Of a stretch of 64,000 nt of DNA, positions 1-64,000 are shown piece after piece (positions within the stretch are counted from its first letter, which is position 1; each line of letters opens with the position of its first letter). The translations under genes were made by a program, and so were the position numbers. The stretch spans positions 1 through 64,000 of the forward strand of contig JAJXYO010000030.1 of assembly GCA_021780495.1 (NCBI GenBank). Direction: 5' to 3'. Below the pieces are notes generated by a model. The model saw only the letters and a list, made by a program, of their open reading frames with translations. It was not told the DNA's origin and did not search any database. This stretch comes from Deltaproteobacteria bacterium (lineage in GTDB: Bacteria > Desulfobacterota > Desulfuromonadia > Geobacterales > Pseudopelobacteraceae).

Positions 1-46
1 CAACGCGGGAAGAAGGTACAACGGCTCGTTTTTTACATTCACCCAT
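1..46 (-). CDS. N-terminus of an unrecognised protein (partial, runs off the window)
   Basis: Only 15 codons are visible (Met-Gly-Glu-Cys-Lys-Lys-Arg-Ala-Val-Val-Pro-Ser-Ser-Arg-Val). The start is well supported: a perfect AGGAGG lies 8 bases upstream of the ATG, and a sigma-70-like promoter lies about 70 bases further upstream. The ribosome binding site is the 3' arm of a perfect 11-bp hairpin (separate entry), which suggests translational control. Fifteen residues are too few to name a family. In Geobacter relatives I would expect the phosphoribosyl pyrophosphate synthase gene after ispE and tRNA-Gln, but these residues do not look like it. Confidence 0.55.
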   Translation of the reverse strand, partial: MGECKKRAVVPSSRV

Positions 47-52
47 TTGGTG

Positions 53-92
53 AACCTCCTGATCTGAGATTGCAGCACAATATCAGGAGGTT
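53..92 (-). promoter_or_regulatory. Hairpin sequestering the Shine-Dalgarno site of the partial gene
   Basis: Positions 53-63 and 82-92 form a perfect 11-bp inverted repeat (AACCTCCTGAT / ATCAGGAGGTT). In the minus-strand transcript the downstream arm contains the AGGAGG of the partial gene. The 18-nt loop holds a smaller ATTG...CAAT stem. The geometry is that of an RNA thermometer, riboswitch expression platform or protein-binding leader. No known riboswitch core is recognised. Confidence 0.55.
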
Positions 93-117
93 GGAGCAAA
101 ATCAAAGACTCAACTGC

Positions 118-146
118 TTTTTATAGGTTTATTGATATGTATTCAA
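118..146 (-). promoter_or_regulatory. Probable sigma-70 promoter of the partial gene
   Basis: On the minus strand TTGAAT (141-146) and TAAAAA (118-123) are separated by 17 bases. The predicted start near position 111 gives a leader of about 65 nt that includes the whole hairpin over the ribosome binding site. Confidence 0.4.
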
Positions 147-245
147 AACTGCTTTCAGTTGACCGTTTCAAACCTTCACGGCTTCTTCCGGGATACATAC
201 TGTCTTAATTGCAAAAGTGAGTTTGAGATACGTTGAAATGACTAA

Positions 246-290
246 GCCTCTTAGATTTTTGTACATATTTTGTACAGAAATCTAAGAGGC
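246..290 (-). terminator. Long palindrome downstream of tRNA-Gln, probable terminator
   Basis: A 45-bp near-perfect palindrome: a 13-bp outer stem (GCCTCTTAGATTT and its complement), one mismatch, a 6-bp TGTACA inner stem and a 5-nt loop. It lies 37 bases beyond the 3' end of tRNA-Gln on the minus strand. It has no strong U tract, so it may instead be a binding site or a processing signal. Confidence 0.4.
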
Positions 291-326
291 TTGTACGATT
301 GCTAGCAAACTACGCTTGATTGAAAA

Positions 327-401
327 TGGCTGGGGCGCCAGGGATCGAACCTGGGAATGCCGGAATCAAAATCCGGTGCCTTACCGCTTGGCGACGCCCC
401 A
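327..401 (-). tRNA. tRNA-Gln (UUG)
   Basis: The reverse complement folds into a standard cloverleaf. The acceptor stem is TGGGGCG with CGCCCCA, discriminator G and an encoded CCA (327-329). The anticodon arm is CCGGA-TTTTGAT-TCCGG with anticodon TTG, and the T arm carries GGTTCGATCC. The U1-A72 pair is typical of bacterial tRNA-Gln. The gene lies 56 bases downstream of ispE on the same strand. Confidence 0.97.
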
Positions 402-456
402 TCAGAGTTGTGAAGCAAACAGAAAAACTTGATACAGTCTAAGTATGTTGAGATTT

Positions 457-1299
457 CTACAGGGTCTCAGCAATCGCCGCAAACCAGCCGGTGTTGCTGC
501 TTAACGTCTTCCGCGCCTGCTCGGCAGCATCTCTGTTCTGATATAGACCAAAGACAGTCGGTCCGCTTCCCGACATCATTGACCCCAGTGCACCAAGTTG
601 CATCATCGCATTCTTTATCTCGGCAATGACAGGGAAGGCCGGAATGGTTACCGATTCAAGATCATTTGCAAAGATTGAACAGATATCTTTTACATCATGA
701 TAAGAATCAGGAAGTTTATTCAGCTCCTTCCTATTTGTCAACTGTAAATTTTTGTAGACCCAAGCCGTGGAGACATGTACGCCCGGGTTCACAAGCAGCA
801 CCCATACCGTTGGCATGAGTGGCATGGCGGACAGCGCCTCACCGATTCCTTCGGCCAGAGCGGTTTTCTTGAAAATAAAAAAGGGAACATCGGCACCCAG
901 CGTGACACCAATTTCCATCAGACGTTGGTCGGATAGTCCCAGATGCAGCAGCTCATTCATGCCCATCAGCACTGCGGCTGCGTCACTACTGCCGCCGCCC
1001 AGGCCCGCTGCGACCGGAATGTTTTTGGTGATTGAAATCGTAACACCCTGCGGTGTTCCCGCCAGTTCAAGTAAAGAGTTGGCTGCTTTCCAGGCAATAT
1101 TGCCCGGGCCGTCGGGGACACCGTTCTTTTCGCACGTAACAGAGATTCCCGGAGCCCTGGTCAGGGACAAGGTGATCTCATCACACAGGTTGACCCGCTG
1201 CATTACCATGCGAAGATCATGATAACCATCTGACCGCCGGCGGATGACGTCAAGGAGGTAATTGACCTTGGCGGGTGCCTTCAGAGTTATGCTGTTCAC
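457..1299 (-). CDS. ispE: 4-diphosphocytidyl-2-C-methyl-D-erythritol kinase IspE
   Basis: This GHMP-family kinase phosphorylates CDP-methylerythritol in the non-mevalonate (MEP) route to isoprenoids, in the cytosol. The 280-residue protein has the usual family length. Near the N-terminus it has APAKVN with the conserved Lys11. The glycine-rich ATP loop [14 protein letters not shown] is at residues 95-108, LGADVPFF with the catalytic Asp is near 140, and the C-terminal [10 protein letters not shown] motif is present. The start is GTG, with GGAG a few bases upstream. tRNA-Gln follows on the same strand and may be co-transcribed. The gene is divergent from aguA. Confidence 0.95.
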
Positions 1300-1528
1300 G
1301 ATACTCCCTCACAGTTTGGGTTGTATGACAGATGGAAAGTTGTTTTCTAATGCAAGCAGGAGTATAAATCAAGGCAAAACTTCAGTTGTGAAAAGAGTGG
1401 GCCATGGATAACTTGCACCAGTCGTGAGCAACCGTTATACTTTTCGACGATGTACCGCACTATATTTCTGTGCAATGTGATGAGGCCCGAGAGAAATAAG
1501 ACGAATTGATCAACGTAAGGAGAATTAC

Positions 1529-2551
1529 ATGAACCCCAGACTTCCTGCCGAATGGGAGGCACAGGACGGCGTCCTGATGGCTTGGCCGCATGATGGCACC
1601 GATTGGGCCTACATGCTTGATGACGTCCGTCCGGTATTTGTAGAAATAATCAGACACATCATCCGATTTGAACGAGTGCTGCTGACGGCGCCAAACGCTG
1701 CCGATGCAAAGGAGTTGCTGGCAGCAGCCGGGATTGATCTGTCAAAGATTGCTATCTGTGAACTGCCGAACAATGATACGTGGGCACGAGATTTTGGACC
1801 GATCACGGTGATCTACAACAACAAACCGGTATTGCTGGATTTTGGTTTCAATGGCTGGGGGCTCAAGTTTCCGGCCAATCACGACAATCTGATCAGTAAA
1901 CGCTTGAAAGAGCAGGGCGCTTTTGTTCCCAACCTCAAGACCATTGGCCTTGTTATTGAGGCTGGCAGCATAGAAAGCGATGGTCTTGGCACGATTCTGA
2001 CGACATCCGCATGTCTGCTTTCACCTAATCGCAACCCACAGTTGGATAAAAGCGAAATCGAACAGGCCTTGGCCTCACTACTGGGGGCTCGAAGGGTGCT
2101 CTGGCTTAATCACGGTTGGCTGGCGGGAGATGACACCGATTCCCATGTCGATACCCTGGCCCGGATCTGCCCTGACAACACCATCGTCTATCAGGCCTGC
2201 GATAACCCGCTAGACGAACATTTTCAGGAACTGAGGCTGATGGAAGATGAGCTGAAGACGTTCAAGGCACCGGACGGGTCACCCTATCGTCTCATCGCAT
2301 TGCCCTGGCCTAAAGCCCGATTTGATGATCAGGCTCATCGCCTGCCGGCTACCTATGCAAATTTTTTGATAATTAACGGTGCCGTGTTGGTTCCTACCTA
2401 CCGGGATAATAGTGATTCGAATGCGGTGGAGTGCCTCAGAAAAGCCTTCCCCGGCCGTGAGGTTATCGGTATAGACTGTCTGCCACTGATCGAGCAACAT
2501 GGTTCATTGCACTGCGTGACCATGCAACTGCCCGTAGGAGTCATGCCATGA
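1529..2551 (+). CDS. aguA: Agmatine deiminase
   Basis: Converts agmatine to N-carbamoylputrescine, the first of two steps from agmatine to putrescine. The 340-residue protein belongs to the guanidino-modifying (pentein) superfamily. It has the N-terminal PAEWEAQDGVLMAWPH signature, NDTWARDFGP near residue 80, the substrate-binding region GWLAGDDTDSHVDTLARI, and the catalytic cysteine in HGSLHC (about residue 329), close to the C-terminus as expected. GTAAGGAG precedes the ATG. The stop overlaps the aguB start by four bases (ATGA), so the pair is translationally coupled. Confidence 0.93.
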   Translation: MNPRLPAEWEAQDGVLMAWPHDGTDWAYMLDDVRPVFVEIIRHIIRFERVLLTAPNAADAKELLAAAGIDLSKIAICELPNNDTWARDFGPITVIYNNKPVLLDFGFNGWGLKFPANHDNLISKRLKEQGAFVPNLKTIGLVIEAGSIESDGLGTILTTSACLLSPNRNPQLDKSEIEQALASLLGARRVLWLNHGWLAGDDTDSHVDTLARICPDNTIVYQACDNPLDEHFQELRLMEDELKTFKAPDGSPYRLIALPWPKARFDDQAHRLPATYANFLIINGAVLVPTYRDNSDSNAVECLRKAFPGREVIGIDCLPLIEQHGSLHCVTMQLPVGVMP

Positions 2552-3510
2552 CAATCCTGGCTTCGACAAACGGGATAAGCACGTTAACGGAATCACCTTC
2601 TGCAGAAGAAGTGCAGAATAAAACTTCCAACATACTCAAGGTCGCGCTTGTTCAACAGACCTGCTCTCAAAATAAACAGGAGAATATCGATAAAACTGCT
2701 GAGATGATCAGACGTGCTGCCGCATCCGGAGCGGGGCTGGTTGTGATGCAGGAACTGCACGCCGGCCCTTACTTCTGTCAGGTTGAAGACCCGGCCCTGT
2801 TTGACCTTGCTGAGCCGATACCTGGAGATACTTCCCGGTTTTTTTCCGGTCTGGCCCGGGAATTGGGTGTGGTTGTCGTCGTTTCGCTTTTCGAGCGTCG
2901 CGCACCGGGTCTTTACCATAATACTGCCGTGGTATTTGAAAAGAATGGCTGGCAGGCTGGAACCTACCGCAAGATGCACATACCAGATGACCCCGGATTC
3001 TATGAGAAGTTTTATTTTGCCCCGGGTGATCTCGGCTTTACCCCGATACAGACCACGGTCGGTACCCTGGGAGTGTTGGTCTGCTGGGATCAGTGGTATC
3101 CCGAAGCCGCCCGGATGATGGCATTGGCGGGTGCTGATCTGCTGATATATCCAACTGCCATTGGCTGGGACCCTGCTGATACAGTGGCTGAAAAGGAACG
3201 GCAGAGGGACGCCTGGATGACAGTGCAACGCGGCCATGCGGTTGCCAATGGCTTGCCGGTTCTGGCGGTTAATCGTGTCGGTTTCGAGCTGTCACCGCAG
3301 AATACGGAAAGTGGCATCCAGTTTTGGGGTAGCAGCTTTGTGGCTGGAGCGCAGGGTGAAATTCTGGCTGAGGCGTCTCAGGATAAAGAGGAAATTCTGC
3401 TGGTTGATGTGGATATGGCCCGTAGCGAAGCTGTGCGGCGTGTCTGGCCCTTTCTGCGGGACCGGCGCATTGATGCCTATGGTGATATTACAAGACGTTA
3501 CCGGGACTGA
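2548..3510 (+). CDS. aguB: N-carbamoylputrescine amidohydrolase
   Basis: A nitrilase-superfamily enzyme that hydrolyses N-carbamoylputrescine to putrescine, CO2 and ammonia, completing the aguA pathway. The catalytic triad is visible as Glu69 (VVMQELHAG), Lys142 (YRKMHIPDD) and Cys179 (GVLVCWDQWYPEAARM). Usual members start close to the first beta strand (here KVALVQQ, residue 31). This reading frame therefore has about 30 extra Ser/Thr/Glu-rich residues at the N-terminus. The ATGA overlap with aguA supports the long start. Confidence 0.92.
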   Translation: MTILASTNGISTLTESPSAEEVQNKTSNILKVALVQQTCSQNKQENIDKTAEMIRRAAASGAGLVVMQELHAGPYFCQVEDPALFDLAEPIPGDTSRFFSGLARELGVVVVVSLFERRAPGLYHNTAVVFEKNGWQAGTYRKMHIPDDPGFYEKFYFAPGDLGFTPIQTTVGTLGVLVCWDQWYPEAARMMALAGADLLIYPTAIGWDPADTVAEKERQRDAWMTVQRGHAVANGLPVLAVNRVGFELSPQNTESGIQFWGSSFVAGAQGEILAEASQDKEEILLVDVDMARSEAVRRVWPFLRDRRIDAYGDITRRYRD

Positions 3511-3513
3511 CTC

Positions 3514-4050
3514 ATGATGCTACTCGATAAGGAAACCCTGGGAGCACTCTCCAGTTCCCGCATCCTGACCTCCATGATTACACCTGCGGTGTTGATATCT
3601 GCATGCGGTACACTGGTGTTTTCGACCTCGGCCCGCCTGGGGAGGATATTTGACAGGGTTAATCTTATGAAGGGTGAGGTAGAGGCGGTGGTGACGGGCA
3701 AGATCCCGTTCCCGGTCGAACGGCTGGTGTTCCTGCAGGGACAACTTGCGCTGGCAAAGAGGCGTGCTATCCTGATACAGAAGGCCATGGCAGCGCTGTA
3801 CTCTGCTACAGCATTATTTGTTGCATCCAGTCTTGGTATTGCTGCCAATGTGGCATTTGGCAGTCTGGAGCAGGCATGGATTCCTACGCTGATAGCGCTA
3901 TCCGGGGATGTTTTCTTGTTTGTAGCATCGGCGCTATTGCTCTATGAAAGCCGCTTCAACCTGAAGTTTGTAACCCGCAATATCGAGTTCATTGAATTTC
4001 TTGAGGAAAAAGCAGCAACGCGGGATATACCAGAGAGGTCTGCTAGCTGA
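3514..4050 (+). CDS. DUF2721 family membrane protein
   Basis: A 178-residue protein with the DUF2721 layout: an N-terminal amphipathic segment with SSRILTSMITPAVLISACGTL, a basic stretch with conserved RLGRIFDRVN, and two predicted membrane helices near residues 93-110 and 121-141 (MAALYSATALFVASSLGI and IPTLIALSGDVFLFVASALLL). The function of the family is unknown. The gene follows aguB after 3 bases, so it is probably in the same transcript. No link to polyamine metabolism is shown. Confidence 0.75.
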   Translation: MMLLDKETLGALSSSRILTSMITPAVLISACGTLVFSTSARLGRIFDRVNLMKGEVEAVVTGKIPFPVERLVFLQGQLALAKRRAILIQKAMAALYSATALFVASSLGIAANVAFGSLEQAWIPTLIALSGDVFLFVASALLLYESRFNLKFVTRNIEFIEFLEEKAATRDIPERSAS

Positions 4051-4090
4051 CCCGGTCGCATCCCAGCAAACAGTAAAAAAGGAGATCACG

Positions 4091-4876
4091 ATGAAAAGAT
4101 TTAAGGCATGGATTGCAGGAGGGTTGCTGATTCTTGCTCTGACGCCTGGCGCCGCTTCTGCTACGGGGATCGAGTTGGCGGTCGGAGTGTGGAACCAGAC
4201 GCCAAAGGGAGAGATTTCGTATAAGCCCATTACGGGGTTGGATAACCTGAGTATCAAGGACAATTTGAAATACCGTGACGAAAACAGGGTGTTCGGCCGG
4301 GTAAAAATCGACACTCCGTTGCTCTTTCCCAACATCTACCTCATGGCAACACCGATGGAATTCAGCGAGACCGGCAGCAAGAACACCACATTCCAGTTCG
4401 GAAACAAAACATTTGCCGCCAATGTTCCCTTTACCTCGGAACTTATACTTGACCACTATGACCTTGGTTTGTATTACGGGCTTCCGGGTCTCAAAACAGC
4501 TACCGCTGGAATGCTGAACGTGGACCTGGGGCTTGATGGGAGGGTCATCGACTTCAAGGCGCGTTTAACCGGACAGGAGTCGGTCAGCAGCTTGACGGTT
4601 ACAGCGTCGAAAGCCGTGATCATCCCGCTGCCGATGCTCTATCTCGGCTTTCAAATAAAGCCGGTCAATTGGTTAGCGGCTGAGGGTGAGGCGCGCGGTC
4701 TTGCCTATGGGGGGAATCACTACTATGACCTCATTGGGCGAGTTAAGGTCAAGCCGTTCGGGCCGATCTTCGCTGCCGCCGGTTACCGGTATGAAAAGGT
4801 CAAAATCGACATAGATGATGTCAAGGCCGATGTCAGTTTCGGCGGCCCGTTCGGCGAGGTCGGGGTTGAATTCTAG
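4091..4876 (+). CDS. Outer-membrane beta-barrel protein (TIGR04219-like)
   Basis: The 261-residue protein has a signal peptide (MKRFKAWIAGGLLILALTPG, cleavage near ASA-TG). Alternating hydrophobic strands follow and end in a terminal aromatic (VGVEF), as in outer-membrane barrels. The chosen ATG has AAAGGAG seven bases upstream; the longer open frame upstream overlaps the previous gene and would bury the signal peptide. Similar proteins are annotated as TIGR04219-type barrels, with unknown cargo. It lies 40 bases after the DUF2721 gene. Confidence 0.75.
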   Translation: MKRFKAWIAGGLLILALTPGAASATGIELAVGVWNQTPKGEISYKPITGLDNLSIKDNLKYRDENRVFGRVKIDTPLLFPNIYLMATPMEFSETGSKNTTFQFGNKTFAANVPFTSELILDHYDLGLYYGLPGLKTATAGMLNVDLGLDGRVIDFKARLTGQESVSSLTVTASKAVIIPLPMLYLGFQIKPVNWLAAEGEARGLAYGGNHYYDLIGRVKVKPFGPIFAAAGYRYEKVKIDIDDVKADVSFGGPFGEVGVEF

Positions 4877-4887
4877 GCGTCAAACGT

Positions 4888-4929
4888 AAAAAAATGGGCA
4901 CGGATGGATTCTCGACCATCCGTGCCCAT
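4888..4929 (-). terminator. Terminator of the aminotransferase gene
   Basis: A 14-bp stem (ATGGGCACGGATGG, 4894-4907, with its complement 4916-4929) and an 8-nt loop. It is followed on the minus strand by a run of six or more T. It lies between convergent genes and may also stop plus-strand transcription. Confidence 0.85.
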
Positions 4930-4961
4930 CCTGTCCGATTCACTGCTTGATTGCCGCTGTG

Positions 4962-6155
4962 TTAACCCTTCAGCCCCATCTCTGCGGCCAGTGCTCTCCA
5001 GGCCGGAATACTTCGTTCTATCATCTCTTTGTCAACACAATATGCTATCCTGAAGAAACCGGGTGCACCGAAGCCGGCGCCGGGTACCAATAGGATATGG
5101 TGCTTCTGGGCCAGTTTGACAAACTCCACATCATCGGCCAATGGCGATTTGGGAAAAAGGTAAAAAGCGCCGTCCGGCTTGACCATCTCAAAGCCCATAC
5201 CGGTCAGCTCACGTAGCAGCAGGTCGCGTTTGATCTGGTAGTCGGCGATATTCACCGATTCATCCTGCAGTTTGGCCACCAGTCGCTGCATGAGGGCCGG
5301 AGCATTGACAAAACCCAGCACGCGGTTGCTGAATACGGCTCCCTCCATGAACTGCATGGCGGTAACCATGCGGGGATTGGCAGCCAGATAGCCGATGCGC
5401 TCGCCCGGCAGGGCCAGATCCTTACTGTGTGACGTGACGATGATGGAACTCTCTATCAGCGGGAAGATGTTGGGAACGTGTTTGCCGTCAAAGGCGATAC
5501 GGGCGTAGGGTTCATCGGAGATAACGTAGATCAGGTGCCCGTTGTCCTTGTGTATCTTCTTGAGGACATCTCCCAATTTTCGCAGACTTTCTTCGGGATA
5601 GATCACGCCGGTCGGGTTATTGGGGGAACAGATCAGGATAGCTCGTGTTTTAGGGGTGATGGCCTTCGAAATTGCGTCGATATCCAGCTGGAATGTCTTG
5701 CGGTTTGTCCAGACCTCCACCGGCACGCCGCCGTGGTTGTCTATGTAGAATTTGTACTCCACGAAAAACGGAGCCAGGATGATGACCTCTTCACCTGGAT
5801 TGAGTATGGTTTTGAGAACCACGTTGAGCGCCCCGCCGGCGCCGCAGGTCATAATGACGTGTCCGGCGGTCACGTCCAGGCCGGAATCCTTAGATAGCTT
5901 GGCGGCAACGGCCGTTCGGGTTTCGGTATAACCGGCATTGTTCATGTAACGGTGCATGCCGGGCAGCGGATTCTGGGCCAGTTTCAGGAGTTCCCGCTGA
6001 AAGGCCTCGGGTGGCTCAATATCCGGATTTCCCAGGGTAAAATCATAGATGCTGTCGGTGCCAAATTCCAGACGGAGGCGTTCTCCTTCTTCGAACATCT
6101 TGCGGATCCAGGATGATTTGGAAATATGACCGGCGATTTTCATGGCGATTGCCAT
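4962..6155 (-). CDS. Pyridoxal-phosphate aminotransferase, class I/II
   Basis: A 397-residue fold-type I aminotransferase. Landmarks are LGNPDIEPP (41-49), SPNNPTGVIYP (177-187), the PLP-ring aspartate in SDEPY (Asp214), the Schiff-base lysine in SHSKDLALPGERIGYLA (Lys245), and a C-terminal RIAYC arginine that binds the substrate carboxylate. Substrate choice (aspartate, alanine or aromatic) cannot be read from the sequence. The ATG at 6155 has GGAGG nine bases upstream; the longer open frame is not used. Divergent from the DUF2156 gene. Confidence 0.88.
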   Translation of the reverse strand: MAIAMKIAGHISKSSWIRKMFEEGERLRLEFGTDSIYDFTLGNPDIEPPEAFQRELLKLAQNPLPGMHRYMNNAGYTETRTAVAAKLSKDSGLDVTAGHVIMTCGAGGALNVVLKTILNPGEEVIILAPFFVEYKFYIDNHGGVPVEVWTNRKTFQLDIDAISKAITPKTRAILICSPNNPTGVIYPEESLRKLGDVLKKIHKDNGHLIYVISDEPYARIAFDGKHVPNIFPLIESSIIVTSHSKDLALPGERIGYLAANPRMVTAMQFMEGAVFSNRVLGFVNAPALMQRLVAKLQDESVNIADYQIKRDLLLRELTGMGFEMVKPDGAFYLFPKSPLADDVEFVKLAQKHHILLVPGAGFGAPGFFRIAYCVDKEMIERSIPAWRALAAEMGLKG

Positions 6156-6229
6156 TGCTGTTTCCTCCGTTTGATAATTTCTGGTAGGATGGTGCCTCGA
6201 AATACTACAAACAAATTGTGGAGAACTCA

Positions 6230-7111
6230 ATGGATATTCCTGTCTGGCCAGCTTCCCGGCCGTTAGACATACGCGATAAGCCGGATTTTGACAACATCTT
6301 TGAGCAGATGCAGCCACGTGCATCCGAGTTGACCTTTGCCGGTTTGTATCTGTTTCGCACGGCACATGAATATTGTCTTTCCCTGGCCGGTGATTCCATT
6401 GTGGTGCGGGGAAAGGGGTATGACGGTACCTGTTACTGCCTGCCGCCGCTGGGTGGTGATGTGGCTGGTGCCTGCGATCTGTTGTTGGATGCCGGTCTGA
6501 AACTGTATGGCGTTGAAGAAGCTTTTGCAGCCCAGTTACAGCAAAACGTCACGTTTGAGCTTGTTGAAAATCGCGAATCCTTTGATTACCTGTATCTGCG
6601 AGAGGAAATGGCGACGCTGCCGGGTAACCGTTTCCATAAAAAAAAGAACCGGATCAATTATTTTACGTCGCGTCATTCCTACGAGGTTCAAATCTATTCG
6701 GCGCAGTATCTGTGTGGATGCCTACAGTTGCTGGATGAATGGGGGCGCGTGGCGGAGGTCGAGGGCAACCGTTCCTTTGGAATGGAGATGGATGCTGCGG
6801 CCGAGGCTTTGTCCCGGGCGGGTGCTCTGGGTTTGAAAGGTATTGTGGTAGTGGTTGGAGGGGTTGTCCGGGCCTTTGCACTTGGTGAACTCCTCAACCG
6901 GGAAACAGCGGTGTGCCATTTCGAAAAGGCCGATCATTTCATGGAAGGGCTCTCGCAACTGGTTAACCGCGAGTTTGCCCGACTGCTCTTCACTGACAGG
7001 AGATATATCAATCGTGAGCAGGATCTGGGCGAGCCCGGGCTGCGGATTGCCAAGCTTTCATACCATCCCGTGGAGTTGGTGAAGAAATTCTGGGTGCGGC
7101 GGAAGCAATAA
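6230..7111 (+). CDS. DUF2156 (phosphatidylglycerol lysyltransferase C-domain-like) protein
   Basis: The 293-residue protein resembles the GNAT-like fold of DUF2156/LPG_synthase_C. The supporting sequences are the N-terminal FDNIFEQMQPRASELTFAGLYLFR, YDYLYLREEMATLPGNRFHKK-type residues around 120-140 (observed as FDYLYLREEM and GNRFHKKKNRIN), and a C-terminal NREQDLGEPGLRIAKLSYHP. It has no membrane segments, so it is not a full MprF. Its acyl or aminoacyl donor is unknown. ATG 6230 with GGAG 6 bases upstream is preferred over an in-frame GTG at 6218. Confidence 0.75.
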   Translation: MDIPVWPASRPLDIRDKPDFDNIFEQMQPRASELTFAGLYLFRTAHEYCLSLAGDSIVVRGKGYDGTCYCLPPLGGDVAGACDLLLDAGLKLYGVEEAFAAQLQQNVTFELVENRESFDYLYLREEMATLPGNRFHKKKNRINYFTSRHSYEVQIYSAQYLCGCLQLLDEWGRVAEVEGNRSFGMEMDAAAEALSRAGALGLKGIVVVVGGVVRAFALGELLNRETAVCHFEKADHFMEGLSQLVNREFARLLFTDRRYINREQDLGEPGLRIAKLSYHPVELVKKFWVRRKQ

Positions 7112-7177
7112 AATGATTGCACTTGTTAGAGAAGTGTAGTACAAAACTCGTTCGTTAAAAACGGCCCAGTGCCGTAT

Positions 7178-7222
7178 CTCCTTGCTCCGGGTAGGACCGG
7201 GGCTCGTAAACCCGTGAGGAGG
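7178..7222 (+). promoter_or_regulatory. Candidate S6:S18 autoregulatory leader of rpsF
   Basis: Two nested helices can form just upstream of rpsF: CTCCT (7178-7182) with AGGAG (7217-7221), and CGGGT (7188-7192) with ACCCG (7210-7214). The first covers the ribosome binding site AGGAGG (7217-7222). The loop contains an ACCGG with the CCG trinucleotide that is the hallmark of S6:S18-binding leaders in many bacteria. Position and content fit feedback control by the S6:S18 complex. Covariation was not tested. Confidence 0.5.
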
Positions 7223-7229
7223 CATTATT

Positions 7230-7619
7230 ATGAGGAAGTACGAAACTATTATCATCCTCCAACCCGACCTTGGTGAAGACGACATAAAAGTCGTCACAGC
7301 AAAGGTATCGGACGTTATTACGTCCTTTAAGGGTGAGTTGCACCGGATGGATGATTGGGGTATCAGGAAACTGGCCTACTCCATCAAGAAATGTGCACGT
7401 GGACGCTATTATTATGTCCGCTATGACGGCGTCGCAGAGATGATTGCCGAACTAGAGCGCCGCATCAGGCTGGATGAGAAGGTGCTTCGCTATCAGACGG
7501 TCAACATTACCGATGAACCCGAAAAGGTGGTGCCCGAGAAAAAGGCACCAATGGTTGAGTCCGAGTCGGATGAGACTGCTGAAGTGGAAGAGGCCCCCGT
7601 CGAGACGGCAACTGAATAA
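7230..7619 (+). CDS. rpsF: 30S ribosomal protein S6
   Basis: Binds 16S rRNA with S18 on the platform of the small subunit. The 129-residue protein starts with the typical MRKYETIIILQPDLGEDDIK. It has KLAYSIKKCARGRYYYVRYDG in the middle and LDEKVLRYQTVNI at the end of the core. An acidic Glu/Val/Ala tail of about 35 residues follows, as seen in many S6 proteins. AGGAGG lies upstream inside the candidate leader hairpin. First gene of rpsF-rpsR-DUF2232-rplI. Confidence 0.97.
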   Translation: MRKYETIIILQPDLGEDDIKVVTAKVSDVITSFKGELHRMDDWGIRKLAYSIKKCARGRYYYVRYDGVAEMIAELERRIRLDEKVLRYQTVNITDEPEKVVPEKKAPMVESESDETAEVEEAPVETATE

Positions 7620-7640
7620 TTTCCTGGAGGATAGAATATC

Positions 7641-7961
7641 ATGAGTGATGAAAGACCAACCAGCACCTATCAGCGCCCTTCTTCCGGACCTGGCCAACGC
7701 CCTTCAAGCGGCCCTGGCGGACCGCGCAAGAAACGTCCTTTTCAGCGTCGGAAGGTATGCCGTTTCTGTGCCGAGAAGAATCTGGCGATCGATTACAAAG
7801 AACCGCGCACCCTCCGTTACTTTATTTCGGAGCGTGGCAAGATTGTTCCGCGCCGTATCTCAGGAAACTGCGCCAGGCATCAACGTGAGATCACTGAAGC
7901 GATCAAGCGTGCTCGTAATATTGCGCTGCTACCGGTGGCATCAAACCACGTGCTTCCCTGA
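7641..7961 (+). CDS. rpsR: 30S ribosomal protein S18, zinc-type with Gly/Pro-rich extension
   Basis: Small-subunit protein that pairs with S6. The conserved core ([21 protein letters not shown] ... [19 protein letters not shown]) begins near residue 37. The Cys-x2-Cys plus Cys-x2-His arrangement (CRFC and CARH) is the zinc-binding C+ form. The first 35 residues are a low-complexity extension with an imperfect tandem repeat (RPSSGPGQ / RPSSGPGG). At 106 residues it is longer than the usual 75. TGGAGG precedes the ATG, and the gene lies 21 bases after rpsF. Confidence 0.96.
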
Positions 7962-7972
7962 TTGACCAATTG

Positions 7973-8941
7973 ATGAGCCTTAGCCTTACCGACAAAGCCG
8001 GGCGTGTCGTTAGTTCCCGCATTGTAGCGGCACTGATTGGCATGGTCGGCTCGTTCATTCTGTTCGCGACCTATCTGGTGATACCGCCGGTGGGGATTGT
8101 TTCCGGGGTGCTGACACCGTTTCCGATCGCATTCGTTAGGTTTCGACACGGTCGATGGATTTCGGTGATCTGTATTCTTGGTGGTACAGCCGCTATGGCC
8201 AGTGTATTTGGTCTTACCGCTGGTGCTTTCTATCTGGGCCAGTGCGGTCTGGTTGCCTTGCTGATGCCGGAACTACTATTGCGTGGGGTCGGTGGAGCAC
8301 GATCGATTGTCTGGACGACCGCAGCCAACATGGCCCTATTGACCAGTGCGGTGGTTTTTTTCAGTATGACCAGTGGTCAGGACATCCATCAACTGATTGT
8401 CGCTGAAATTCAGAAAAGTGTTGCCCAAGCTGTTGCTATCTATGAAAAGAGCGGTGTCAAGGGCGACGAGCTTCTTGTGTTGAAGCAAACCATGGCCACG
8501 GCAGCTGACCTGGTCATCAAGATATATCCGGCTTTGATGACAGTAATGCTGATTGTCATGGCGGGATGTAATCTGGCATTGTTGAAACGTTGTTCTTTTT
8601 TCAGGGAAAAAAGCTTGAATGCCGGTGAGTTCAGAGATTTCAGGAATCCCGATATTCTTGTATGGCTGCTTATCGCAGCGGGTTTTTCAATGCTGGCCGG
8701 TAACAATATCATCACGATACCGGCACTTAATATCCTTACAATTGTTATACTTCTTTATTTTTTGCAGGGAATGGCGGTTTTGTTCACTGTTATAGCCCGT
8801 CAAAGTATTGCAACTGTTCTTCGTGTGGGACTGTATATCCTGCTGGTGCTGCAACCATATTTGGCAGCGCTGGTTGCTGCGATTGGAATATTTGACCTGT
8901 GGGGTGATTTTCGCACCCCCAGAAAACAGGAAAACCTGTAA
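7973..8941 (+). CDS. DUF2232 (YybS-like) integral membrane protein
   Basis: Predicted multipass membrane protein of 322 residues with about eight hydrophobic helices, for example IVAALIGMVGSFILFATYLV near the start and ILTIVILLYFLQGMAVLF near 255. A soluble stretch at about 135-170 contains EIQKSVAQAVAIYEK. The position between rpsR and rplI is the usual one for this family in many bacteria. Its role is unsettled. No clear ribosome binding site is present, so translation may be coupled to rpsR, which ends 11 bases earlier. A TTG codon directly before the ATG is an alternative start. Confidence 0.78.
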   Translation: MSLSLTDKAGRVVSSRIVAALIGMVGSFILFATYLVIPPVGIVSGVLTPFPIAFVRFRHGRWISVICILGGTAAMASVFGLTAGAFYLGQCGLVALLMPELLLRGVGGARSIVWTTAANMALLTSAVVFFSMTSGQDIHQLIVAEIQKSVAQAVAIYEKSGVKGDELLVLKQTMATAADLVIKIYPALMTVMLIVMAGCNLALLKRCSFFREKSLNAGEFRDFRNPDILVWLLIAAGFSMLAGNNIITIPALNILTIVILLYFLQGMAVLFTVIARQSIATVLRVGLYILLVLQPYLAALVAAIGIFDLWGDFRTPRKQENL

Positions 8942-8964
8942 AACAGGCTTGAAAGGAGAGTGTT

Positions 8965-9408
8965 ATGAAGTTGATTTTGAAAGAAAACATCGAGCATCTC
9001 GGACACATCGGAGATTTTGTGAAGGTTGCTCCCGGCTATGCCCGTAACTACCTGATCCCAAAGGGGCTGGCTGTTGAAGCCACCGAAAAGAACGCAAAGT
9101 CCCTCGAACATGTCAAGCGACAGATGGCATACAAGAAGGATAAAGCTCTGGAGTCTGCCAGGATCTTGGCTGTCAAATTGTCTGAAACGCCGATCGATCT
9201 TTTGCATAAGGCCGGCGAAGAAGGCAAGCTGTTTGGATCGGTTACCAATATGGAAATTGCTGCTTTCCTTAAGGAAAAAGGTTTCGATATTGACCGTAAG
9301 GCGATTCAGGTGGCGGAACCCATCAAGCAGGTGGGTGCATATGACGTCTTGGTTAAGATCCACCCTGAAGTTGTTGCATCGCTTAAGGTTACGGTTGCTG
9401 CAGCGTAA
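8965..9408 (+). CDS. rplI: 50S ribosomal protein L9
   Basis: Large-subunit protein bound to 23S rRNA domain V near the base of the L1 stalk. The 147-residue protein has the N-terminal signature MKLILKENIEHLGHIGDFVKVAPGYARNYLIPKGLA and the long connecting helix (KSLEHVKRQMAYKKDKALESA). The C-terminal globular domain contains GKLFGSVT and is of usual length. GAAAGGAG precedes the start. Last gene of the rpsF operon, followed by a strong terminator. Confidence 0.97.
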   Translation: MKLILKENIEHLGHIGDFVKVAPGYARNYLIPKGLAVEATEKNAKSLEHVKRQMAYKKDKALESARILAVKLSETPIDLLHKAGEEGKLFGSVTNMEIAAFLKEKGFDIDRKAIQVAEPIKQVGAYDVLVKIHPEVVASLKVTVAAA

Positions 9409-9430
9409 CCTCCTTCAAATAGTCATAGAA

Positions 9431-9477
9431 TATCGAAGGGCCTGCCGGATAAATCCGGCAGGCCCTTCGATATTTTG
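9431..9477 (+). terminator. Terminator of the rpsF-rplI operon
   Basis: A 19-bp perfect stem (TATCGAAGGGCCTGCCGGA, 9431-9449, with its complement 9454-9472) and a 4-nt loop, followed by TTTTG. Confidence 0.88.
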
Positions 9478-9550
9478 CCGGTTATAAAATTACTTGTTAA
9501 CACACCATCTTGCTTATCGCTGGCGGAATCAGCTTCAGGTGCGTGATTGG

Positions 9551-9578
9551 TTGACTTTCACTGATTCTGGAGTAAAAA
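9551..9578 (+). promoter_or_regulatory. Candidate sigma-70 promoter for the DUF21/CBS gene
   Basis: TTGACT (9551-9556) and TAAAAA (9573-9578) are separated by 16 bases. It lies between the rplI terminator and the ribosome binding site AGGAGG at 9595-9600. Confidence 0.35.
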
Positions 9579-9605
9579 TGATCTACGCTGATTCAGGAGG
9601 TGCGG

Positions 9606-10946
9606 GTGGATACTGTTTTAATAGAGGTGTTGGTAATCTGTCTGATGATTGTTCTGAATGGATTCTTTGCCTGTTCCGAATTTGCTATCATTTCAGTTCG
9701 TAAAAGCCTGATTGCGCAGCTGGTTGCCGATGGAGATGAACGGGCTATACTTATCGAAGAGTTGCAAAAGGATCCGCATCGTCTGCTGGCCTTGGTACAG
9801 ATCGGTGTTACCGTAACAGCTGCCACCGCATCAACGATGGGTGGAATTATTGCTGTGGATTACCTGCGACCCTGGTTACAGCGTGTCAATATTGACATGA
9901 TCGGACATGCTGCAGAACCGGTCGCTGTGACGAGCATGGTTGTATTCATTTCCTATCTCCTGCTTGTGTTGGGTGAGCTGGCTCCTAAGACTATCGGTCT
10001 ACAATACGCTGATATCATTGCACTTAATGTTGCTCGACCGATCAGCCGGCTATCCCGTGCAGGTACTATAGTCGTCAGTATCCTGACTGTTTCAAGCAAG
10101 GCGGTCATGAGGCTTTTGGGCATTCGAGCAGATCGTGAAGTATTCATTACACGTGAAGAGGTACAGCACATCGTGGCCGAAGGTCATGACAGCGGCGTGT
10201 TCAGTGAATCAGAACATGAATACATTCTTAATGTTTTCGAGTTTACCCACACGTGTGTACGTGAAGTGATGGTGCCACGCACCCGTATTGTTGCTCTGGA
10301 CCTTTCAGCGACACGTGAAGATGCGGTCAAGATAGTACTTGAGAATATGTACTCACGCTATCCTGTCTGCCGAGAAACTATCGAAGATGTTGTTGGTGTT
10401 GTGCATGGCAAGGATTTGCTGGGACGGCTGGTTGCCGGAGAGACATTCGATTTGAGCGCCATCATGTTACCGCCGGTTTTTGTTCCCGAGGGTAAGAAGG
10501 TAAACGATCTTCTCAAAGAGATGCAGCGGTCTCGTAACCAGATGGCGCTTGTGGTTGATGAGTATGGTGGGTTGAGTGGTCTGGTTACCACAGAAGATTT
10601 GATAGAGGAGCTGGTAGGAGAAATAATGGATGAGCATGATGCCGGAGAGGCGGTGCATTTCCAGCGGCTTGCGGATGGCAGCCAGATGGTGGATGGCTTG
10701 CTTTCAATTTTCGATTTTGCCGATGCCATTGATGTTAAAATTGTAGATGATGTGCCCTACGAAACGGTTGCCGGACTGATACTTCATGAACTTGGACGGT
10801 TTCCATTGCGCGGTGAATCGGTAGTCTGGCATGACTACTGTCTTATCTGTGAAGAGGTGACACATACATCTATCCTTAAGGTGCGCATCGTCAAGCAGGC
10901 GCTTGAAAATTCTCCTCAAGGCGGCAGTAACGGCAGATGCAATTAA
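9606..10946 (+). CDS. CNNM/HlyC-type membrane protein (DUF21, CBS pair, CorC)
   Basis: The 446-residue protein has a DUF21 transmembrane domain (about 1-190, with the N-terminal LNGFFACSEFAIISVRKS). Two CBS domains follow (about 208-325, beginning VREVMVPRTRIVALDL). The C-terminal CorC/transporter-associated domain ends near VRIVKQALE (about 345-430). Such proteins are linked to magnesium or cobalt efflux and are often mislabelled hemolysins. GTG at 9606 lies five bases after AGGAGG and is preferred to GTG at 9600, which directly abuts it. Confidence 0.87.
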   Translation: MDTVLIEVLVICLMIVLNGFFACSEFAIISVRKSLIAQLVADGDERAILIEELQKDPHRLLALVQIGVTVTAATASTMGGIIAVDYLRPWLQRVNIDMIGHAAEPVAVTSMVVFISYLLLVLGELAPKTIGLQYADIIALNVARPISRLSRAGTIVVSILTVSSKAVMRLLGIRADREVFITREEVQHIVAEGHDSGVFSESEHEYILNVFEFTHTCVREVMVPRTRIVALDLSATREDAVKIVLENMYSRYPVCRETIEDVVGVVHGKDLLGRLVAGETFDLSAIMLPPVFVPEGKKVNDLLKEMQRSRNQMALVVDEYGGLSGLVTTEDLIEELVGEIMDEHDAGEAVHFQRLADGSQMVDGLLSIFDFADAIDVKIVDDVPYETVAGLILHELGRFPLRGESVVWHDYCLICEEVTHTSILKVRIVKQALENSPQGGSNGRCN

Positions 10947-11008
10947 CGTGGCCTGTATAGCAATTTGTCCCCAACAACACTACGTACTTCAAGGTACTCA
11001 CATTCTCG

Positions 11009-14000
11009 ATGCAGAAACGTACTTACATAAAATTCTCCGGGATACTTTTACTGATTGCCGTATCTTTCATTATCGGTATTGCAGTTTTCCTGCCGCGGCT
11101 GCTGGATGTCAACGCCTACCGTGATGAAATCCTCGCCACGCTACAACAGTCCCTCAACCGTAAAGTATTCTTCAAAAGCGGCACATTTGCCTGGCACTTC
11201 GGGCCTTCCTTTGTCTTTACTGATGTCACTGTAAAAGAACCAGATGGTAGCGATGATTTTCTTACAGCCGACCGGATCACCGTAAAGCTGGCACTTTTGC
11301 CACTTCTGCAAAAGCACGTCGAGTTGCAGGATGTAATTGCAGACGGTGCGGATATTCATATCAACCGGAACAAGGAAGGCATGCTGAACATCGATGATCT
11401 GCTCAAGCCGTCAAAGGATTCGGTGCCGGTTCACTTTAAAATGGTACAGCTCAGACGAAGTACGTTGCAATGGCGTGACATGAAGATCCGGAAGGGAGCG
11501 TTTCAGTATGTAGCACGGAATATTTCCTTGGATCTTGACCATCTGGCACGCGGTCACAAGGGGGATATCAAGTTGTCTTGTGAACTACCGGCACTTTCGG
11601 GGCCAGCGGGGGAGCTTACGGTTTCGGGCTCGATTAAATTGCCTGTGGAGGGACATTCGCTGGCAGAGGTAGAGCTGGACGGCGGTGTGGACGTTAAACA
11701 GTTTGAGATCGGCCGCTTCTGGCCGTATTATGAACGTTTCATTCCTTTTGCCAACTCGGGTGGAAGACTGGATGTGGCTTCCCGTTTCAAGGGACGTCCT
11801 ACGGACTTTGTCGCCAGGGGTAAGATCCGGGTGAGCGGCGCTTCCGTGGTCTGGCCAAAGATATTCCACTTTACCGTTGCTCCCCGTTCTGTCCAGCTGA
11901 ACTATGACCTCCGGTTATCCGGCTCAATGATCGATATCCCTTCTCTGGAGCTGGTAACAGATGGTATCCGCGTCGCGGGTAGTTTCCAGATGCGAGACTA
12001 TGCCGGCAAAGATCCGCATATAGTTGCCAAGGCCAGCACGCCAGGCACCTTCCGCTACGAGGATGTCAGAGCCTATGTTCCCTACGGCATCATACCTGCT
12101 GATACTTCGGACTATATCGAGCATAAAATCAAGTCTGGAGTTTTCAAGCTCGAGACAGGTATTCTGGATGGACGTATCAGCCAGATTACCCATATGGATC
12201 AGGGTGAAAACTATAAAACACTTTATATTCGCGCACCGGTCGAGAAAGCAATACTGAGTTATGGTCCCAAGGCCCCGTTCTTTTCCAATATCAAAGGGAT
12301 AATGGAGCTGAAGGATAAAAATTTTAATCTGATCGGTATGACAGCGCTTTTTGGGGAGTCACCGCTCAAACTAAATGGCTCGATCACTGAATACAACACT
12401 GATAAGCCGTCTGATTATCCGGTTCGCATGGACATTGTTCCGCACCCATCAGAAGTAGCCTGGTTGGCCCGAATAGTTGGGGCGAACAGGTTGGAGTTTG
12501 GAGGTTCCTCACCCCTTGTCCTGAACGGAAGTGGTCATTACTCGGCTTATCGGCTGAATGGCTACTGGGACCTTCAACAGGCATCATATTCCTTTCCCGG
12601 AGCAATCCGCAAACCACCAGGAATGACCAACCGCCTCACCTTTACCTCCGTCATCAGTGCGAAAGAAATCAAGCTGACCAGCCTGTCATATTATCTGCCC
12701 CCTCTGTTTCTTTCTGCGACAGCCCTCTTGAAATATGGCGTTCAATCAAACCTGGGGTTTGAGCTGCAGTCCAATCCGTTTATCATGGCTGAGAGTCTCC
12801 CCATCATGCCTGTTTGGCAGAAGTACCGACCCCGTGGCAGGGTTCAGGTCCACCTTTCCGGAAACGGTAATCCGAAAGATTTTTCTGCCATGGATTATAC
12901 CGGCAGTGTTGCCCTCAACTCATTTTCTCTCCAGCCGGGCGACAAGTTCAAGGTAATTAGCGGTATCAACGGTAGCGTTGTATTTAAGGGCAACGGCCTG
13001 GAAACCTCCCAAATCTCGGCCCGTTATGGTGATTCGCAGTTGAATGTCAAGGGTCAGGTCAAAAGCCTGAAAAACGGTGAGGCAGAGGTCACGTTTTCCT
13101 CACCCCGTTTTTATCTGCGGGATATGAATCTAACCCCCCTCAAAGGCGATGCATCAATTCAACGCATGAACGGTAGTTTTTCCGTCCATGACGGCAGATA
13201 TGCGATCAAGAGCTTTTCCGGGTTGCTGAATAGCTCCAATTTCAATATCAGTGGTGTGTACGTCGGCGGGAGTACCCCTGAAGCGACTTTTGCAGTGACA
13301 TCAACCAATCTGGATGTGGATGATCTGTTGCAACTTGCCAAGTTGGGAGAGCAGGGTGGTACGTCGGATTCGGGTGTTTTAAAACCGGATTTAAAGCTTA
13401 AGTTGGTTGCCGAAACAGGAAAATATGGCAGCATTCCATTTTCTCATCTGAAAGTTACTGCTCATCAGGACGCGGGCATTCTCTATCTGCAGGATTTAGA
13501 GGCTGGAGTTTTCGGCGGCAGGCTTGCTGCCAAGGGCAGAGTCGCACCTGGTGGGGAACTGGGTAGCCGTTATGATCTCAATTGCAGCCTCGAACGCGTT
13601 GATGCCGATAGATTGCTGCAGACATTGGATATCACCCGTAAAGTGACCGGTTCATTAAACCTCCATGGCAATATAACCGCACGCGGTGAGACCATGGCTG
13701 ACATTAAAAAGACTGCTCTCGGCAATATGCGCCTGCGCCTGGAGCATGGCACGCTGCACAAGTTCAATGTGCTCTCCAAGATGTTTTCGATACTCAATGT
13801 GTCACAGTTGCTCAAGTTTCAATTGCCCGATATGGTTGCGGACGGTATGCCATACAAAGAAATTAAAGGGAGCTTTGCCATAAGTGATGGCGGCATTGTC
13901 ACCAACGACCTGTTTATAGCGAGCGATGCCATTAACATCTCACTGATCGGAAAAGCTGATATTGTCAAAGAGGATTTGAATTTTACCGTCGGTGTTCAGC

Positions 14001-14239
14001 CGCTACAGACCGTGGACAAGATTGTTAACCGCATTCCGGTAGTCGGGTGGTTGTTGACCGGTAAGGGCAAAGATTTTGTAACTGTTTTTTTTGAGGCGAA
14101 AGGAAAATGGTCAGATCCACAGGTGGTCGCGATCCCTGCAAAATCTATGGCCAAGGGAGCCTTGAATATTTTCAGGCGAATATTCGAATTGCCGGTGCGT
14201 TTGTTTACGGATACGGGAGAGGTTATTCTGGGAAAATAA
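11009..14239 (+). CDS. AsmA family protein (very large)
   Basis: A 1,076-residue protein with one N-terminal membrane anchor (ISGILLLIAV-type helix at residues 9-30, FSGILLLIAVSFIIGIAVFL). The conserved AsmA start follows (LDVNAYRDEILATLQQSLNRKVFF), then a long periplasmic beta-rich region. The C-terminal AsmA_2-like module (about 880-1040) contains DIKKTALGNMRLRLEHGTLHKFNVLSKMF. AsmA-like proteins are now viewed as bridge-like lipid carriers between inner and outer membranes. This is inference here. The start has no clear ribosome binding site; it was chosen because the membrane anchor follows directly. It lies 62 bases after the CNNM-type gene. Confidence 0.85.
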   Translation: MQKRTYIKFSGILLLIAVSFIIGIAVFLPRLLDVNAYRDEILATLQQSLNRKVFFKSGTFAWHFGPSFVFTDVTVKEPDGSDDFLTADRITVKLALLPLLQKHVELQDVIADGADIHINRNKEGMLNIDDLLKPSKDSVPVHFKMVQLRRSTLQWRDMKIRKGAFQYVARNISLDLDHLARGHKGDIKLSCELPALSGPAGELTVSGSIKLPVEGHSLAEVELDGGVDVKQFEIGRFWPYYERFIPFANSGGRLDVASRFKGRPTDFVARGKIRVSGASVVWPKIFHFTVAPRSVQLNYDLRLSGSMIDIPSLELVTDGIRVAGSFQMRDYAGKDPHIVAKASTPGTFRYEDVRAYVPYGIIPADTSDYIEHKIKSGVFKLETGILDGRISQITHMDQGENYKTLYIRAPVEKAILSYGPKAPFFSNIKGIMELKDKNFNLIGMTALFGESPLKLNGSITEYNTDKPSDYPVRMDIVPHPSEVAWLARIVGANRLEFGGSSPLVLNGSGHYSAYRLNGYWDLQQASYSFPGAIRKPPGMTNRLTFTSVISAKEIKLTSLSYYLPPLFLSATALLKYGVQSNLGFELQSNPFIMAESLPIMPVWQKYRPRGRVQVHLSGNGNPKDFSAMDYTGSVALNSFSLQPGDKFKVISGINGSVVFKGNGLETSQISARYGDSQLNVKGQVKSLKNGEAEVTFSSPRFYLRDMNLTPLKGDASIQRMNGSFSVHDGRYAIKSFSGLLNSSNFNISGVYVGGSTPEATFAVTSTNLDVDDLLQLAKLGEQGGTSDSGVLKPDLKLKLVAETGKYGSIPFSHLKVTAHQDAGILYLQDLEAGVFGGRLAAKGRVAPGGELGSRYDLNCSLERVDADRLLQTLDITRKVTGSLNLHGNITARGETMADIKKTALGNMRLRLEHGTLHKFNVLSKMFSILNVSQLLKFQLPDMVADGMPYKEIKGSFAISDGGIVTNDLFIASDAINISLIGKADIVKEDLNFTVGVQPLQTVDKIVNRIPVVGWLLTGKGKDFVTVFFEAKGKWSDPQVVAIPAKSMAKGALNIFRRIFELPVRLFTDTGEVILGK

Positions 14240-14261
14240 TGAGCTGGCAGATCGGTTTTTG

Positions 14262-14294
14262 CATTATGGCCAATTGCTTCGGCTGGCCATAATG
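14262..14294. terminator. Inverted repeat between AsmA and lpxC genes
   Basis: An 11-bp perfect stem (CATTATGGCCA at 14262-14272 with TGGCCATAATG at 14284-14294) and an 11-nt loop. There is no T tract on either side, so it may be a weak or Rho-assisted terminator between convergent genes. The rest of 14240-14406 shows nothing recognisable. Confidence 0.4.
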
Positions 14295-14406
14295 GCAAGG
14301 TAACGAGGTGCTGCTGCACCACTGTATCGATGGATTACCGGCTTTTAGGGAGTGCTGATGCTGTTGTCGCGGTTTTCGATCACCAGCGGCTATTTATCGG
14401 TAGAAA

Positions 14407-15234
14407 TCAGTAGATTGAATAGTTCGAAGGATCGGAAAAGAGTTCTTTCAGCAGCAGGTTGTTGAGATGGTGGCCGGTCTTGTGAGCCTCCACCTTGCCC
14501 ATGATGCGGTAGCCGCTGGTGTAGAGGTCGCCGATCAGATCCAGTATCTTGTGGTTTACCAGCTCCTTGCGGTAGCGCAGGCCTTGTGGATTAACAATGT
14601 CGTCCATACCGATCACAACCGCGTTGTCCAGTGACCCCCCCTTTGCCAAGCCAGCCTTCTTGATGGCCTCAATCTCTTCCAGCAGGGTAAATGTTCGTGA
14701 GTTGATGATCGCGAAGGCATTTTCCACATCCGAGACCCGTTTTTTCTGTTTGCCCACCGGTTGACGAAATTCGATGGTCATGGTGATATCCAGGGTGTTG
14801 TGCGGCTTGATGCGCACCCAGGCGTCGTTGAGTGTGACCTCAACCTGACGCTGCACTTTCAGATAGACGCCGTTCTCGGGAAACTCGTAAACGCCGGCTT
14901 TCCACATGCCTTGGTAAAATTCCCAGGCCGACCCGTCCAGGATCGGCACCTCCGGTCCGTCGATATATACGAGACAGTTGGTGATGCCCGAAAAATAGAA
15001 GGCCGCCATTAGATGCTCAACAGTTGAAACCGAAGCCCCTTCGCTGGCGATCAAGGTTGAAAGGCGTGTATCGGCAACCATGTCGTAACGGGCCGGGATG
15101 GTGACGCCTTTGAAGACAAAGGCGATGCCGAATTCACGACGCGGAAGAAATTCAAGGGTAACCGGCTGACCAGTATGCAGGCCGATGCCGGTGATCTTAA
15201 AGATGCGGTTGATTGTTGTCTGGCGCTTGATCAT
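14407..15234 (-). CDS. lpxC: UDP-3-O-acyl-N-acetylglucosamine deacetylase LpxC
   Basis: Zinc hydrolase that performs the committed step of lipid A synthesis in the cytosol. The 275-residue protein carries the zinc ligands His74 (STVEHLMAA), His228 and Asp232 (NHKILDLIGDL). The catalytic base His255 is in HKTGHHLNN; the spacing matches the E. coli enzyme. DGPEVPILDGSA is at 92-103. The gene starts three bases after cysE, on the same strand. The product shows the cell has lipopolysaccharide, so it is Gram-negative. Confidence 0.96.
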   Translation of the reverse strand: MIKRQTTINRIFKITGIGLHTGQPVTLEFLPRREFGIAFVFKGVTIPARYDMVADTRLSTLIASEGASVSTVEHLMAAFYFSGITNCLVYIDGPEVPILDGSAWEFYQGMWKAGVYEFPENGVYLKVQRQVEVTLNDAWVRIKPHNTLDITMTIEFRQPVGKQKKRVSDVENAFAIINSRTFTLLEEIEAIKKAGLAKGGSLDNAVVIGMDDIVNPQGLRYRKELVNHKILDLIGDLYTSGYRIMGKVEAHKTGHHLNNLLLKELFSDPSNYSIY

Positions 15235-15237
15235 TGT

Positions 15238-15912
15238 TTACCCATCCAGCCGTTTCTTCAATAGATCATGTTCCTTTGCCAAAGAATCATATTTCCGTTC
15301 CAGTTCACGAATCTGGTCAAACAGACACGAAATTGCCTTGGCCTCCGGATCGGGCAGCTGCCCATGTTGAAGGTCTGCCCTGCCGACATCCTTTTTCTCC
15401 TGCTCCATGACCATTCTGCCGGGAATACCGACCACTGTGGCGTTCTCGGGAACCTCCTTGACAACCACCGAGTTTGAACCGATTTTGGCTCCTTTGCCGA
15501 CGGTGAACGGCCCCAGAATCTTAGCCCCCGATCCGATTACGACGTTGTCTGCCAGAGTGGGGTGTCGCTTGACCTTGTCCCAGGTCACACCGCCCAAGGT
15601 AACGCCATGATAGAGGGTTACATTGTCACCGATCTCCGCCGTCTCACCGATCACTACGCCCATGCCATGGTCGATGAAAAACTTGCGGCCGATTTTAGCA
15701 CCGGGATGGATTTCGATCCCGGTCAGAAACCGTCCGATGTGGGATGTGAAGCGTCCCAGGAAATAGAATTTGTTGATCCAAAACCAGTGCGCGACCCGAT
15801 ATATCCACAGGGCGTGCAGACCGGGATAGCAAAAAATGATCTCCAGCACGTTTCGGGCAGCCGGGTCGCGCTCGAAGACGGAATTGATATCCTCAAGGAT
15901 GTTTTTGAACAT
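15238..15912 (-). CDS. cysE: Serine O-acetyltransferase
   Basis: Makes O-acetylserine from serine and acetyl-CoA for cysteine synthesis. The 224-residue protein is the short (EpsC-like) form. An N-terminal helical domain includes [14 protein letters not shown]. Left-handed beta-helix hexapeptide repeats follow ([30 protein letters not shown], then [10 protein letters not shown] with the active-site His). The C-terminal tail is a predicted coiled coil ([25 protein letters not shown]). GAGG lies upstream of the ATG. Upstream of lpxC and probably co-transcribed with it. Confidence 0.94.
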
Positions 15913-16014
15913 TGAAATAACCTCAAATGTACTGTGGCTGAGAGTATTTTCATACCTATCATATCCCTAGTAAACCTGTCAAATTTAATCCTTTTTTATG
16001 GGGTAACTTACCTC

Positions 16015-16043
16015 TCGACAAACAGCCAAATATTAACTAGTAT
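16015..16043 (+). promoter_or_regulatory. Candidate sigma-70 promoter of fumarase
   Basis: TCGACA (16015-16020) and TAGTAT (16038-16043) are separated by 17 bases, about 60 bases before the fumarase ribosome binding site. The leader contains no recognisable riboswitch. Confidence 0.4.
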
Positions 16044-16110
16044 GCCCAAACCGTATACACTATCTCGGTCTCTTGAGGCCCATTTGAACGTAACGAAAGG
16101 AGAATCACCC

Positions 16111-17736
16111 ATGTCCACCAAACCCTTTGTTTATCAGGAGCCATTTCCACTCGGCAAGGATGAGACCAGCTACCGCAAGATCGAGGGTTCCGAGAAATAT
16201 ATTTTGGTAGAGAAGTTTGCCGACAAGGAGGTCGTCCGGGTCTGCCCCGAGGCACTTACGATTTTGGCAAACGAGGCCATGAAGGATGTCTCCTTCCTGC
16301 TGCGTCCGGCTCATAATGAACAGGTTGCCAAGATTCTGAGCGATCCTGAAGCTTCCATGAACGACAAAGGTGTTGCTCTGGCCTTCCTGCGGAATGCCGA
16401 GATCGCAGCCCAGTTTGACCTCCCGGTCTGCCAGGATACCGGCACTGCTACCGTTGCCGCCAAAAAAGGGCAGCAGATCTGGACCGGTGTCAAGGATGAG
16501 GAATGGCTCTCCAAAGGAATCTACAAGACCTATACCGAAGAAAATCTGCGCTACTCCCAGACGGTGGCTCTGGATATGTATGAAGAGATTAACACCGGAA
16601 CCAACCTGCCTGCCCAGATCGATATCCTGGCCACGGACGGCGACTACTACAAGTTCCTCTTTATGGCCAAGGGGGGCGGTTCTGCCAACAAAACCATGCT
16701 CTATCAGGAGACCAAGGCACTTCTGACACCGGAAAAGCTCTATAAATTCCTGGTGGAAAAGATGAAATACCTGGGTACTGCCGCCTGTCCCCCCTATCAC
16801 ATCGCCTTTGTCATTGGCGGTACGTCGGCCGATGCCTGCATGAAGACGGTTAAGCTGGCTACTGCCAAGGAGCTGGACGGCTTGCCGACAGTTGGCAATG
16901 AGCACGGCCAGGCATTCCGTGATGTAGAATTGGAGAATAAACTCCTCGAAGCCGCTCAGAAACTTGGTATCGGTGCCCAGTTCGGCGGCAAATACTTTGC
17001 CCACGACGTGCGTGTTATCCGCTTGCCCCGTCATGGTGCCTCATGTCCGGTTGGTATGGCGGTTTCCTGCTCGGCGGACCGCAACATCAAGGCCAAAATT
17101 ACCAAAGATGGTCTGTTTGTTGAGGAGATGGACCGCAATCCCGGTCGCCTGATCCCTGACCAATTTCGCGGCAAACATGAACACGGCGTCAAGATCGACC
17201 TTAACAAACCTATGAAGGAAATTCTGGCTGAGTTGACCAAGCATCCGGTGTCTACACCACTTTTGCTTACCGGTACCATTGTGGTCGGCCGCGATATCGC
17301 TCATGCCAAATTCAAGGAGATCATGGACAACGGAAAACCGCTGCCAGAGTACCTGCTCAACCATCCGATCTACTACGCCGGTCCGGCCAAGACTCCCAAA
17401 GGCAAGGCATCCGGTTCTTTCGGCCCGACGACCGCCGGACGCATGGACTCTTACGTGGATGAACTCCAGTCCAAAGGTGGTTCACTGATCATGATCGCCA
17501 AGGGCAATCGTAGTCAGCAGGTTACCGATGCCTGCAAAAAGTTTGGCGGATTCTATCTCGGTTCCATCGGCGGTCCGGCGGCCGTGCTGGCGGAGGAGAA
17601 CATCAAGAAGGTCGAGTGCATCGATTTCCCTGAACTGGGGATGGAAGCGGTCTGGCGGATCGAAGTGGAGAACTTCCCGGCCTTTATCCTGGTGGACGAC
17701 AAGGGCAATGATTTCTTTAAACAACTTGGTCTGTAA
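16111..17736 (+). CDS. Class I (iron-sulfur) fumarate hydratase
   Basis: Interconverts fumarate and malate in the citric acid cycle, using an oxygen-sensitive [4Fe-4S] cluster. At 541 residues it is the single-chain FumA/FumB type. The three expected cluster cysteines are visible with the same spacing as in E. coli FumA: Cys107 ([13 protein letters not shown]), Cys226 ([12 protein letters not shown]) and Cys320 ([11 protein letters not shown]). The C-terminal beta-type domain has [16 protein letters not shown]. The ATG at 16111 has AAAGGAG at a good distance; the longer open frame upstream runs through the promoter. Followed by a terminator. Confidence 0.94.
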
Positions 17737-17758
17737 TCTGGGCTGATGTGCAGATAAT

Positions 17759-17799
17759 AAGCCCTCGGTTGCGTTTGCTGCCGAGGGCTTTGTCTTTTT
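17759..17799 (+). terminator. Terminator of the fumarase gene
   Basis: A 10-bp stem (AAGCCCTCGG, 17759-17768, with CCGAGGGCTT, 17781-17790) and a 12-nt loop, followed by TGTCTTTTTG. Confidence 0.85.
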
Positions 17800-17823
17800 G
17801 AGTAGAGGCGAGGCCGGAAAGCG

Positions 17824-18153
17824 TTATTTTGTTTCGGCAGTACCAAGCGTCTTCAGATACAGAACCATTGAGGCAAGTTCCGGGGAACCGCTGGCAAGTG
17901 CTTTGCCTTTAAGCGCTTTTTCTATACATGTATTGACGGTCTTCTCCAGCGCTTCTTCATCGGATGCGGCAACATCTTCCAGACCCTTGCCACCTGGATG
18001 GCAAACGGAACAACTCTTTCCATTTGTCCCCAGTGAGGTACTGCTGAACAATGTCTTGCCCTGCTCGATGGACGGGTTGCCCGCAGCTATTGCCGCCACA
18101 GCAAAAGCTGCAACTACGACAAATGCAGTTAATATTCCAATACGTTTGTTCAT
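17824..18153 (-). CDS. Periplasmic monoheme c-type cytochrome
   Basis: The 109-residue precursor has a signal peptide (VVVAAFAVAAIAAG, cleavage near residue 24) and one heme motif, Cys48-Ser-Val-Cys51-His52. A downstream Met (SMVLYLKTL, about residue 97) is the likely distal ligand. It therefore resembles a class I cytochrome c of small electron-transfer type. AAGGAGG precedes the ATG. A 17-bp perfect dyad lies about 37-53 bases upstream of the start. Redox partners cannot be inferred from the neighbours. Confidence 0.85.
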   Translation of the reverse strand: MNKRIGILTAFVVVAAFAVAAIAAGNPSIEQGKTLFSSTSLGTNGKSCSVCHPGGKGLEDVAASDEEALEKTVNTCIEKALKGKALASGSPELASMVLYLKTLGTAETK

Positions 18154-18189
18154 AGTGATCCTCCTTAAAGTTTGATAACTCTGTTAAGT

Positions 18190-18206
18190 ATGTTACTACG
18201 TAACAT
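18190..18206. promoter_or_regulatory. Dyad symmetric element upstream of the monoheme cytochrome
   Basis: ATGTTAC-TAC-GTAACAT is a perfect 7-3-7 inverted repeat starting 37 bases before the cytochrome start codon. It sits where an operator or activator site would be. It does not match the Fnr or Fur consensus well. The intergenic region 18154-18448 also holds a TGTCATGACA palindrome at about 18291-18300. Confidence 0.4.
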
Positions 18207-18448
18207 GGGAAGGTCAAGCTGGTTTAGTCAGACGTAACAAATAGATCACATGGCAGACGCACTTACTGGATGTATTGTAAGGTCGAACCTGTCATGACAT
18301 GAATAAAATTTTATCTTTATAAGGTGGACACGTATTGAATTATGTACGCCGGTTGTCACAGCTCCGAAAAAAAATGTCCGCTTGACACATCGAACTCAAA
18401 GATAATAACGTACGACCATTGAACTAATTTGATTGGAGTTATACTACC

Positions 18449-19651
18449 ATGGTTAACGACGACAATTTCGACGAAGAAAAAAATGGCGAGAGTTTCGCCG
18501 AGCTGTTTGAACAGAGCGCCAAGCAGGATGCCTGGCTGGAGCCGGGGCAGAAGGTGGCGGCGCGGATATTGAAAGTCAGTGCCGAGTGGATTTTTATCGA
18601 CATCGGCCAGAAGGGCGAGGGGATCGTCGACTGCAAAGAGTTTCTTGACCTGGATGGTCGCGTGACTGTTAAGGATGGAGATATCATCTCCGCCTATTTT
18701 CTTTCATCGAGCCATGGAGAAATGCGTTTTACATCCAAACTCGGCGGTGGCACCTCCGGCAACGCGCAATTGGAAGATGCCTGGCGATCCGGCATTCCGG
18801 TTGAGGGGCAGGTAGAGAAAGAGATTAAGGGTGGCTACGAGATCAGATTGGGGGGTACCGCCCGTGCCTTTTGCCCTTTTTCACAGATCGCTCTGCGTCG
18901 TATAGACAATCCGGAGTCGCTCATCGGCACCCGCCTGGCGTTCCGCATTACGGACTATGCTGAAAATGGCCGCAACATCGTTGTCTCCCGTCGTGCGTTA
19001 CTTGAAGAAGAACAACGCCGGCTCAGGGAGGAGGCCCAAGCAGGCATCAGCGAGGGGATGACGGTCACCGGCACTGTCACTTCGTTGCAGGATTTTGGAG
19101 CCTTTGTCGATATCGGCGGACTGGAAGGTCTGCTTCCGATCTCCGAAATCGGCTGGACCCGGGTGAATGACGTTCGCGAGGCGCTGAGCATTGGCCAACA
19201 GGTGCAGGTGGTGATCAAGATGATCGACCGCGAGAAGGAGCGCATTTCTCTGAGTCTCAAGGATACCTTGGCCGATCCATGGGATCGCGTGCTAGAGAAA
19301 TATCCTGAGGGCTCGTTTCATACCGGTAACGTGTCGCGCCTGGCACCCTTCGGCGCTTTCGTTACTCTGGGGGATGGCATAGATGGTCTGATCCATATTT
19401 CCAAGCTGGGAGCAGGCAAACGTATCAACAATCCGCGCGAGGTTCTTAAGGAAGGTGAGGCTGTCGAGGTCCGGGTTGAAGGTGTCAACCGCGCTGAACG
19501 TCGTATTTCACTGGCCTTGGCTGGTGTGGCCCGTGCTGCCGAAGAAGAAGAGGCAACCCTGGCGGAGTTTCGTCGTCAGGCGGCCGAGTCTCCCAAGGGG
19601 ATGGGAACGTTGGGTGACTTGCTGCAGGCCAGAATGAAAAACAGAAAATAA
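18449..19651 (+). CDS. Four-repeat S1 RNA-binding protein (RpsA-like)
   Basis: A 400-residue protein with four S1 motifs at about 26-95, 112-180, 200-268 and 285-358. The third has the best-preserved consensus (GMTVTGTVTSLQDFGAFVDIGGLEGLLPISEIGW ... ISLSLKD) and the fourth is similar (FGAFVTLGDGIDGLIHISKLG). Ribosomal S1 usually has five or six motifs, so this is more likely an S1-like RNA-binding protein in addition to the main S1. The N-terminus is acidic (DDDNFDEEKNGE-like) and the C-terminus basic. GGAG lies upstream of the ATG. A TTGACA at 18382 may be its -35 box. Confidence 0.82.
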   Translation: MVNDDNFDEEKNGESFAELFEQSAKQDAWLEPGQKVAARILKVSAEWIFIDIGQKGEGIVDCKEFLDLDGRVTVKDGDIISAYFLSSSHGEMRFTSKLGGGTSGNAQLEDAWRSGIPVEGQVEKEIKGGYEIRLGGTARAFCPFSQIALRRIDNPESLIGTRLAFRITDYAENGRNIVVSRRALLEEEQRRLREEAQAGISEGMTVTGTVTSLQDFGAFVDIGGLEGLLPISEIGWTRVNDVREALSIGQQVQVVIKMIDREKERISLSLKDTLADPWDRVLEKYPEGSFHTGNVSRLAPFGAFVTLGDGIDGLIHISKLGAGKRINNPREVLKEGEAVEVRVEGVNRAERRISLALAGVARAAEEEEATLAEFRRQAAESPKGMGTLGDLLQARMKNRK

Positions 19652-19735
19652 CGGTCTTTGATGTTGTCGCATGATGACTATTTGATATACCGATCGCATA
19701 ACTTTCGGGCGATATTGTTTGTTAAGGAGATCTGA

Positions 19736-20242
19736 ATGTCACTACCTGCGTTGCTCTACGATCAATTAGGTACTACTCAAGAGATTCTCGTCAAACAGGT
19801 TCTCAAGGATGTTCAGGAAGTCTTCACCACCATGGTGGGGGTCGAGGATCTGCTTTCTCTGCCCCTGCAGGTGGATCCCAAGACCCATTTTAGCAACTGT
19901 ATTACGGCAATGGTCGGTTTTGCCGGCCTTTACAACGGGTTGCTGAGTCTGCACGTGCCGCAAAAGCTGGCGCTCGTATTCACATCGAGCATGCTTGGAA
20001 TGAAAGTCAGCGAAATTAATGATGATGTCAGCGATGCTTTGGGTGAAATCGCCAATATGATTGCGGGATCATTCAAGCACCACCTATCCAAGGATGGCCA
20101 CGAAGTCAGGCTTTCAACCCCCTCGGTGGTCAGCGGCAAGGAATATATGATCTCATCGGGCGCTCTGGCGAATACCCTTACGTTGCTTTTCGATTCCAAC
20201 GATGAATGGTTCATGATAAGTGTTGTGGTTGAGATGGACTGA
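19736..20242 (+). CDS. CheX-like chemotaxis phosphatase domain protein
   Basis: The 168-residue protein matches the CheC/CheX/FliY phosphatase fold. The central helix DALGEIANMIAGSFK (about 101-115) contains the Glu-x2-Asn pair that forms the active site. It is flanked by LSLHVPQKLALVFTSSMLG and a C-terminal FMISVVVEMD strand. CheX removes phosphate from CheY-type receivers. There is no chemotaxis gene nearby, so it is an orphan and may act on a stand-alone receiver. AAGGAG is upstream, and a terminator follows. Confidence 0.78.
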   Translation: MSLPALLYDQLGTTQEILVKQVLKDVQEVFTTMVGVEDLLSLPLQVDPKTHFSNCITAMVGFAGLYNGLLSLHVPQKLALVFTSSMLGMKVSEINDDVSDALGEIANMIAGSFKHHLSKDGHEVRLSTPSVVSGKEYMISSGALANTLTLLFDSNDEWFMISVVVEMD

Positions 20243-20279
20243 AAAGTTCCACGAAGTACAGGCTTTTGCAACATACCAT

Positions 20280-20318
20280 GTCACTGGTCGCCACTCCTGG
20301 AGGGCAGTGACTTTTTTT
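20280..20318 (+). terminator. Terminator of the CheX-like gene
   Basis: A GTCACTG/CAGTGAC stem (20280-20286 with 20305-20311) enclosing an internal GCC...GGC helix, followed by seven T. Confidence 0.85.
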
Positions 20319-20388
20319 GTACACTAGTTTTAATGAGATTGCAGTCGGCCATCATGCCGAAATACTCTAAACACGAGAAAGAGAACCA

Positions 20389-21282
20389 ATGTTCAACTTG
20401 AAGCCAGAGATCGTTGCCCAGCTTGAGAGAGTACTCAGTTCAGTAGAGATGTTGCTTCCCAAAGCCGTTGCCCCTATCGACTGGGCAGCCTGCCATGCCG
20501 CCAACTGGCGCCGGCATTCGTTTTCCGGATATCTTGAACCGGTCAGGGTGACGGACACCACGACCCTTGCCGAACTGCTCGGCGTCGAGGAACAAAAAGA
20601 AATCATGGTGAGCAACACCCGCCAGTTTCTGGCTGGTTTGCCGGCCAATAATGCCCTGTTGTGGGGTTCGCGTGGCTCGGGTAAATCGTCGTTGGTAAAG
20701 GCCCTGCTCAATGAATTTGGACCAAAGGGTTTGCGTTTCATCCAGGTTGAAAAGGAAGACCTGATCTATCTGTCTGAGATATTTACTGCCGTCGAGAACC
20801 AGCCCTATCGTTTTATCCTGTTGTGTGACGACCTGACCTTCGAGGTCGGGGAGTTGAGCTACAAGATGCTCAAAAGCGCTCTGGACGGTTCGGTCTACTC
20901 AGCACCGGAGAATGTATTGATCTATGTGACCTCCAATCGACGACATCTGCTGCCTGAATATGACAGCGATAACATTGGAGGGAAATTTGTCAGGGGAGAG
21001 TTGCAGCAGAGTGAGGCGATGGAGGAAAAAGTGTCGTTATCCGACCGCTTCGGCATCTGGGTGGCATTTTACGCCTTCTCGCAGGATCGCTATCTGGATG
21101 CGGTGCGGCTTTCGGTCGAGCGCGAAGCACGTCAACGTCAGCTGTCGATTCCCTGGACCAAGGAACTGGAGCGGGATGCGATTCAATGGTCCCATGATAA
21201 AAGTAAACGCTGTGGTCGTACTGCTTTCCAGTTTGCCAAACACTGGGTGGGGCGCTATCTGCTGACTGCACAAAAGGCTTGA
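20389..21282 (+). CDS. DUF815 family AAA-like ATPase
   Basis: The 297-residue protein has a P-loop GSRGSGKSS (93-101), a Walker B-like RFILLCDDLTFE (141-152), a sensor stretch VLIYVTSNRRHLLPE, and a C-terminal region with SDRFGIWVAFYAFSQDRYLDAV. This order is the DUF815 pattern. Members are widespread single-copy ATPases of unsettled function. The gene stands alone between terminators. GAGAAAGAG precedes the ATG. Confidence 0.82.
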   Translation: MFNLKPEIVAQLERVLSSVEMLLPKAVAPIDWAACHAANWRRHSFSGYLEPVRVTDTTTLAELLGVEEQKEIMVSNTRQFLAGLPANNALLWGSRGSGKSSLVKALLNEFGPKGLRFIQVEKEDLIYLSEIFTAVENQPYRFILLCDDLTFEVGELSYKMLKSALDGSVYSAPENVLIYVTSNRRHLLPEYDSDNIGGKFVRGELQQSEAMEEKVSLSDRFGIWVAFYAFSQDRYLDAVRLSVEREARQRQLSIPWTKELERDAIQWSHDKSKRCGRTAFQFAKHWVGRYLLTAQKA

Positions 21283-21330
21283 GCCGGATGCTGTTTTTAA
21301 CGGTCTCCTGTTTACTCCTGTTTCCGCGTT

Positions 21331-21370
21331 AATAAAGCCGCTACTTCGATTGCTGGTAGCGGCTTTATTA
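21331..21370. terminator. Bidirectional terminator between DUF815 and porin-like genes
   Basis: AATAAAGCCGCTAC with its complement GTAGCGGCTTTATT (about 21331-21344 and 21356-21369) and an 11-nt loop, between convergent genes. Confidence 0.8.
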
Positions 21371-21385
21371 GGGGGGGACGTCGCT

Positions 21386-22054
21386 TTAGAACTTGAACTT
21401 AAAGCCAACCATGACGTTGTGGCTTTCGAGCCGCAAATTGCTCGTAATGAAATCGCCATCAAGTTTTGCCCTGTCTGTGATGAAATAGCGATAGCCAACA
21501 TCCAGTGAACAACGTCTGTTAATCGCTATATCCATCCCGGCACCGACCTGGGATGCAAAGACGGTATCGCTGCTGTCATCGTATAAAAACAGTTTTCCAG
21601 AATTGTCGAAAGCGGTGGTGTCGCTCAGGTGCAGGGTGGCAACCCCTATTCCGCCACCCACATACGGTGTTATGCGGGAAGCGTTATGCAGATCAAGGAA
21701 GGCGTTGAACATGGTTGCAAAGGCGCCCAGATTGCCGTCGACGCTACGGTAACGGAAACCGGATGAATCAGTGGCCGTATCTATGGGGGCGTCCCGGTAG
21801 GAGAGCTCGCCCTCCAACCGCAGGAAACCGAAATCATAGCCTGCCGTACCACCGACATAGATGCCGGGGTCAAACGTGACCCGATCGTCGAATGGGTTGT
21901 TGGCTGAGTCGAATCCCGATACGTTTTGATCCCGTGCGACACTGGTACCCATAAAAACGGAAATATAGGGGCCCGGACGACCGGCAGCGGCTACGCTCAG
22001 TGAGGGTATTGAGCAGGTGACGAGGGTGGCAAGGGCGATCAGATACGTTTTCAT
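21386..22054 (-). CDS. Outer-membrane beta-barrel protein (OmpA/Opa-like porin family)
   Basis: The 222-residue protein has a signal peptide (MKTYLIALATLVTCSIPSLSVAAA). Eight-strand-barrel features follow: GGTAGYDFGFLRLEGELSYRD, ITPYVGGGIGVATLHL, GAGMDIAINRRCSLDVGYRYF and a C-terminal aromatic VGFKFKF. It is probably a small surface barrel of unknown ligand. The ATG at 22054 is preceded by GGAGG; the longer frame upstream lacks a ribosome binding site. Confidence 0.78.
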   Translation of the reverse strand: MKTYLIALATLVTCSIPSLSVAAAGRPGPYISVFMGTSVARDQNVSGFDSANNPFDDRVTFDPGIYVGGTAGYDFGFLRLEGELSYRDAPIDTATDSSGFRYRSVDGNLGAFATMFNAFLDLHNASRITPYVGGGIGVATLHLSDTTAFDNSGKLFLYDDSSDTVFASQVGAGMDIAINRRCSLDVGYRYFITDRAKLDGDFITSNLRLESHNVMVGFKFKF

Positions 22055-22134
22055 AATGAACCTCCGCATGTGAGAAGAATTTACCGGTGCTGCCATCATG
22101 TCTGATGTTCAACACAATTCGTTATATGCAAGAA

Positions 22135-22162
22135 AGTATACCAGCAAATGCGGCAACATCAA
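22135..22162 (-). promoter_or_regulatory. Candidate promoter of the porin-like gene
   Basis: On the minus strand TTGATG (22157-22162) and TATACT (22135-22140) are 16 bases apart, about 80 bases upstream of the start codon. Confidence 0.35.
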
Positions 22163-22270
22163 ATATTACACGGTATATTTTATCGCAAGTTGGCTGACAT
22201 TTTTTCTCCGCTGTGCTATGAGAATATGTGCTGTAGGACAGAATACAAATAATAGAAGGAGGATACACGA

Positions 22271-22726
22271 ATGCACATCAGAAAAAGCCTGGTGGTAGTG
22301 GCTGTATTGACAGCAATAGGCAGTGTTTCGGCAATGGCTGCGCCGGAAAAAGCCGTAGCCAAGCATAAGGTAGCTGCCTCAAAGATTGTAACTACCGCCT
22401 CGGGTCTGAAGTACATCGATGTCAAGATTGGCAGCGGTGCGTCGCCGGTCAGGGGTAAGCAGGTCAAGGTTCATTACACCGGAACCTTGGAGAACGGCAA
22501 GACGTTCGACAGCTCGGTAGGAAGAGCGCCCTTTTCCTTCGTTATCGGGGTGGGGCAGGTTATTGCAGGTTGGGATGAGGGCGTTATGGGCATGAAGGTT
22601 GGTGGCAAACGCAAGCTGATCATTCCTGCAAAGCTTGGCTATGGCGCGTCAGGTGCGGGTGGTGGGTTGATTCCGCCGAATGCAACGCTCCTCTTTGATG
22701 TAGAATTGCTGGATGTAGCGAAATAA
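22271..22726 (+). CDS. Exported FKBP-type peptidyl-prolyl cis-trans isomerase
   Basis: The 151-residue protein has a signal peptide (LVVVAVLTAIGSVSAMA, cleavage near residue 23), a short linker and one FKBP domain. The domain carries VKVHYTGTLENGKTFDSS, FVIGVGQVIAGWDEGVMGMKVGGKR and the terminal LLFDVELL. It assists prolyl isomerisation of exported proteins. AGAAGGAGG is upstream, and a terminator follows. Confidence 0.92.
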   Translation: MHIRKSLVVVAVLTAIGSVSAMAAPEKAVAKHKVAASKIVTTASGLKYIDVKIGSGASPVRGKQVKVHYTGTLENGKTFDSSVGRAPFSFVIGVGQVIAGWDEGVMGMKVGGKRKLIIPAKLGYGASGAGGGLIPPNATLLFDVELLDVAK

Positions 22727-22751
22727 GAAGTCAGCGAAACCTTCTGACAAT

Positions 22752-22789
22752 AAAACGGGAAAAAGCCGTATGGCCTTTTCCCGTTTTTA
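22752..22789 (+). terminator. Terminator of the FKBP gene
   Basis: AAAACGGGAAAA pairs with TTTTCCCGTTTT around a short GCCGTATGGC core, followed by TATTTATT. It is near-symmetric and probably also stops transcription of the facing pyrophosphatase gene. Confidence 0.82.
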
Positions 22790-22815
22790 TTTATTCAGAT
22801 GGTGAGTCCTAAAGG

Positions 22816-24462
22816 CTAGAGCGCTCCCAGAACCTTGAGCAGATGTGGTATCATCTGTTTCTTGCGCGACATGACCCCCTTCAGTTCGTAGAGGTGCGGC
22901 TCCAGTTGGGTGTACCCCATGACGTGGGCCAATTCATTTTTTCCTTCCACCAGGAAGAGCGATGTCTCAGAGTAGATGTCGGTCACCATCAACCCTGCCA
23001 GCGCCAGCCGGTCCTGTTCTTTGACCCTCTTCAGCGCTTCACGCAGACTCTCCTTGATTTCGTAAAATTCGTCGAATCCGACCACCTCAACCTGGCCGAC
23101 CCCGAAGAGTGTCTCCGCAGCATTGAATTGCTTAAAGTCGGACCGGACAGCCTTTTCCGGCGAGCCATAGGCGCTGAAACCGCTGCAGGATGAAAATATC
23201 TCCGCGCCGAAGGTGGCATGGTCCAGTCCAGATCTGTTTTCCAGCCAGGCAACAATTTCCCTGTCGCGAATGGTCGTTGTCGGGGATTTGAGAATGACGG
23301 TGTCGGAGAGGATACCGGACAGAAGCAGTGCGGCAATCTTTTGTTCAGGTTCTATGCCGCGTTCACGATACAAGCTTGCGACCAGTGTGCAGGTGCTGCC
23401 GACCGGAGCGGCCATGAAGGTGATCGGTTGATCGGTGGGCGGATTGCCGAGTTTGTGGTGGTCGATGACTTCAAGGATATCAACGGATTCTGCCCCCGGG
23501 ACCGCCTGACTCAATTCATTGTGATCCATCAGAATCAGTGCATACGGGATCGGGGCCAGCAGAGACGACTTGGTCGCTATCCCGGCGATACTGCCATCTT
23601 CTTCCACCGCAATGACCGCCGGTTCTCCTGAATGGAGCAGCTTCAGCCGCAGGTGTTCAAGCGGTTCAGATACGCCGACTTTTTCGAACTTTGGATCTAT
23701 GAAGCAAGAAAGCGGGGTGGAAAGCCGTGCCAGCCATGCGGCGGTCGCCGTATCGTGGGTGGTGGAGATGATGGTGGTGCCTGTTAAGCGGGCTGCGGCC
23801 AGTAGGTTGTCGTTGACGGAGAACCCGCCGGTGATGACCAGAATCCGCACGCCCTTATCAATGGCGGCCTGCTGGATAGAGGGGCGGTCGCCGGTCATGA
23901 CCAGAAGCGTTGCCGGATCATACCTTTCGATTCGCTTGGAGAATGAGTCTTCAATCATGGCCCCTATGAAGAGGTGCAGGTGTTCCACATTGTCGGCTGG
24001 CTTCCCGGTCAGAAAGACACCACCCAGGCACTCTGCCAGGGAGCGTTGCGAGGTGTCCACGCCTCGCTTTCGATCGGTGCCGGCGACCAGGTATTTCTCT
24101 GAAAGCTTGAGCAGGGAGACGAGACCGAGGGGGATCATATCCTGGTCCACCACAGGCAGTACCCGAATGGTGTGCTTGTGGAACAGTTCCAGCACCTCCT
24201 TGAGCGGCATGGCGGCAGAGGCGGTGACCGGCAGCCGTTTGAGAATATCCCGAACCTTGGGGTGAACATCCGCCAAATGCTGCGGCGTCTCAATGCATAG
24301 TCGATCAAGGATGTAGCGGGTCTGGGGATTCGGTTCTCCGGCCATGGCCGCATGGACATTGGACCGGCCCTGCAGTTTCTTCAGTTCTGCATACGCAATC
24401 GCTGAAGCTATTGAATCGGTATCGGGATTCTTGTGCCCGATGATATAAATTTTCCTGTTCAT
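22816..24462 (-). CDS. Manganese-dependent inorganic pyrophosphatase with CBS and DRTGG domains
   Basis: The 548-residue DHH-family pyrophosphatase (class II) begins GHKNPDTDSIASAIAY (9-24). A CBS motif follows (RDILKRLPVTASAAMPLKEVL, about 68-130), then a DRTGG domain (about 160-250), a second CBS (EPLEHLRLKLLHSGEPAVIAV, about 255-310), the DHH signature EVIDHHKLGNPP, and the C-terminal DHHA2 domain. Such enzymes hydrolyse pyrophosphate and are controlled by adenine nucleotides, and diadenosine polyphosphates, bound to the CBS pair. The start at MNRKIYIIG matches the family. Confidence 0.9.
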   Translation of the reverse strand: MNRKIYIIGHKNPDTDSIASAIAYAELKKLQGRSNVHAAMAGEPNPQTRYILDRLCIETPQHLADVHPKVRDILKRLPVTASAAMPLKEVLELFHKHTIRVLPVVDQDMIPLGLVSLLKLSEKYLVAGTDRKRGVDTSQRSLAECLGGVFLTGKPADNVEHLHLFIGAMIEDSFSKRIERYDPATLLVMTGDRPSIQQAAIDKGVRILVITGGFSVNDNLLAAARLTGTTIISTTHDTATAAWLARLSTPLSCFIDPKFEKVGVSEPLEHLRLKLLHSGEPAVIAVEEDGSIAGIATKSSLLAPIPYALILMDHNELSQAVPGAESVDILEVIDHHKLGNPPTDQPITFMAAPVGSTCTLVASLYRERGIEPEQKIAALLLSGILSDTVILKSPTTTIRDREIVAWLENRSGLDHATFGAEIFSSCSGFSAYGSPEKAVRSDFKQFNAAETLFGVGQVEVVGFDEFYEIKESLREALKRVKEQDRLALAGLMVTDIYSETSLFLVEGKNELAHVMGYTQLEPHLYELKGVMSRKKQMIPHLLKVLGAL

Positions 24463-24528
24463 GACTGCTCCGAATGTAATGAAGTGACGGAAAGTATAGT
24501 GACGGCTTGACAAGAAGTCAAACAGACA

Positions 24529-24558
24529 CAAAAAAGGACCGGCGCATTGCCGGTCCTT
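24529..24558 (-). terminator. Terminator of the DEAD-box helicase gene
   Basis: AAGGACCGGC with GCCGGTCCTT around a GCATT loop, followed on the minus strand by six T, 30 bases beyond the helicase stop codon. Confidence 0.87.
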
Positions 24559-24587
24559 GCTGAAAATCTATACCACACTTGTGTTGC

Positions 24588-25928
24588 TTAACGTGCCCGT
24601 GGTGCCCGCTGTGGATGTCGTGCCGCCGGAGCAGATGAGGGTTGGGCGGGCTTTCCGGCCTGTGATTGCGGTCTGCCCGTCGAGGGTGATTTTGGTGCGC
24701 CCGGTCTTCCTGGAGTCGCATGTGTCGCATCTCTTTTTGCCGGTTTTTTGTGGTTTTGTGGTGGCCGAGGCGGACGGGCGAATTCACTGTCCTTGTGGGG
24801 AGCAGGAACGCTGTAATCGAAGCCTTCGATCGTACGCCGTTCAATCTGGGCGTTCAGCCTCTTCTCGATAGTCCGCACCATACCCGTATCCTCTGATGTC
24901 ACCAGGGTAAAGGCATCGCCGCTACGCGCCGCCCGGCCGGTTCGTCCGATGCGATGAATATAGGCCTCAGGGGTGTCGGGGATATCGTAGTTAACCACGT
25001 GTGAAACCTGGGAGACGTCGATGCCCCGGGCAGCTATGTCGGTTGCTACCAGAATCTGATAACTACCGTCTCTGAATCCATCCAGGGCTGCCTGGCGGCG
25101 GTTCTGGGAAAGGTTGCCCTGCAGCGAGGCCGCCGTGTACCCGGCTTTTTCCAGCTGTTCCCCCAGTCGTTTGGCGCGGTGTTTGGTGCGGGTGAAGATC
25201 AACACTGATTCGGTATCGGTGTGACACAGCAGTTCAAGCAACAGTGCGGTTTTAAGGTGCTGTTCAACCGGATATATGGCGTGGGACACGGTGACTGGCG
25301 GAGCGGTGTTGCCGACCTGAATCGTCACCGGTTTTGACAGGATATCGCTGGCCAGCCGGCGGATATCATCCGGCATGGTGGCTGAGAACAACAGCGACTG
25401 ACGCTTTTCGGGGATATGTTTGAGGATCTTCCGAATGTCCGGCAGAAACCCCATGTCGAACATCTGGTCGGCCTCGTCCAGCACCAGTACTTCCAGGCGA
25501 GAAAGGTTGATGGTGCCCTGTCCGATGTGGTCGAGCAGACGTCCGGGGCAAGCCACCACGATATCCACTCCCTGCTTGAGTTTATCTATCTGCGGATTGA
25601 CTGCCACACCACCGTAAATCGTAATGCTTTTCAGGCGGGTCTGTTTTCCCAGCAGGTTGATGGCCTCGTTGATCTGCTCTGCCAGTTCACGGGTCGGGGC
25701 AACTATCAGGGCGCGTACTTTGCCCCGCTCGCCATTCATCAGGCGATGCAGGATCGGTAGTGCGAATGCTGCGGTTTTCCCTGTGCCGGTCTGGGCCAGC
25801 CCCATAACGTCCAAGCCCTGCATGACAGGAGGAATACCCTGGTCCTGTATTGGCGTCGGTGTGATGTAGCCGGCGGCAGTTATGCCCGCGGCTACCTGAG
25901 GGTGAAAATTGAAATCGGTAAAATTCAT
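24588..25928 (-). CDS. DEAD-box ATP-dependent RNA helicase (RhlE-like)
   Basis: The 446-residue protein has every DEAD-box motif: Q motif PTPIQ (24-28), Walker A AQTGTGKT (45-52), PTRELAEQ (79-86), ACPGR (127-131), DEAD (152-155), SAT, and the C-terminal ARGIDVSQVSHVVNYD and HRIGRTGRAARSG. A Pro/Arg/Lys-rich tail of about 70 residues follows, as in RhlE-type helicases acting on ribosome assembly or mRNA decay. The upstream leader (to about 26094) contains an intrinsic terminator and a dyad, suggesting control by attenuation. AGAAGGAG precedes the ATG. Confidence 0.93.
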   Translation of the reverse strand: MNFTDFNFHPQVAAGITAAGYITPTPIQDQGIPPVMQGLDVMGLAQTGTGKTAAFALPILHRLMNGERGKVRALIVAPTRELAEQINEAINLLGKQTRLKSITIYGGVAVNPQIDKLKQGVDIVVACPGRLLDHIGQGTINLSRLEVLVLDEADQMFDMGFLPDIRKILKHIPEKRQSLLFSATMPDDIRRLASDILSKPVTIQVGNTAPPVTVSHAIYPVEQHLKTALLLELLCHTDTESVLIFTRTKHRAKRLGEQLEKAGYTAASLQGNLSQNRRQAALDGFRDGSYQILVATDIAARGIDVSQVSHVVNYDIPDTPEAYIHRIGRTGRAARSGDAFTLVTSEDTGMVRTIEKRLNAQIERRTIEGFDYSVPAPHKDSEFARPPRPPQNHKKPAKRDATHATPGRPGAPKSPSTGRPQSQAGKPAQPSSAPAARHPQRAPRAR

Positions 25929-26029
25929 GAAACTCCTTCTGTGTAGTGAGATAGGAGCATCTTCTGCGTGGTTATGGCAGAATTAACTCCGTTAGCTCGC
26001 TTATCCTGTTTATCAGGGCGGGGTGAATG

Positions 26030-26059
26030 AAAAAAAGCCCCAGAGTAATTCCGGGGCTT
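26030..26059 (-). terminator. Intrinsic terminator inside the DEAD-box helicase leader
   Basis: AAGCCCC (26035-26041) pairs with GGGGCTT (26053-26059) around an 11-nt loop. On the minus strand it is followed by seven T. It lies about 100 bases upstream of the helicase start and about 35 bases after the predicted transcription start. It may act as an attenuator or define the 3' end of a roughly 65-nt small RNA. Confidence 0.65.
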
Positions 26060-26089
26060 ACGGTGACGTTGTTTTCCGGTACAAGCAAT

Positions 26090-26130
26090 TTACTGTGGTT
26101 ACAGTAACAGTTTCTCTCTTTGCATGTCAA
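26090..26130 (-). promoter_or_regulatory. Promoter of the DEAD-box leader with overlapping dyad
   Basis: On the minus strand TTGACA (26125-26130) and TACTGT (26101-26106) are 18 bases apart. A perfect 18-bp dyad, TTACTGT-GGTT-ACAGTAA (26090-26107), covers the -10 box and predicted start and is a candidate operator. Between this point and the fur promoter (26131-26297) I see no gene. Confidence 0.45.
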
Positions 26131-26297
26131 GAGGTTACGGTTACTTATCGAATTGCGGTAATCGAGTTGACGGCGTATGTCATGGGCGGTGTCATACGCC
26201 GTTGCCCTGAGGCCGGCATGAATTACCTACAGGCGTTATGATCTTCTGGCCGCCATCACCCCATATGTATCGGCAGATCATTGTGCGAATTAATCTG

Positions 26298-26334
26298 TTG
26301 ACAATGTGCCAGGGTGTGATTATATTGAAAATCA
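26298..26334 (+). promoter_or_regulatory. fur promoter with overlapping Fur-box-like dyad
   Basis: TTGACA (26298-26303) and TATATT (26321-26326) are 17 bases apart. TGATT (26317-26321) and AATCA (26330-26334) form an inverted repeat over the -10 box resembling half a Fur box, consistent with autoregulation. Confidence 0.5.
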
Positions 26335-26353
26335 AATTCAACAAGGCGGGTGC

Positions 26354-26785
26354 ATGATTCACGAAAAGAAAAGAACATTCAACGAATTTGCTGCCAGCAA
26401 AGGACTGCGCTCCACGCGTCAGCGGGATATTATCCTGGATGTGTTCCTCTCCACTCATCAACATGTCAGCGTCGAAGAGTTGTACCTGAAGGTCAAGGCC
26501 AGTAACCCAGGTGTTGGGCAGGCGACGGTGTACCGTACCCTGAAGCTGTTTGTCGAGGCCGGCCTGGCCCGTGAGGTTCTGCTGCATGATGGGCAGACAC
26601 GCTTCGAACATGTCATGGCGGGTGAACATCATGATCATCTGGTCTGCACCGGTTGCAATGCCATCATAGAGTTTGAAAATGAAACCATAGAAAAACTTCA
26701 GGACGAAATCGCAACACGGCACGGATTTAAGATCAGGAGTCACAAGCTCGAAATTTACGGCCTGTGTGCCAGCTGTAAAGGGTAA
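26354..26785 (+). CDS. fur: Fur family ferric uptake regulator
   Basis: The 143-residue protein has a winged-helix domain (GLRSTRQRDIILDVFLSTHQHVSVEELY ... QATVYRTLKLFVEAGLA). A metal-binding dimerisation domain follows, with EHHDHLVCTGCNAIIEFEN and the second zinc pair CASC at the C-terminus. The position next to feoB and a DtxR-type regulator supports an iron-responsive Fur rather than Zur or PerR. ATG 26354 with AAGGCGG is preferred; the longer frame would start inside the promoter. A terminator separates it from feoB. Confidence 0.9.
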   Translation: MIHEKKRTFNEFAASKGLRSTRQRDIILDVFLSTHQHVSVEELYLKVKASNPGVGQATVYRTLKLFVEAGLAREVLLHDGQTRFEHVMAGEHHDHLVCTGCNAIIEFENETIEKLQDEIATRHGFKIRSHKLEIYGLCASCKG

Positions 26786-26799
26786 TTCCTCCCCTCATA

Positions 26800-26828
26800 C
26801 CCCTCGTTTACAACGAGGGGAGTTTTTT
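26800..26828 (+). terminator. Terminator of fur
   Basis: CCCCTCGTT (26800-26808) with AACGAGGGG (26812-26820), a 3-nt loop, then AGTTTTTTT. Confidence 0.88.
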
Positions 26829-26839
26829 TGCCGGTAAAA

Positions 26840-26854
26840 TGAAAATGATTATCA
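26840..26854 (+). promoter_or_regulatory. Fur box upstream of feoB
   Basis: TGAAAATGATTATCA matches the 7-1-7 Fur consensus TGATAAT-N-ATTATCA at 13 of 14 symmetric positions. It lies 22 bases before the feoB start and directly after the fur terminator, so iron-loaded Fur probably represses feoB. Confidence 0.7.
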
Positions 26855-26875
26855 AAAGCAGGAAAGGGTGGTTGT

Positions 26876-28861
26876 ATGGCAACATGTTGTGATAAACGGT
26901 CTGAAATTCCACATAACAGCGATAACATCAAGCGGGTAGCTCTGGTGGGCAATCCCAATGTAGGCAAGAGCGTACTCTTCAATGCCCTGACCGGCGCCTA
27001 TGTGACCGTATCCAATTACCCGGGGACCTCGGTCGAGGTTTCCCGCGGCAACGCAAGCATTGATGGCGAGACGTGGCAGGTGATCGATACCCCCGGCATG
27101 TACTCGATCCATACCATTACCGAGGAGGAACGGGTTGCCCGTGAAATCCTGCTGAACGAGTCGCCCGATGTGGTGCTGCACGTGCTCGACGCCCGCAACC
27201 TGGAGCGGATGCTGGCCATGACAATCCAGTTGATCGAAGCCGGCCTGCCGGTCGTTCTGGTCGTTAACATCATGGATGAGGCTGAACGGATGGGGCTTAC
27301 GATCGATCTGGATCTGTTGCAGCAGCGGCTGGGGATTCCGGTAATCGGAGCTGCCACGGCCCGTAAGCGGGGCCTGGATGAGATTCGCAGGGCAGTGCTT
27401 GACTATCGTCGCGGAACCCCGGGCCATTTCGCCTACAGCCGCCTGTTGGAGAAGGATATTGCGCTGGTCACGCAGCATATGAGCGGCTCCTACATCCTGT
27501 CACGCAAATCTCTGGCGCTGTTGCTGTTGCAGCAGGATGAAGAAATCACCGCCTTGTTCAAACAGTGGGATCGTGAAGGGTATGCGGAACTGGCCGAAAA
27601 GGTGCGCGAGATCGCCTTTGAACGCCGCGAATCGTTTCACCTCGACCTGTCGCTGGAGCGGAAAGATATTGTTCGAAAGCTGATCAAGGATGTGATCGTT
27701 GCACCGGAAAAACGGGTAATTACCTGGGCTGAACGGGTCTCAACCTTGGCGGTGCGACCTGTGACAGGCATACCGCTGCTGCTGATTGTGCTCTACTTCG
27801 GTCTTTACAAGTTCGTGGGCCAGTTTGGCGCCGGTACGGTGGTCGATTTTCTGGAAAAACGGCTCTTCGAGGCGCTCTTCAACCCCTGGATTACCGGCGT
27901 CGTCAAAGCGATCATCCCCTGGGCGATCATCCAGGAGCTGTTTGTCGGCGAATACGGGATTATTACCCTGGGTATCCGCTATGCGGTCGGCATCATACTG
28001 CCGATCGTGGCCACCTTCTTCATCTTCTTCTCCTTCCTGGAAGACACCGGCTATTTTCCGCGCCTGGCATTGCTGGTCGATCGCCTGTTCAAATATATCG
28101 GACTGACAGGCAGGGCGGTCATCCCGATGGTGCTCGGTTTCGGTTGCGACACCATGGCGACCATGGTGACCCGTACCCTGGAGACAACCCGCGAGCGGAT
28201 CATCGCCACGTTGCTGTTGGCGCTGGCGATTCCCTGTTCAGCACAGCTGGGCGTCATCCTGGGGCTGCTTTCAAAGGCGCCTGGTGCGCTGATGGTCTGG
28301 GGAGTGTGCATGCTGCTGCTCTTCATTGTGGTTGGCCTGCTGGCCTCAAAGATCATGCCGGGTGAGTCCCCCATGTTCTACATGGAGCTGCCGCCCATGC
28401 GCATGCCGCAGCTCGGTAACGTTCTGACCAAGACCTATACCCGTATGCAGTGGTATTTCATGGAGATCCTGCCATTGTTCATCCTGGCCTCGGTGCTGCT
28501 CTGGCTGGGCAAGGTAACCGGTTTCTTTGAGAAGATGATCGAAGCCATGACCCCGGTGATGGCGTCGATAGGTCTGCCGAAGGAAACAGCGGTAGCCTTC
28601 ATCTTCGGCTTTTTTCGTCGCGATTATGGGGCGGCCGGTCTCTATGACCTGCAGTCCAAAGGACTGATGAATGCCCGCCAACTGACGGTGGCAGCAGTGA
28701 CCCTGACCCTGTTTATCCCCTGTATCGCTCAGTTCATGGTGATGAAGAACGAACGCGGCTGGAAGACGGCCAGTGCTATCGGCGTTTTCGTGAGCCTGTT
28801 TGCCTACGGTAGCGGTTTTCTGCTCAACAAGTTGCTGTTGCTGACGGGAATGCTGGCGTGA
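26876..28861 (+). CDS. feoB: Ferrous iron transporter FeoB
   Basis: Inner-membrane Fe(II) importer of 661 residues. The N-terminal G domain has G1 GNPNVGKS (25-32), the DTPG motif and the NIMDEA base-recognition motif. A helical insertion follows. The membrane part contains Gate motifs (PVTGIPLLLIVLYFGLYKFVG, GFGCDTMATMVTRTLETTRER with its conserved Cys) and a second gate region LPKETAVAFIFGFFRRDYGAAGLYDL. It is shorter than the 770-residue E. coli protein but within the family range. The Fur box lies just upstream. Neighbouring genes encode a Cys-rich protein and a DtxR-FeoA fusion. Confidence 0.95.
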   Translation: MATCCDKRSEIPHNSDNIKRVALVGNPNVGKSVLFNALTGAYVTVSNYPGTSVEVSRGNASIDGETWQVIDTPGMYSIHTITEEERVAREILLNESPDVVLHVLDARNLERMLAMTIQLIEAGLPVVLVVNIMDEAERMGLTIDLDLLQQRLGIPVIGAATARKRGLDEIRRAVLDYRRGTPGHFAYSRLLEKDIALVTQHMSGSYILSRKSLALLLLQQDEEITALFKQWDREGYAELAEKVREIAFERRESFHLDLSLERKDIVRKLIKDVIVAPEKRVITWAERVSTLAVRPVTGIPLLLIVLYFGLYKFVGQFGAGTVVDFLEKRLFEALFNPWITGVVKAIIPWAIIQELFVGEYGIITLGIRYAVGIILPIVATFFIFFSFLEDTGYFPRLALLVDRLFKYIGLTGRAVIPMVLGFGCDTMATMVTRTLETTRERIIATLLLALAIPCSAQLGVILGLLSKAPGALMVWGVCMLLLFIVVGLLASKIMPGESPMFYMELPPMRMPQLGNVLTKTYTRMQWYFMEILPLFILASVLLWLGKVTGFFEKMIEAMTPVMASIGLPKETAVAFIFGFFRRDYGAAGLYDLQSKGLMNARQLTVAAVTLTLFIPCIAQFMVMKNERGWKTASAIGVFVSLFAYGSGFLLNKLLLLTGMLA

Positions 28862-28871
28862 GTGACGTAGG

Positions 28872-28933
28872 CTTTGACTCCGCTCAGCCGACTCCTTTAC
28901 TCCTCTGTCCTGGTTCCCTGAGCGGAGTCGAAG
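28872..28933. repeat. REP-like palindrome between feoB and the Cys-rich gene
   Basis: CTTTGACTCCGCTCAG (28872-28887) and CTGAGCGGAGTCGAAG (28918-28933) are inverted 16-mers with one mismatch that is a wobble in RNA, separated by 30 bases. The TTCGACTCCGCTCAG core is typical of dispersed palindromic repeats in many bacteria. It sits inside the probable feo transcript and could protect or attenuate mRNA. Confidence 0.6.
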
Positions 28934-28958
28934 GGGATATACGGAAAGGGAGGTACCC

Positions 28959-29153
28959 ATGAAATGCGGATTCTGCGGACATGAGTTTGGCGAGGGAGAT
29001 GGCAAAAAGAGCTGCGGCGGTTGTCCCGGCGGTTGTCACAGTATCCATTGTCCTCGCTGCAACTACAAGAACCCGTTGGAGCCGGGACTGATTAAATCCA
29101 TCAAAAAGCTGTTGGTTAAGAATGACATCCATACCGATAAAGGGGATACATAA
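28959..29153 (+). CDS. Small cysteine-rich protein of the feo operon
   Basis: The 64-residue soluble protein has seven cysteines. They form Cys-x2-Cys pairs at 3-6, 19-22 and 31-34, plus Cys26-His27, so one or two zinc or iron-sulfur sites are possible. The C-terminal half is basic (LIKSIKKLLVKND). It has no membrane segment, so it is not the classical FeoB-associated Cys-rich membrane protein. It lies between feoB and the DtxR-FeoA gene, whose start overlaps its stop by one base. Similar genes occur at this place in Geobacter relatives. Role unknown; an accessory to FeoB or an iron sensor is plausible. Confidence 0.75.
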   Translation: MKCGFCGHEFGEGDGKKSCGGCPGGCHSIHCPRCNYKNPLEPGLIKSIKKLLVKNDIHTDKGDT

Positions 29154-29797
29154 TGAAATTATCCGAAAAAGCGGAAGAGATTCTGGAGGCGCTCTGGGTG
29201 GCGGTGGAAGAGGAGGGGCAGGCCTTTCTGGATCCCGATACAATGGGGTTCCCGGTCGATGATCCGTCCTATCGGGAACTGACCGGGCATGCCTTTATTG
29301 AGGTCCGCCAGGGTATGGTATATTTGCGCACCGAAGGACGCGAAGAGGGGAAAAATACCATCCGTCGCCACCGCTTGGCGGAACGCCTGATGATGGATGT
29401 GCTCAACATCCGTGGCGAGGATGGTGACCACCGGGCCTGTCAGTTCGAGCACCTGTTGAACGAAGGTGTCGACGCCAAGGTCTGCACCATGCTCAATCAC
29501 CCCACCACCTGTCCCCACGGTAAACCGATTCCGCCAGGGGTTTGCTGCGATGAGGCGCGGGCTAAGGGGGATCTGGGGATCGTGCCGCTGACCGAGTTCA
29601 AATCCGGGCAGGAGGGCGAGATCGCCTACATCCAGACCGAGGATAACAAAAAGATGCAGAAGCTGATGGCCATGGGGGTCCTGCCGGGCAACAAGATCAC
29701 CCTGGTGCAGTCGTTCCCCTCCTACATCTTCCGGGTGGGATATTCCGAGTTTGCCATCGACACGAACCTGGCCAAGGAGATCTTTGTCAGGAAATAA
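29153..29797 (+). CDS. DtxR/IdeR-type regulator fused to a FeoA domain
   Basis: The 214-residue protein has an N-terminal DtxR-like winged helix and dimerisation helices (MKLSEKAEEILEALWV ... RRHRLAERLMMDVLNIRGED ... CQFEHLLNEGVDAKVCTML). The region NHPTTCPHGKPIPPGVCCDEA is typical of DtxR metal-binding segments. A C-terminal FeoA/SH3-like domain starts near residue 142 (EFKSGQEGEIAYI ... MGVLPGNKITLVQSFPSYIFRVG). Its site in the feo operon suggests it senses Fe(II). Several cysteines (about residues 96, 111, 120, 131 and 132) may add ligands. Some family members act as activators or repressors; the direction cannot be told. Confidence 0.85.
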   Translation: MKLSEKAEEILEALWVAVEEEGQAFLDPDTMGFPVDDPSYRELTGHAFIEVRQGMVYLRTEGREEGKNTIRRHRLAERLMMDVLNIRGEDGDHRACQFEHLLNEGVDAKVCTMLNHPTTCPHGKPIPPGVCCDEARAKGDLGIVPLTEFKSGQEGEIAYIQTEDNKKMQKLMAMGVLPGNKITLVQSFPSYIFRVGYSEFAIDTNLAKEIFVRK

Positions 29798-29818
29798 CCT
29801 TCAGCAGAGCCTGGAAGG

Positions 29819-29858
29819 TTGACAAGCTAGTGATTCGGAATCTAATATGTTCGAATCA
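29819..29858 (+). promoter_or_regulatory. apgM promoter with flanking inverted repeat
   Basis: TTGACA (29819-29824) and TAATAT (29843-29848) are 18 bases apart. TGATTCG (29831-29837) and CGAATCA (29852-29858) form a perfect inverted repeat around the -10 box, a candidate operator. Confidence 0.5.
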
Positions 29859-29880
29859 TTTTGTGACATGAAAGGCTTTT

Positions 29881-31074
29881 ATGAAGATCATCATTCTCCT
29901 CGGCGACGGTATGTCGGACGTGACATACAGCGAGTTAGACAATAAATCACCACTGCAGGCCGCAAAAACCCCAAACATGGATTTCATGGCGCAGCACGGC
30001 AAGGTCGGCCTGGCCAATACCGTGCCTGACGGTCTGCCGCCCGGCAGCGATGTCGCCAACCTCTCGGTCTTCGGTTATGATCCACGCAGCTGCTATACCG
30101 GCCGCTCGCCGCTGGAGGCGATCAGTATGGGTGTCGCGCTCGGTCCTGATGACGTAGCCTTCCGCATGAACCTTGTCACCATCAAAGCCCACGGCAGCAA
30201 GCTCTACATGGAGGACTTCTCCGCCGGCCACATCTCCACGGAAGAGGCGCGCGAGCTGGTTGAGACACTACAGAAGGAGCTGGGCAGCGCCGAGATCGAA
30301 TTCCACCCCGGTGTCGGCTATCGTCACCTGATGGTCTGGCGAAACGGCAAGGACGGCATGCGTTCCACGCCACCGCACGATATCACTGCCAAGGCCATAC
30401 TGGAACACCTGCCCAAGGGGGATGGGGCCGACAGGCTTATCAATATCATGAATTCCTGCCAGATGGTGCTGCATGATCACCCCGTCAATCGAAAACGCAA
30501 GGAAGCCGGCCTGTTGCCGGCCAATTCGGCCTGGCTGTGGGGTCACGGTAAAACCCCGAACATTGTCACCTACCGGGAAAAATTTGGTCTGAGCGGTGCA
30601 GTCATTTCGGCTGTCGACCTGATCAAGGGGATCGGCGTGTGTGCCGGACTGGATATCATCAACGTCGAGGGTGCCACCGGATACATCGACACGAATTATC
30701 TCGGCAAGGCTCAGGCCGCTCTGACTGCTTTGGAGGATCACGATTTCGTCTACGTACATGTCGAGGCACCTGATGAGGCTTCGCATGCCGGCCGGATGGA
30801 TCACAAGATCCAGGCCATCGAGGACTTTGACCGGCTGGTGGCCGGTACGGTACTGGAGGGAATCAAGAAGTTTGGCGAGTATGCTGTCCTTTGTACCCCG
30901 GATCATCCAACCCCCGTTCACCTGATGACCCATACCTCTGAGCCGGTACCGTTTATCATCTATCGCGGCGGTGAAGATCAGGGTAACGGCGCATCATCTT
31001 ACGACGAGCAGCAGGCCAAGGCGGCTGGCCTGGTCGTTGAGGGGCATCTGTTGATGGGGATGTTGTTGAAATAG
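29881..31074 (+). CDS. apgM: 2,3-bisphosphoglycerate-independent phosphoglycerate mutase, archaeal type
   Basis: Interconverts 3- and 2-phosphoglycerate in glycolysis and gluconeogenesis. The 397-residue protein belongs to the alkaline-phosphatase superfamily ApgM group, not the larger GpmI. It has the N-terminal metal site LLGDGMSD, the phosphorylated Ser region PPGSDVANLSVFGYDP, LWGHGKTPN, EAPDEASHAGRMDHKI, and the C-terminal metal-binding CTPDHPTPVHLMTHT. A weak AAAGG precedes the ATG. A strong symmetric terminator follows. Confidence 0.92.
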   Translation: MKIIILLGDGMSDVTYSELDNKSPLQAAKTPNMDFMAQHGKVGLANTVPDGLPPGSDVANLSVFGYDPRSCYTGRSPLEAISMGVALGPDDVAFRMNLVTIKAHGSKLYMEDFSAGHISTEEARELVETLQKELGSAEIEFHPGVGYRHLMVWRNGKDGMRSTPPHDITAKAILEHLPKGDGADRLINIMNSCQMVLHDHPVNRKRKEAGLLPANSAWLWGHGKTPNIVTYREKFGLSGAVISAVDLIKGIGVCAGLDIINVEGATGYIDTNYLGKAQAALTALEDHDFVYVHVEAPDEASHAGRMDHKIQAIEDFDRLVAGTVLEGIKKFGEYAVLCTPDHPTPVHLMTHTSEPVPFIIYRGGEDQGNGASSYDEQQAKAAGLVVEGHLLMGMLLK

Positions 31075-31089
31075 CCCGGCAAAGATATG

Positions 31090-31132
31090 GTTCAACAAAA
31101 AGGCATCCGATTCGGATGCCTTTTTGTTGAAC
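31090..31132. terminator. Bidirectional terminator between apgM and the FecR/DUF6600 gene
   Basis: A 43-bp almost perfect palindrome (GTTCAACAAAAAGGCATCCGA and complement) with A and T tracts on both sides of the GC core, between convergent genes. Confidence 0.9.
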
Positions 31133-31136
31133 GTAG

Positions 31137-32855
31137 TTACCTGCGTTCTTTTTCCGTATGTTCCTTTGCCCTGTCGCCCGCTTTATCCGGCGTTGTCACC
31201 TTCCAGATCTTTTTCTGTTTGATCTCTTTGGGCGCACGCTCTCCACGCTGGGGTGTTGTTTCAGAGGGGGCCATGCCGGGCGTGTTCCCTCGTTTTGGCC
31301 GCTCCGGGCGCTGTGGTGCGTTGCCGGGGACAGCGGGAAGCGGTTGAGGTTCCGGTCGCTGTGCTACGGGTGGCTGCACGTATCCATCGCGTTTTGCCGG
31401 AATATCATGACGCCGGGCGCCAGGATCGGTTCTGATGCCATGCGGCAGAACAGCCGGATAGCCAGGGCGTTTTTCCTGGACTGGCGGTGGCATAATCGGC
31501 ACGGAGGTCGCCGGTGTTGTTTGCGGCCGGCGGAATACCGGGTTTGATTCAGGCGCTATCCGCGGGAACCGGTTGCGTAATTCACGGCTGTCACGATACT
31601 CGATGCGGGGCGGGACCACTCTGGTAGGAGGCTGCCTGGTTACAGGCATGCGTGTTTCCCGCAATGGCTTGAAATGCGGGCTGCCGATAGAGACAGATAC
31701 TGAAAACGACGTCGTGCGGGTCGGCCGCTGAATGACGGTTCTCCCTCTCAGAAAATCGTTTTGCCGTACAACGGATAGCCCCCCAGGGGTGTACCGGTTC
31801 CGGTAGACAACTGTTGCGGGGTTGACGTTCACGTTGTTGATGGTTGCACTGTTCCGGCCATAGTTTCTATGACCATAGAATATCTCTCCGGGGGCCAAGG
31901 GGGTCCAGCCGACGAGGTTGCCGGTAGTGTACCATCCCACGTAGCCAGGTCCCCAATATACATCTCCACGGGCTGGCGGTACCCAACACCATCCAATACC
32001 CGCTACAACTGCCCAGCGGCCATAGTGATACGGTACCCAACCCCAGTTTTCATCGGAAACCCACACGTAATCGTCACCTTTCCAGATCCAGTGCCCGCTG
32101 CGATAGGGAGCCCAATCGTCAGACAGGATTACGGTTGGCCGCCAGACCATGCCGTATTCCGGAACACGTACCCAGGTGCCGTTTGTATCAAGATCTGCTG
32201 CCTGACCGCGCAACTCATCGGGAAGATAGTAATCGCTCCTGGCAGATCGTAACTGGGCGCGATCCCGTTCCATATTCCATATTTCCCAGCTGTCCTCCGG
32301 ATAGAGTGGCAGGATTTCACTCTGCCCCTCATCAAGCGTAATTTGTTCGCCGGCGTGTACGTTTGTGCGGTTGCCATTGCCTTCCACGTAGGCCGTCCCT
32401 TCGAATATGGCAACATCCTCTTGACTGTCTGGGAGCATGTCTATCCCAAGCCGGGTGCGTGCAGCCGGAAGTACGCTGGTGTCGTTGGCATCTATCTGCA
32501 GAGAGTCAATGCCGCTCGCCTGGGACGCCATCAGGTATAGCCTTCCGCTTGCCAGGTGCAGATGGGTGAAGCCATCCGCATTGGCAAGCAGGTCAAGCTG
32601 CGAACCGCCATCCAGACGTACCACGGTACCATCCGGAAATTGAATCTCTACCCTGCTGTCATCGGGACACCAAACCGAATCACCTTCGTCAACAGGGGTG
32701 TTGACGGAAGCGTACAGCCACTCAGCATCGTCAGGCGTTCGGAACATGACATTGCCATCCACGAATCGGATATTGGCTGGTCCGATGATGCCGGCCTGCG
32801 ACAGCGTAGGAGCTGCGAACAGCACCGCCAGGCAAATCCAGATTATTCGTTTCAT
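31137..32855 (-). CDS. Exported FecR-domain / DUF6600 protein with Pro/Arg-rich tail
   Basis: The 572-residue protein has a signal peptide (MKRIIWICLAVLFAAPTLSQ, cleavage near AG). A FecR-like domain follows (about 25-180, with VEIQFPDGTVVRLDGGSQLDL and an AGEQITLDEG end), then DUF6600 Trp/Tyr-rich repeats (GTWVRVPEYGMVWRPTV, YRSGHWIWKGDDYVWVSDENWGWVPYHYGRW, VYWGPGYVGWY). The low-complexity tail from about 400 is rich in Pro, Arg and Gln. It is probably cell-surface or periplasmic, and its function is unknown. The start at 32855 has GAGGAGG. Confidence 0.78.
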   Translation of the reverse strand: MKRIIWICLAVLFAAPTLSQAGIIGPANIRFVDGNVMFRTPDDAEWLYASVNTPVDEGDSVWCPDDSRVEIQFPDGTVVRLDGGSQLDLLANADGFTHLHLASGRLYLMASQASGIDSLQIDANDTSVLPAARTRLGIDMLPDSQEDVAIFEGTAYVEGNGNRTNVHAGEQITLDEGQSEILPLYPEDSWEIWNMERDRAQLRSARSDYYLPDELRGQAADLDTNGTWVRVPEYGMVWRPTVILSDDWAPYRSGHWIWKGDDYVWVSDENWGWVPYHYGRWAVVAGIGWCWVPPARGDVYWGPGYVGWYTTGNLVGWTPLAPGEIFYGHRNYGRNSATINNVNVNPATVVYRNRYTPGGLSVVRQNDFLRGRTVIQRPTRTTSFSVSVSIGSPHFKPLRETRMPVTRQPPTRVVPPRIEYRDSRELRNRFPRIAPESNPVFRRPQTTPATSVPIMPPPVQEKRPGYPAVLPHGIRTDPGARRHDIPAKRDGYVQPPVAQRPEPQPLPAVPGNAPQRPERPKRGNTPGMAPSETTPQRGERAPKEIKQKKIWKVTTPDKAGDRAKEHTEKERR

Positions 32856-32992
32856 TGTTTTCCTCCTCGGCCAGTGGGGGCACTCTCTGGTTCTCTCTTC
32901 CGCAACAAACATGCCGCTAATGAGCTCCAGGTATATCAAGCGGTTGCGGTGAGGTTGCCTGCTATTATGCCGCAAATGAGGTACCAGGTATG

Positions 32993-33877
32993 CTATTTGA
33001 AGTTGTCGATGATCCAACGTGCAATGCTGCGCTTGCCCGGAAGCAAAGGTAGCTCGTCTGAGCGGAACCAGCGCGCATCCTCAAGCTCGTTCAAATCAAC
33101 GCAGATATCTCCAGCCTCGTAATCGGCTACAAAACCAGCCATGAGCTGCGCCGGGAACGGCCAGTTCTGGCTCCCGACGTAGCGCACATTGCATACCTCA
33201 ATGCCGGTCTCTTCTCTGATCTCCCGGATGGCACATTCCTCAAGCGATTCGCCAAAATCGAGGAAACCTGCCACCAGACTGTATCTGCCCGCAACCCATT
33301 CAGCTTTGCGGGTTAACAACAGTTCGTCGCCGCGCTTGACCAGCACGATGGCGCAGGGGTGGATATGTGGATAATGTTCGACGTTGCAGACGTTGCAGTG
33401 TCTGCCCCAGGTGCCGGGAATAGTTTCCGTAAACGCGCCGCAACGTGAGCAGTGCCGGCTTTGCCGGTCCCAGTGCAGAATCTGTTTTGCCATCCCTGCC
33501 AGCGTCAGGGTTTGGATGTCCATGGATTCATCGCTGGCGTTGAAATCTTTGCATACGAAAGGCGGGGGTGGTGTCAGGTTACTGTCGGCAGAGACAACCC
33601 GCAACGGTTTTCCGCGCCATGAACCGATACAGATCGAAGGGTGCTTTGCAACCAGCCAATCTGGTAATGAGCCGTGCGGGAGTTTCAGTCCGGTGTGTGT
33701 CTCTTCGAGAATCGTAGCGGTACCCTGGATGATGACCCAATAGCATTCTGCCGTTTGGAGCTCTGAAGCAGGAGCGCGAAATTCAAATTCGGCTTTTACC
33801 GAAGAAAAGTTGAATGGTAGATTGACGGCTTCCGGGTATGCTACTTCTTGGCACGCTGGTTCTATTCCGGTTGTCAT
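32993..33877 (-). CDS. nudC: NAD(+)/NADH pyrophosphatase or RNA decapping hydrolase NudC
   Basis: Nudix enzyme that cleaves NADH or removes NAD caps from RNA. The 294-residue protein has a zinc ribbon (HCSRCGAF ... HCNVCNVEHYPHIHP), a Nudix box GFLDFGESLEECAIREIREETGIEV, and the NudC hallmark SQNWPFPAQLMAGF (consensus SQPWPFPxS) downstream. The ATG at 33877 has GAGG six bases upstream; upstream in-frame Met codons lack a site. Divergent from mltG. Confidence 0.92.
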   Translation of the reverse strand: MTTGIEPACQEVAYPEAVNLPFNFSSVKAEFEFRAPASELQTAECYWVIIQGTATILEETHTGLKLPHGSLPDWLVAKHPSICIGSWRGKPLRVVSADSNLTPPPPFVCKDFNASDESMDIQTLTLAGMAKQILHWDRQSRHCSRCGAFTETIPGTWGRHCNVCNVEHYPHIHPCAIVLVKRGDELLLTRKAEWVAGRYSLVAGFLDFGESLEECAIREIREETGIEVCNVRYVGSQNWPFPAQLMAGFVADYEAGDICVDLNELEDARWFRSDELPLLPGKRSIARWIIDNFK

Positions 33878-33988
33878 GGTCGTCCTCATCTCTGGGGAAA
33901 GTTTGGGATAGTTGATAGCATAACACAAAATCAAGCTGTGTTGCTTCCTAGACTTGACTCGTGGTCAGTTTATCAACATAATGTCTCA

Positions 33989-34993
33989 ATGTTTTCCCGA
34001 CACGTTTCCCCGAAAGCCATTTTCACGACCGTAGTCCGAATTCTATTGGCCCTGCTGCTGGTGTGGTATCTCATCTGCCTTTTTGTTCCTCCGGGAGATG
34101 GTTCCAAGGTGCGGGTAATTTCATTCCCTTCTGGTAGCGGTATCCGAAAACTAGCCAATGAACTCAAGGCCGGCGGTATTATTCGCAGCAGCTGGCACTT
34201 TATTCTGGTTACGCGCTTACGTGGCCAGGCCCATCGCCTGAAAGCCGGCGATTACCGTTTCAACGATGCCATGACGCCGGCCATGATCCTTCGAAAACTG
34301 GTTGCCGGGGATGTTGATTTTCGCAGATTTGCCCTGCCGGAAGGGTATTCTATCTATCAGGCTGCAGAGCTTTTGGACCAGAAGGGCTATTTCAATAAGA
34401 CGAGCTTCTTGGAGAAATGCCGGGATACGGCACTGTTGCGCCGCCTTGGTTTGCATGAGCCTACGGCGGAAGGGTATCTCTATCCGGCCACCTATAATCT
34501 GGCGCGTAATGGAAATGAAGAACAGTTGATTGGCCAGATGGTTGCCCAGTTTAAAAAAAAGTATGCCGAATTGACGCGCGGGACTGGCGGGGTGAGTGGC
34601 CTGTCCCGTCATCAGATTGTTACGATGGCATCGCTGATTGAAAAAGAAGCGGTCTCGCCCGAAGAAAAACCGCTTATTGCGTCGGTTTTTTACAACCGGT
34701 TACGAATCGGCATGCCGTTGCAAAGTGATCCCACGGCAGTCTATGGTGTGCGCGCTTTTGGCGGGAAGGTCAGTAAGGCTGATATTGAACGGCGTTCTCC
34801 CTACAACACCTACCTGATCAAAGGACTCCCGCCCGGCCCCATTGGCAACCCCGGCATTGAAGCCATTCAGGCGGCCCTGCACCCCGCCTGCACCCCGTAT
34901 CTGTATTTCGTTGCCCGCCAGGATGGGACCCACCAGTTTTCTTGCTCTCTGGAAGAACACAACCGGGCAGTGTCGAGATACCTCAAGCATTAA
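33989..34993 (+). CDS. mltG: Endolytic murein transglycosylase MltG
   Basis: Inner-membrane lytic transglycosylase that cuts nascent glycan strands and sets their length. The 334-residue protein has an N-terminal membrane helix (VVRILLALLLVWYLICLFVP, about 13-32) and a LysM-like segment FALPEGYSIYQAAELL. The YceG domain has PTAEGYLYPATYN, ASLIEKEAVSPEEKPLIASVFYNRL with the catalytic Glu, and LQSDPTAVYG plus RSPYNTYLIKGLPPGPIGNPG. The start lacks a clear ribosome binding site and may lie elsewhere in the frame, which is open from 33848. Confidence 0.93.
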   Translation: MFSRHVSPKAIFTTVVRILLALLLVWYLICLFVPPGDGSKVRVISFPSGSGIRKLANELKAGGIIRSSWHFILVTRLRGQAHRLKAGDYRFNDAMTPAMILRKLVAGDVDFRRFALPEGYSIYQAAELLDQKGYFNKTSFLEKCRDTALLRRLGLHEPTAEGYLYPATYNLARNGNEEQLIGQMVAQFKKKYAELTRGTGGVSGLSRHQIVTMASLIEKEAVSPEEKPLIASVFYNRLRIGMPLQSDPTAVYGVRAFGGKVSKADIERRSPYNTYLIKGLPPGPIGNPGIEAIQAALHPACTPYLYFVARQDGTHQFSCSLEEHNRAVSRYLKH

Positions 34994-35012
34994 ATTGCAC
35001 GGATTTTGTACG

Positions 35013-35044
35013 AAAAACCGGGTCCTGTAAGGTTCAGGACCCGG
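35013..35044 (-). terminator. Terminator of the HDOD gene
   Basis: CCGGGTCCTG (35018-35027) with CAGGACCCGG (35035-35044) and a 7-nt loop, followed on the minus strand by TTTTT. Convergent with mltG, so it may serve both. Confidence 0.85.
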
Positions 35045-35074
35045 CGCAATTTCCGGATACAGGATTCATCCTGG

Positions 35075-35920
35075 TCACATATCCTCAAGCTCTCCGGCAT
35101 CCTCTATAACGATCTCCAATTCCGCCAAGGTAATCTCCTTTACTCCCAACGCCTGGACTTCTGGACAGGATATCAGCGAAATCTCCGAATGCATGATGAT
35201 ATCTTTACCGACTTTTCTGCATGCTTCGTTGGCAAGACGAACCACGGTCAAAAGTATATTTCCGGTATCAAAATCTGCTTTGTGGTGTTGAATGGAGATA
35301 TTTGCATACGTTTCCGGCAGACTCCATGAACGCATCAGGTTGTATCCAACCTCTTCGTGCATGGAGATGAGGATCTCATCGATCAGAGGCTTGGTCAGGG
35401 TGATGCGGCTTTCTCCACTGCGGATGATATCATCCATGACCTTGAGCAGCGCCAGTTTGCCGATGTCATGCAGCAGTCCGCCCATGAACGCCTGTGATGC
35501 GATGTCGGGATAACCTGCCTTGCGGGCCAGCCACTTGGCTCCGACAGCACAGGAAAAGGCGTGACTCCATAGTGTCTGCATATGTGTATTGAGAATTTCG
35601 TTCGACGACTGGTAGCTTTCAAGTTGTGAAGCCATCATGGCTACGTTTGCGATTTCCTGGGCGCCAAGCCTGACGATGGCCTCTTTAATGGTTGCAACTT
35701 TAGAAAGCCCGGCATAATAGGATGAGTTGGCCACCATGAGAACCTTGCCGGCCAGGGACTGATCCTCGCTGATCAATTCCAGTATCTCCTCGATGGTAAA
35801 ATCTCGCTTGGCAAGGGTTTGCTGAAGGCGTACCGCAACGGAATGGAATACGGGCAGATCTGACAAGTCCCCGGAGAGATGTTCTTGTACCAGTGCAATT
35901 AAAGGCTTTTCGCTGCTCAT
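35075..35920 (-). CDS. HDOD domain signalling protein
   Basis: The 281-residue protein is a single HDOD domain: DLPVFHSVAVRLQQTLAKRDFTIEEILELISEDQSLAGKVLMVANSSYY-type N-terminus (residues about 20-68), RLGAQEIANVAMM, GLLHDIGKLALLKV near 150, and YNLMRSWSLPETYANISIQHHK near 195. It has no second output domain. HDOD proteins act as scaffolds in signalling and in type IV pilus or motility control. The ATG overlaps the stop of the upstream PilB-like ATPase gene by four bases, so the two are translationally coupled and probably work together. Confidence 0.88.
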   Translation of the reverse strand: MSSEKPLIALVQEHLSGDLSDLPVFHSVAVRLQQTLAKRDFTIEEILELISEDQSLAGKVLMVANSSYYAGLSKVATIKEAIVRLGAQEIANVAMMASQLESYQSSNEILNTHMQTLWSHAFSCAVGAKWLARKAGYPDIASQAFMGGLLHDIGKLALLKVMDDIIRSGESRITLTKPLIDEILISMHEEVGYNLMRSWSLPETYANISIQHHKADFDTGNILLTVVRLANEACRKVGKDIIMHSEISLISCPEVQALGVKEITLAELEIVIEDAGELEDM

Positions 35921-37848
35921 TCGTTTACCCCCAGAATTCTGTGCAATTCGCTCAATGGTCGCGGTTTGCCCAGTTTGGGTAGATCTGTAATGATCTCCTT
36001 GACGGAGACCTGACCTTGTGCGGCTTTGACCAGACCATCCTCGAAAAGTGTGACCAGTCCCGCGGTTTCAATGCTCAACTTCCTGATTTCCAGGGAACTT
36101 TTCCCCAGCAAAATAGCTTCACTCAGGTTTTCATTCATAATCAGTGTTTCGAAGATTCCCACCCGTCCTTTATATCCGCTGAATCGGCAGGCTTTACAGC
36201 CGCGTCCCTGTTTGAATTTAGCGCCGGCAATGTCCTTGGAGGTAACAAACATGCGACTCAAATCGAGAGGAGACGGGGTATACGGTTCAGCACAGGCAGG
36301 ACAGATCCTGCGCATCAGTCTCTGGGCAACAATGCAGGTAATCGTTGACGCAATCAGGAACGGCTCTACCTGCATGGTGAGCAGGCGGGTCAGGGCTCCG
36401 ATACTATCCTCGGTATGGAAGGTGGTGAAAACCTTGTGTCCGGTGAGGGCCGCTTCTATGGCCGTTTCGGCCGAAAACTTGTCGCGCACCTCGCCCAGGA
36501 CGATAATGTCAGGATCCTGACGGACGATATGTCGCAGGGTCTCTTCAAAGGTCACACCGATCTTGGGGTTGATGGAACACTGGCAGACACCGTCCAGTAC
36601 GATCTCTACCGGGTCTTCAGCCGTGATAATGCTGGTATGGATATCATTGACAAAATTGATGCAACTATAGAGGGTGCTGGTCTTGCCGCTTCCGGTGGGG
36701 CCGGTGATGATAACCACCCCGGTAGGTGTTTCAACGGCATTGTAGATGAAGTTCTCCAACATACGCGGAGCCATGCCGATTTCCTTGATATCGAGCAGCG
36801 ATGCTTTGTTGCTGAGCAGTCTCAGAACGATCTTTTCACCGTAGATGGTGACAAAGATGGAAACCCTCAGATCCAGGTTTACGCCGTGTTTGCGGCTTTT
36901 AAACAAGATGCGTGCATCCTGGTGTCGTCGCTTCTCGGCGATATCAGCCTGGCCCAACACCTTGATGCGGGTCGATAGTTGGGGGGCCATGCTGCGAGGG
37001 AAATCTTTGTAATGCTGCATGACACCATCGCGGCGGAAGCGGATTCGCAGGCGGTTATCCATCGGTTCTATATGGATATCACTGGCATTCTCATCGATGG
37101 CATCATCTAAAATGGTGTTGATGATGCCGATAATCGTATTTTCATCGGCCGCAACATAAGCTTGGGCCGACGTTTGCTCAAGGGCTGAGAGCGCTTCCAA
37201 TACCGTGGACTTGGAGGTGATGGCTGGTTTGAAATTTTTGCCGAGTAACCGTTCTGCCGTTTGCAGGGCCTGTTGGTCGAGCGGATCGCCAAAGGCTACA
37301 ACGATGTTGTCGCCGTCCTTCTCGATGGGCAGCAGGCATAATTCTTTGCAGACATTGTGCGGGATCAGATTTGCGAGGACCTTGTCGAGTTTTCCGAAGT
37401 CGATGGTGACAACCGGGAAACCCAATTGATACGAGAGCGTTTCCAGCAGTCTGCGTTCCTCAATAAAGCCGCCCTCGATCAGAATCTCTCCGATCCGCTT
37501 CTTCCCGCCTGAATCCTTTTGCAGCCCAAGCGCCTGTCGCAGGTCTGCATCAGTCAGATAGCCGAGTTCGACGAGCAGATCGCCAAGTCGTATATTTATC
37601 TGACTGTTACGGAGCGATTCTTTAACCTGGTCACGCTCCACGTAGCCGAGCTCAATGAGCGTGTCCAGCATTGTCTGCGGAGTGGCGATCTTTTTACGTA
37701 CCCGCAGGGCATAGTTGAGCTGCTTCTCAGTGATTATGCCCTGATTGAGCAGCAGTGCTGCCAAAACGCCAGCTTCCTGCTCAAGGGGCACTAAATCTAA
37801 CGGAGTAACTTCCTGCTGCTTGTGTAATGCGGGGTTCTGAGCTGTCAT
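35917..37848 (-). CDS. PilB/GspE-type ATPase with tandem MshEN cyclic-di-GMP motifs
   Basis: The 643-residue protein contains two perfect or near-perfect MshEN motifs (RLGxxLxxxGxxxxxxLxxxLxxQ): residues 87-110 (starts RLGDLLVELG) and 118-141 (starts RIGEILIEGG). Two weaker copies lie at about 28-50 and 60-83. A linker follows, then a GspE ATPase core with Walker A GPTGSGKT (383-390), Asp box AEDPVEI, Walker B IIVLGEVRDK and the His box. A four-Cys zinc finger (CPAC, CKAC) precedes the end. These ATPases drive pilus or type II pseudopilus assembly. SD AGGGAG precedes the ATG at 37848. Coupled to the HDOD gene. Confidence 0.9.
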   Translation of the reverse strand: MTAQNPALHKQQEVTPLDLVPLEQEAGVLAALLLNQGIITEKQLNYALRVRKKIATPQTMLDTLIELGYVERDQVKESLRNSQINIRLGDLLVELGYLTDADLRQALGLQKDSGGKKRIGEILIEGGFIEERRLLETLSYQLGFPVVTIDFGKLDKVLANLIPHNVCKELCLLPIEKDGDNIVVAFGDPLDQQALQTAERLLGKNFKPAITSKSTVLEALSALEQTSAQAYVAADENTIIGIINTILDDAIDENASDIHIEPMDNRLRIRFRRDGVMQHYKDFPRSMAPQLSTRIKVLGQADIAEKRRHQDARILFKSRKHGVNLDLRVSIFVTIYGEKIVLRLLSNKASLLDIKEIGMAPRMLENFIYNAVETPTGVVIITGPTGSGKTSTLYSCINFVNDIHTSIITAEDPVEIVLDGVCQCSINPKIGVTFEETLRHIVRQDPDIIVLGEVRDKFSAETAIEAALTGHKVFTTFHTEDSIGALTRLLTMQVEPFLIASTITCIVAQRLMRRICPACAEPYTPSPLDLSRMFVTSKDIAGAKFKQGRGCKACRFSGYKGRVGIFETLIMNENLSEAILLGKSSLEIRKLSIETAGLVTLFEDGLVKAAQGQVSVKEIITDLPKLGKPRPLSELHRILGVNE

Positions 37849-37982
37849 GAGGTCTCTCCCTGAACGGCATATAATAATTGCAGGCACTCTGAAATGCAAG
37901 TTCTTGATGAGGGCAGGTTGTTGCTGCGGATGAGCATGTTTCAAATGATATCAAAGGCTGTCAAAAAGCTCGTGGGAGGAAA

Positions 37983-38630
37983 TCAGGAAGATAAACCTAC
38001 ATGTTCCTTGACACCGCCAAAGGTCAGACGGTGAATGGGGCAGGGACCGAGCCGGCGGATCGCTTGCAGATGCAGGGCGCTACCATAACCTTTGTGACCG
38101 CTAAAACCGTAGCCGGGATGGATCTGGTCCAGTTTGCGCATGAGTCTGTCACGGGTGACCTTGGCTATAATGGAGGCAGCCGCGATGGAAAGGCTGAGTG
38201 CATCCCCTTTTTTGATGATTTTCTGAGATAGGGGAGAGTCGATGGTACTGATACCATCGATCAGGATGTAATCAGGTTGTGGGGCGAGTTGTCCAACAGC
38301 TTCAAGCATGGCGAAGCGTGTGGCCTGAAGGATGTTAATCTCATCGATCAGTTCTGGTGATCCCATGCCGATTCCTACGGAGAGGGCTTGATCCATTATA
38401 ACGTCAAACAGTCGCTCGCGTTTGTCCGGTGAGAGCTTTTTGGAGTCATTGACCCCGTTAAGTCGTAAGCCCGCGGGAAGGATTACCGCTGCGGCTACAA
38501 CCGGACCGGCTAGTGGGCCTCGGCCGGCCTCGTCTACACCGGCGATCAGTCGATAACCATTACGGATGCCTTGCCGCTCGAAAGAGAGCAGGTCCAGTGG
38601 TGAGCTATTGAAGAGTTCGGTCTGAATCAT
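37983..38630 (-). CDS. rnhB: Ribonuclease HII
   Basis: Removes ribonucleotides and RNA-DNA hybrids. The 215-residue protein has the N-terminal AGVDEAGRGPLAGPVVAAAVILP (catalytic Asp-Glu), NDSKKLSPDKRERLF, YILIDGIS and AAASIIAKVTRDRLM, with the C-terminal HPGYGFSGHKGYGS that is typical of RNase HII. It lies downstream of the rplS terminator, on the same strand. Confidence 0.95.
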   Translation of the reverse strand: MIQTELFNSSPLDLLSFERQGIRNGYRLIAGVDEAGRGPLAGPVVAAAVILPAGLRLNGVNDSKKLSPDKRERLFDVIMDQALSVGIGMGSPELIDEINILQATRFAMLEAVGQLAPQPDYILIDGISTIDSPLSQKIIKKGDALSLSIAAASIIAKVTRDRLMRKLDQIHPGYGFSGHKGYGSALHLQAIRRLGPCPIHRLTFGGVKEHVGLSS

Positions 38631-38647
38631 GTGCCGATCCTGATATG

Positions 38648-38676
38648 CAAAAAGCCCCGCAGAGCGGGGCTTTTTG
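38648..38676 (-). terminator. Terminator of the rpsP-rplS operon
   Basis: CAAAAAGCCCCGC with GCGGGGCTTTTTG and a 3-nt loop; T tract on the minus strand. It lies 11 bases past the rplS stop codon. Confidence 0.9.
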
Positions 38677-38686
38677 TATCGTTACG

Positions 38687-39043
38687 TTAAGCAGCTTTGA
38701 CGTACTTGCGCTCGCGGATGCGGGCGGCTTTGCCGCGCAGGTTACGCAGGTAGTAAAGTTTGGCACGGCGAACATGCCCACGGGTAATTACCTCGATCTT
38801 CTCAAGGATGGGTGAGTGGAGAGGGAACACCCTCTCAACACCGATACCGTTGGAAATTTTACGTACGGTAAACGACTCACGAATACCGCCGTTCTGGCGA
38901 CCAATAACAACGCCCTGAAAAACCTGGATACGGTGTTTGTCACCCTCTACGATTTTTACGTGCACTTTGACTGTATCACCAACCTTGAAAGGGGTGATGT
39001 TCTTCTTCATCTGTTCAAATTCCAGAAAATCGATGGTATTCAT
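38687..39043 (-). CDS. rplS: 50S ribosomal protein L19
   Basis: Large-subunit protein at the subunit interface. The 118-residue protein has [42 protein letters not shown] and [19 protein letters not shown], all typical. GAGGAGG is upstream. Last gene of the rpsP-khpA-rimM-trmD-SPOUT-rplS group. Confidence 0.97.
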
Positions 39044-39090
39044 TGGTTTGATTCCTCCTCTATGTCTCTCTTTGTTACGAATATATGTTT

Positions 39091-39666
39091 CTACTGCATT
39101 CCTGTCAGTCGGTCGAGCATAATGGCAGCCGCCGAACGGACCGACAGGTGATTGTATCTGCCAGCACCGGCAATAGGCTCAAGGATAAGATCGGCCGTTT
39201 CAAAGCACTCTTCCGTGAGTCCCCATCCGGTTCCCAAAAGTAGTAAGTACGGTTTTTCTGCATTGCCGAGCAACTGTTTGAAATTCTGACAGGTGATGCT
39301 TCCCGGACGGTTACCGGCACTTGTAATAACCGTCTTGACCGGTTCAGCAAACCCTGTCTGAAAATCGCTCACAGCACACCCCAAGCTGTCAACTACCCTG
39401 ATGATTTCGAGCGCTTCTTTACGGTCCGGATTGTAGGTTGCTCCCCAACCGGTCTGCCAGTGGCCCGTTATCCGAAGAGCCAGTGCCTGCTGGTCTTTCG
39501 ACGGGGTTACGATATAGAATCGGTCCAATCCAAACGTTCGGGACGAACGGGCAATATCATGCAGATCCAGATTGGTCAGTGCTGTTGTAACCACCTCGTG
39601 GAGCTTGTTGTACACCGGGTAGTGCACAAGTGCTATGGCCAGATTAGCAGCAGGAGGAAGAAGCAT
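39091..39666 (-). CDS. SPOUT-like RNA methyltransferase between trmD and rplS
   Basis: The 191-residue protein resembles the RNA methyltransferase family PF09936. It starts [32 protein letters not shown], continues with YGLD-like [11 protein letters not shown], and ends with a SPOUT-style knot motif [26 protein letters not shown] and [16 protein letters not shown]. The RNA target is unknown. It overlaps the end of trmD by 23 bases. ATG 39666 gives seven bases to GGAG; ATG 39669 directly before it is an alternative. Confidence 0.8.
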
Positions 39667-40393
39667 CATCCCGCTCCAGTTCGGCAAGCAATTTCCGGTC
39701 TTCCTTTGTCAATGCCAGTTCTGCCATGAGATCAGGGCGAAGCGCAATTGTACTGCGTAATGACTCGCGTCGCCGCCATTTCCGGATTAATTCATGATTA
39801 CCGGACAGCAGAACTCTGGGAACAGTCAGCCCTCTGAACTCAGGAGGGCGTGTGTAGTGCGGATACTCCAGCAGTCCGTCACCGAATGAGTCGCTTTCTG
39901 CCGATTCATCATTGCCAAGGACGTCCGGTATGAGACGTGTCACGGCGTCAACGATAGCCATGGCAGCGATCTCGCCTCCCGACAGGACCACGTCGCCGAT
40001 GGAGATGTCATCCTGAATGCAGAGAGTACGCACGCGCTCGTCGATCCCTTCGTAGCGGCCGCAAACGATGATCAGGCCCTCCCGTTCGGCCAGTTCCGTT
40101 GCTACCTGATGGGTAAGCCGGCGTCCTCGGGGAGAGGTTAATACGACGGTTGACGCGGGGTGCAGCGTCTTGATGGATTCAATGCAGGCGGTCAAAGGTT
40201 CGACTTTCATCACCATGCCGGCACCGCCCCCATAGGGGGCGTCATCGGTTACCTGATGGCGGTCGCTGGCCCAGTCGCGGATGTTGTGTATGTCAATGTC
40301 AATGAGCTGTTTTTCCCTGGCCCGCCTGATGATGCTTTCATCGAACGGTCCCAAGAACATCCCGGGAAACAGGGTAAGTATGTCAAATTTCAT
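39644..40393 (-). CDS. trmD: tRNA (guanine-37-N1)-methyltransferase TrmD
   Basis: Methylates G37 beside the anticodon to prevent frameshifting. The 249-residue protein has the signature [11 protein letters not shown] start, [29 protein letters not shown], and the SAM-binding trefoil knot [14 protein letters not shown] and [23 protein letters not shown]. It overlaps the rimM stop by four bases (ATGA). Confidence 0.97.
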
Positions 40394-40911
40394 AAATCGA
40401 GCAGACCGTCGAGCGGAGTGATGATGACTCTACCACTCACCAGATCGACCCGTTGGATAACATCACCGATGGCTGGGATCAGGTACTCACGGCTTGTTCC
40501 ACGAACCACATAAATGTCGCTGCTGCCGGTTTCAAAGATATCAGCGATTGTTCCGAGCAGCGTGCCATCATCGGTGAGGACCTGCAGTCCGATCAGATCA
40601 CTCCAGTAATACTCATCGTCTGTCAGTTCCGGCAGAAGAGAACGTTTAAGGCACAACTCGTTTCCAACGAGGGGTTTGGCCTGGTCAATATCATCAAAGT
40701 CCTGGAGGCCTATGATGAATTTTCCGGAGTTGGCATTGAAGCTTGTAAGGGTGAACTCCCGCAGCGTCCCATCAGCCGACTTTAAGACAACAGAACGCGC
40801 GGCACTCATACTTTCGAAGTTGCCCGAATAGGAGTACACTTTCAATTGGCCCTTGATACCATGGGTACCAATTATTTTTCCCACCGGGATCAGCCCTTCC
40901 GAGTCTCGCAT
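40390..40911 (-). CDS. rimM: Ribosome maturation factor RimM
   Basis: Assists maturation of the 30S head by binding S19. The 173-residue protein has the N-terminal [24 protein letters not shown] and the C-terminal PRC barrel ([22 protein letters not shown] ... [22 protein letters not shown]). The start codon directly abuts the khpA stop codon. Confidence 0.96.
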
Positions 40912-41142
40912 TTATTCCACAATTTTAAGAATAGCCTTGTTGTTGCCCTTGGTGGACACAGCATTGAGGATCGTACGGATTGCCTTGGCAGTGCGGCCTT
41001 CCTTGCCGATGATACGACCCATATCTTCCTTGGCGACAGTCAGCTTGATGACCAGAGTGTCTTCTTCCATCTCTTCGGTTGCCATTACCTTGGAGGGGTC
41101 GTCGACTAGTGCCTTCGCGATGGTTTCAACAAGTGCTTTCAT
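40912..41142 (-). CDS. khpA: KH-domain RNA-binding protein KhpA
   Basis: The 76-residue protein is a single KH domain with the GxxG loop in GRIIGKEGRTAKAIRTIL and the typical start MKALVETIAKALVDDP. KhpA, usually with KhpB/Jag, binds many RNAs. The location between rpsP and rimM is the common one. Confidence 0.93.
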   Translation of the reverse strand: MKALVETIAKALVDDPSKVMATEEMEEDTLVIKLTVAKEDMGRIIGKEGRTAKAIRTILNAVSTKGNNKAILKIVE

Positions 41143-41198
41143 GTCGGTATCCTCTGCTCATTGTAGAATGGCCGGCGGACCGGGATGGAATCAAGGCG

Positions 41199-41465
41199 CT
41201 ATGCCGTCGGAGCGGCTGCCTTGTCCAGGATCCCTGCATTTTTCAGAAGTTGTCTGACGGTATCGGTAGGTTGTGCGCCCTTGTCGAGCCACGCGACAAT
41301 CTTCTCTTTATTCAGCTTGACGACTGCCGGATTCTTCGTCGGATCGTAGGTGCCCATGTTCTCGATGAAACGGCCGTCTCTGCGGCAGCGCTCGTCTGCA
41401 ACAACTACCTGGTAAAAAGGTCTTTTCTTTGCGCCTGCCCGAGCAAGCCTGATTTTTGTTGCCAT
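41199..41465 (-). CDS. rpsP: 30S ribosomal protein S16
   Basis: The 88-residue protein starts [34 protein letters not shown]-like (residues 2-35) and continues [20 protein letters not shown], typical of S16. AGGAGG is upstream. First of the rpsP-rplS group and 60 bases downstream of ffh on the same strand. Confidence 0.97.
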
Positions 41466-41525
41466 TGTGTTTCCTCCTGAGTTGTTACTTCTGCGATTTT
41501 GTATGAAAATGATGAAATGTTTATG

Positions 41526-42887
41526 TTATCCAAACGGCAACATGCCCTTGCCGAGTCCCCCCATACCCTTGAGGAGCCCTTTGGGCCCAAGTTTCTGCAA
41601 TTGTTTTACGACTTTTTGTGCTTCGGTAAAGCGTTTAAGCAACTGGTTGATCTCGGGAACGGTTGTTCCGCTGCCCTTGGCAATGCGCAGGCGGCGGCTG
41701 CCGTTGATGATGCTGTGATTGGCACGTTCGCCCGGAGTCATGGAGCGGATAATGGCTTCAATCCGTTTCATCTCATTTTCGCTCGGTTGGGCGCCTTTCA
41801 TCTGTTTCATCATCTTGCCCATGCCGGGAATCATGCCCATGATCGATTCCATAGAGCCCATTTTTTTAATCTGCTGGAGTTGGGCGAGAAAGTCCTCCAG
41901 GTCAAACTGGCTCTTCTTAAGCTTTTGCTGCAGTCTGGCCGTCTCTTTTTCGTCGAAAACGGATTGGGCCTTTTCCACCAGGGTGAGCACGTCACCCATT
42001 CCCAGAATGCGAGAGACCAGGCGGTCAGGGTGGAAAACCTCAAGCGCATCCAGCTTCTCACCGAGGCCGACGAACTTGATCGGCTTGCCGGTGACTGCCT
42101 TGATTGAGAGCGCTGCGCCGCCCTTGGCATCGCCATCCAGTTTGGTCAGCACTACTCCGGTGATTTCAAGACGTTCGTTGAAGCCGGCAGCTACGTTGAC
42201 CGCTTCCTGACCGGTCATGGCATCGGCCACAAACAGTATTTCCAGAGGTTGTGTGGCGGTTTTTATGTCCGCCAGTTCACTCATCAGGTAGTCGTCAATC
42301 TGGTGCCGTCCGGCAGTGTCAAGAATAACGGTGTCATACCCGTTCAGCTCGGCAAAGCGCATGGCTGCGATGCAGATATCGATCGGTTTTTGATCTGGTG
42401 AGGAGTTGAATACCTCAAGCCCAAGCTGTTTACCGACTGTTTTTAGCTGTTCGATAGCAGCCGGACGGTATACATCGGCCGGTACCAGAAGTGGTCGTCT
42501 CTTCAGGCCCTTCAGATGCCGGCCAAGCTTGCCGCAGGTGGTTGTCTTGCCGGCTCCCTGCAAGCCGACCATCATAATGGCTACCGGCGGCTTTGCTGAC
42601 AGGTTGAGAAGGTTGTCACTGCCGCCGCCCATGACGGTAATCAGTTCATCGTGAACAATCCGGATAATCTGCTGGCCGGGTGAGAGGCTTTGCAGTACCT
42701 CAACGCCTATGGCTTTTGTCCGGACGCTTTCGACAAAATCTTTGACAACCTTGAAATTTACATCGGCCTCAAGCAGGGCAAGACGCACCTCGCGCAAGGC
42801 TTCTTTGATATTTTCTTCGGTCATTACTCCCTGTCCGCGGAGCTTTTTGAAGACCGATTCAAGTTTTTCAGAAAGGCTGTCAAACAT
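41526..42887 (-). CDS. ffh: Signal recognition particle protein Ffh
   Basis: SRP54 GTPase that, with 4.5S RNA, brings membrane proteins to the translocon. The 453-residue protein has an N domain (MFDSLSEKLESVFKKLRGQG) and a G domain with GLQGAGKTTTCGKLG, DTAGRHQID and VVLTKLDGDAKGGAAL. The Met-rich M domain has SIMGMIPGMGKMMKQMKGAQP and the RI..SMTPGER loop. The terminal tail is Gly/Lys rich. The gene lies upstream of rpsP, 60 bases apart. Confidence 0.97.
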   Translation of the reverse strand: MFDSLSEKLESVFKKLRGQGVMTEENIKEALREVRLALLEADVNFKVVKDFVESVRTKAIGVEVLQSLSPGQQIIRIVHDELITVMGGGSDNLLNLSAKPPVAIMMVGLQGAGKTTTCGKLGRHLKGLKRRPLLVPADVYRPAAIEQLKTVGKQLGLEVFNSSPDQKPIDICIAAMRFAELNGYDTVILDTAGRHQIDDYLMSELADIKTATQPLEILFVADAMTGQEAVNVAAGFNERLEITGVVLTKLDGDAKGGAALSIKAVTGKPIKFVGLGEKLDALEVFHPDRLVSRILGMGDVLTLVEKAQSVFDEKETARLQQKLKKSQFDLEDFLAQLQQIKKMGSMESIMGMIPGMGKMMKQMKGAQPSENEMKRIEAIIRSMTPGERANHSIINGSRRLRIAKGSGTTVPEINQLLKRFTEAQKVVKQLQKLGPKGLLKGMGGLGKGMLPFG

Positions 42888-43009
42888 CGTGGATTACATC
42901 ATCTCTGTGAGCGGGATATGTTAATCCCGATAAACGGGATCTCTGCGTCCATGATGTTATATATTTATTCAGCGGGCAATAAATAAATCAGGCGCACTAA
43001 AAGGGGATC

Positions 43010-43039
43010 ACTATAAAGTACGGTAATGAAAACTGTCAA
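43010..43039 (-). promoter_or_regulatory. Candidate sigma-70 promoter of ffh
   Basis: On the minus strand TTGACA (43034-43039) and TATAGT (43010-43015) are 18 bases apart, about 120 bases upstream of the ffh start and just past the yedF stop. Confidence 0.5.
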
Positions 43040-43054
43040 GAACTATTTGGATTA

Positions 43055-43633
43055 CTAGAGCTTTATCACCTGCCCGGCCGTCAGCAGGCTCTCAACAGTG
43101 ACAAGCATGTTGGTTGTTGCTCCGACCCGAAGTTTATCCTTGAGTTTAAAAAAGTCCAGGCACACACCGCACGAAAAAATTTCTGTACCCATTCCCTGTA
43201 GCTTTTCCAGGGCCTCCTCTACATCAGACCCTTCGCAGGTCAGAAAAATTCCTGTGTTGAGAAAAAGAATGCGCGACGGCATTTCGCTGGTTTCGAGAAG
43301 CGTATGAATAAAGTTCTTCATCAACAATCGGCCGAGTTCTTCCGGTCCGTCTCCCAGACGGTCGGACGTTATCAACAGTATGCGGCTGCCGGCTGAGGAT
43401 GGGAACGAAGTGTGGGCGGTTTTAGCGGCGCTGCCGCAGATAGTAAGCACCCAATCGGATTCTTCCCGATGTTCGGTGACCTGGTAGCCGCGATTGCGTG
43501 AAAAGCGGGCTACATTTTCACGGGCGGCGCCATCATCCACGATAACCCGGATCTCGCTCTGCTCTTCCAGCGCTCTTTTCACGTTGAGTACTGGCGCCGG
43601 GCAGGTCAGATTTCTACAGTCAATTGTCTTCAT
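43055..43633 (-). CDS. yedF: YedF-type sulfurtransferase-like protein (selenium metabolism)
   Basis: The 192-residue protein has an N-terminal TusA domain with DCRNLTCPAPVLNVKRAL (Cys11-Pro-x-Pro). A linker and a C-terminal DsrE/DsrF-like domain follow (RILLITSDRLGDGPEELGRLLMKNFIHTLLE ... GSDVEEALEKLQGMGTEIFSCGVCLDFF). This domain order is the genomic marker YedF tied to selenium use. No selD or selenoprotein gene lies in the window. The ATG at 43633 overlaps the DUF3343 stop by four bases. Confidence 0.88.
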   Translation of the reverse strand: MKTIDCRNLTCPAPVLNVKRALEEQSEIRVIVDDGAARENVARFSRNRGYQVTEHREESDWVLTICGSAAKTAHTSFPSSAGSRILLITSDRLGDGPEELGRLLMKNFIHTLLETSEMPSRILFLNTGIFLTCEGSDVEEALEKLQGMGTEIFSCGVCLDFFKLKDKLRVGATTNMLVTVESLLTAGQVIKL

Positions 43634-43908
43634 GGTATCGAGTCTCCGCAAAGATCCTGTTCATTATGATATCGGCCTTCACTAAACCGGTTGACGAATG
43701 CCGGTAGTAGTTGTTCCTCGGCCAGCACTTTCATGACTTCGTCCCTGATCTCCGGAGCAATGCGCAGCGCCAGGCCGCAGTCCGTCATCAGCTGCCGGGG
43801 AGCGGGGATGAGCAGGATTGAAAGCCCACGAGACTTGAGGATGTTTTCGGCTTTCATCACCCGGTGGGCGGAATTGAATACGGCGAGGTAATCACCTTCC
43901 TTAATCAT
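43630..43908 (-). CDS. DUF3343 protein coupled to yedF
   Basis: A 92-residue protein, MIKEGDYLAVFNSAHRVMKAE start, with SILLIPAPRQLMTDCGLALRI (conserved Asp-Cys-Gly). This is the DUF3343 pattern; the family sits beside yedF or related selenium and sulfur genes and is thought to be a sulfur-relay partner. The start at 43908 has GGAG upstream; a Met at 43923 is an alternative. Divergent from the small membrane protein gene. Confidence 0.82.
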   Translation of the reverse strand: MIKEGDYLAVFNSAHRVMKAENILKSRGLSILLIPAPRQLMTDCGLALRIAPEIRDEVMKVLAEEQLLPAFVNRFSEGRYHNEQDLCGDSIP

Positions 43909-44001
43909 GAGTCTGTTCTCCATAGATATGATGGCCTGTAACTTCAGATGCGGATTGACAAATGGTATGCGACTTTCTACTATGCCCAAAAGGAGTAAGC
44001 T

Positions 44002-44250
44002 ATGCAAGCGACGATCGCGGTTGTTGGACTCATTATTCTAGCTTTTATTATCAGTGTTCCCTGCGGTTATCTGCGACAGAACTATAAAAAATATTCTTTC
44101 ATGTGGTTTCTTTTGATTCACCTTCCGATTCCGTTCATCGTGCTCACACGTGTCAAGGCCGGCATAGGATGGCAATTTATTCCATTCACGCTGGGAGGGT
44201 CAGTCGCCGGACAGATCGTAGGCGGCATGGTCAGTCGCCGGAGAAGGTAG
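44002..44250 (+). CDS. Small two-helix membrane protein
   Basis: An 82-residue protein with predicted helices AVVGLIILAFIISVPCGYL (6-24) and SFMWFLLIHLPIPFIVLT (32-49), a third weak segment near FTLGGSVAGQIVGGMV, and a basic end SRRRR. AAAGGAG precedes the ATG. Unrecognised family. The DciA-like gene begins one base after its stop, so they are probably co-transcribed. Confidence 0.7.
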   Translation: MQATIAVVGLIILAFIISVPCGYLRQNYKKYSFMWFLLIHLPIPFIVLTRVKAGIGWQFIPFTLGGSVAGQIVGGMVSRRRR

Positions 44251-44251
44251 C

Positions 44252-44740
44252 ATGGCAAAACGACCCAGAATGCGTTTCCCGTTGCCGCTCTGTGATGTGG
44301 TGCGCGTCGAGTTGACGGCCTTAGGGTTGGCGGAGCGCTTGAGAGAAGCAGAAATCTGGCGGCTGTGGCCCGAAATTGTTGGAAAGGCCATTGCTGTCAG
44401 GGCAATGCCCGTGCGTATCATTAAAGGTACGCTCACCGTTGCCGTGTCCAGTGGCCCGTGGAAGCAGGAGCTTACGTTTCTCAAGGGGATGATGATAGAA
44501 AAGCTCAATGAACGTCTGGGCGCTGCGGTAGTCAGAGAGATCGTACTCAGATCAGGACAGGTCAACAGTGATGTCCTGATGCCGCTGACGCCTCCTGAGG
44601 AAGCGCCACGCAAAAAACGACTAACCGCCCGTCAATTGTCCTGCATTGACGAACAGTCAGCCGCTATTTCCGACCTGGAAACCCGTGAAGCCTTTGTTGC
44701 ATTGATGAAGGCCAGTTTTGAACGTACCGGCCCCTCCTGA
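44252..44740 (+). CDS. DUF721/DciA-like protein
   Basis: The 162-residue protein has the DciA-type core LREAEIWRLWPEIVGKAIAVRAMPVRIIKGTLTVAVSSGPWKQELTFLKGMMIEKLNERLG-like (residues about 32-90, Trp-x-x-Ile/Val-Val-Gly then Ser/Pro-W-x-Q-EL), followed by a charged tail. DciA proteins help load the DnaB helicase in many bacteria that lack DnaC. The gene is not near dnaA here. Role inferred from family only. Confidence 0.8.
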   Translation: MAKRPRMRFPLPLCDVVRVELTALGLAERLREAEIWRLWPEIVGKAIAVRAMPVRIIKGTLTVAVSSGPWKQELTFLKGMMIEKLNERLGAAVVREIVLRSGQVNSDVLMPLTPPEEAPRKKRLTARQLSCIDEQSAAISDLETREAFVALMKASFERTGPS

Positions 44741-44756
44741 GCATATCTCCCCGTGG

Positions 44757-45026
44757 TTATTTCTTATGGCAGTCCCTGCAGGCAGCCGGCCCCGCTCTCC
44801 TGATGGCATGACACGTTCTGCACAGCCGATGTGCGGCGTCTTTGCTGAATCCTTCAATCTTGCCAGGCCCCGCTTTTCTGTGACATTGCTTGCAATCGCT
44901 TTTAAGATACGTTTGGTGTGCCCGGTGAGGGAATGTGACACCATTTTTAAATTTGAGAATCTCCGGGCCGTTATCTGCAAATGAGGATACTGCTATAAGT
45001 AGTATTACAGGAACTAGCCATTTCAC
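44757..45026 (-). CDS. Triheme c7-type cytochrome (PpcA-like)
   Basis: The 89-residue precursor has a signal peptide (WLVPVILLIAVSSFADN, about 3-18) and three heme motifs CKQCH, CRTCH and CRDCH. Extra histidines (FPHRAHQTYL, AAHRLCRTCH) serve as distal ligands, and many lysines ring the hemes. This is the cytochrome c7/c3-like pattern of periplasmic electron carriers in metal-reducing Geobacter relatives. A sigma-54-like promoter lies about 80-97 bases upstream. The gene lies downstream of pilT on the same strand and faces the DciA-like gene. Confidence 0.9.
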   Translation of the reverse strand: MKWLVPVILLIAVSSFADNGPEILKFKNGVTFPHRAHQTYLKSDCKQCHRKAGPGKIEGFSKDAAHRLCRTCHAIRRAGPAACRDCHKK

Positions 45027-45105
45027 GTTGTATCTCCTCTGGAAGCTGGAATAAGTCCGCTATATGCATAGGCTGATTGTTAAAAGCTTATTACCACCAC
45101 ATCGA

Positions 45106-45123
45106 AAGCACGTGCTGTGCCAA
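45106..45123 (-). promoter_or_regulatory. Candidate sigma-54 promoter of the triheme cytochrome
   Basis: On the minus strand TTGGCAC (45117-45123), five bases, G, TGCTT (45106-45110). GG and GC are exactly 10 bases apart, and the sequence fits TTGGCAC-N5-TTGCT with one mismatch. The expected start is near 45096, 70 bases upstream of the ATG. Confidence 0.55.
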
Positions 45124-45175
45124 CTGTGATCGGCAGTGCAGTTGTTTTTCCGTCTACCGGTTTCGTGACGGCATG

Positions 45176-46249
45176 TTATTCGCTCTCGAACATGACCTTG
45201 CGTTCGAAATCCATAGAGTGAGTCAAGCGTTTGGCATCCTCAATCGTGATTTTATCCTGTTTGTAAAGTTCCAGCAGGTGCATGTCAAGGGTCTGCATGT
45301 GATACTGGCTGGCCCCGTTTTCGATATGCTTTTCAATTTCATCCAGGCGTCCTTCGCGGATGCAAGCCTGGATGGTAGTAGTGGCGCGCATGATCTCGAC
45401 TACCGGCAGGATGTTCTCACCGCTTCTATCCTTGATGAGTCGCAGGGAAACTGTTGCCACGAGGATGTCCGCGAGTCGTTGTCTGATGATTTCCTGAGCT
45501 TCGGGAGGGAAGTGGCCAATAATGCGGTTGATTGTTGAAACGGCTCCGTTGGTATGCAGGGAAGAGAATACCAAATGCCCGGTTTCAGCGGCCTTTATGC
45601 AGGCGTCAATGGTCTCCTTGTCGCGCATTTCACCAACCATGATAACGTCCGGATCCATTCTCAGAGCAGCTTTGAGGGCGGCACTGAAACTGTCGGTGTC
45701 TATGCCCACTTCTCGCTGAATGACGCAACTTTTTTGCGAGCTGAAGATAAACTCGATAGGGTCTTCGATGGTGATGATATTGTAACTATGGTTCTCATTC
45801 AGGTATCTCAACATTGAGGCAAGGGTCGTGGATTTTCCATTGCCGGTTGGGCCGGTAACGAGGATCAGTCCGTTGGGAGCTTCCGCGATATCGGTCAGAA
45901 CCGAAGGGATATTAAGTTCCTGAAACGTGCCAATATGCGGCGGGATGACCCGCATGACAATACCATAGTGTCCCTTCTGGCGGAAGATACTGACCCGAAA
46001 GCGACCGCCACTGGTCAAGGCGTAGGAAGCGTCAGACTCCTTCAGATCGTGGCTCAGCCGGCGCCCGTTATGTTCCAGCACCTCGGCAGCGATCAGTTCG
46101 GTGTCAGCCGCAGTCAGGTTAGGCATCTTGGCCCGGATAAGTTGGCCCTTGCCCCTGAAAAAAGGAGGATTATCCACTTCAAAATGGATGTCCGAAACCT
46201 GTTTTTGGAAGGCGATATCCAGAATCTGATGCAATACGTTTATGTCCAT
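45176..46249 (-). CDS. pilT: Type IV pilus retraction ATPase PilT-like
   Basis: The 357-residue protein has a PAS-like N domain (VSDIHFEVDNPPFFRGKG, about 18-35). The ATPase core carries Walker A GPTGNGKS (133-140), Asp box TIEDPIEF, Walker B VIMVGEMRDKET and His box SSLHTNGAVSTINRI. The C-terminal helices include GASQYHMQTLDMHLLELYKQDKIT. It has no zinc finger, so it is a retraction ATPase (PilT/PilU type) rather than PilB. The gene follows the DUF4388 gene, 36 bases apart, and precedes the triheme cytochrome on the same strand. Confidence 0.9.
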   Translation of the reverse strand: MDINVLHQILDIAFQKQVSDIHFEVDNPPFFRGKGQLIRAKMPNLTAADTELIAAEVLEHNGRRLSHDLKESDASYALTSGGRFRVSIFRQKGHYGIVMRVIPPHIGTFQELNIPSVLTDIAEAPNGLILVTGPTGNGKSTTLASMLRYLNENHSYNIITIEDPIEFIFSSQKSCVIQREVGIDTDSFSAALKAALRMDPDVIMVGEMRDKETIDACIKAAETGHLVFSSLHTNGAVSTINRIIGHFPPEAQEIIRQRLADILVATVSLRLIKDRSGENILPVVEIMRATTTIQACIREGRLDEIEKHIENGASQYHMQTLDMHLLELYKQDKITIEDAKRLTHSMDFERKVMFESE

Positions 46250-46285
46250 AACGATCCTTTCGGTGCTGAAACATTGACGCTCATA

Positions 46286-48076
46286 CTAGGGACGCTGGGT
46301 CAATTTATCAAACTTTTTTCGGTACAGTGAATTATCCAGGACGAGACCGGCGTAGCGCGAGACTACTTCCAGGTATTCCGTCAGGACCGGCGTTGGCGGC
46401 GTGTGGCCGAAATCAGCATAGATCAGGGCGAGGACGTTTCCTGACATTATGAGTGGTAAAAGGAGGATTTTTGGGCTGTGAGGCGGGCCGATCGTGCTGT
46501 AGAGGTGTGTTTTCAGAATTTCATCGGTACAGAGTCCGAAATACATGCGCCTTTTTTCGACGGTATCCTGGAAAACCGATTTCTGTCCAAGCGGGATCTT
46601 GAACATCAAGGGGCCGGTTGCCCCCGAGCTCTTGCCGGCATTGATGCCGATCCCCTTTTCGGCAATCAGGTCCGTTGCCACGGCAACAAAAGTTATGCTC
46701 CGTTCGAACAGGCTGGAAGTATACAGTAAAAGTTCCAACGCCACCTCGGGTGGTTCTCTGAGCATGCCGATGGCGATGATGCTTTCCTTTAGTTTGCGGG
46801 CAGCCTGCCGGTCCGCTTGGGTGAACGATTTCTCGATAACAAAGCTGAACGAACGTAAAAAACCGACCATGTCAGCCACAAAGGAATCGGTACTGTTTTG
46901 CAGACAGGGGCGGGGGAAGACGCTCTCTGTCCCCTCCTCCAGCACATGAACAGGTAGGACCCGGTCATCCCGTGACGTGCTCAATTGAAGGATGGAAATC
47001 CGGGGGTATTTTTCCCGCTTTTGTTGAAGTAATGATACTACGGATTCGTGTGTGGAGCCGTTTCCTATGAAGGCCGGGTCGTCGAGTATCAGCAGCGGCA
47101 GTAGGTCCCGCGAAAATGACTGCTCGATGATCAGATCGAGGTTGCCGGCCTCATCGGTCGTGAATACGATGTAACCCTTTTGTCTGCAGACGGTTCTGAT
47201 AGTGTGCTTCATGAATGGGTCACGGCTCATTACGATCACTGCGATTGTCAACCTGCCTGCAGCGCCTGATGTTTCAGCCGGTGAAGGCGATGTGGAAATC
47301 CGGGTTAGAAGAGAGCACAGTTTTTCCTGGGCGTCCGGGGGCAGTTTGCCCAGTTCAGCCGCTATAATTGCACGATGTTCTTCTGCGTCATCGAGATCCT
47401 TGAGCCCGATAAATACGTCCGGAATCTTTTTTGTGAGGCTGTCGAGGGCATCCAGGCCCAACAGGCCGGCAGTGACGGGTTGGCCGGCGTTGCCGCTCGC
47501 CAGTGTGTCTGTGCCGGTTGCTTCGGCCGACGAAAAAAAGATCTCCCCAAGGGTGCCGTCCCGCATTTTCTCATCGTAAATGCGGAGCGCATCCATCAGG
47601 ATCGCCTGCGCATTCATAAGTATTTCCTGTTTCAGGGTTTCAGGGAAATAGCGGTACTCGTCACATGTGACGACGTTGTCCACATCCAGCGAGAAGGTGC
47701 CGCTGCTCCAGGTGAGAACTTCGACAATAGTCATCTCTATCAGACATTCCAAGCCGCTATAGGCATCGTCGGGGCTGATGGCGCCCTGCTCGATCAGGGT
47801 TGCTATCAGCGGTTTGCGGGCTGTGCCGGATTGTCGTTGTTCGATGAGAGCCTGATCCAGGCAGCTGTGGGTAATAAAGTTCTTTTCAACCAGGATCTGT
47901 CCGATGCGGACACTGTTGTTGAGGTGATTTGCGCTGGCGAAATAACCATCGCTGAAGACCAGGTGGCTCTCGCCCTTGTTGCTTTTAATGCTGAGGGTGC
48001 CGGATTTTCTGGTGGAGTGTATCAGTTGAATAACATCAACGATCGGCAGGTGTGCCAGGTCTCCGGTGAAGGACAT
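46286..48076 (-). CDS. DUF4388 protein with MshEN-like motif, degenerate receiver and GAF-like domain
   Basis: The 596-residue protein starts with DUF4388 (PatA-like; FTGDLAHLPIVDVIQLIHSTRKSGTLSI, 3-30). A 24-residue stretch at 57-80 (RIGQILVEKN...LDQALIEQ) fits the MshEN cyclic-di-GMP motif except for Asn at the central Gly. A second, weaker copy is at about 89-110. Residues about 275-395 resemble a receiver domain (VIVMSRDPFMKHTIRTVCRQKG, LLILDDPAF). The C-terminus (about 415-590) looks GAF-like (LLLYTSSLFERSITFVAV). It is downstream of ettA and directly upstream of pilT, so a regulatory role in pili is plausible. Domains by eye only. Confidence 0.7.
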   Translation of the reverse strand: MSFTGDLAHLPIVDVIQLIHSTRKSGTLSIKSNKGESHLVFSDGYFASANHLNNSVRIGQILVEKNFITHSCLDQALIEQRQSGTARKPLIATLIEQGAISPDDAYSGLECLIEMTIVEVLTWSSGTFSLDVDNVVTCDEYRYFPETLKQEILMNAQAILMDALRIYDEKMRDGTLGEIFFSSAEATGTDTLASGNAGQPVTAGLLGLDALDSLTKKIPDVFIGLKDLDDAEEHRAIIAAELGKLPPDAQEKLCSLLTRISTSPSPAETSGAAGRLTIAVIVMSRDPFMKHTIRTVCRQKGYIVFTTDEAGNLDLIIEQSFSRDLLPLLILDDPAFIGNGSTHESVVSLLQQKREKYPRISILQLSTSRDDRVLPVHVLEEGTESVFPRPCLQNSTDSFVADMVGFLRSFSFVIEKSFTQADRQAARKLKESIIAIGMLREPPEVALELLLYTSSLFERSITFVAVATDLIAEKGIGINAGKSSGATGPLMFKIPLGQKSVFQDTVEKRRMYFGLCTDEILKTHLYSTIGPPHSPKILLLPLIMSGNVLALIYADFGHTPPTPVLTEYLEVVSRYAGLVLDNSLYRKKFDKLTQRP

Positions 48077-48121
48077 GTGAAGTTATCCTTTCATTGCAGG
48101 GTGTGATGACTGTGAGATGAT

Positions 48122-49801
48122 CTATGCCCGTGTCAGCTGCCGGTATTTGAGGCGATGGGGCTGTTCGGCCGCTGCTCCCAGGCGTCGCTTGCGGTCATCC
48201 TCATACTCCGAATAGTTGCCGTCAAAATAAACCACGCTGGAATCCCCTTCGAATGCCAGGATGTGGGTGGCAATGCGATCCAGGAACCAGCGGTCGTGGC
48301 TGATGACCACGGCACAGCCGGCGAAGTTTTCCAGTGCTTCTTCCAGAGCCCGCATGGTGTTTACATCCAGGTCATTGGTGGGCTCATCCAGCAGCAGCAC
48401 GTTGGCCCCATCTTTCAGCATCCTGGCCAGATGAACCCGGTTGCGCTCGCCCCCCGAAAGCATGCCGATTTTCTTCTGTTGATCCGAACCTGAGAAGTTG
48501 AAACGGGATACATAGGCCCGCGAGTTGACAGCGATCTTGCCGAGCTGGATCTGCTCATCACCACCGGAAATAGCCTCCCAGATGGTCTGTTCCTGTTTGA
48601 GCGCATCGCGGGATTGGTCCATATAGCCCAGCTTGACCGTCTCCCCGATACGGATGGCACCGGTATCCGGTTGTTCCTGTGCGGTAATCAGACGGAAGAG
48701 GGTGGTCTTGCCGGCGCCGTTGGCACCGATCACCCCAACGATTCCACCGGGCGGCAGGTTGAAGGTCAGACCTTCGTACAGCAACCGGTCACCGTAGGCC
48801 TTGGAGACATCGCTGAACTCGACCACGATGTCGCCCAGGCGTGGTCCGGGCGGAATGTAGATCTCCAGATCTTTGGCATGTTTCTCACTCTCCTGGGTCA
48901 GCAGCTGTTCGTAGGAACTGATACGGGCCTTGCCCTTGGCGTGGCGCCCCTTGGGTGACATCCTGATCCACTCCAGTTCGCGCTGCAGGGTTTTCTGGCG
49001 CTCGCTGGCAGTCTTTTCCTCCACTGCCAAGCGCCCCTGTTTCTGTTCCAGCCAGGATGAATAATTGCCTTTCCAGGGTATGCCTTCACCCCGGTCCAGT
49101 TCCAGGATCCAGCCGGCCACGTTGTCCAGGAAGTAGCGGTCATGAGTCACGGCGATGACCGTACCGGGGTAAGCGTGCAGGTGGTGTTCCAGCCAGGCTA
49201 CCGATTCTGCATCCAGATGGTTGGTCGGTTCGTCCAAAAGCAGGATGTCCGGTTTCTTCAGCAGCAGGCGGCAGAGCGCCACCCGGCGTTTTTCACCGCC
49301 GGACAGAACCTGCACCAACGAATCGCCGGGGGGGCATCGCAGGGCATCCATAGCCATCTCCAGACGGCTGTCGAGATCCCAGGCGTCCAGATGGTCGAGT
49401 TTTTCCTGCAGTGTTGCCTGACGCTCGCACAGTTTCTCAAAATCGGCATCCGGCTCGGAGAATTTATCGGTGATGGCGTTAAACTCGGCCAGTAGGTCGA
49501 CAGTCTCCTGAACACCTTCCTCCACGATCTGACGAACGGTTTTGTTCTCGGTCAGTTGCGGCTCCTGCTCCAGATAGCCAACCGTGTAGCCCTGGGAGAG
49601 TACGGCCTGGCCGTTAAAATCCTTGTCCACACCGGCCATGATCCTGAGCAGCGATGACTTGCCAGAGCCGTTCAGGCCCAGTACCCCGATCTTGGCGCCA
49701 TAAAAATAGGAAAGAGATATGTCCTTGATAACCGGTTTTTTGTCGTAAAATTTGCTGACCCGCATCATGGAATAGATGATCTTGTTGGGTTCAATTGCCA
49801 C
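48122..49801 (-). CDS. ettA: Energy-dependent translational throttle protein EttA (ABC-F)
   Basis: A 559-residue ABC-F ATPase with two nucleotide-binding domains: GLNGSGKSS (about 39) with [12 protein letters not shown], and GANGAGKTT (about 358) with [12 protein letters not shown]. The interdomain arm region ([25 protein letters not shown]) and the toe motif are present. EttA binds the ribosomal E site and gates the first peptide bond by energy charge. The start is GTG with GGAGG upstream. No terminator is seen before the DUF4388 gene 45 bases downstream. Confidence 0.95.
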
Positions 49802-49891
49802 GCCGAAACCTCCTGCAATAAGATGCCTTCATTTTTACACGCCCACAGCCGGAACTGTCAATCGCTTTGGCGAACGGGTAACCGCATTTGC

Positions 49892-49919
49892 TTGACAAAA
49901 AGGACTAATAAGGTATTAT
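49892..49919 (+). promoter_or_regulatory. Sigma-70 promoter of the ferritin-like gene
   Basis: TTGACA (49892-49897) and TATTAT (49914-49919) are 16 bases apart, 59 bases before the start codon. Confidence 0.65.
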
Positions 49920-49978
49920 TTGACTGTGCGTTGCATAAAGAGTGATGAATAAATGACAGTGTATGAAAGGGGATGACT

Positions 49979-50470
49979 ATGGGTATCGACGTCCAGGAAG
50001 CCATCAAGCGCTCCATGCAAACTGAGAAAAACGCCATGAATTTCTATCAATTGGGATCTCAACGGATGAAAGACCCTGACGCCCGGCGAATCTTCGAGAC
50101 ACTGGCGCGTGAAGAACGGGAGCATGCCGGACATTTTTACAGGGTGTATCGTGGGACAGATATCCCGTCGTTGGAGGGTTTTTTGGATATACCGGCCGAC
50201 AACGAGTCCAGCTGGATCAGCTCCCTGAGTAAAATTATCGCTGCTGATTTCAGTGAACAAAAGGCCTTGGAACTGGCCATGGAGAAAGAACAGAACCTGG
50301 AGATTGCTCTGCGCGAGTCCGCGGCGAAGGTTGCCGATGAAGACGTGCGTACGGTGTACGAGTGGAATGCCCATGAGACGCACAACCACTATCTGCTGAT
50401 TGCGGCCGAATACTCACGTATCATGGGGATGGTGGATGAGACGGACATGGATATTTTTGTAAGAGAATAG
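49979..50470 (+). CDS. Rubrerythrin/ferritin-like diiron protein
   Basis: The 163-residue protein is a four-helix bundle with diiron ligands: Glu in MQTEKNAMNFYQ, REEREHAGHFYRVY (Glu-x6-Tyr type), MEKEQNLEIALRE and EWNAHETHNHYLLIAAEY. It lacks the C-terminal rubredoxin domain. It is therefore a ferritin-like or rubrerythrin-like peroxide or iron-handling protein. A hydrophobic insertion (LEGFLDIPADNESSWISSL) separates the helix pairs. AAAGGGG precedes the ATG. Monocistronic with its own terminator. Confidence 0.85.
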   Translation: MGIDVQEAIKRSMQTEKNAMNFYQLGSQRMKDPDARRIFETLAREEREHAGHFYRVYRGTDIPSLEGFLDIPADNESSWISSLSKIIAADFSEQKALELAMEKEQNLEIALRESAAKVADEDVRTVYEWNAHETHNHYLLIAAEYSRIMGMVDETDMDIFVRE

Positions 50471-50500
50471 TTACCTCAGCCGCGCCTACTGCCACTGATC

Positions 50501-50536
50501 AGGCCCATTCCCACGAGTGAGAATGGGCCTTTCTTC
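50501..50536 (+). terminator. Terminator of the ferritin-like gene
   Basis: AGGCCCATTC (50501-50510) with GAATGGGCCT (50521-50530) and a 10-nt loop, followed by TTCTTCT. Confidence 0.85.
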
Positions 50537-50618
50537 TGTAATAGCTTTAACATCACCCCTCGTATGTGCTATATGGTTGAGGCCTGTCAACAAATATTCT
50601 GTCCCGTAAAGCGGACTG

Positions 50619-50798
50619 TTGGTTACGTTGGCGGGTGCGATTGCCGGTCTGGGCGAGGTGGTCGCTGTACTGCGCAAAAGGAACGTTAATCTGCCGATCG
50701 GCGGGTTACAGCCACCTCATGTGCTGATGGCGGGATCTAGCCTGATTCTCTTTATGGCAGGCATACGGCACGCTACCTGTCAAAAAATCTCAATTTAG
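50619..50798 (+). pseudogene. Possible gene remnant or small two-helix membrane protein
   Basis: Inside the gap 50537-50867 a 60-codon frame (start TTG) translates to two hydrophobic stretches, LVTLAGAIAGLGEVVAVL and HVLMAGSSLILFMAGI, joined by RKRNVNLPIGGLQPP. It looks like a membrane hairpin. It has no ribosome binding site and an in-frame stop 12 bases upstream of the TTG, so it may be the decayed end of a larger gene. The remainder of the gap shows nothing recognisable. Confidence 0.3.
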
Positions 50799-50867
50799 CG
50801 GCGTGCGAGCCGATAAAGAACATATGTGCGGGTAATAGCGGCTAGGAACCGTTGTGGGGAGCGAGGT

Positions 50868-51275
50868 ATGGCCAGCGGATCGGTTAAAACTCTAAAAATT
50901 CCGGATGACATCGAGTATCGCGTCATCGGCAACGCCTTTGGATTGCTGATCGCTTTGGCTGGTCTGGCAGGCGGTACCATGCTCAATCAGCGCAGTTTTG
51001 AATACTGGATGGATGACCTGGTTCCGCTGTTGTTCTCAGCCTATATGGCCTTCCGACTGTTCCGTAATTTTATCTCCACCATGACGCTTTATCAGGATGC
51101 GCCACCTCGCCGTAGACCTGCTGCACAGCGTGTCCAGCCCGAAGCGGCTACCTTTGCCCAGCTTCCACCTGTCCCGAGTTATAGCGCCGAACAGGTGGTG
51201 GAAGAGGTGGCCAAGCGGATAGAGGCCCAGAAACTGGAAGCACAAAAAAAGAACAAGTTGACCAACTCCAGGTGA
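50868..51275 (+). CDS. Unrecognised membrane protein upstream of a PilB/GspE-type ATPase
   Basis: The 135-residue protein has a predicted helix FGLLIALAGLAGGTM (about 24-40) and a second LVPLLFSAYMAFRLFRNFI (about 52-70). A Pro/Arg linker and a C-terminal charged helix follow (VVEEVAKRIEAQKLEAQKKNK). GAGCGAGG precedes the ATG at 50868, which is preferred to the upstream ATG-type start at 50826. The ATPase gene starts two bases after its stop codon. Family not recognised. It may recruit the ATPase to the membrane. Confidence 0.7.
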   Translation: MASGSVKTLKIPDDIEYRVIGNAFGLLIALAGLAGGTMLNQRSFEYWMDDLVPLLFSAYMAFRLFRNFISTMTLYQDAPPRRRPAAQRVQPEAATFAQLPPVPSYSAEQVVEEVAKRIEAQKLEAQKKNKLTNSR

Positions 51276-51276
51276 T

Positions 51277-53070
51277 ATGTCCGCTACGAAAAAACTAACC
51301 TTCGAGAACTGCGCCCATCTACTCAAGAAGCAGGGTCTGATCTCTGCCGAACAATGTACCGAGATTGCGGCCCGTGGCAAGGCCCAGGAAACACGTCTCT
51401 ATGCGCTGCATCAGTCGGGCGGTTCCCGCAGGGTTCAATCCGGCACGGCTGACATCATATTCCCGGCCGAAGTCATTGCTGCCTTCAATTTCGAACTGCC
51501 AGGCACGTCGGGAAAAATCCTGACCGAGGACATGGTGACCGAGGCCGTATCCTCGGCGGTAGGTCTGCCCTACCTCAAGATCGATCCTCTCAAACTTGAC
51601 CTTGATGTCGTTACCTCCTATATCCCCCGCCCGTTTGCCCTCAAGAATCTGATCGTTGCAGTGGCCGAGAGCGGAGGTATCATCACGGTGGCCGTAGCAG
51701 ATCCGTTCAACGATGCCATCATCAACGAACTCGCCAGCGCCCGCCAGCTTGAAATCAGGCGTGTGCTCAGCTCCAAGAGCGACATACTCAAGATATTGCG
51801 GGAGTTTTATGGCTTTCGCGCTTCGGTGATGGCTGCCGAGGCGGAATCGTCTTCGACCGTTGACCTGGGTAATCTGGAACAGTTCTTCAAGATGAAAGGT
51901 CAGCAGGAGATCGAGGGGAATGACAAGCATGTCGTTTCTGCGGTCGATTTTTTGCTGCACTATGCGTTTGAACAGCATGCCAGTGATATCCATATAGAAC
52001 CCAAGCGTGAAAAAGGGCTGATCCGATTCCGTATTGACGGCGTCATGCATAACATCCATGTTATTCCCAAGCTCCTTCATCCTCCCATCGTGTCTCGCAT
52101 CAAGTTGCTATCCCGCATGGATCTGGCCGAGAAACGCCGACCTCAGGATGGCCGCATCAAGACCCATTTCAATAACAAGGACATAGAGCTGCGGGTTTCG
52201 ACCGTACCAGTGGCGTTCGGTGAAAAGGTCGTCATCAGGATATTTGACCCCGATATCCTGTTGCAGGATCTTGATAGCATGGGATTTTATGCACGGGAGA
52301 TGTCGCTGTACAACTCCTTTATCCGACGACCCAATGGCATTATCCTGGTGACCGGTCCTACCGGTTCCGGAAAGACCACGACCTTGTATTCGACCCTGCG
52401 TTCGCTTTCTTCGCCGGAGGTCAACATTATCACGGTCGAGGACCCGATCGAGATGGTGATGGAAGAATTTAACCAGATCGGAGTCCAGCAGAACATCGGC
52501 GTCGGATTTGATTCCATCCTTCGCAATATCCTGCGCCAGGATCCGGATATCATCATGATCGGGGAGATTCGCGACAAGGAAACGGCAGAGAACGCTGTCC
52601 AGGCTGCTCTGACCGGGCATCTGGTGCTTTCCACCCTGCACACCAATGATTCTGCTTCCGCCATTGTGCGATTGCTTGACCTCGGGGTGCAGCCGTTCCT
52701 GATCTCGGCTACGGTGATCGGCATCATTGCGCAGCGACTGGTACGAAAGATCTGTCCACACTGCAAGCAGGTGCGCGAGTTAACGGGCGATGAACTCGAT
52801 TACCTTCAACTAGGGAAAAAATCTCACGTGGTCTGGGAAGGGCAGGGGTGTAAGGAGTGCCGTGGGACCGGCTACAAGGGGCGCACCGGCATCTTTGAGG
52901 TGTTAGATATGAATGAACGTGTCAAGTCTCTGGTCACAGGACACGTTGAATTGGCCGATCTCGTCTCAGCAGCCCAGGAGGGCGGGTTGATCAGCCTGCG
53001 CCAGGTAGCTATCCGTAAGATGCTGGAAGGGGCGACGACCTATGAAGAGGTTATCTCGATGACAGGCTGA
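51277..53070 (+). CDS. PilB/GspE-type secretion or pilus ATPase
   Basis: The 597-residue protein has a divergent N domain (CAHLLKKQGLISAEQ) and a GspE_N-like segment (VSSAVGLPYLKIDPLKLDLDVV). The ATPase core has HASDIHIEPKREKGLIRFRIDG, Walker A GPTGSGKT (360-367), Asp box TVEDPIEM, Walker B IIMIGEIRDKE and His box STLHTNDSASA. A zinc finger (CPHC, CKEC) and GYKGRTGIFEVLDM complete the family. Unlike the ATPase at 35917-37848 it has no clear MshEN motif. The neighbours include no pilin or platform gene, so the machine it drives is unknown. A terminator follows. Confidence 0.88.
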   Translation: MSATKKLTFENCAHLLKKQGLISAEQCTEIAARGKAQETRLYALHQSGGSRRVQSGTADIIFPAEVIAAFNFELPGTSGKILTEDMVTEAVSSAVGLPYLKIDPLKLDLDVVTSYIPRPFALKNLIVAVAESGGIITVAVADPFNDAIINELASARQLEIRRVLSSKSDILKILREFYGFRASVMAAEAESSSTVDLGNLEQFFKMKGQQEIEGNDKHVVSAVDFLLHYAFEQHASDIHIEPKREKGLIRFRIDGVMHNIHVIPKLLHPPIVSRIKLLSRMDLAEKRRPQDGRIKTHFNNKDIELRVSTVPVAFGEKVVIRIFDPDILLQDLDSMGFYAREMSLYNSFIRRPNGIILVTGPTGSGKTTTLYSTLRSLSSPEVNIITVEDPIEMVMEEFNQIGVQQNIGVGFDSILRNILRQDPDIIMIGEIRDKETAENAVQAALTGHLVLSTLHTNDSASAIVRLLDLGVQPFLISATVIGIIAQRLVRKICPHCKQVRELTGDELDYLQLGKKSHVVWEGQGCKECRGTGYKGRTGIFEVLDMNERVKSLVTGHVELADLVSAAQEGGLISLRQVAIRKMLEGATTYEEVISMTG

Positions 53071-53102
53071 TGCCGCCACCTCTTGAAGCTGTGAACAAAA
53101 AG

Positions 53103-53130
53103 ACCGCCTGATCAATCTGGCGGTTTTTTT
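53103..53130 (+). terminator. Terminator of the GspE-type ATPase gene
   Basis: ACCGCC with GGCGGT around a 10-nt loop, then seven T. A GC-rich hairpin GCGCCC-GGCA-GGGCGC follows at 53135-53150. I see no gene in 53131-53321. Confidence 0.82.
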
Positions 53131-53321
53131 GTGTGCGCCCGGCAGGGCGCGTGACGCGAGCGCCACCGAATCAGCCATGGTAGCTGATGTGCGACCTGGA
53201 GGTGCCAGTCCTCTGCGGACCCTGGTGATGGGAATTGTTAGCCGAACGGCAAAGGTATCCGGGGTGGCATATCCGGAGCCGATAGCCATACTGTTCGACA
53301 GAAGCCGGATTGAACCCCGGC

Positions 53322-54647
53322 TCAGGGATTTGATGATTTAGCCTTTTTCAGCCTGCGGTAAAGTGTGGCGCGGGATATATTGAGACTTTTAGCTGTTTTC
53401 TCGATGTCTCCGTCCATCTGATCAAGGACGGCCAGAATATGGTGCTCCTCAACTTCCTGTACGGTGTTCGAACCTATGACAGGCAGCGTTTTACGGCTGC
53501 TTAACAAACCGTCAAAGAGGACCTGGCGCAGTATCTCGCCACGGGGAGTCAGCAGCAGCGCCCGCTCCAGTACATTCTTGAGTTCCCGTATGTTGCCGGG
53601 CCAGGAATATGTATGCAAAATTTTCATTACCTCATCCGAGATCACCGATTCGGATGATCCCAGTTCGTGCAGGATGTAGGAGATAATGGCAGGCAGTTCG
53701 TCACGTCGTTCCCTGAGGGGGGGGATGTGGATCTCCACCAGGTTGATGCGGTAGAGCAAATCCTGCCGGAAGAGTCCTTGCCGGACGAGGTCATGGATGT
53801 CCCGGTTCGTGGCGCAGAGCAGGCGGAAATCACTCTTGAAAAGCTTTACATCTCCAAGGCGGCGATATTTCTTGTCTTCCAAGACCTTAAGAAACTGGGC
53901 CTGTACCTCCAGAGCCATGTCGCCGATTTCATCGAGCAGCAGCGTGCCACGGTCGGCAATATCCAGCAAGCCTTTGCGATCCTGATCGGCAGAGGTAAAG
54001 GCTCCGCGTGCATTCCCAAAGATTTCCCGGGCCAGTAACTCGCCGCGCAGGCCGGAACAGTTGATCTCGACGAATTCATTGCTGGCCCGTTGACTGTTGC
54101 GGTGAATCCATTTGGAGAGCATGCCTTTGCCGGTGCCGGTTTCGCCGGTAATCAGCACCGGGCTATCGCTGGTAGCTGCAATCCTGGCAAGGTCAAGGGC
54201 CTGCTGCATGGCGGGAGAGTCACCGAAATAAATGCCTTCACTGGTTTTCAGGCGTTTTTGGGCAGAGATATGCCGTTTCATTGCGCCTATTTCCAGGTAT
54301 TTACGTAAAAACACCGACAGAGCGGCATTGTCAATCGGCTTGGTGAGAAAATTATCAGCACCGCTCTGCATTGCTTCTACGGCGATCTGGATGTTCCCTG
54401 AACCGGTAATGACGATGATGGGAATATTCTGATCGGCTGTCCGAACCGCCTCAATGAAATCGATCCCGTTGCCGTCGGGCAGGTTTATGTCCAGTATGAT
54501 GGCGTCGAAATTATCACCATCAAGGCACTTCTTGGCTTTTGCCAGGTCGGAAGCTTCGGCTACGGCATAGCCTTCCTTGGAAAAATATCTGACAAAACCG
54601 AAGCGCGTAGCTTCATTGTCCTCGATCAACAGTATCTTCGGTTTCAA
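53322..54647 (-). CDS. Sigma-54-type response regulator with altered GAFTSA loop
   Basis: The 441-residue protein has a receiver domain (LLIEDN, phosphoacceptor Asp53 in IILDINLPDG, Lys103). An AAA+ domain follows, with Walker A GETGTGKG (168-175), Walker B LLLDEIGDM and Arg-finger RLLCATNRD / PPLRERRDELP, and a Fis-type C-terminal helix-turn-helix (KTAKSLNISRATLYRRLKK). The sigma-54 contact loop GAFTGA reads GAFTSA (215-220), and Walker A ends Gly-Lys-Gly. The start is TTG with AAAGGAG. It overlaps the stop of the histidine kinase gene by three bases. Confidence 0.9.
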   Translation of the reverse strand: MKPKILLIEDNEATRFGFVRYFSKEGYAVAEASDLAKAKKCLDGDNFDAIILDINLPDGNGIDFIEAVRTADQNIPIIVITGSGNIQIAVEAMQSGADNFLTKPIDNAALSVFLRKYLEIGAMKRHISAQKRLKTSEGIYFGDSPAMQQALDLARIAATSDSPVLITGETGTGKGMLSKWIHRNSQRASNEFVEINCSGLRGELLAREIFGNARGAFTSADQDRKGLLDIADRGTLLLDEIGDMALEVQAQFLKVLEDKKYRRLGDVKLFKSDFRLLCATNRDIHDLVRQGLFRQDLLYRINLVEIHIPPLRERRDELPAIISYILHELGSSESVISDEVMKILHTYSWPGNIRELKNVLERALLLTPRGEILRQVLFDGLLSSRKTLPVIGSNTVQEVEEHHILAVLDQMDGDIEKTAKSLNISRATLYRRLKKAKSSNP

Positions 54648-57262
54648 GCCTGCTCCTTTCTGACACGTGGAATGTGCAGTTCTGCCGTACATCCTGGCGG
54701 TGGGGAGTTGTTGTAGAGCCGCACGCTGCCGCCCATATTATCGATCAGGTGTTTTACCAGCGCGAGTCCCAGGCCGGTCCCGTCTTTGCGGCCGGTAAAA
54801 AACGGGTCAAAGACCCGGTTGAGGTTGCTTTCCGGAATGCCTGTGCCGGCATCGGTGATCAGGATGGTAGCAAACGGGTTGGAGGTGTCGCTGATAACGG
54901 GTAGCGAGATGGTCAGCTCGATGCTCGCATCCTTGGGACTGTTCTGGGCGGCATTTTCCAGAAGGTTGAATACGGTCTGTTGCAGTTTGATGCTGTCGGC
55001 AATAACGTATAGATCAGAATGGTCTGGATCTGCTGTCAACAGCACGGGAATCTTATCTGCTGAGCCCGAGTTGTCCCACAGCTTGATGGTCTCCCGGCAG
55101 AGGTTGTACAGTTGAACGGGCAACAGGCACACGGGGGGGATCGGTTTTCCCAGTTCGAGAAGGTCGTTCATGAGATTGGCCAGTCTGGAAACCTGGGTCC
55201 GGATATGTTGGATGTACGGCTCGTACTCAGGGTTTCCTTCAATCTCCGTTTCCCGGAAGAGAGCTTCCGTGATAGATAGTATCGCATTCAATGGATTTCT
55301 GACTTCGTGGGCCACCCCTGCGGCAAGCTGACCGATGGACTCCAGTCTTTTAGCCTGATACAGTTGCCGCTCAAGCAGAATCCTTTCCGTGACATCCTGC
55401 AGCGTTCCGCGTAACCCGGTTACTGTCCCGAATTGATCGTGAACGACTTCGCCCCTGGCAATGCAGGATCGGTGTGCCTTGTCAGCGCGGATAAGCTCCA
55501 GCTCGAACTCGTAGGGCTCCCCGGTTTCCAACGCCCGTTTCACGGCATTATCCAGACGTGTCCAGCTTTCAGGGGTGTACATGTGAGACTGATCGTTGTA
55601 CGTGATACAGGGTAGTTTCGGGTCCCTGCCGGTGATGGTGTAGAGTTGCTCCGACCAGGTAATGCTGTCGTTTCCGATCATCCAGTTCCAGTTGCCGATG
55701 TTTGCCTGGCGCTGCGCCTCATCAAGTTGATAACGTTTTTCAAGTAACTCGTTTTCAGCGAGTTTGCGTTCAGTGATGTCAGAGGCGAAACCGTGCCAGA
55801 TAATAGTGCCGTCTTCCATGAGGACCGGATTTGATTCCGCACTGATCCAGCGAAGCCCCTTCTCGGAGTGAAAAATCTGGAACTCGGATCGTAAGGGGGT
55901 CAGGAGGCGGGCCGACTCCTGGAGCGCTGTGACTACGTTTTCTATATGATTTGGATGGATGCGTTCGAAGAGTGGCGCCGCGTTTTCACAGACGTCTGCC
56001 GGGTTCAATTCGAATATGTCATGGGATGCGTCACTTGCGTAAGGAATGCTGTAGCTTCCATCCGGTGACATCCGGAACTGGTACATGACTCCGGGAATCT
56101 GCTGGGAAAGACCTTTCAATAGGGTATGGCTCTTCTGGATTTCTTCGGTCCGTTCGACGACCCGCTGTTCAAGATTGTCGTGGGCTTCCTTTAATGCCCG
56201 TTCGGCGCTTCTGAGCTCCTCGGTGTGCTTCAACTCGGCTTCATATTGCCGGTTGAGGTACGTGGCTTTTTTTCGTGACCATCCCAGGCCGATCGCCAGT
56301 CCTATCGCCATGATCGTCGACAGGCAGATTGCTACGACATGGTATGTGCGCTCTGCAACCGGCTCCAGGATTTCCTCCGTATCGATCTTGGTGATAATTG
56401 TCCAGGGAGAGTCCGCTACATTGCGAATCGCTGCGACTACCTGAACCCCCCGATAATCAAGACCATCGATTACGCCTTCCTGGCCGAGGGCGGCCCGGAC
56501 GGCAGGCATGTTTCTGTCCAGAAGCGGCCGTGTGAAGGTCAGTACCGGGGCGGCCTGGTAGCGCAGTTGGCTGAGAAAACGAACCTTGTTGCCGTCCCGT
56601 TCTACCAGCAGCGCTTCGGCCGTACGGCTCGGCGTTGGCCAGTGGCGAATGTTTGGGTAGAGGTCACGGAAGGGATTGATGTCGATGACCAAGACCGCAA
56701 TGCAGTCCGCATGGGTACCGCTCTGGTACATGATGGGGATGGAGAGGTTGATGTGGCAGGTGCCGCTATTGTTGTCCCGATAAAAGTCTGAAAAGATGAC
56801 GTCCCGTTTCCGGATGGTCTCGTTGATCAATGACTTGTACTGTGGCTGCTGACGGTTTCCCAATTCAGAAATCGAGGTAACGATTTTACCGTCCGGAAGG
56901 AACAGTAGCATGCTGTTGTAGCCGGCCTGGTTGTACAGGCTGTCCATCCAGTTATGGATTTCTCGCAATGCCCGGTTTTTGTCAATGCCGTTCAGGTAGT
57001 CCTTGACCCTGTGGGATACCATGGCATTGGCATAGACCGAGCGTGCCTCCTGTAATCGCTCCTTTCGCCATTGCACCAGCTGGGTTGCCTTGAGGTCGGC
57101 GATGGTTTCCATATCATGTCGGGCGTCATTGATTTCGAACAGATTCTGCTGACGGATGTAGCCGTAACCGGCAGCGGCTATAGTGATGAGGGCCATTGCC
57201 ATTGCTATGCAGTACCGGACAATAGGCGTGCCTGGCGTATGTGATGTTACCGTGGTTGGCAT
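54644..57262 (-). CDS. Membrane sensor histidine kinase with Cache and PAS domains
   Basis: The 872-residue protein has an N-terminal membrane helix (VRYCIAMAMALITIAAAGYGYI). A periplasmic Cache-like sensor follows (about 45-300, with NSMLLFLPDGKIVTSISELG and PWTIITKIDTEEIL), then a second helix (VVAICLSTIMAIGLAIGLGW). Cytoplasmic PAS domains precede the kinase core, which has HEVRNPLNAIL (H box), N box LLENAAQNS and G boxes ITDAGTGIPESNL and GTGLGLALVKHLIDNMGG. It probably phosphorylates the response regulator encoded next. The start was placed at the Met before the first helix, but no ribosome binding site is visible, so it is uncertain. Confidence 0.85.
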   Translation of the reverse strand: MPTTVTSHTPGTPIVRYCIAMAMALITIAAAGYGYIRQQNLFEINDARHDMETIADLKATQLVQWRKERLQEARSVYANAMVSHRVKDYLNGIDKNRALREIHNWMDSLYNQAGYNSMLLFLPDGKIVTSISELGNRQQPQYKSLINETIRKRDVIFSDFYRDNNSGTCHINLSIPIMYQSGTHADCIAVLVIDINPFRDLYPNIRHWPTPSRTAEALLVERDGNKVRFLSQLRYQAAPVLTFTRPLLDRNMPAVRAALGQEGVIDGLDYRGVQVVAAIRNVADSPWTIITKIDTEEILEPVAERTYHVVAICLSTIMAIGLAIGLGWSRKKATYLNRQYEAELKHTEELRSAERALKEAHDNLEQRVVERTEEIQKSHTLLKGLSQQIPGVMYQFRMSPDGSYSIPYASDASHDIFELNPADVCENAAPLFERIHPNHIENVVTALQESARLLTPLRSEFQIFHSEKGLRWISAESNPVLMEDGTIIWHGFASDITERKLAENELLEKRYQLDEAQRQANIGNWNWMIGNDSITWSEQLYTITGRDPKLPCITYNDQSHMYTPESWTRLDNAVKRALETGEPYEFELELIRADKAHRSCIARGEVVHDQFGTVTGLRGTLQDVTERILLERQLYQAKRLESIGQLAAGVAHEVRNPLNAILSITEALFRETEIEGNPEYEPYIQHIRTQVSRLANLMNDLLELGKPIPPVCLLPVQLYNLCRETIKLWDNSGSADKIPVLLTADPDHSDLYVIADSIKLQQTVFNLLENAAQNSPKDASIELTISLPVISDTSNPFATILITDAGTGIPESNLNRVFDPFFTGRKDGTGLGLALVKHLIDNMGGSVRLYNNSPPPGCTAELHIPRVRKEQA

Positions 57263-57398
57263 GGGAGGTGACCCGGAAGATTCAATGAACTCAATTTGTA
57301 TATCTTCAGAAATAGTATGTTTAGTTCTGTTTTGTCCAGCGAAAGTTTTACCGGTCCGGCCTGTGAACCGCTCACGATGGATTCGTCTAAAAGGCGGC

Positions 57399-57430
57399 TT
57401 GTTAACGCATGATTGTTGTCTGGTTGACAA
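57399..57430 (+). promoter_or_regulatory. BirA biotin operator overlapping the bioB promoter
   Basis: TTGTTAACG (57399-57407), 14 bases, GGTTGACAA (57422-57430) is an inverted repeat matching the BirA consensus TTGTTAACC-N14/15-GGTTAACAA. The right half contains TTGACA (57424-57429) as a -35 box with TTATCG 17 bases on. Biotin-loaded BirA would block the bioB promoter. Confidence 0.75.
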
Positions 57431-57470
57431 ATGAAGCGGGGCTATGTTATCGCTATTCCCGGAGGGTTAC

Positions 57471-60534
<3,064 letters not shown>

Positions 60535-60536
60535 AC

Positions 60537-60570
60537 TCAGAAGCCCCCACCGCAAGGAGGGGGCTTCTGA
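60537..60570 (+). terminator. Terminator-like hairpin after bioA
   Basis: TCAGAAGCCCCC (60537-60548) with GGGGGCTTCTGA (60559-60570) and a 10-nt loop. A T tract is lacking, so termination may be partial. Confidence 0.65.
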
Positions 60571-60668
60571 CTGTGGATATTGATGGTGATGTTACTTTCT
60601 GATTGCAATTATGGGCGTTTGCCGATTAAATGCCCCTCAGAACATGTAAACAGTAAGGTGAACCACTG

Positions 60669-62066
60669 ATGGCACACGAATCCGGCATACACATACTGCT
60701 GATCGACGACGACGACTCAGGCCGGGAGGTATTGGGACAACTGCTCACGTCGGCTGGCTATACCGTCAGCCTGGCGGCCACAGGTACACAGGCCCTGGAA
60801 ATCCTGGACCGGGAGTCGTTTAGTCTGGTTGTATCGGATCTGTTCCTGCCGGATAAAAGCGGCATCGAAATCCTCCAGCATTCCCGTCGTCTGTCGCCCA
60901 CGACAGAGGTGATCGTTGTCACCGGTTTTGCCTCGGCTGAGACAGCTGTCAGTGCCATGAAAGAGGGGGCTTTCGACTATATTACCAAACCGGTAAATTT
61001 TGAGGAACTCAAGCTTGTACTCAACAAGGCCTTGGAAAAGCAGCAACTGCTGTCCGAGAATGTCTATCTCCGTAAACAGCTGCAGGGGCGCTTCGAGTTC
61101 AGTAACATCATCGGCACCTCCTCAGCCATGAAGGCCGTTTTCGAACGCATGTCGCGTATTGTCAAAACGGATTCAACGGTTTTGATTACCGGTGAATCAG
61201 GTACCGGAAAAGAATTGGTGGCGCGTGCGCTGCACTATAACGGCATGCGCAAACACAAGCCATTTGTGGCGGTCAACTGTAGTGCCATTCCGGAAATGTT
61301 GCTTGAAAGCGAATTATTCGGTCATGTGCGTGGGGCTTTTACCGGAGCAATCCGGGACAAAGCCGGCAAATTCGAAGCCGCCAATCATGGCACCATCTTT
61401 CTGGATGAAATTGGCACCATGCCCCTGCATCTGCAAACCAAGCTCCTGCGTGTCCTGCAGGAGCAGGAGGTGGATCGCGTCGGTTCGAATAAGCCGGTCA
61501 AGCTCGATGTCCGCGTACTTTCAGCGACAAACATTGATCTGGAACAGCAGGTCCGCCAGGGGCAATTCCGCGAAGATCTTTATTACCGTCTCAACGTCAT
61601 ACCGCTGCATCTGCCACCCTTGCGGGAACGTAAACAGGATATCATGGCGCTGGTGTCGGTCTTTCTTGAAAAATTCTACCATCTGATGGGACGCTCCCCC
61701 ATGACCATCAGCAGGCGGGCTTTAGAAGCTCTTGAACAGCATGCCTGGCCCGGCAATGTTCGTGAGCTGGAGAATCTGGTCGAACGCCTGGTGGCGCTGA
61801 CGGAAGGGGATGTCATCCATATCGAGGACCTGCCGGTTGAGATGTGCGGACAGGGTGTTGTTTCCGGTGATATCTGCCTGGAATTGACTGAGCAAGGCAT
61901 GGATATGGTAACGGCGATTGCGGAGATCGAGCGTAAATTGATTGATCAGGCACTGGTACTGGCTGGCGGGGTCAAGGCGCGGGCGGCTGCCTTGTTGGGA
62001 ATCAACAGGACAACGCTGGTTGAGAAGATGAAACGGATGGAGAGGCTGGCAACCCCTGAATTATGA
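60669..62066 (+). CDS. NtrC-type sigma-54 response regulator
   Basis: The 465-residue protein has a receiver domain (LLIDDDDSG, phosphoacceptor Asp57 in [13 protein letters not shown], Lys near 107 in ITKPVNF). The sigma-54 AAA+ domain carries Walker A GESGTGKE, an intact GAFTGA loop, Walker [10 protein letters not shown] and [11 protein letters not shown] Fis-type helix-turn-helix follows ([21 protein letters not shown]). No kinase gene is adjacent. It could drive sigma-54 promoters in the region, such as that of the triheme cytochrome, but this is untested. Its end overlaps the convergent thioesterase gene by six bases. Confidence 0.92.
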
Positions 62067-62534
62067 ACCCTGTTCTGCTGCGCTCGCCTTCCGGTTCTGC
62101 TTGATGCGGAATACGGCGTGGAACGTGGCAGCCTTGATACCCTCCTCGGTAAAGATGGTAGCCTCGCCGCTGATGTCTCTTTCAGTCTGTTCTGTTACGG
62201 AGGCGCACGCCCGAACCTGTCCCCAGCGCACCGGAGCATGAAACGTAAGGTTCATGCCAATCGTCGCAAAATGCGTTCCCTCTGGCAGCACTGTTTTGAT
62301 GGCAATCGCCAGTGCCGTGTCTGCCAATGAAACAACCGCGCCACCGTGCATCAGTCCCATCCCCTGACAATGGGCCGCTGAAAATGGCATGGTCAGGGTC
62401 GCCTGCCCTTCGCAAGCACGCTCTATCCGCATTCCCAAAAACTCCTCAAAAGGTGCCAAGGCAATCCACTCTGGCAATGCAAAGGGCAGGGGAGCGTCTT
62501 TTTGAATGGGTTGGTTATAGATGGATGCGTACAT
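62061..62534 (-). CDS. PaaI-type hot-dog fold thioesterase
   Basis: The 157-residue protein has the hot-dog helix and catalytic Asp in [21 protein letters not shown] (about 72-92) and strands [20 protein letters not shown], as in acyl-CoA thioesterases of the PaaI/YbgC type. Substrate unknown. The ATG at 62534 has AAAGG eight bases upstream. Confidence 0.85.
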
Positions 62535-62574
62535 ACGAAAGACCTTTCTAAGCCGGCGTGTGATCTGATAACAC

Positions 62575-62609
62575 AAAAGGGTATCAGCCGTTAAGCAGAT
62601 ACCCTTTTG
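62575..62609 (-). terminator. Terminator after the distal tRNA-Asp
   Basis: AAAAGGGTATC (62575-62585) with GATACCCTTTT (62598-62608) and a 12-nt loop. It lies just past the tRNA on the minus strand. Confidence 0.7.
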
Positions 62610-62614
62610 ATGAA

Positions 62615-62691
62615 TGGCGGGGTTGACGGGGCTCGAACCCGCGACTTCCAGCGTGACAGGCTGGCACTCTAACCGACTGAGCTACAACCCC
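62615..62691 (-). tRNA. tRNA-Asp (GUC), distal copy
   Basis: Cloverleaf with acceptor GGGGTTG / CAACCCC, discriminator G and an encoded CCA (62615-62617). Anticodon arm CCAGC-CTGTCAC-GCTGG gives GTC; T arm has GGTTCGAGCCC. Sequence is identical to the copy at 62830-62906. Confidence 0.97.
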
Positions 62692-62705
62692 AATCTACTA
62701 CGGTG

Positions 62706-62735
62706 CAAAAAAAAGGGAAAAGGATTCTTTTCCCT
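62706..62735 (-). terminator. Terminator between tRNA-Val and the distal tRNA-Asp
   Basis: AGGGAAAAG (62714-62722) with CTTTTCCCT (62727-62735) around a 4-nt loop, followed on the minus strand by seven or more T. It would separate the distal tRNA-Asp from the upstream two. Confidence 0.75.
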
Positions 62736-62744
62736 GTCTAAATA

Positions 62745-62820
62745 TGGTGGGCGAAACAGGGATCGAACCTGTGACATCCAGCTTGTAAGGCTGGCGCTCT
62801 CCCAGCTGAGCTATTCGCCC
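62745..62820 (-). tRNA. tRNA-Val (UAC)
   Basis: Acceptor GGGCGAA / TTCGCCC with encoded CCA (62745-62747). Anticodon arm CCAGC-CTTACAA-GCTGG gives TAC; T arm GGTTCGATCC. Confidence 0.97.
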
Positions 62821-62829
62821 ATATTTTTA

Positions 62830-62906
62830 TGGCGGGGTTGACGGGGCTCGAACCCGCGACTTCCAGCGTGACAGGCTGGCACTCTAACCGACTGAGCTAC
62901 AACCCC
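62830..62906 (-). tRNA. tRNA-Asp (GUC), proximal copy
   Basis: Identical over all 77 bases to the copy at 62615-62691, including encoded CCA (62830-62832). Anticodon GTC. It begins 30 bases after the hup stop, so hup and this tRNA may share a transcript. Confidence 0.97.
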
Positions 62907-62936
62907 GCAATCACAAACAGGTGCTTGTGAAAAAAA

Positions 62937-63215
62937 TTATTTGCTGTTTACGGCTTCCTTCAGAGTCTTACCAGGCTTGAACTTGGGAACAGTAGCAGCT
63001 GGGATGTTGATTTTTTTGCCGGTCTGTGGATTCTGACCTTTACGGGCAGCCCTTTTAGCGGTCGAGAAGGTGCCAAAACCAACCAAGCTCAGCTTGTCGC
63101 CTTTTTTCAGAGCGGTTGTTACAGAACAGATGAAAGCTGCAACGGCTTTCTCGGCTTCAACCTTCTTCAAACCGGCCTTTTCTGCTACTGCGCTAATCAG
63201 TTCAGCTTTTGTCAT
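62937..63215 (-). CDS. hup: DNA-binding protein HU
   Basis: The 92-residue nucleoid protein has the HU pattern: MTKAELISAVAEKAGLKK, GDKLSLVGFGTFSTAKRAARKGQNPQTGKKINIPA (the flexible DNA-binding arm, about 45-78), and VPKFKPGKTLKEAVN at the end. AGGAGG lies upstream of ATG 63215; the longer frame would start in the promoter. TTGACA with GATAAA gives its promoter. Confidence 0.96.
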   Translation of the reverse strand: MTKAELISAVAEKAGLKKVEAEKAVAAFICSVTTALKKGDKLSLVGFGTFSTAKRAARKGQNPQTGKKINIPAATVPKFKPGKTLKEAVNSK

Positions 63216-63259
63216 GTTACACCTCCTGAAAATGTTTGTGAGTACAAAGCGACTCACTG

Positions 63260-63287
63260 TTTATCAGATTATTTCGTGCACTGTCAA
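63260..63287 (-). promoter_or_regulatory. Promoter of hup
   Basis: TTGACA (63282-63287) and GATAAA (63260-63265) are 16 bases apart on the minus strand, about 45 bases before the start codon. Between here and clpX (63288-63424) no gene is seen. Confidence 0.55.
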
Positions 63288-63424
63288 GAAAATAATACTC
63301 GCAAACGCACAGTTTACGGGCAATGAGAGACTTTTTACGAATTTGGTATGCGAGTGGCGGATAACGTGCTTAGCCCGACTGTCCGTGTAATTCATTAAAA
63401 TTGCACATATTTATCGCAGGGATG

Positions 63425-64000
63425 TCAGGCGGCGTCATTCACCTGCTGCTCATAGACCACGATCGGTTTTTCCTTGTGATAGATGACGTCTTCGCTGATG
63501 ACAACCTCTCTGACGTTTGGCTGGGATGGTACGTCATACATGATATCCAGCATGGAGTTTTCCAGAATGGAACGCAAACCGCGCGCGCCGGTGTTGCGCT
63601 TGAGTGCCTCTTTGGCAATGGCCACCAGCGAGCCGTCGGTAAATCGCAGTCGGACGCCTTCCAGATCAAACAGTTTCTGGTACTGTTTGACCAATGCGTT
63701 CTTGGGTTCCTTGAGAATCTGTACCATGGCATCTTCATCCAGTTCGGTCAGGGTTGCCAACATGGGTAGTCTGCCGATGAACTCCGGTATGTAGCCGTAT
63801 TTGAGCAGGTCGTCAGGCGTGACATTGAGGAGCAGCTCCCCGAGCTTCTTTTCGGCTCGTTTCTTGACATCGGCGCCGAATCCCAGGCTTTTCATGCCGA
63901 TGCGCTGCTGAATGACACTTTCCAGGCCGGCAAAGGCGCCACCGCAAATGAAAAGTATATTGGTGGTATCGACCTTCATGAATTCCTGCTGTGGATGTTT
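63425..64000 (-). CDS. clpX: ATP-dependent Clp protease ATPase subunit ClpX (3' part)
   Basis: The last 191 or so residues of Clp[28 protein letters not shown] (the first residues lie past position 63979), the pore-proximal region, [28 protein letters not shown] with the sensor-II Arg, and [25 protein letters not shown]. ClpX unfolds proteins for ClpP. The 5' end is outside the window. Confidence 0.96.

Follow-up and report, generated by a model that had tools for sequence, protein, structure and literature searches.

In IS10 and IS50 the promoter and an inverted repeat are placed so that transcripts from outside fold over the start region and native ones do not. ISEcp1, a member of the IS1380 family, has moved blaCTX-M genes worldwide and is clinically important. 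In the IS200 tnpA leader one stem occludes the ribosome binding site (RBS), and another stem ends impinging transcripts (PMC3196728, PMC12594629). The transposable modules of ISEcp1 and ISPme1 have been described (PMC9330008). We compare these systems with an element at the edge of a 64,000-nt stretch of deltaproteobacterial DNA (the window). The named IS1380 elements ISEcp1, IS1247, ISSsu5 and IS1678 resemble it in having a DDE transposase (PF13701), ends that start with CC, and one open reading frame. A further shared feature is the palindrome TCACC-N5-GGTGA, which in all four lies 73-75 or 99 nt inward of the left tip. They differ in that the window element has its start codon inside this palindrome, and an extra 11-bp stem on the RBS. 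IS200 shares with it a leader inverted repeat over the transposase RBS. However, the IS200 transposase is unrelated, and in the window element, whose predicted native transcript is missing one arm, the block would fall on read-through RNA only. With IS10 and IS50 it would share the layout. In our folding models the read-through RNA of the window element pairs its SD and the predicted native RNA leaves it fairly open. This likeness is in silico, it crosses to another family with other sequences, and the window stem is not conserved across its own family.

The window begins where contig C33 of a 3.68-Mb draft genome physically ends, and the break falls inside a repeat. This genome has 5 left ends of a multicopy IS, of which window 1-127 is one, and a search with a homologous element from a related genome found 4 right ends and one internal piece. 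Contigs C9, C56, C61 and C25 end in the same 127 bases, which differ at no more than one position (a G/T variant). The flanks of the five copies part exactly outside position 127. Since left-end copies lie at contig ends and right ends are found as well, the edge gene belongs to an IS that is present in at least 4-5 copies and breaks the assembly. The gene is unreadable here because base 1 is a contig end within the repeat. The rest of it could not be recovered elsewhere in this genome, as all five left ends stop at contig ends. The assembly is broken about 127 nt inside each of these copies (at window base 1 and in C9, C56, C61 and C25), which points to a k-mer of some 127. Where a gene of this genome lies at a window edge, it may be a fragment of an IS.

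The window leader is also present in nine other genomes of the family, and relatives have the full element. In one of these, L016, the leader runs into an open frame of 502 amino acids that starts with MGECKSRAV; the window frame starts with MGECKKRAV. The L016 transposase scores 88.9 bits against the DDE domain PF13701, above the gathering cut-off of 34.7, while the window gene is cut after 15 codons. The best NCBIfam model by far for the L016 protein is the IS1380 transposase NF033539. The score of 163.4 bits is under the curated cut-off of 180, so we file the element as IS1380-like, in a divergent subfamily. The transposases of the window's relatives have only ~25% amino acid identity to those of other lineages. 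The ends of the element, read inward, are CCTATAAAAAGCAGTTG on the left and CCTAAAAACGGCAGCTG on the right. These are imperfect terminal inverted repeats (TIRs) that begin with CC, as in the IS1380 family. The right flanks are frequently ATNAT or TTNAA when checked for a 4-5 bp target duplication; in this assembly no contig holds both ends of one copy. Neither the exact stem and start pattern in viral contigs nor the 127 nt in plasmids gave a match, and a search by sequence found no solved structure of a close relative of the transposase. The window edge gene is an IS1380-like transposase and window 1-127 is the left end of its IS (Table 1). Between the IS and a tRNA-Gln gene (327-401, minus strand) is a 22-nt inverted repeat at 244-292, 95% complementary with a 5-nt loop. 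It resembles a tRNA terminator or attenuator, but it does not have a clear T-run.

Table 1. Coordinates of the features at the left end of the element, in window positions.
Feature	Position	Strand	Remarks
IS1380-like left (transposase-proximal) end	1..127	-	tip at 127; element runs on past base 1
Transposase gene, first 15 codons, MGECKKRAVVPSSRV	1..46	-	cut by the contig end; N-terminus as in L010/L016
TCACC-N5-GGTGA palindrome	39..53	-	start codon at its centre; 74 nt from the IS tip; overlaps the last base of the stem
Stem, 3' arm (11 bp)	53..63	-	holds the Shine-Dalgarno sequence AGGAGG (60..55)
Predicted transcription start region	69..71	-	in the hairpin loop; from the position of the -10
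Putative -10 TATTGT, extended TG (TGATATTGT)	77..82	-	by inspection; 17-nt spacer; TATTGT or TATCAT in 9/9 close leaders
Stem, 5' arm (11 bp)	82..92	-	inside the promoter spacer
Putative -35 TTGATT	100..105	-	by inspection; TTGAT kept in 9/9 close leaders; below the promoter-scan threshold
Left terminal inverted repeat, CCTATAAAAAGCAGTTGA	110..127	-	matches the right end CCTAAAAACGGCAGCTG in full-length L016; TIRs of ~60 homologues

The initial annotation had described a perfect 11-bp stem over the RBS, and its geometry holds. The two arms (AACCTCCTGAT at 53-63, ATCAGGAGGTT at 82-92) are fully complementary with 18 nt between them, AGGAGG lies in the downstream arm, and the minus-strand ATG (46..44) starts 6 nt past the stem. 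Minimum free energy folding forms this stem, with a z of only -1.5 for the whole 144-nt leader. The window holds 12 distinct inverted repeats that pair perfectly over 11 bp or more around loops of 3-30 nt. Stem size alone is therefore not rare, and what is notable is the placement on the Shine-Dalgarno sequence (SD). With both arms present, as in read-through RNA, the SD is unpaired with a probability of about 0.00 in silico, so transcripts from outside are predicted to occlude the transposase RBS as they do in elements of the IS10, IS50 and IS200 type.

The promoter had been placed simply upstream of the hairpin. This does not stand, since the putative -35 and -10 flank the 5' arm. A TG sits one base ahead of the putative -10. 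The best promoter-like match is 8/12, under the threshold of a promoter scan that called none. As the putative promoter straddles the 5' arm, the native mRNA should start in the loop and have a fairly open RBS. In RNA modelled from the predicted start (from position 57-59 of the leader on) the SD is unpaired at 0.41-0.43 in the window variant and at 0.60-0.95 in the other leaders, in silico.

Nine distinct close leaders, two of them variants of this genome and the others from G018, G031, G036, G055, G044, G015 and G020, show how far the stem is conserved. Across them 92.9% of cells pair. None of the 11 pairs has changed in both arms; each departure breaks the pairing. The stem is broken in four of the nine leaders: G055 has two mismatches, G044 one, G015 three (5' arm); G020 has one (3' arm). 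G044 and G015 have only broken transposase matches or none, and G020 has a damaged tip, so some of the breaks coincide with decay. In the five leaders whose stem is intact (both variants of this genome, G018, G031 and G036) 0/22 arm columns vary, versus 12/35 other columns (Fisher p = 0.002; p = 0.04 for the 5' arm alone). In 35 leaders of the wider subfamily the RBS is occluded at a mean percentile of 0.44 relative to shuffles, with 7 leaders at or under 0.05. Average occlusion in these 35 leaders does not exceed that of shuffles, so an RBS hairpin was rejected as a general IS1380-like trait. The 11-bp stem belongs to one Geobacteraceae sublineage and is not a family feature. In three close relatives that do not have the AACCTCCTGAT arm (L036, L037 and L045) a short inverted repeat, CTGRCA...TGTCAG, surrounds a TATTAT -10 just before the SD.

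From the stem the initial annotation went on to translational control of the edge gene by temperature, ligand or protein, and only part of this survives. Occlusion of the RBS stands for any transcript with both arms. Control by temperature or ligand finds no support. At 65 C in silico the SD is unpaired at 0.005 and the stem stays closed, which is not how an RNA thermometer behaves. A search of the leader (1-127) against Rfam gave no hit, neither to a known aptamer model nor to any other RNA family, in agreement with the earlier remark that no known riboswitch core was recognised. Compensatory changes, which an alignment of leaders was meant to reveal, are absent from the nine close leaders. 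The annotation had also named as evidence against itself a stem without covariation, one missing from relatives with the same gene, or a transcript that starts inside the hairpin. Besides the lack of covariation, we find no 11-bp stem in the more distant leaders of the same transposase, and the predicted native start in the loop would be a case of the last. A switch on the native mRNA, be it a thermosensor, a riboswitch or one controlled by a protein, would account for a perfect stem over the SD that folds in silico. However, it must also account for a stem that is closed in silico even at 65 C, a leader that Rfam does not recognise, the lack of covariation and a predicted start that falls in the loop. 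Ligand sensing would also be an unlikely way to control an IS transposase. We consider such a switch very improbable.

In our reading the stem probably guards against read-through transcription rather than acting as a thermosensor or riboswitch. Because the 5' arm lies inside the transposase promoter, the native mRNA would begin at about 69-71 without that arm and be translatable. A transcript that enters from a neighbouring gene would carry both arms and hide AGGAGG. If the IS landed inside a transcribed region, the stem would shut off transposase production. The promoter, the transcription start and the role of the stem in read-through are all predictions from the layout of the leader. One can also imagine that the repeat has no role in RNA. 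It could be a chance or transient repeat, or a DNA operator over the promoter, that is still seen because the copies in one lineage are recent. The lack of covariation, the broken stem in 4/9 close leaders, the 12 repeats of similar size in the window and the absence of an occluded RBS in other members of the family all fit this. It does not explain why the complementarity is perfect on the SD, or why the 5' arm is invariant in the intact-stem copies while neighbouring columns vary. This second reading is a serious competitor, whose chances we put somewhat short of even. We lean, with modest confidence, towards two overlapping repeats with different jobs on one IS1380-like left end, where the stem would be the read-through shield and TCACC-N5-GGTGA a transposase site.

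The palindrome is what the subfamily conserves, and the stem is not. It is found in nearly all of ~70 subfamily leaders. Its distance to the tip is 74-76 nt in 29 leaders, 85-88 in 35 and 98 in 1; a further leader has it at 97 with a weak tip. No leader with a clear tip falls at 77-84 or 89-97. The two spacing outliers are L039, which has a left end cut short, and L098, which is a decayed leader. The sequence between the palindrome and the tip is not conserved across the spacing groups. Pairing of the palindrome is kept in all nine close leaders, in one by a G-U. Its hosts belong to the Desulfobacterota, Pseudomonadota, Nitrospirota, Acidobacteriota and Bacillota. We did not find the palindrome on right ends. 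The possibility that its arms are copies of this element's own TIR was dropped, since the likeness (GTTGA vs GGTGA) is too weak to count.

The start codon does not share this constancy. Some members have it inside the palindrome. In others it is 23-29 nt upstream, and the palindrome then encodes HPxGE. The transposase tree requires at least 8 changes in the position of the start codon and at least 4 in the spacing class. The coding palindromes use CAC for His in 16/16 cases (8.7 expected) and GGT for Gly in 16/16 (3.2 expected), but this test is partly circular because the leaders counted were found with the motif pattern. Three near-miss leaders read by eye (L111, L114 and L124) all have CAC. 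In place of the Gly codon two have GGT and one has AGT, so that no synonymous Gly codon is used. By comparison of these leaders, the palindrome is constrained at the nucleotide level and held at a fixed spacing from the tip. Fixed steps from the tip wherever the start codon is, together with fixed synonymous sites, suggest a site for a protein at the DNA level. It could be argued that the palindrome works instead as an RNA hairpin, by which the start codon is presented or hidden, as the ATG is in the loop in this element and pairing survives in 9/9 close leaders, one through G-U. This role is hard to keep when the palindrome contains the start, lies 23-29 nt downstream of it, or is 110 nt upstream of it as in ISEcp1, and when its distance from the tip moves in narrow steps. 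We regard the RNA hairpin as improbable.

The palindrome is also found in known IS1380 elements. In ISEcp1 (L189) the tip is at 337 and the TCACC of CTTTCACCCATTGGGTGAAAG at 412, a distance of 75 nt, although the transposase does not start until 523. Matches of 9/10 lie 75 nt from the tip in ISSsu5, at 73 nt in IS1678, and at 99 nt, within the coding sequence, in IS1247. The palindrome is also present in L154 (74) and L177 (98), where both TIRs are confirmed, and in L146, L148, L149, L153 and L168, where the tips are putative. Of shuffled leaders, 0.1-0.3% would be expected to have a 9/10 match at any place within the first 157 nt from the tip. The palindrome is not in every IS1380 lineage, as it is lacking in L151, L159, L164/L166, L169, L170, L175 and L179. 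When one tip distance is taken per lineage (10 lineages) the values cluster modulo 10.5 bp (p = 0.004), and more strongly modulo 11-11.5 bp. The lineages and the period were picked after the data were seen, so we regard helical phasing from the tip as likely but short of proof. Within clades, the narrow spacing is independent of phasing.

The CCATTAG-type IS1380 left ends (L176, L187, L041, L042 and L043) have a palindrome of their own, CTAATGG-AAN-CCATTAG. It is made of inverted copies of the inner box of their TIR, which makes it the best clue that the transposase is the binder. Two of the elements have it about 27 nt from the tip and the other three 48-50 nt, distances that lie about two helical turns apart. 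In some CCATTAG-type elements it is at the start codon.

All of this suggests that TCACC-N5-GGTGA is a helically phased protein site of the left end, and judging from these left ends the transposase is probably what binds it. The palindrome 74 nt from the tip would be a second transposase binding site on the left end only. In relatives the site would be one or two helical turns further in. Binding of transposase there may repress the promoter as well. The palindrome could instead be an operator for a host regulator, and in L154 it directly follows TATAAT, which is the classical position of an operator. Such an operator should not be kept across five host phyla with a spacing set from the IS tip, and the CCATTAG-type counterpart uses the TIR's own box. 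We think a host regulator is unlikely. For the transposase as binder we extend the argument to the IS1380 family, tentatively, as a possibility that we would not yet bet on. The family may have an accessory transposase site on the left end only, placed at whole helical turns (~75, 86 or 98 bp), so that the left end is committed and the right end is interchangeable.

The RBS stem alone would be a modest case of a known kind of transposon self-restraint. The palindrome matters more, as it is a position-locked site at one end in a group of elements that includes ISEcp1. If the hypothesis is true, a left-only accessory site would explain how ISEcp1 and ISPme1 capture their neighbours by means of loose substitutes for the right end. 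How IS1380 transposases tell left from right and tolerate false right ends becomes testable with a 15-bp target. The palindrome apparently has not been reported before. We found no report of it in open-access papers, with subscription journals and ISfinder notes outside the scope of the search.

There are two further details of the palindrome in other elements. In ISEcp1 on the E. coli plasmid NZ_LR890199 (L189:409-429), CTTTCACCCATTGGGTGAAAG is perfect with 10-bp arms and lies ~110 nt before the transposase ATG. In L146, L148 and L149 a second palindrome, GGTGATATAGAATATCACC, adjoins the TCACC palindrome and overlaps a -10-like sequence.
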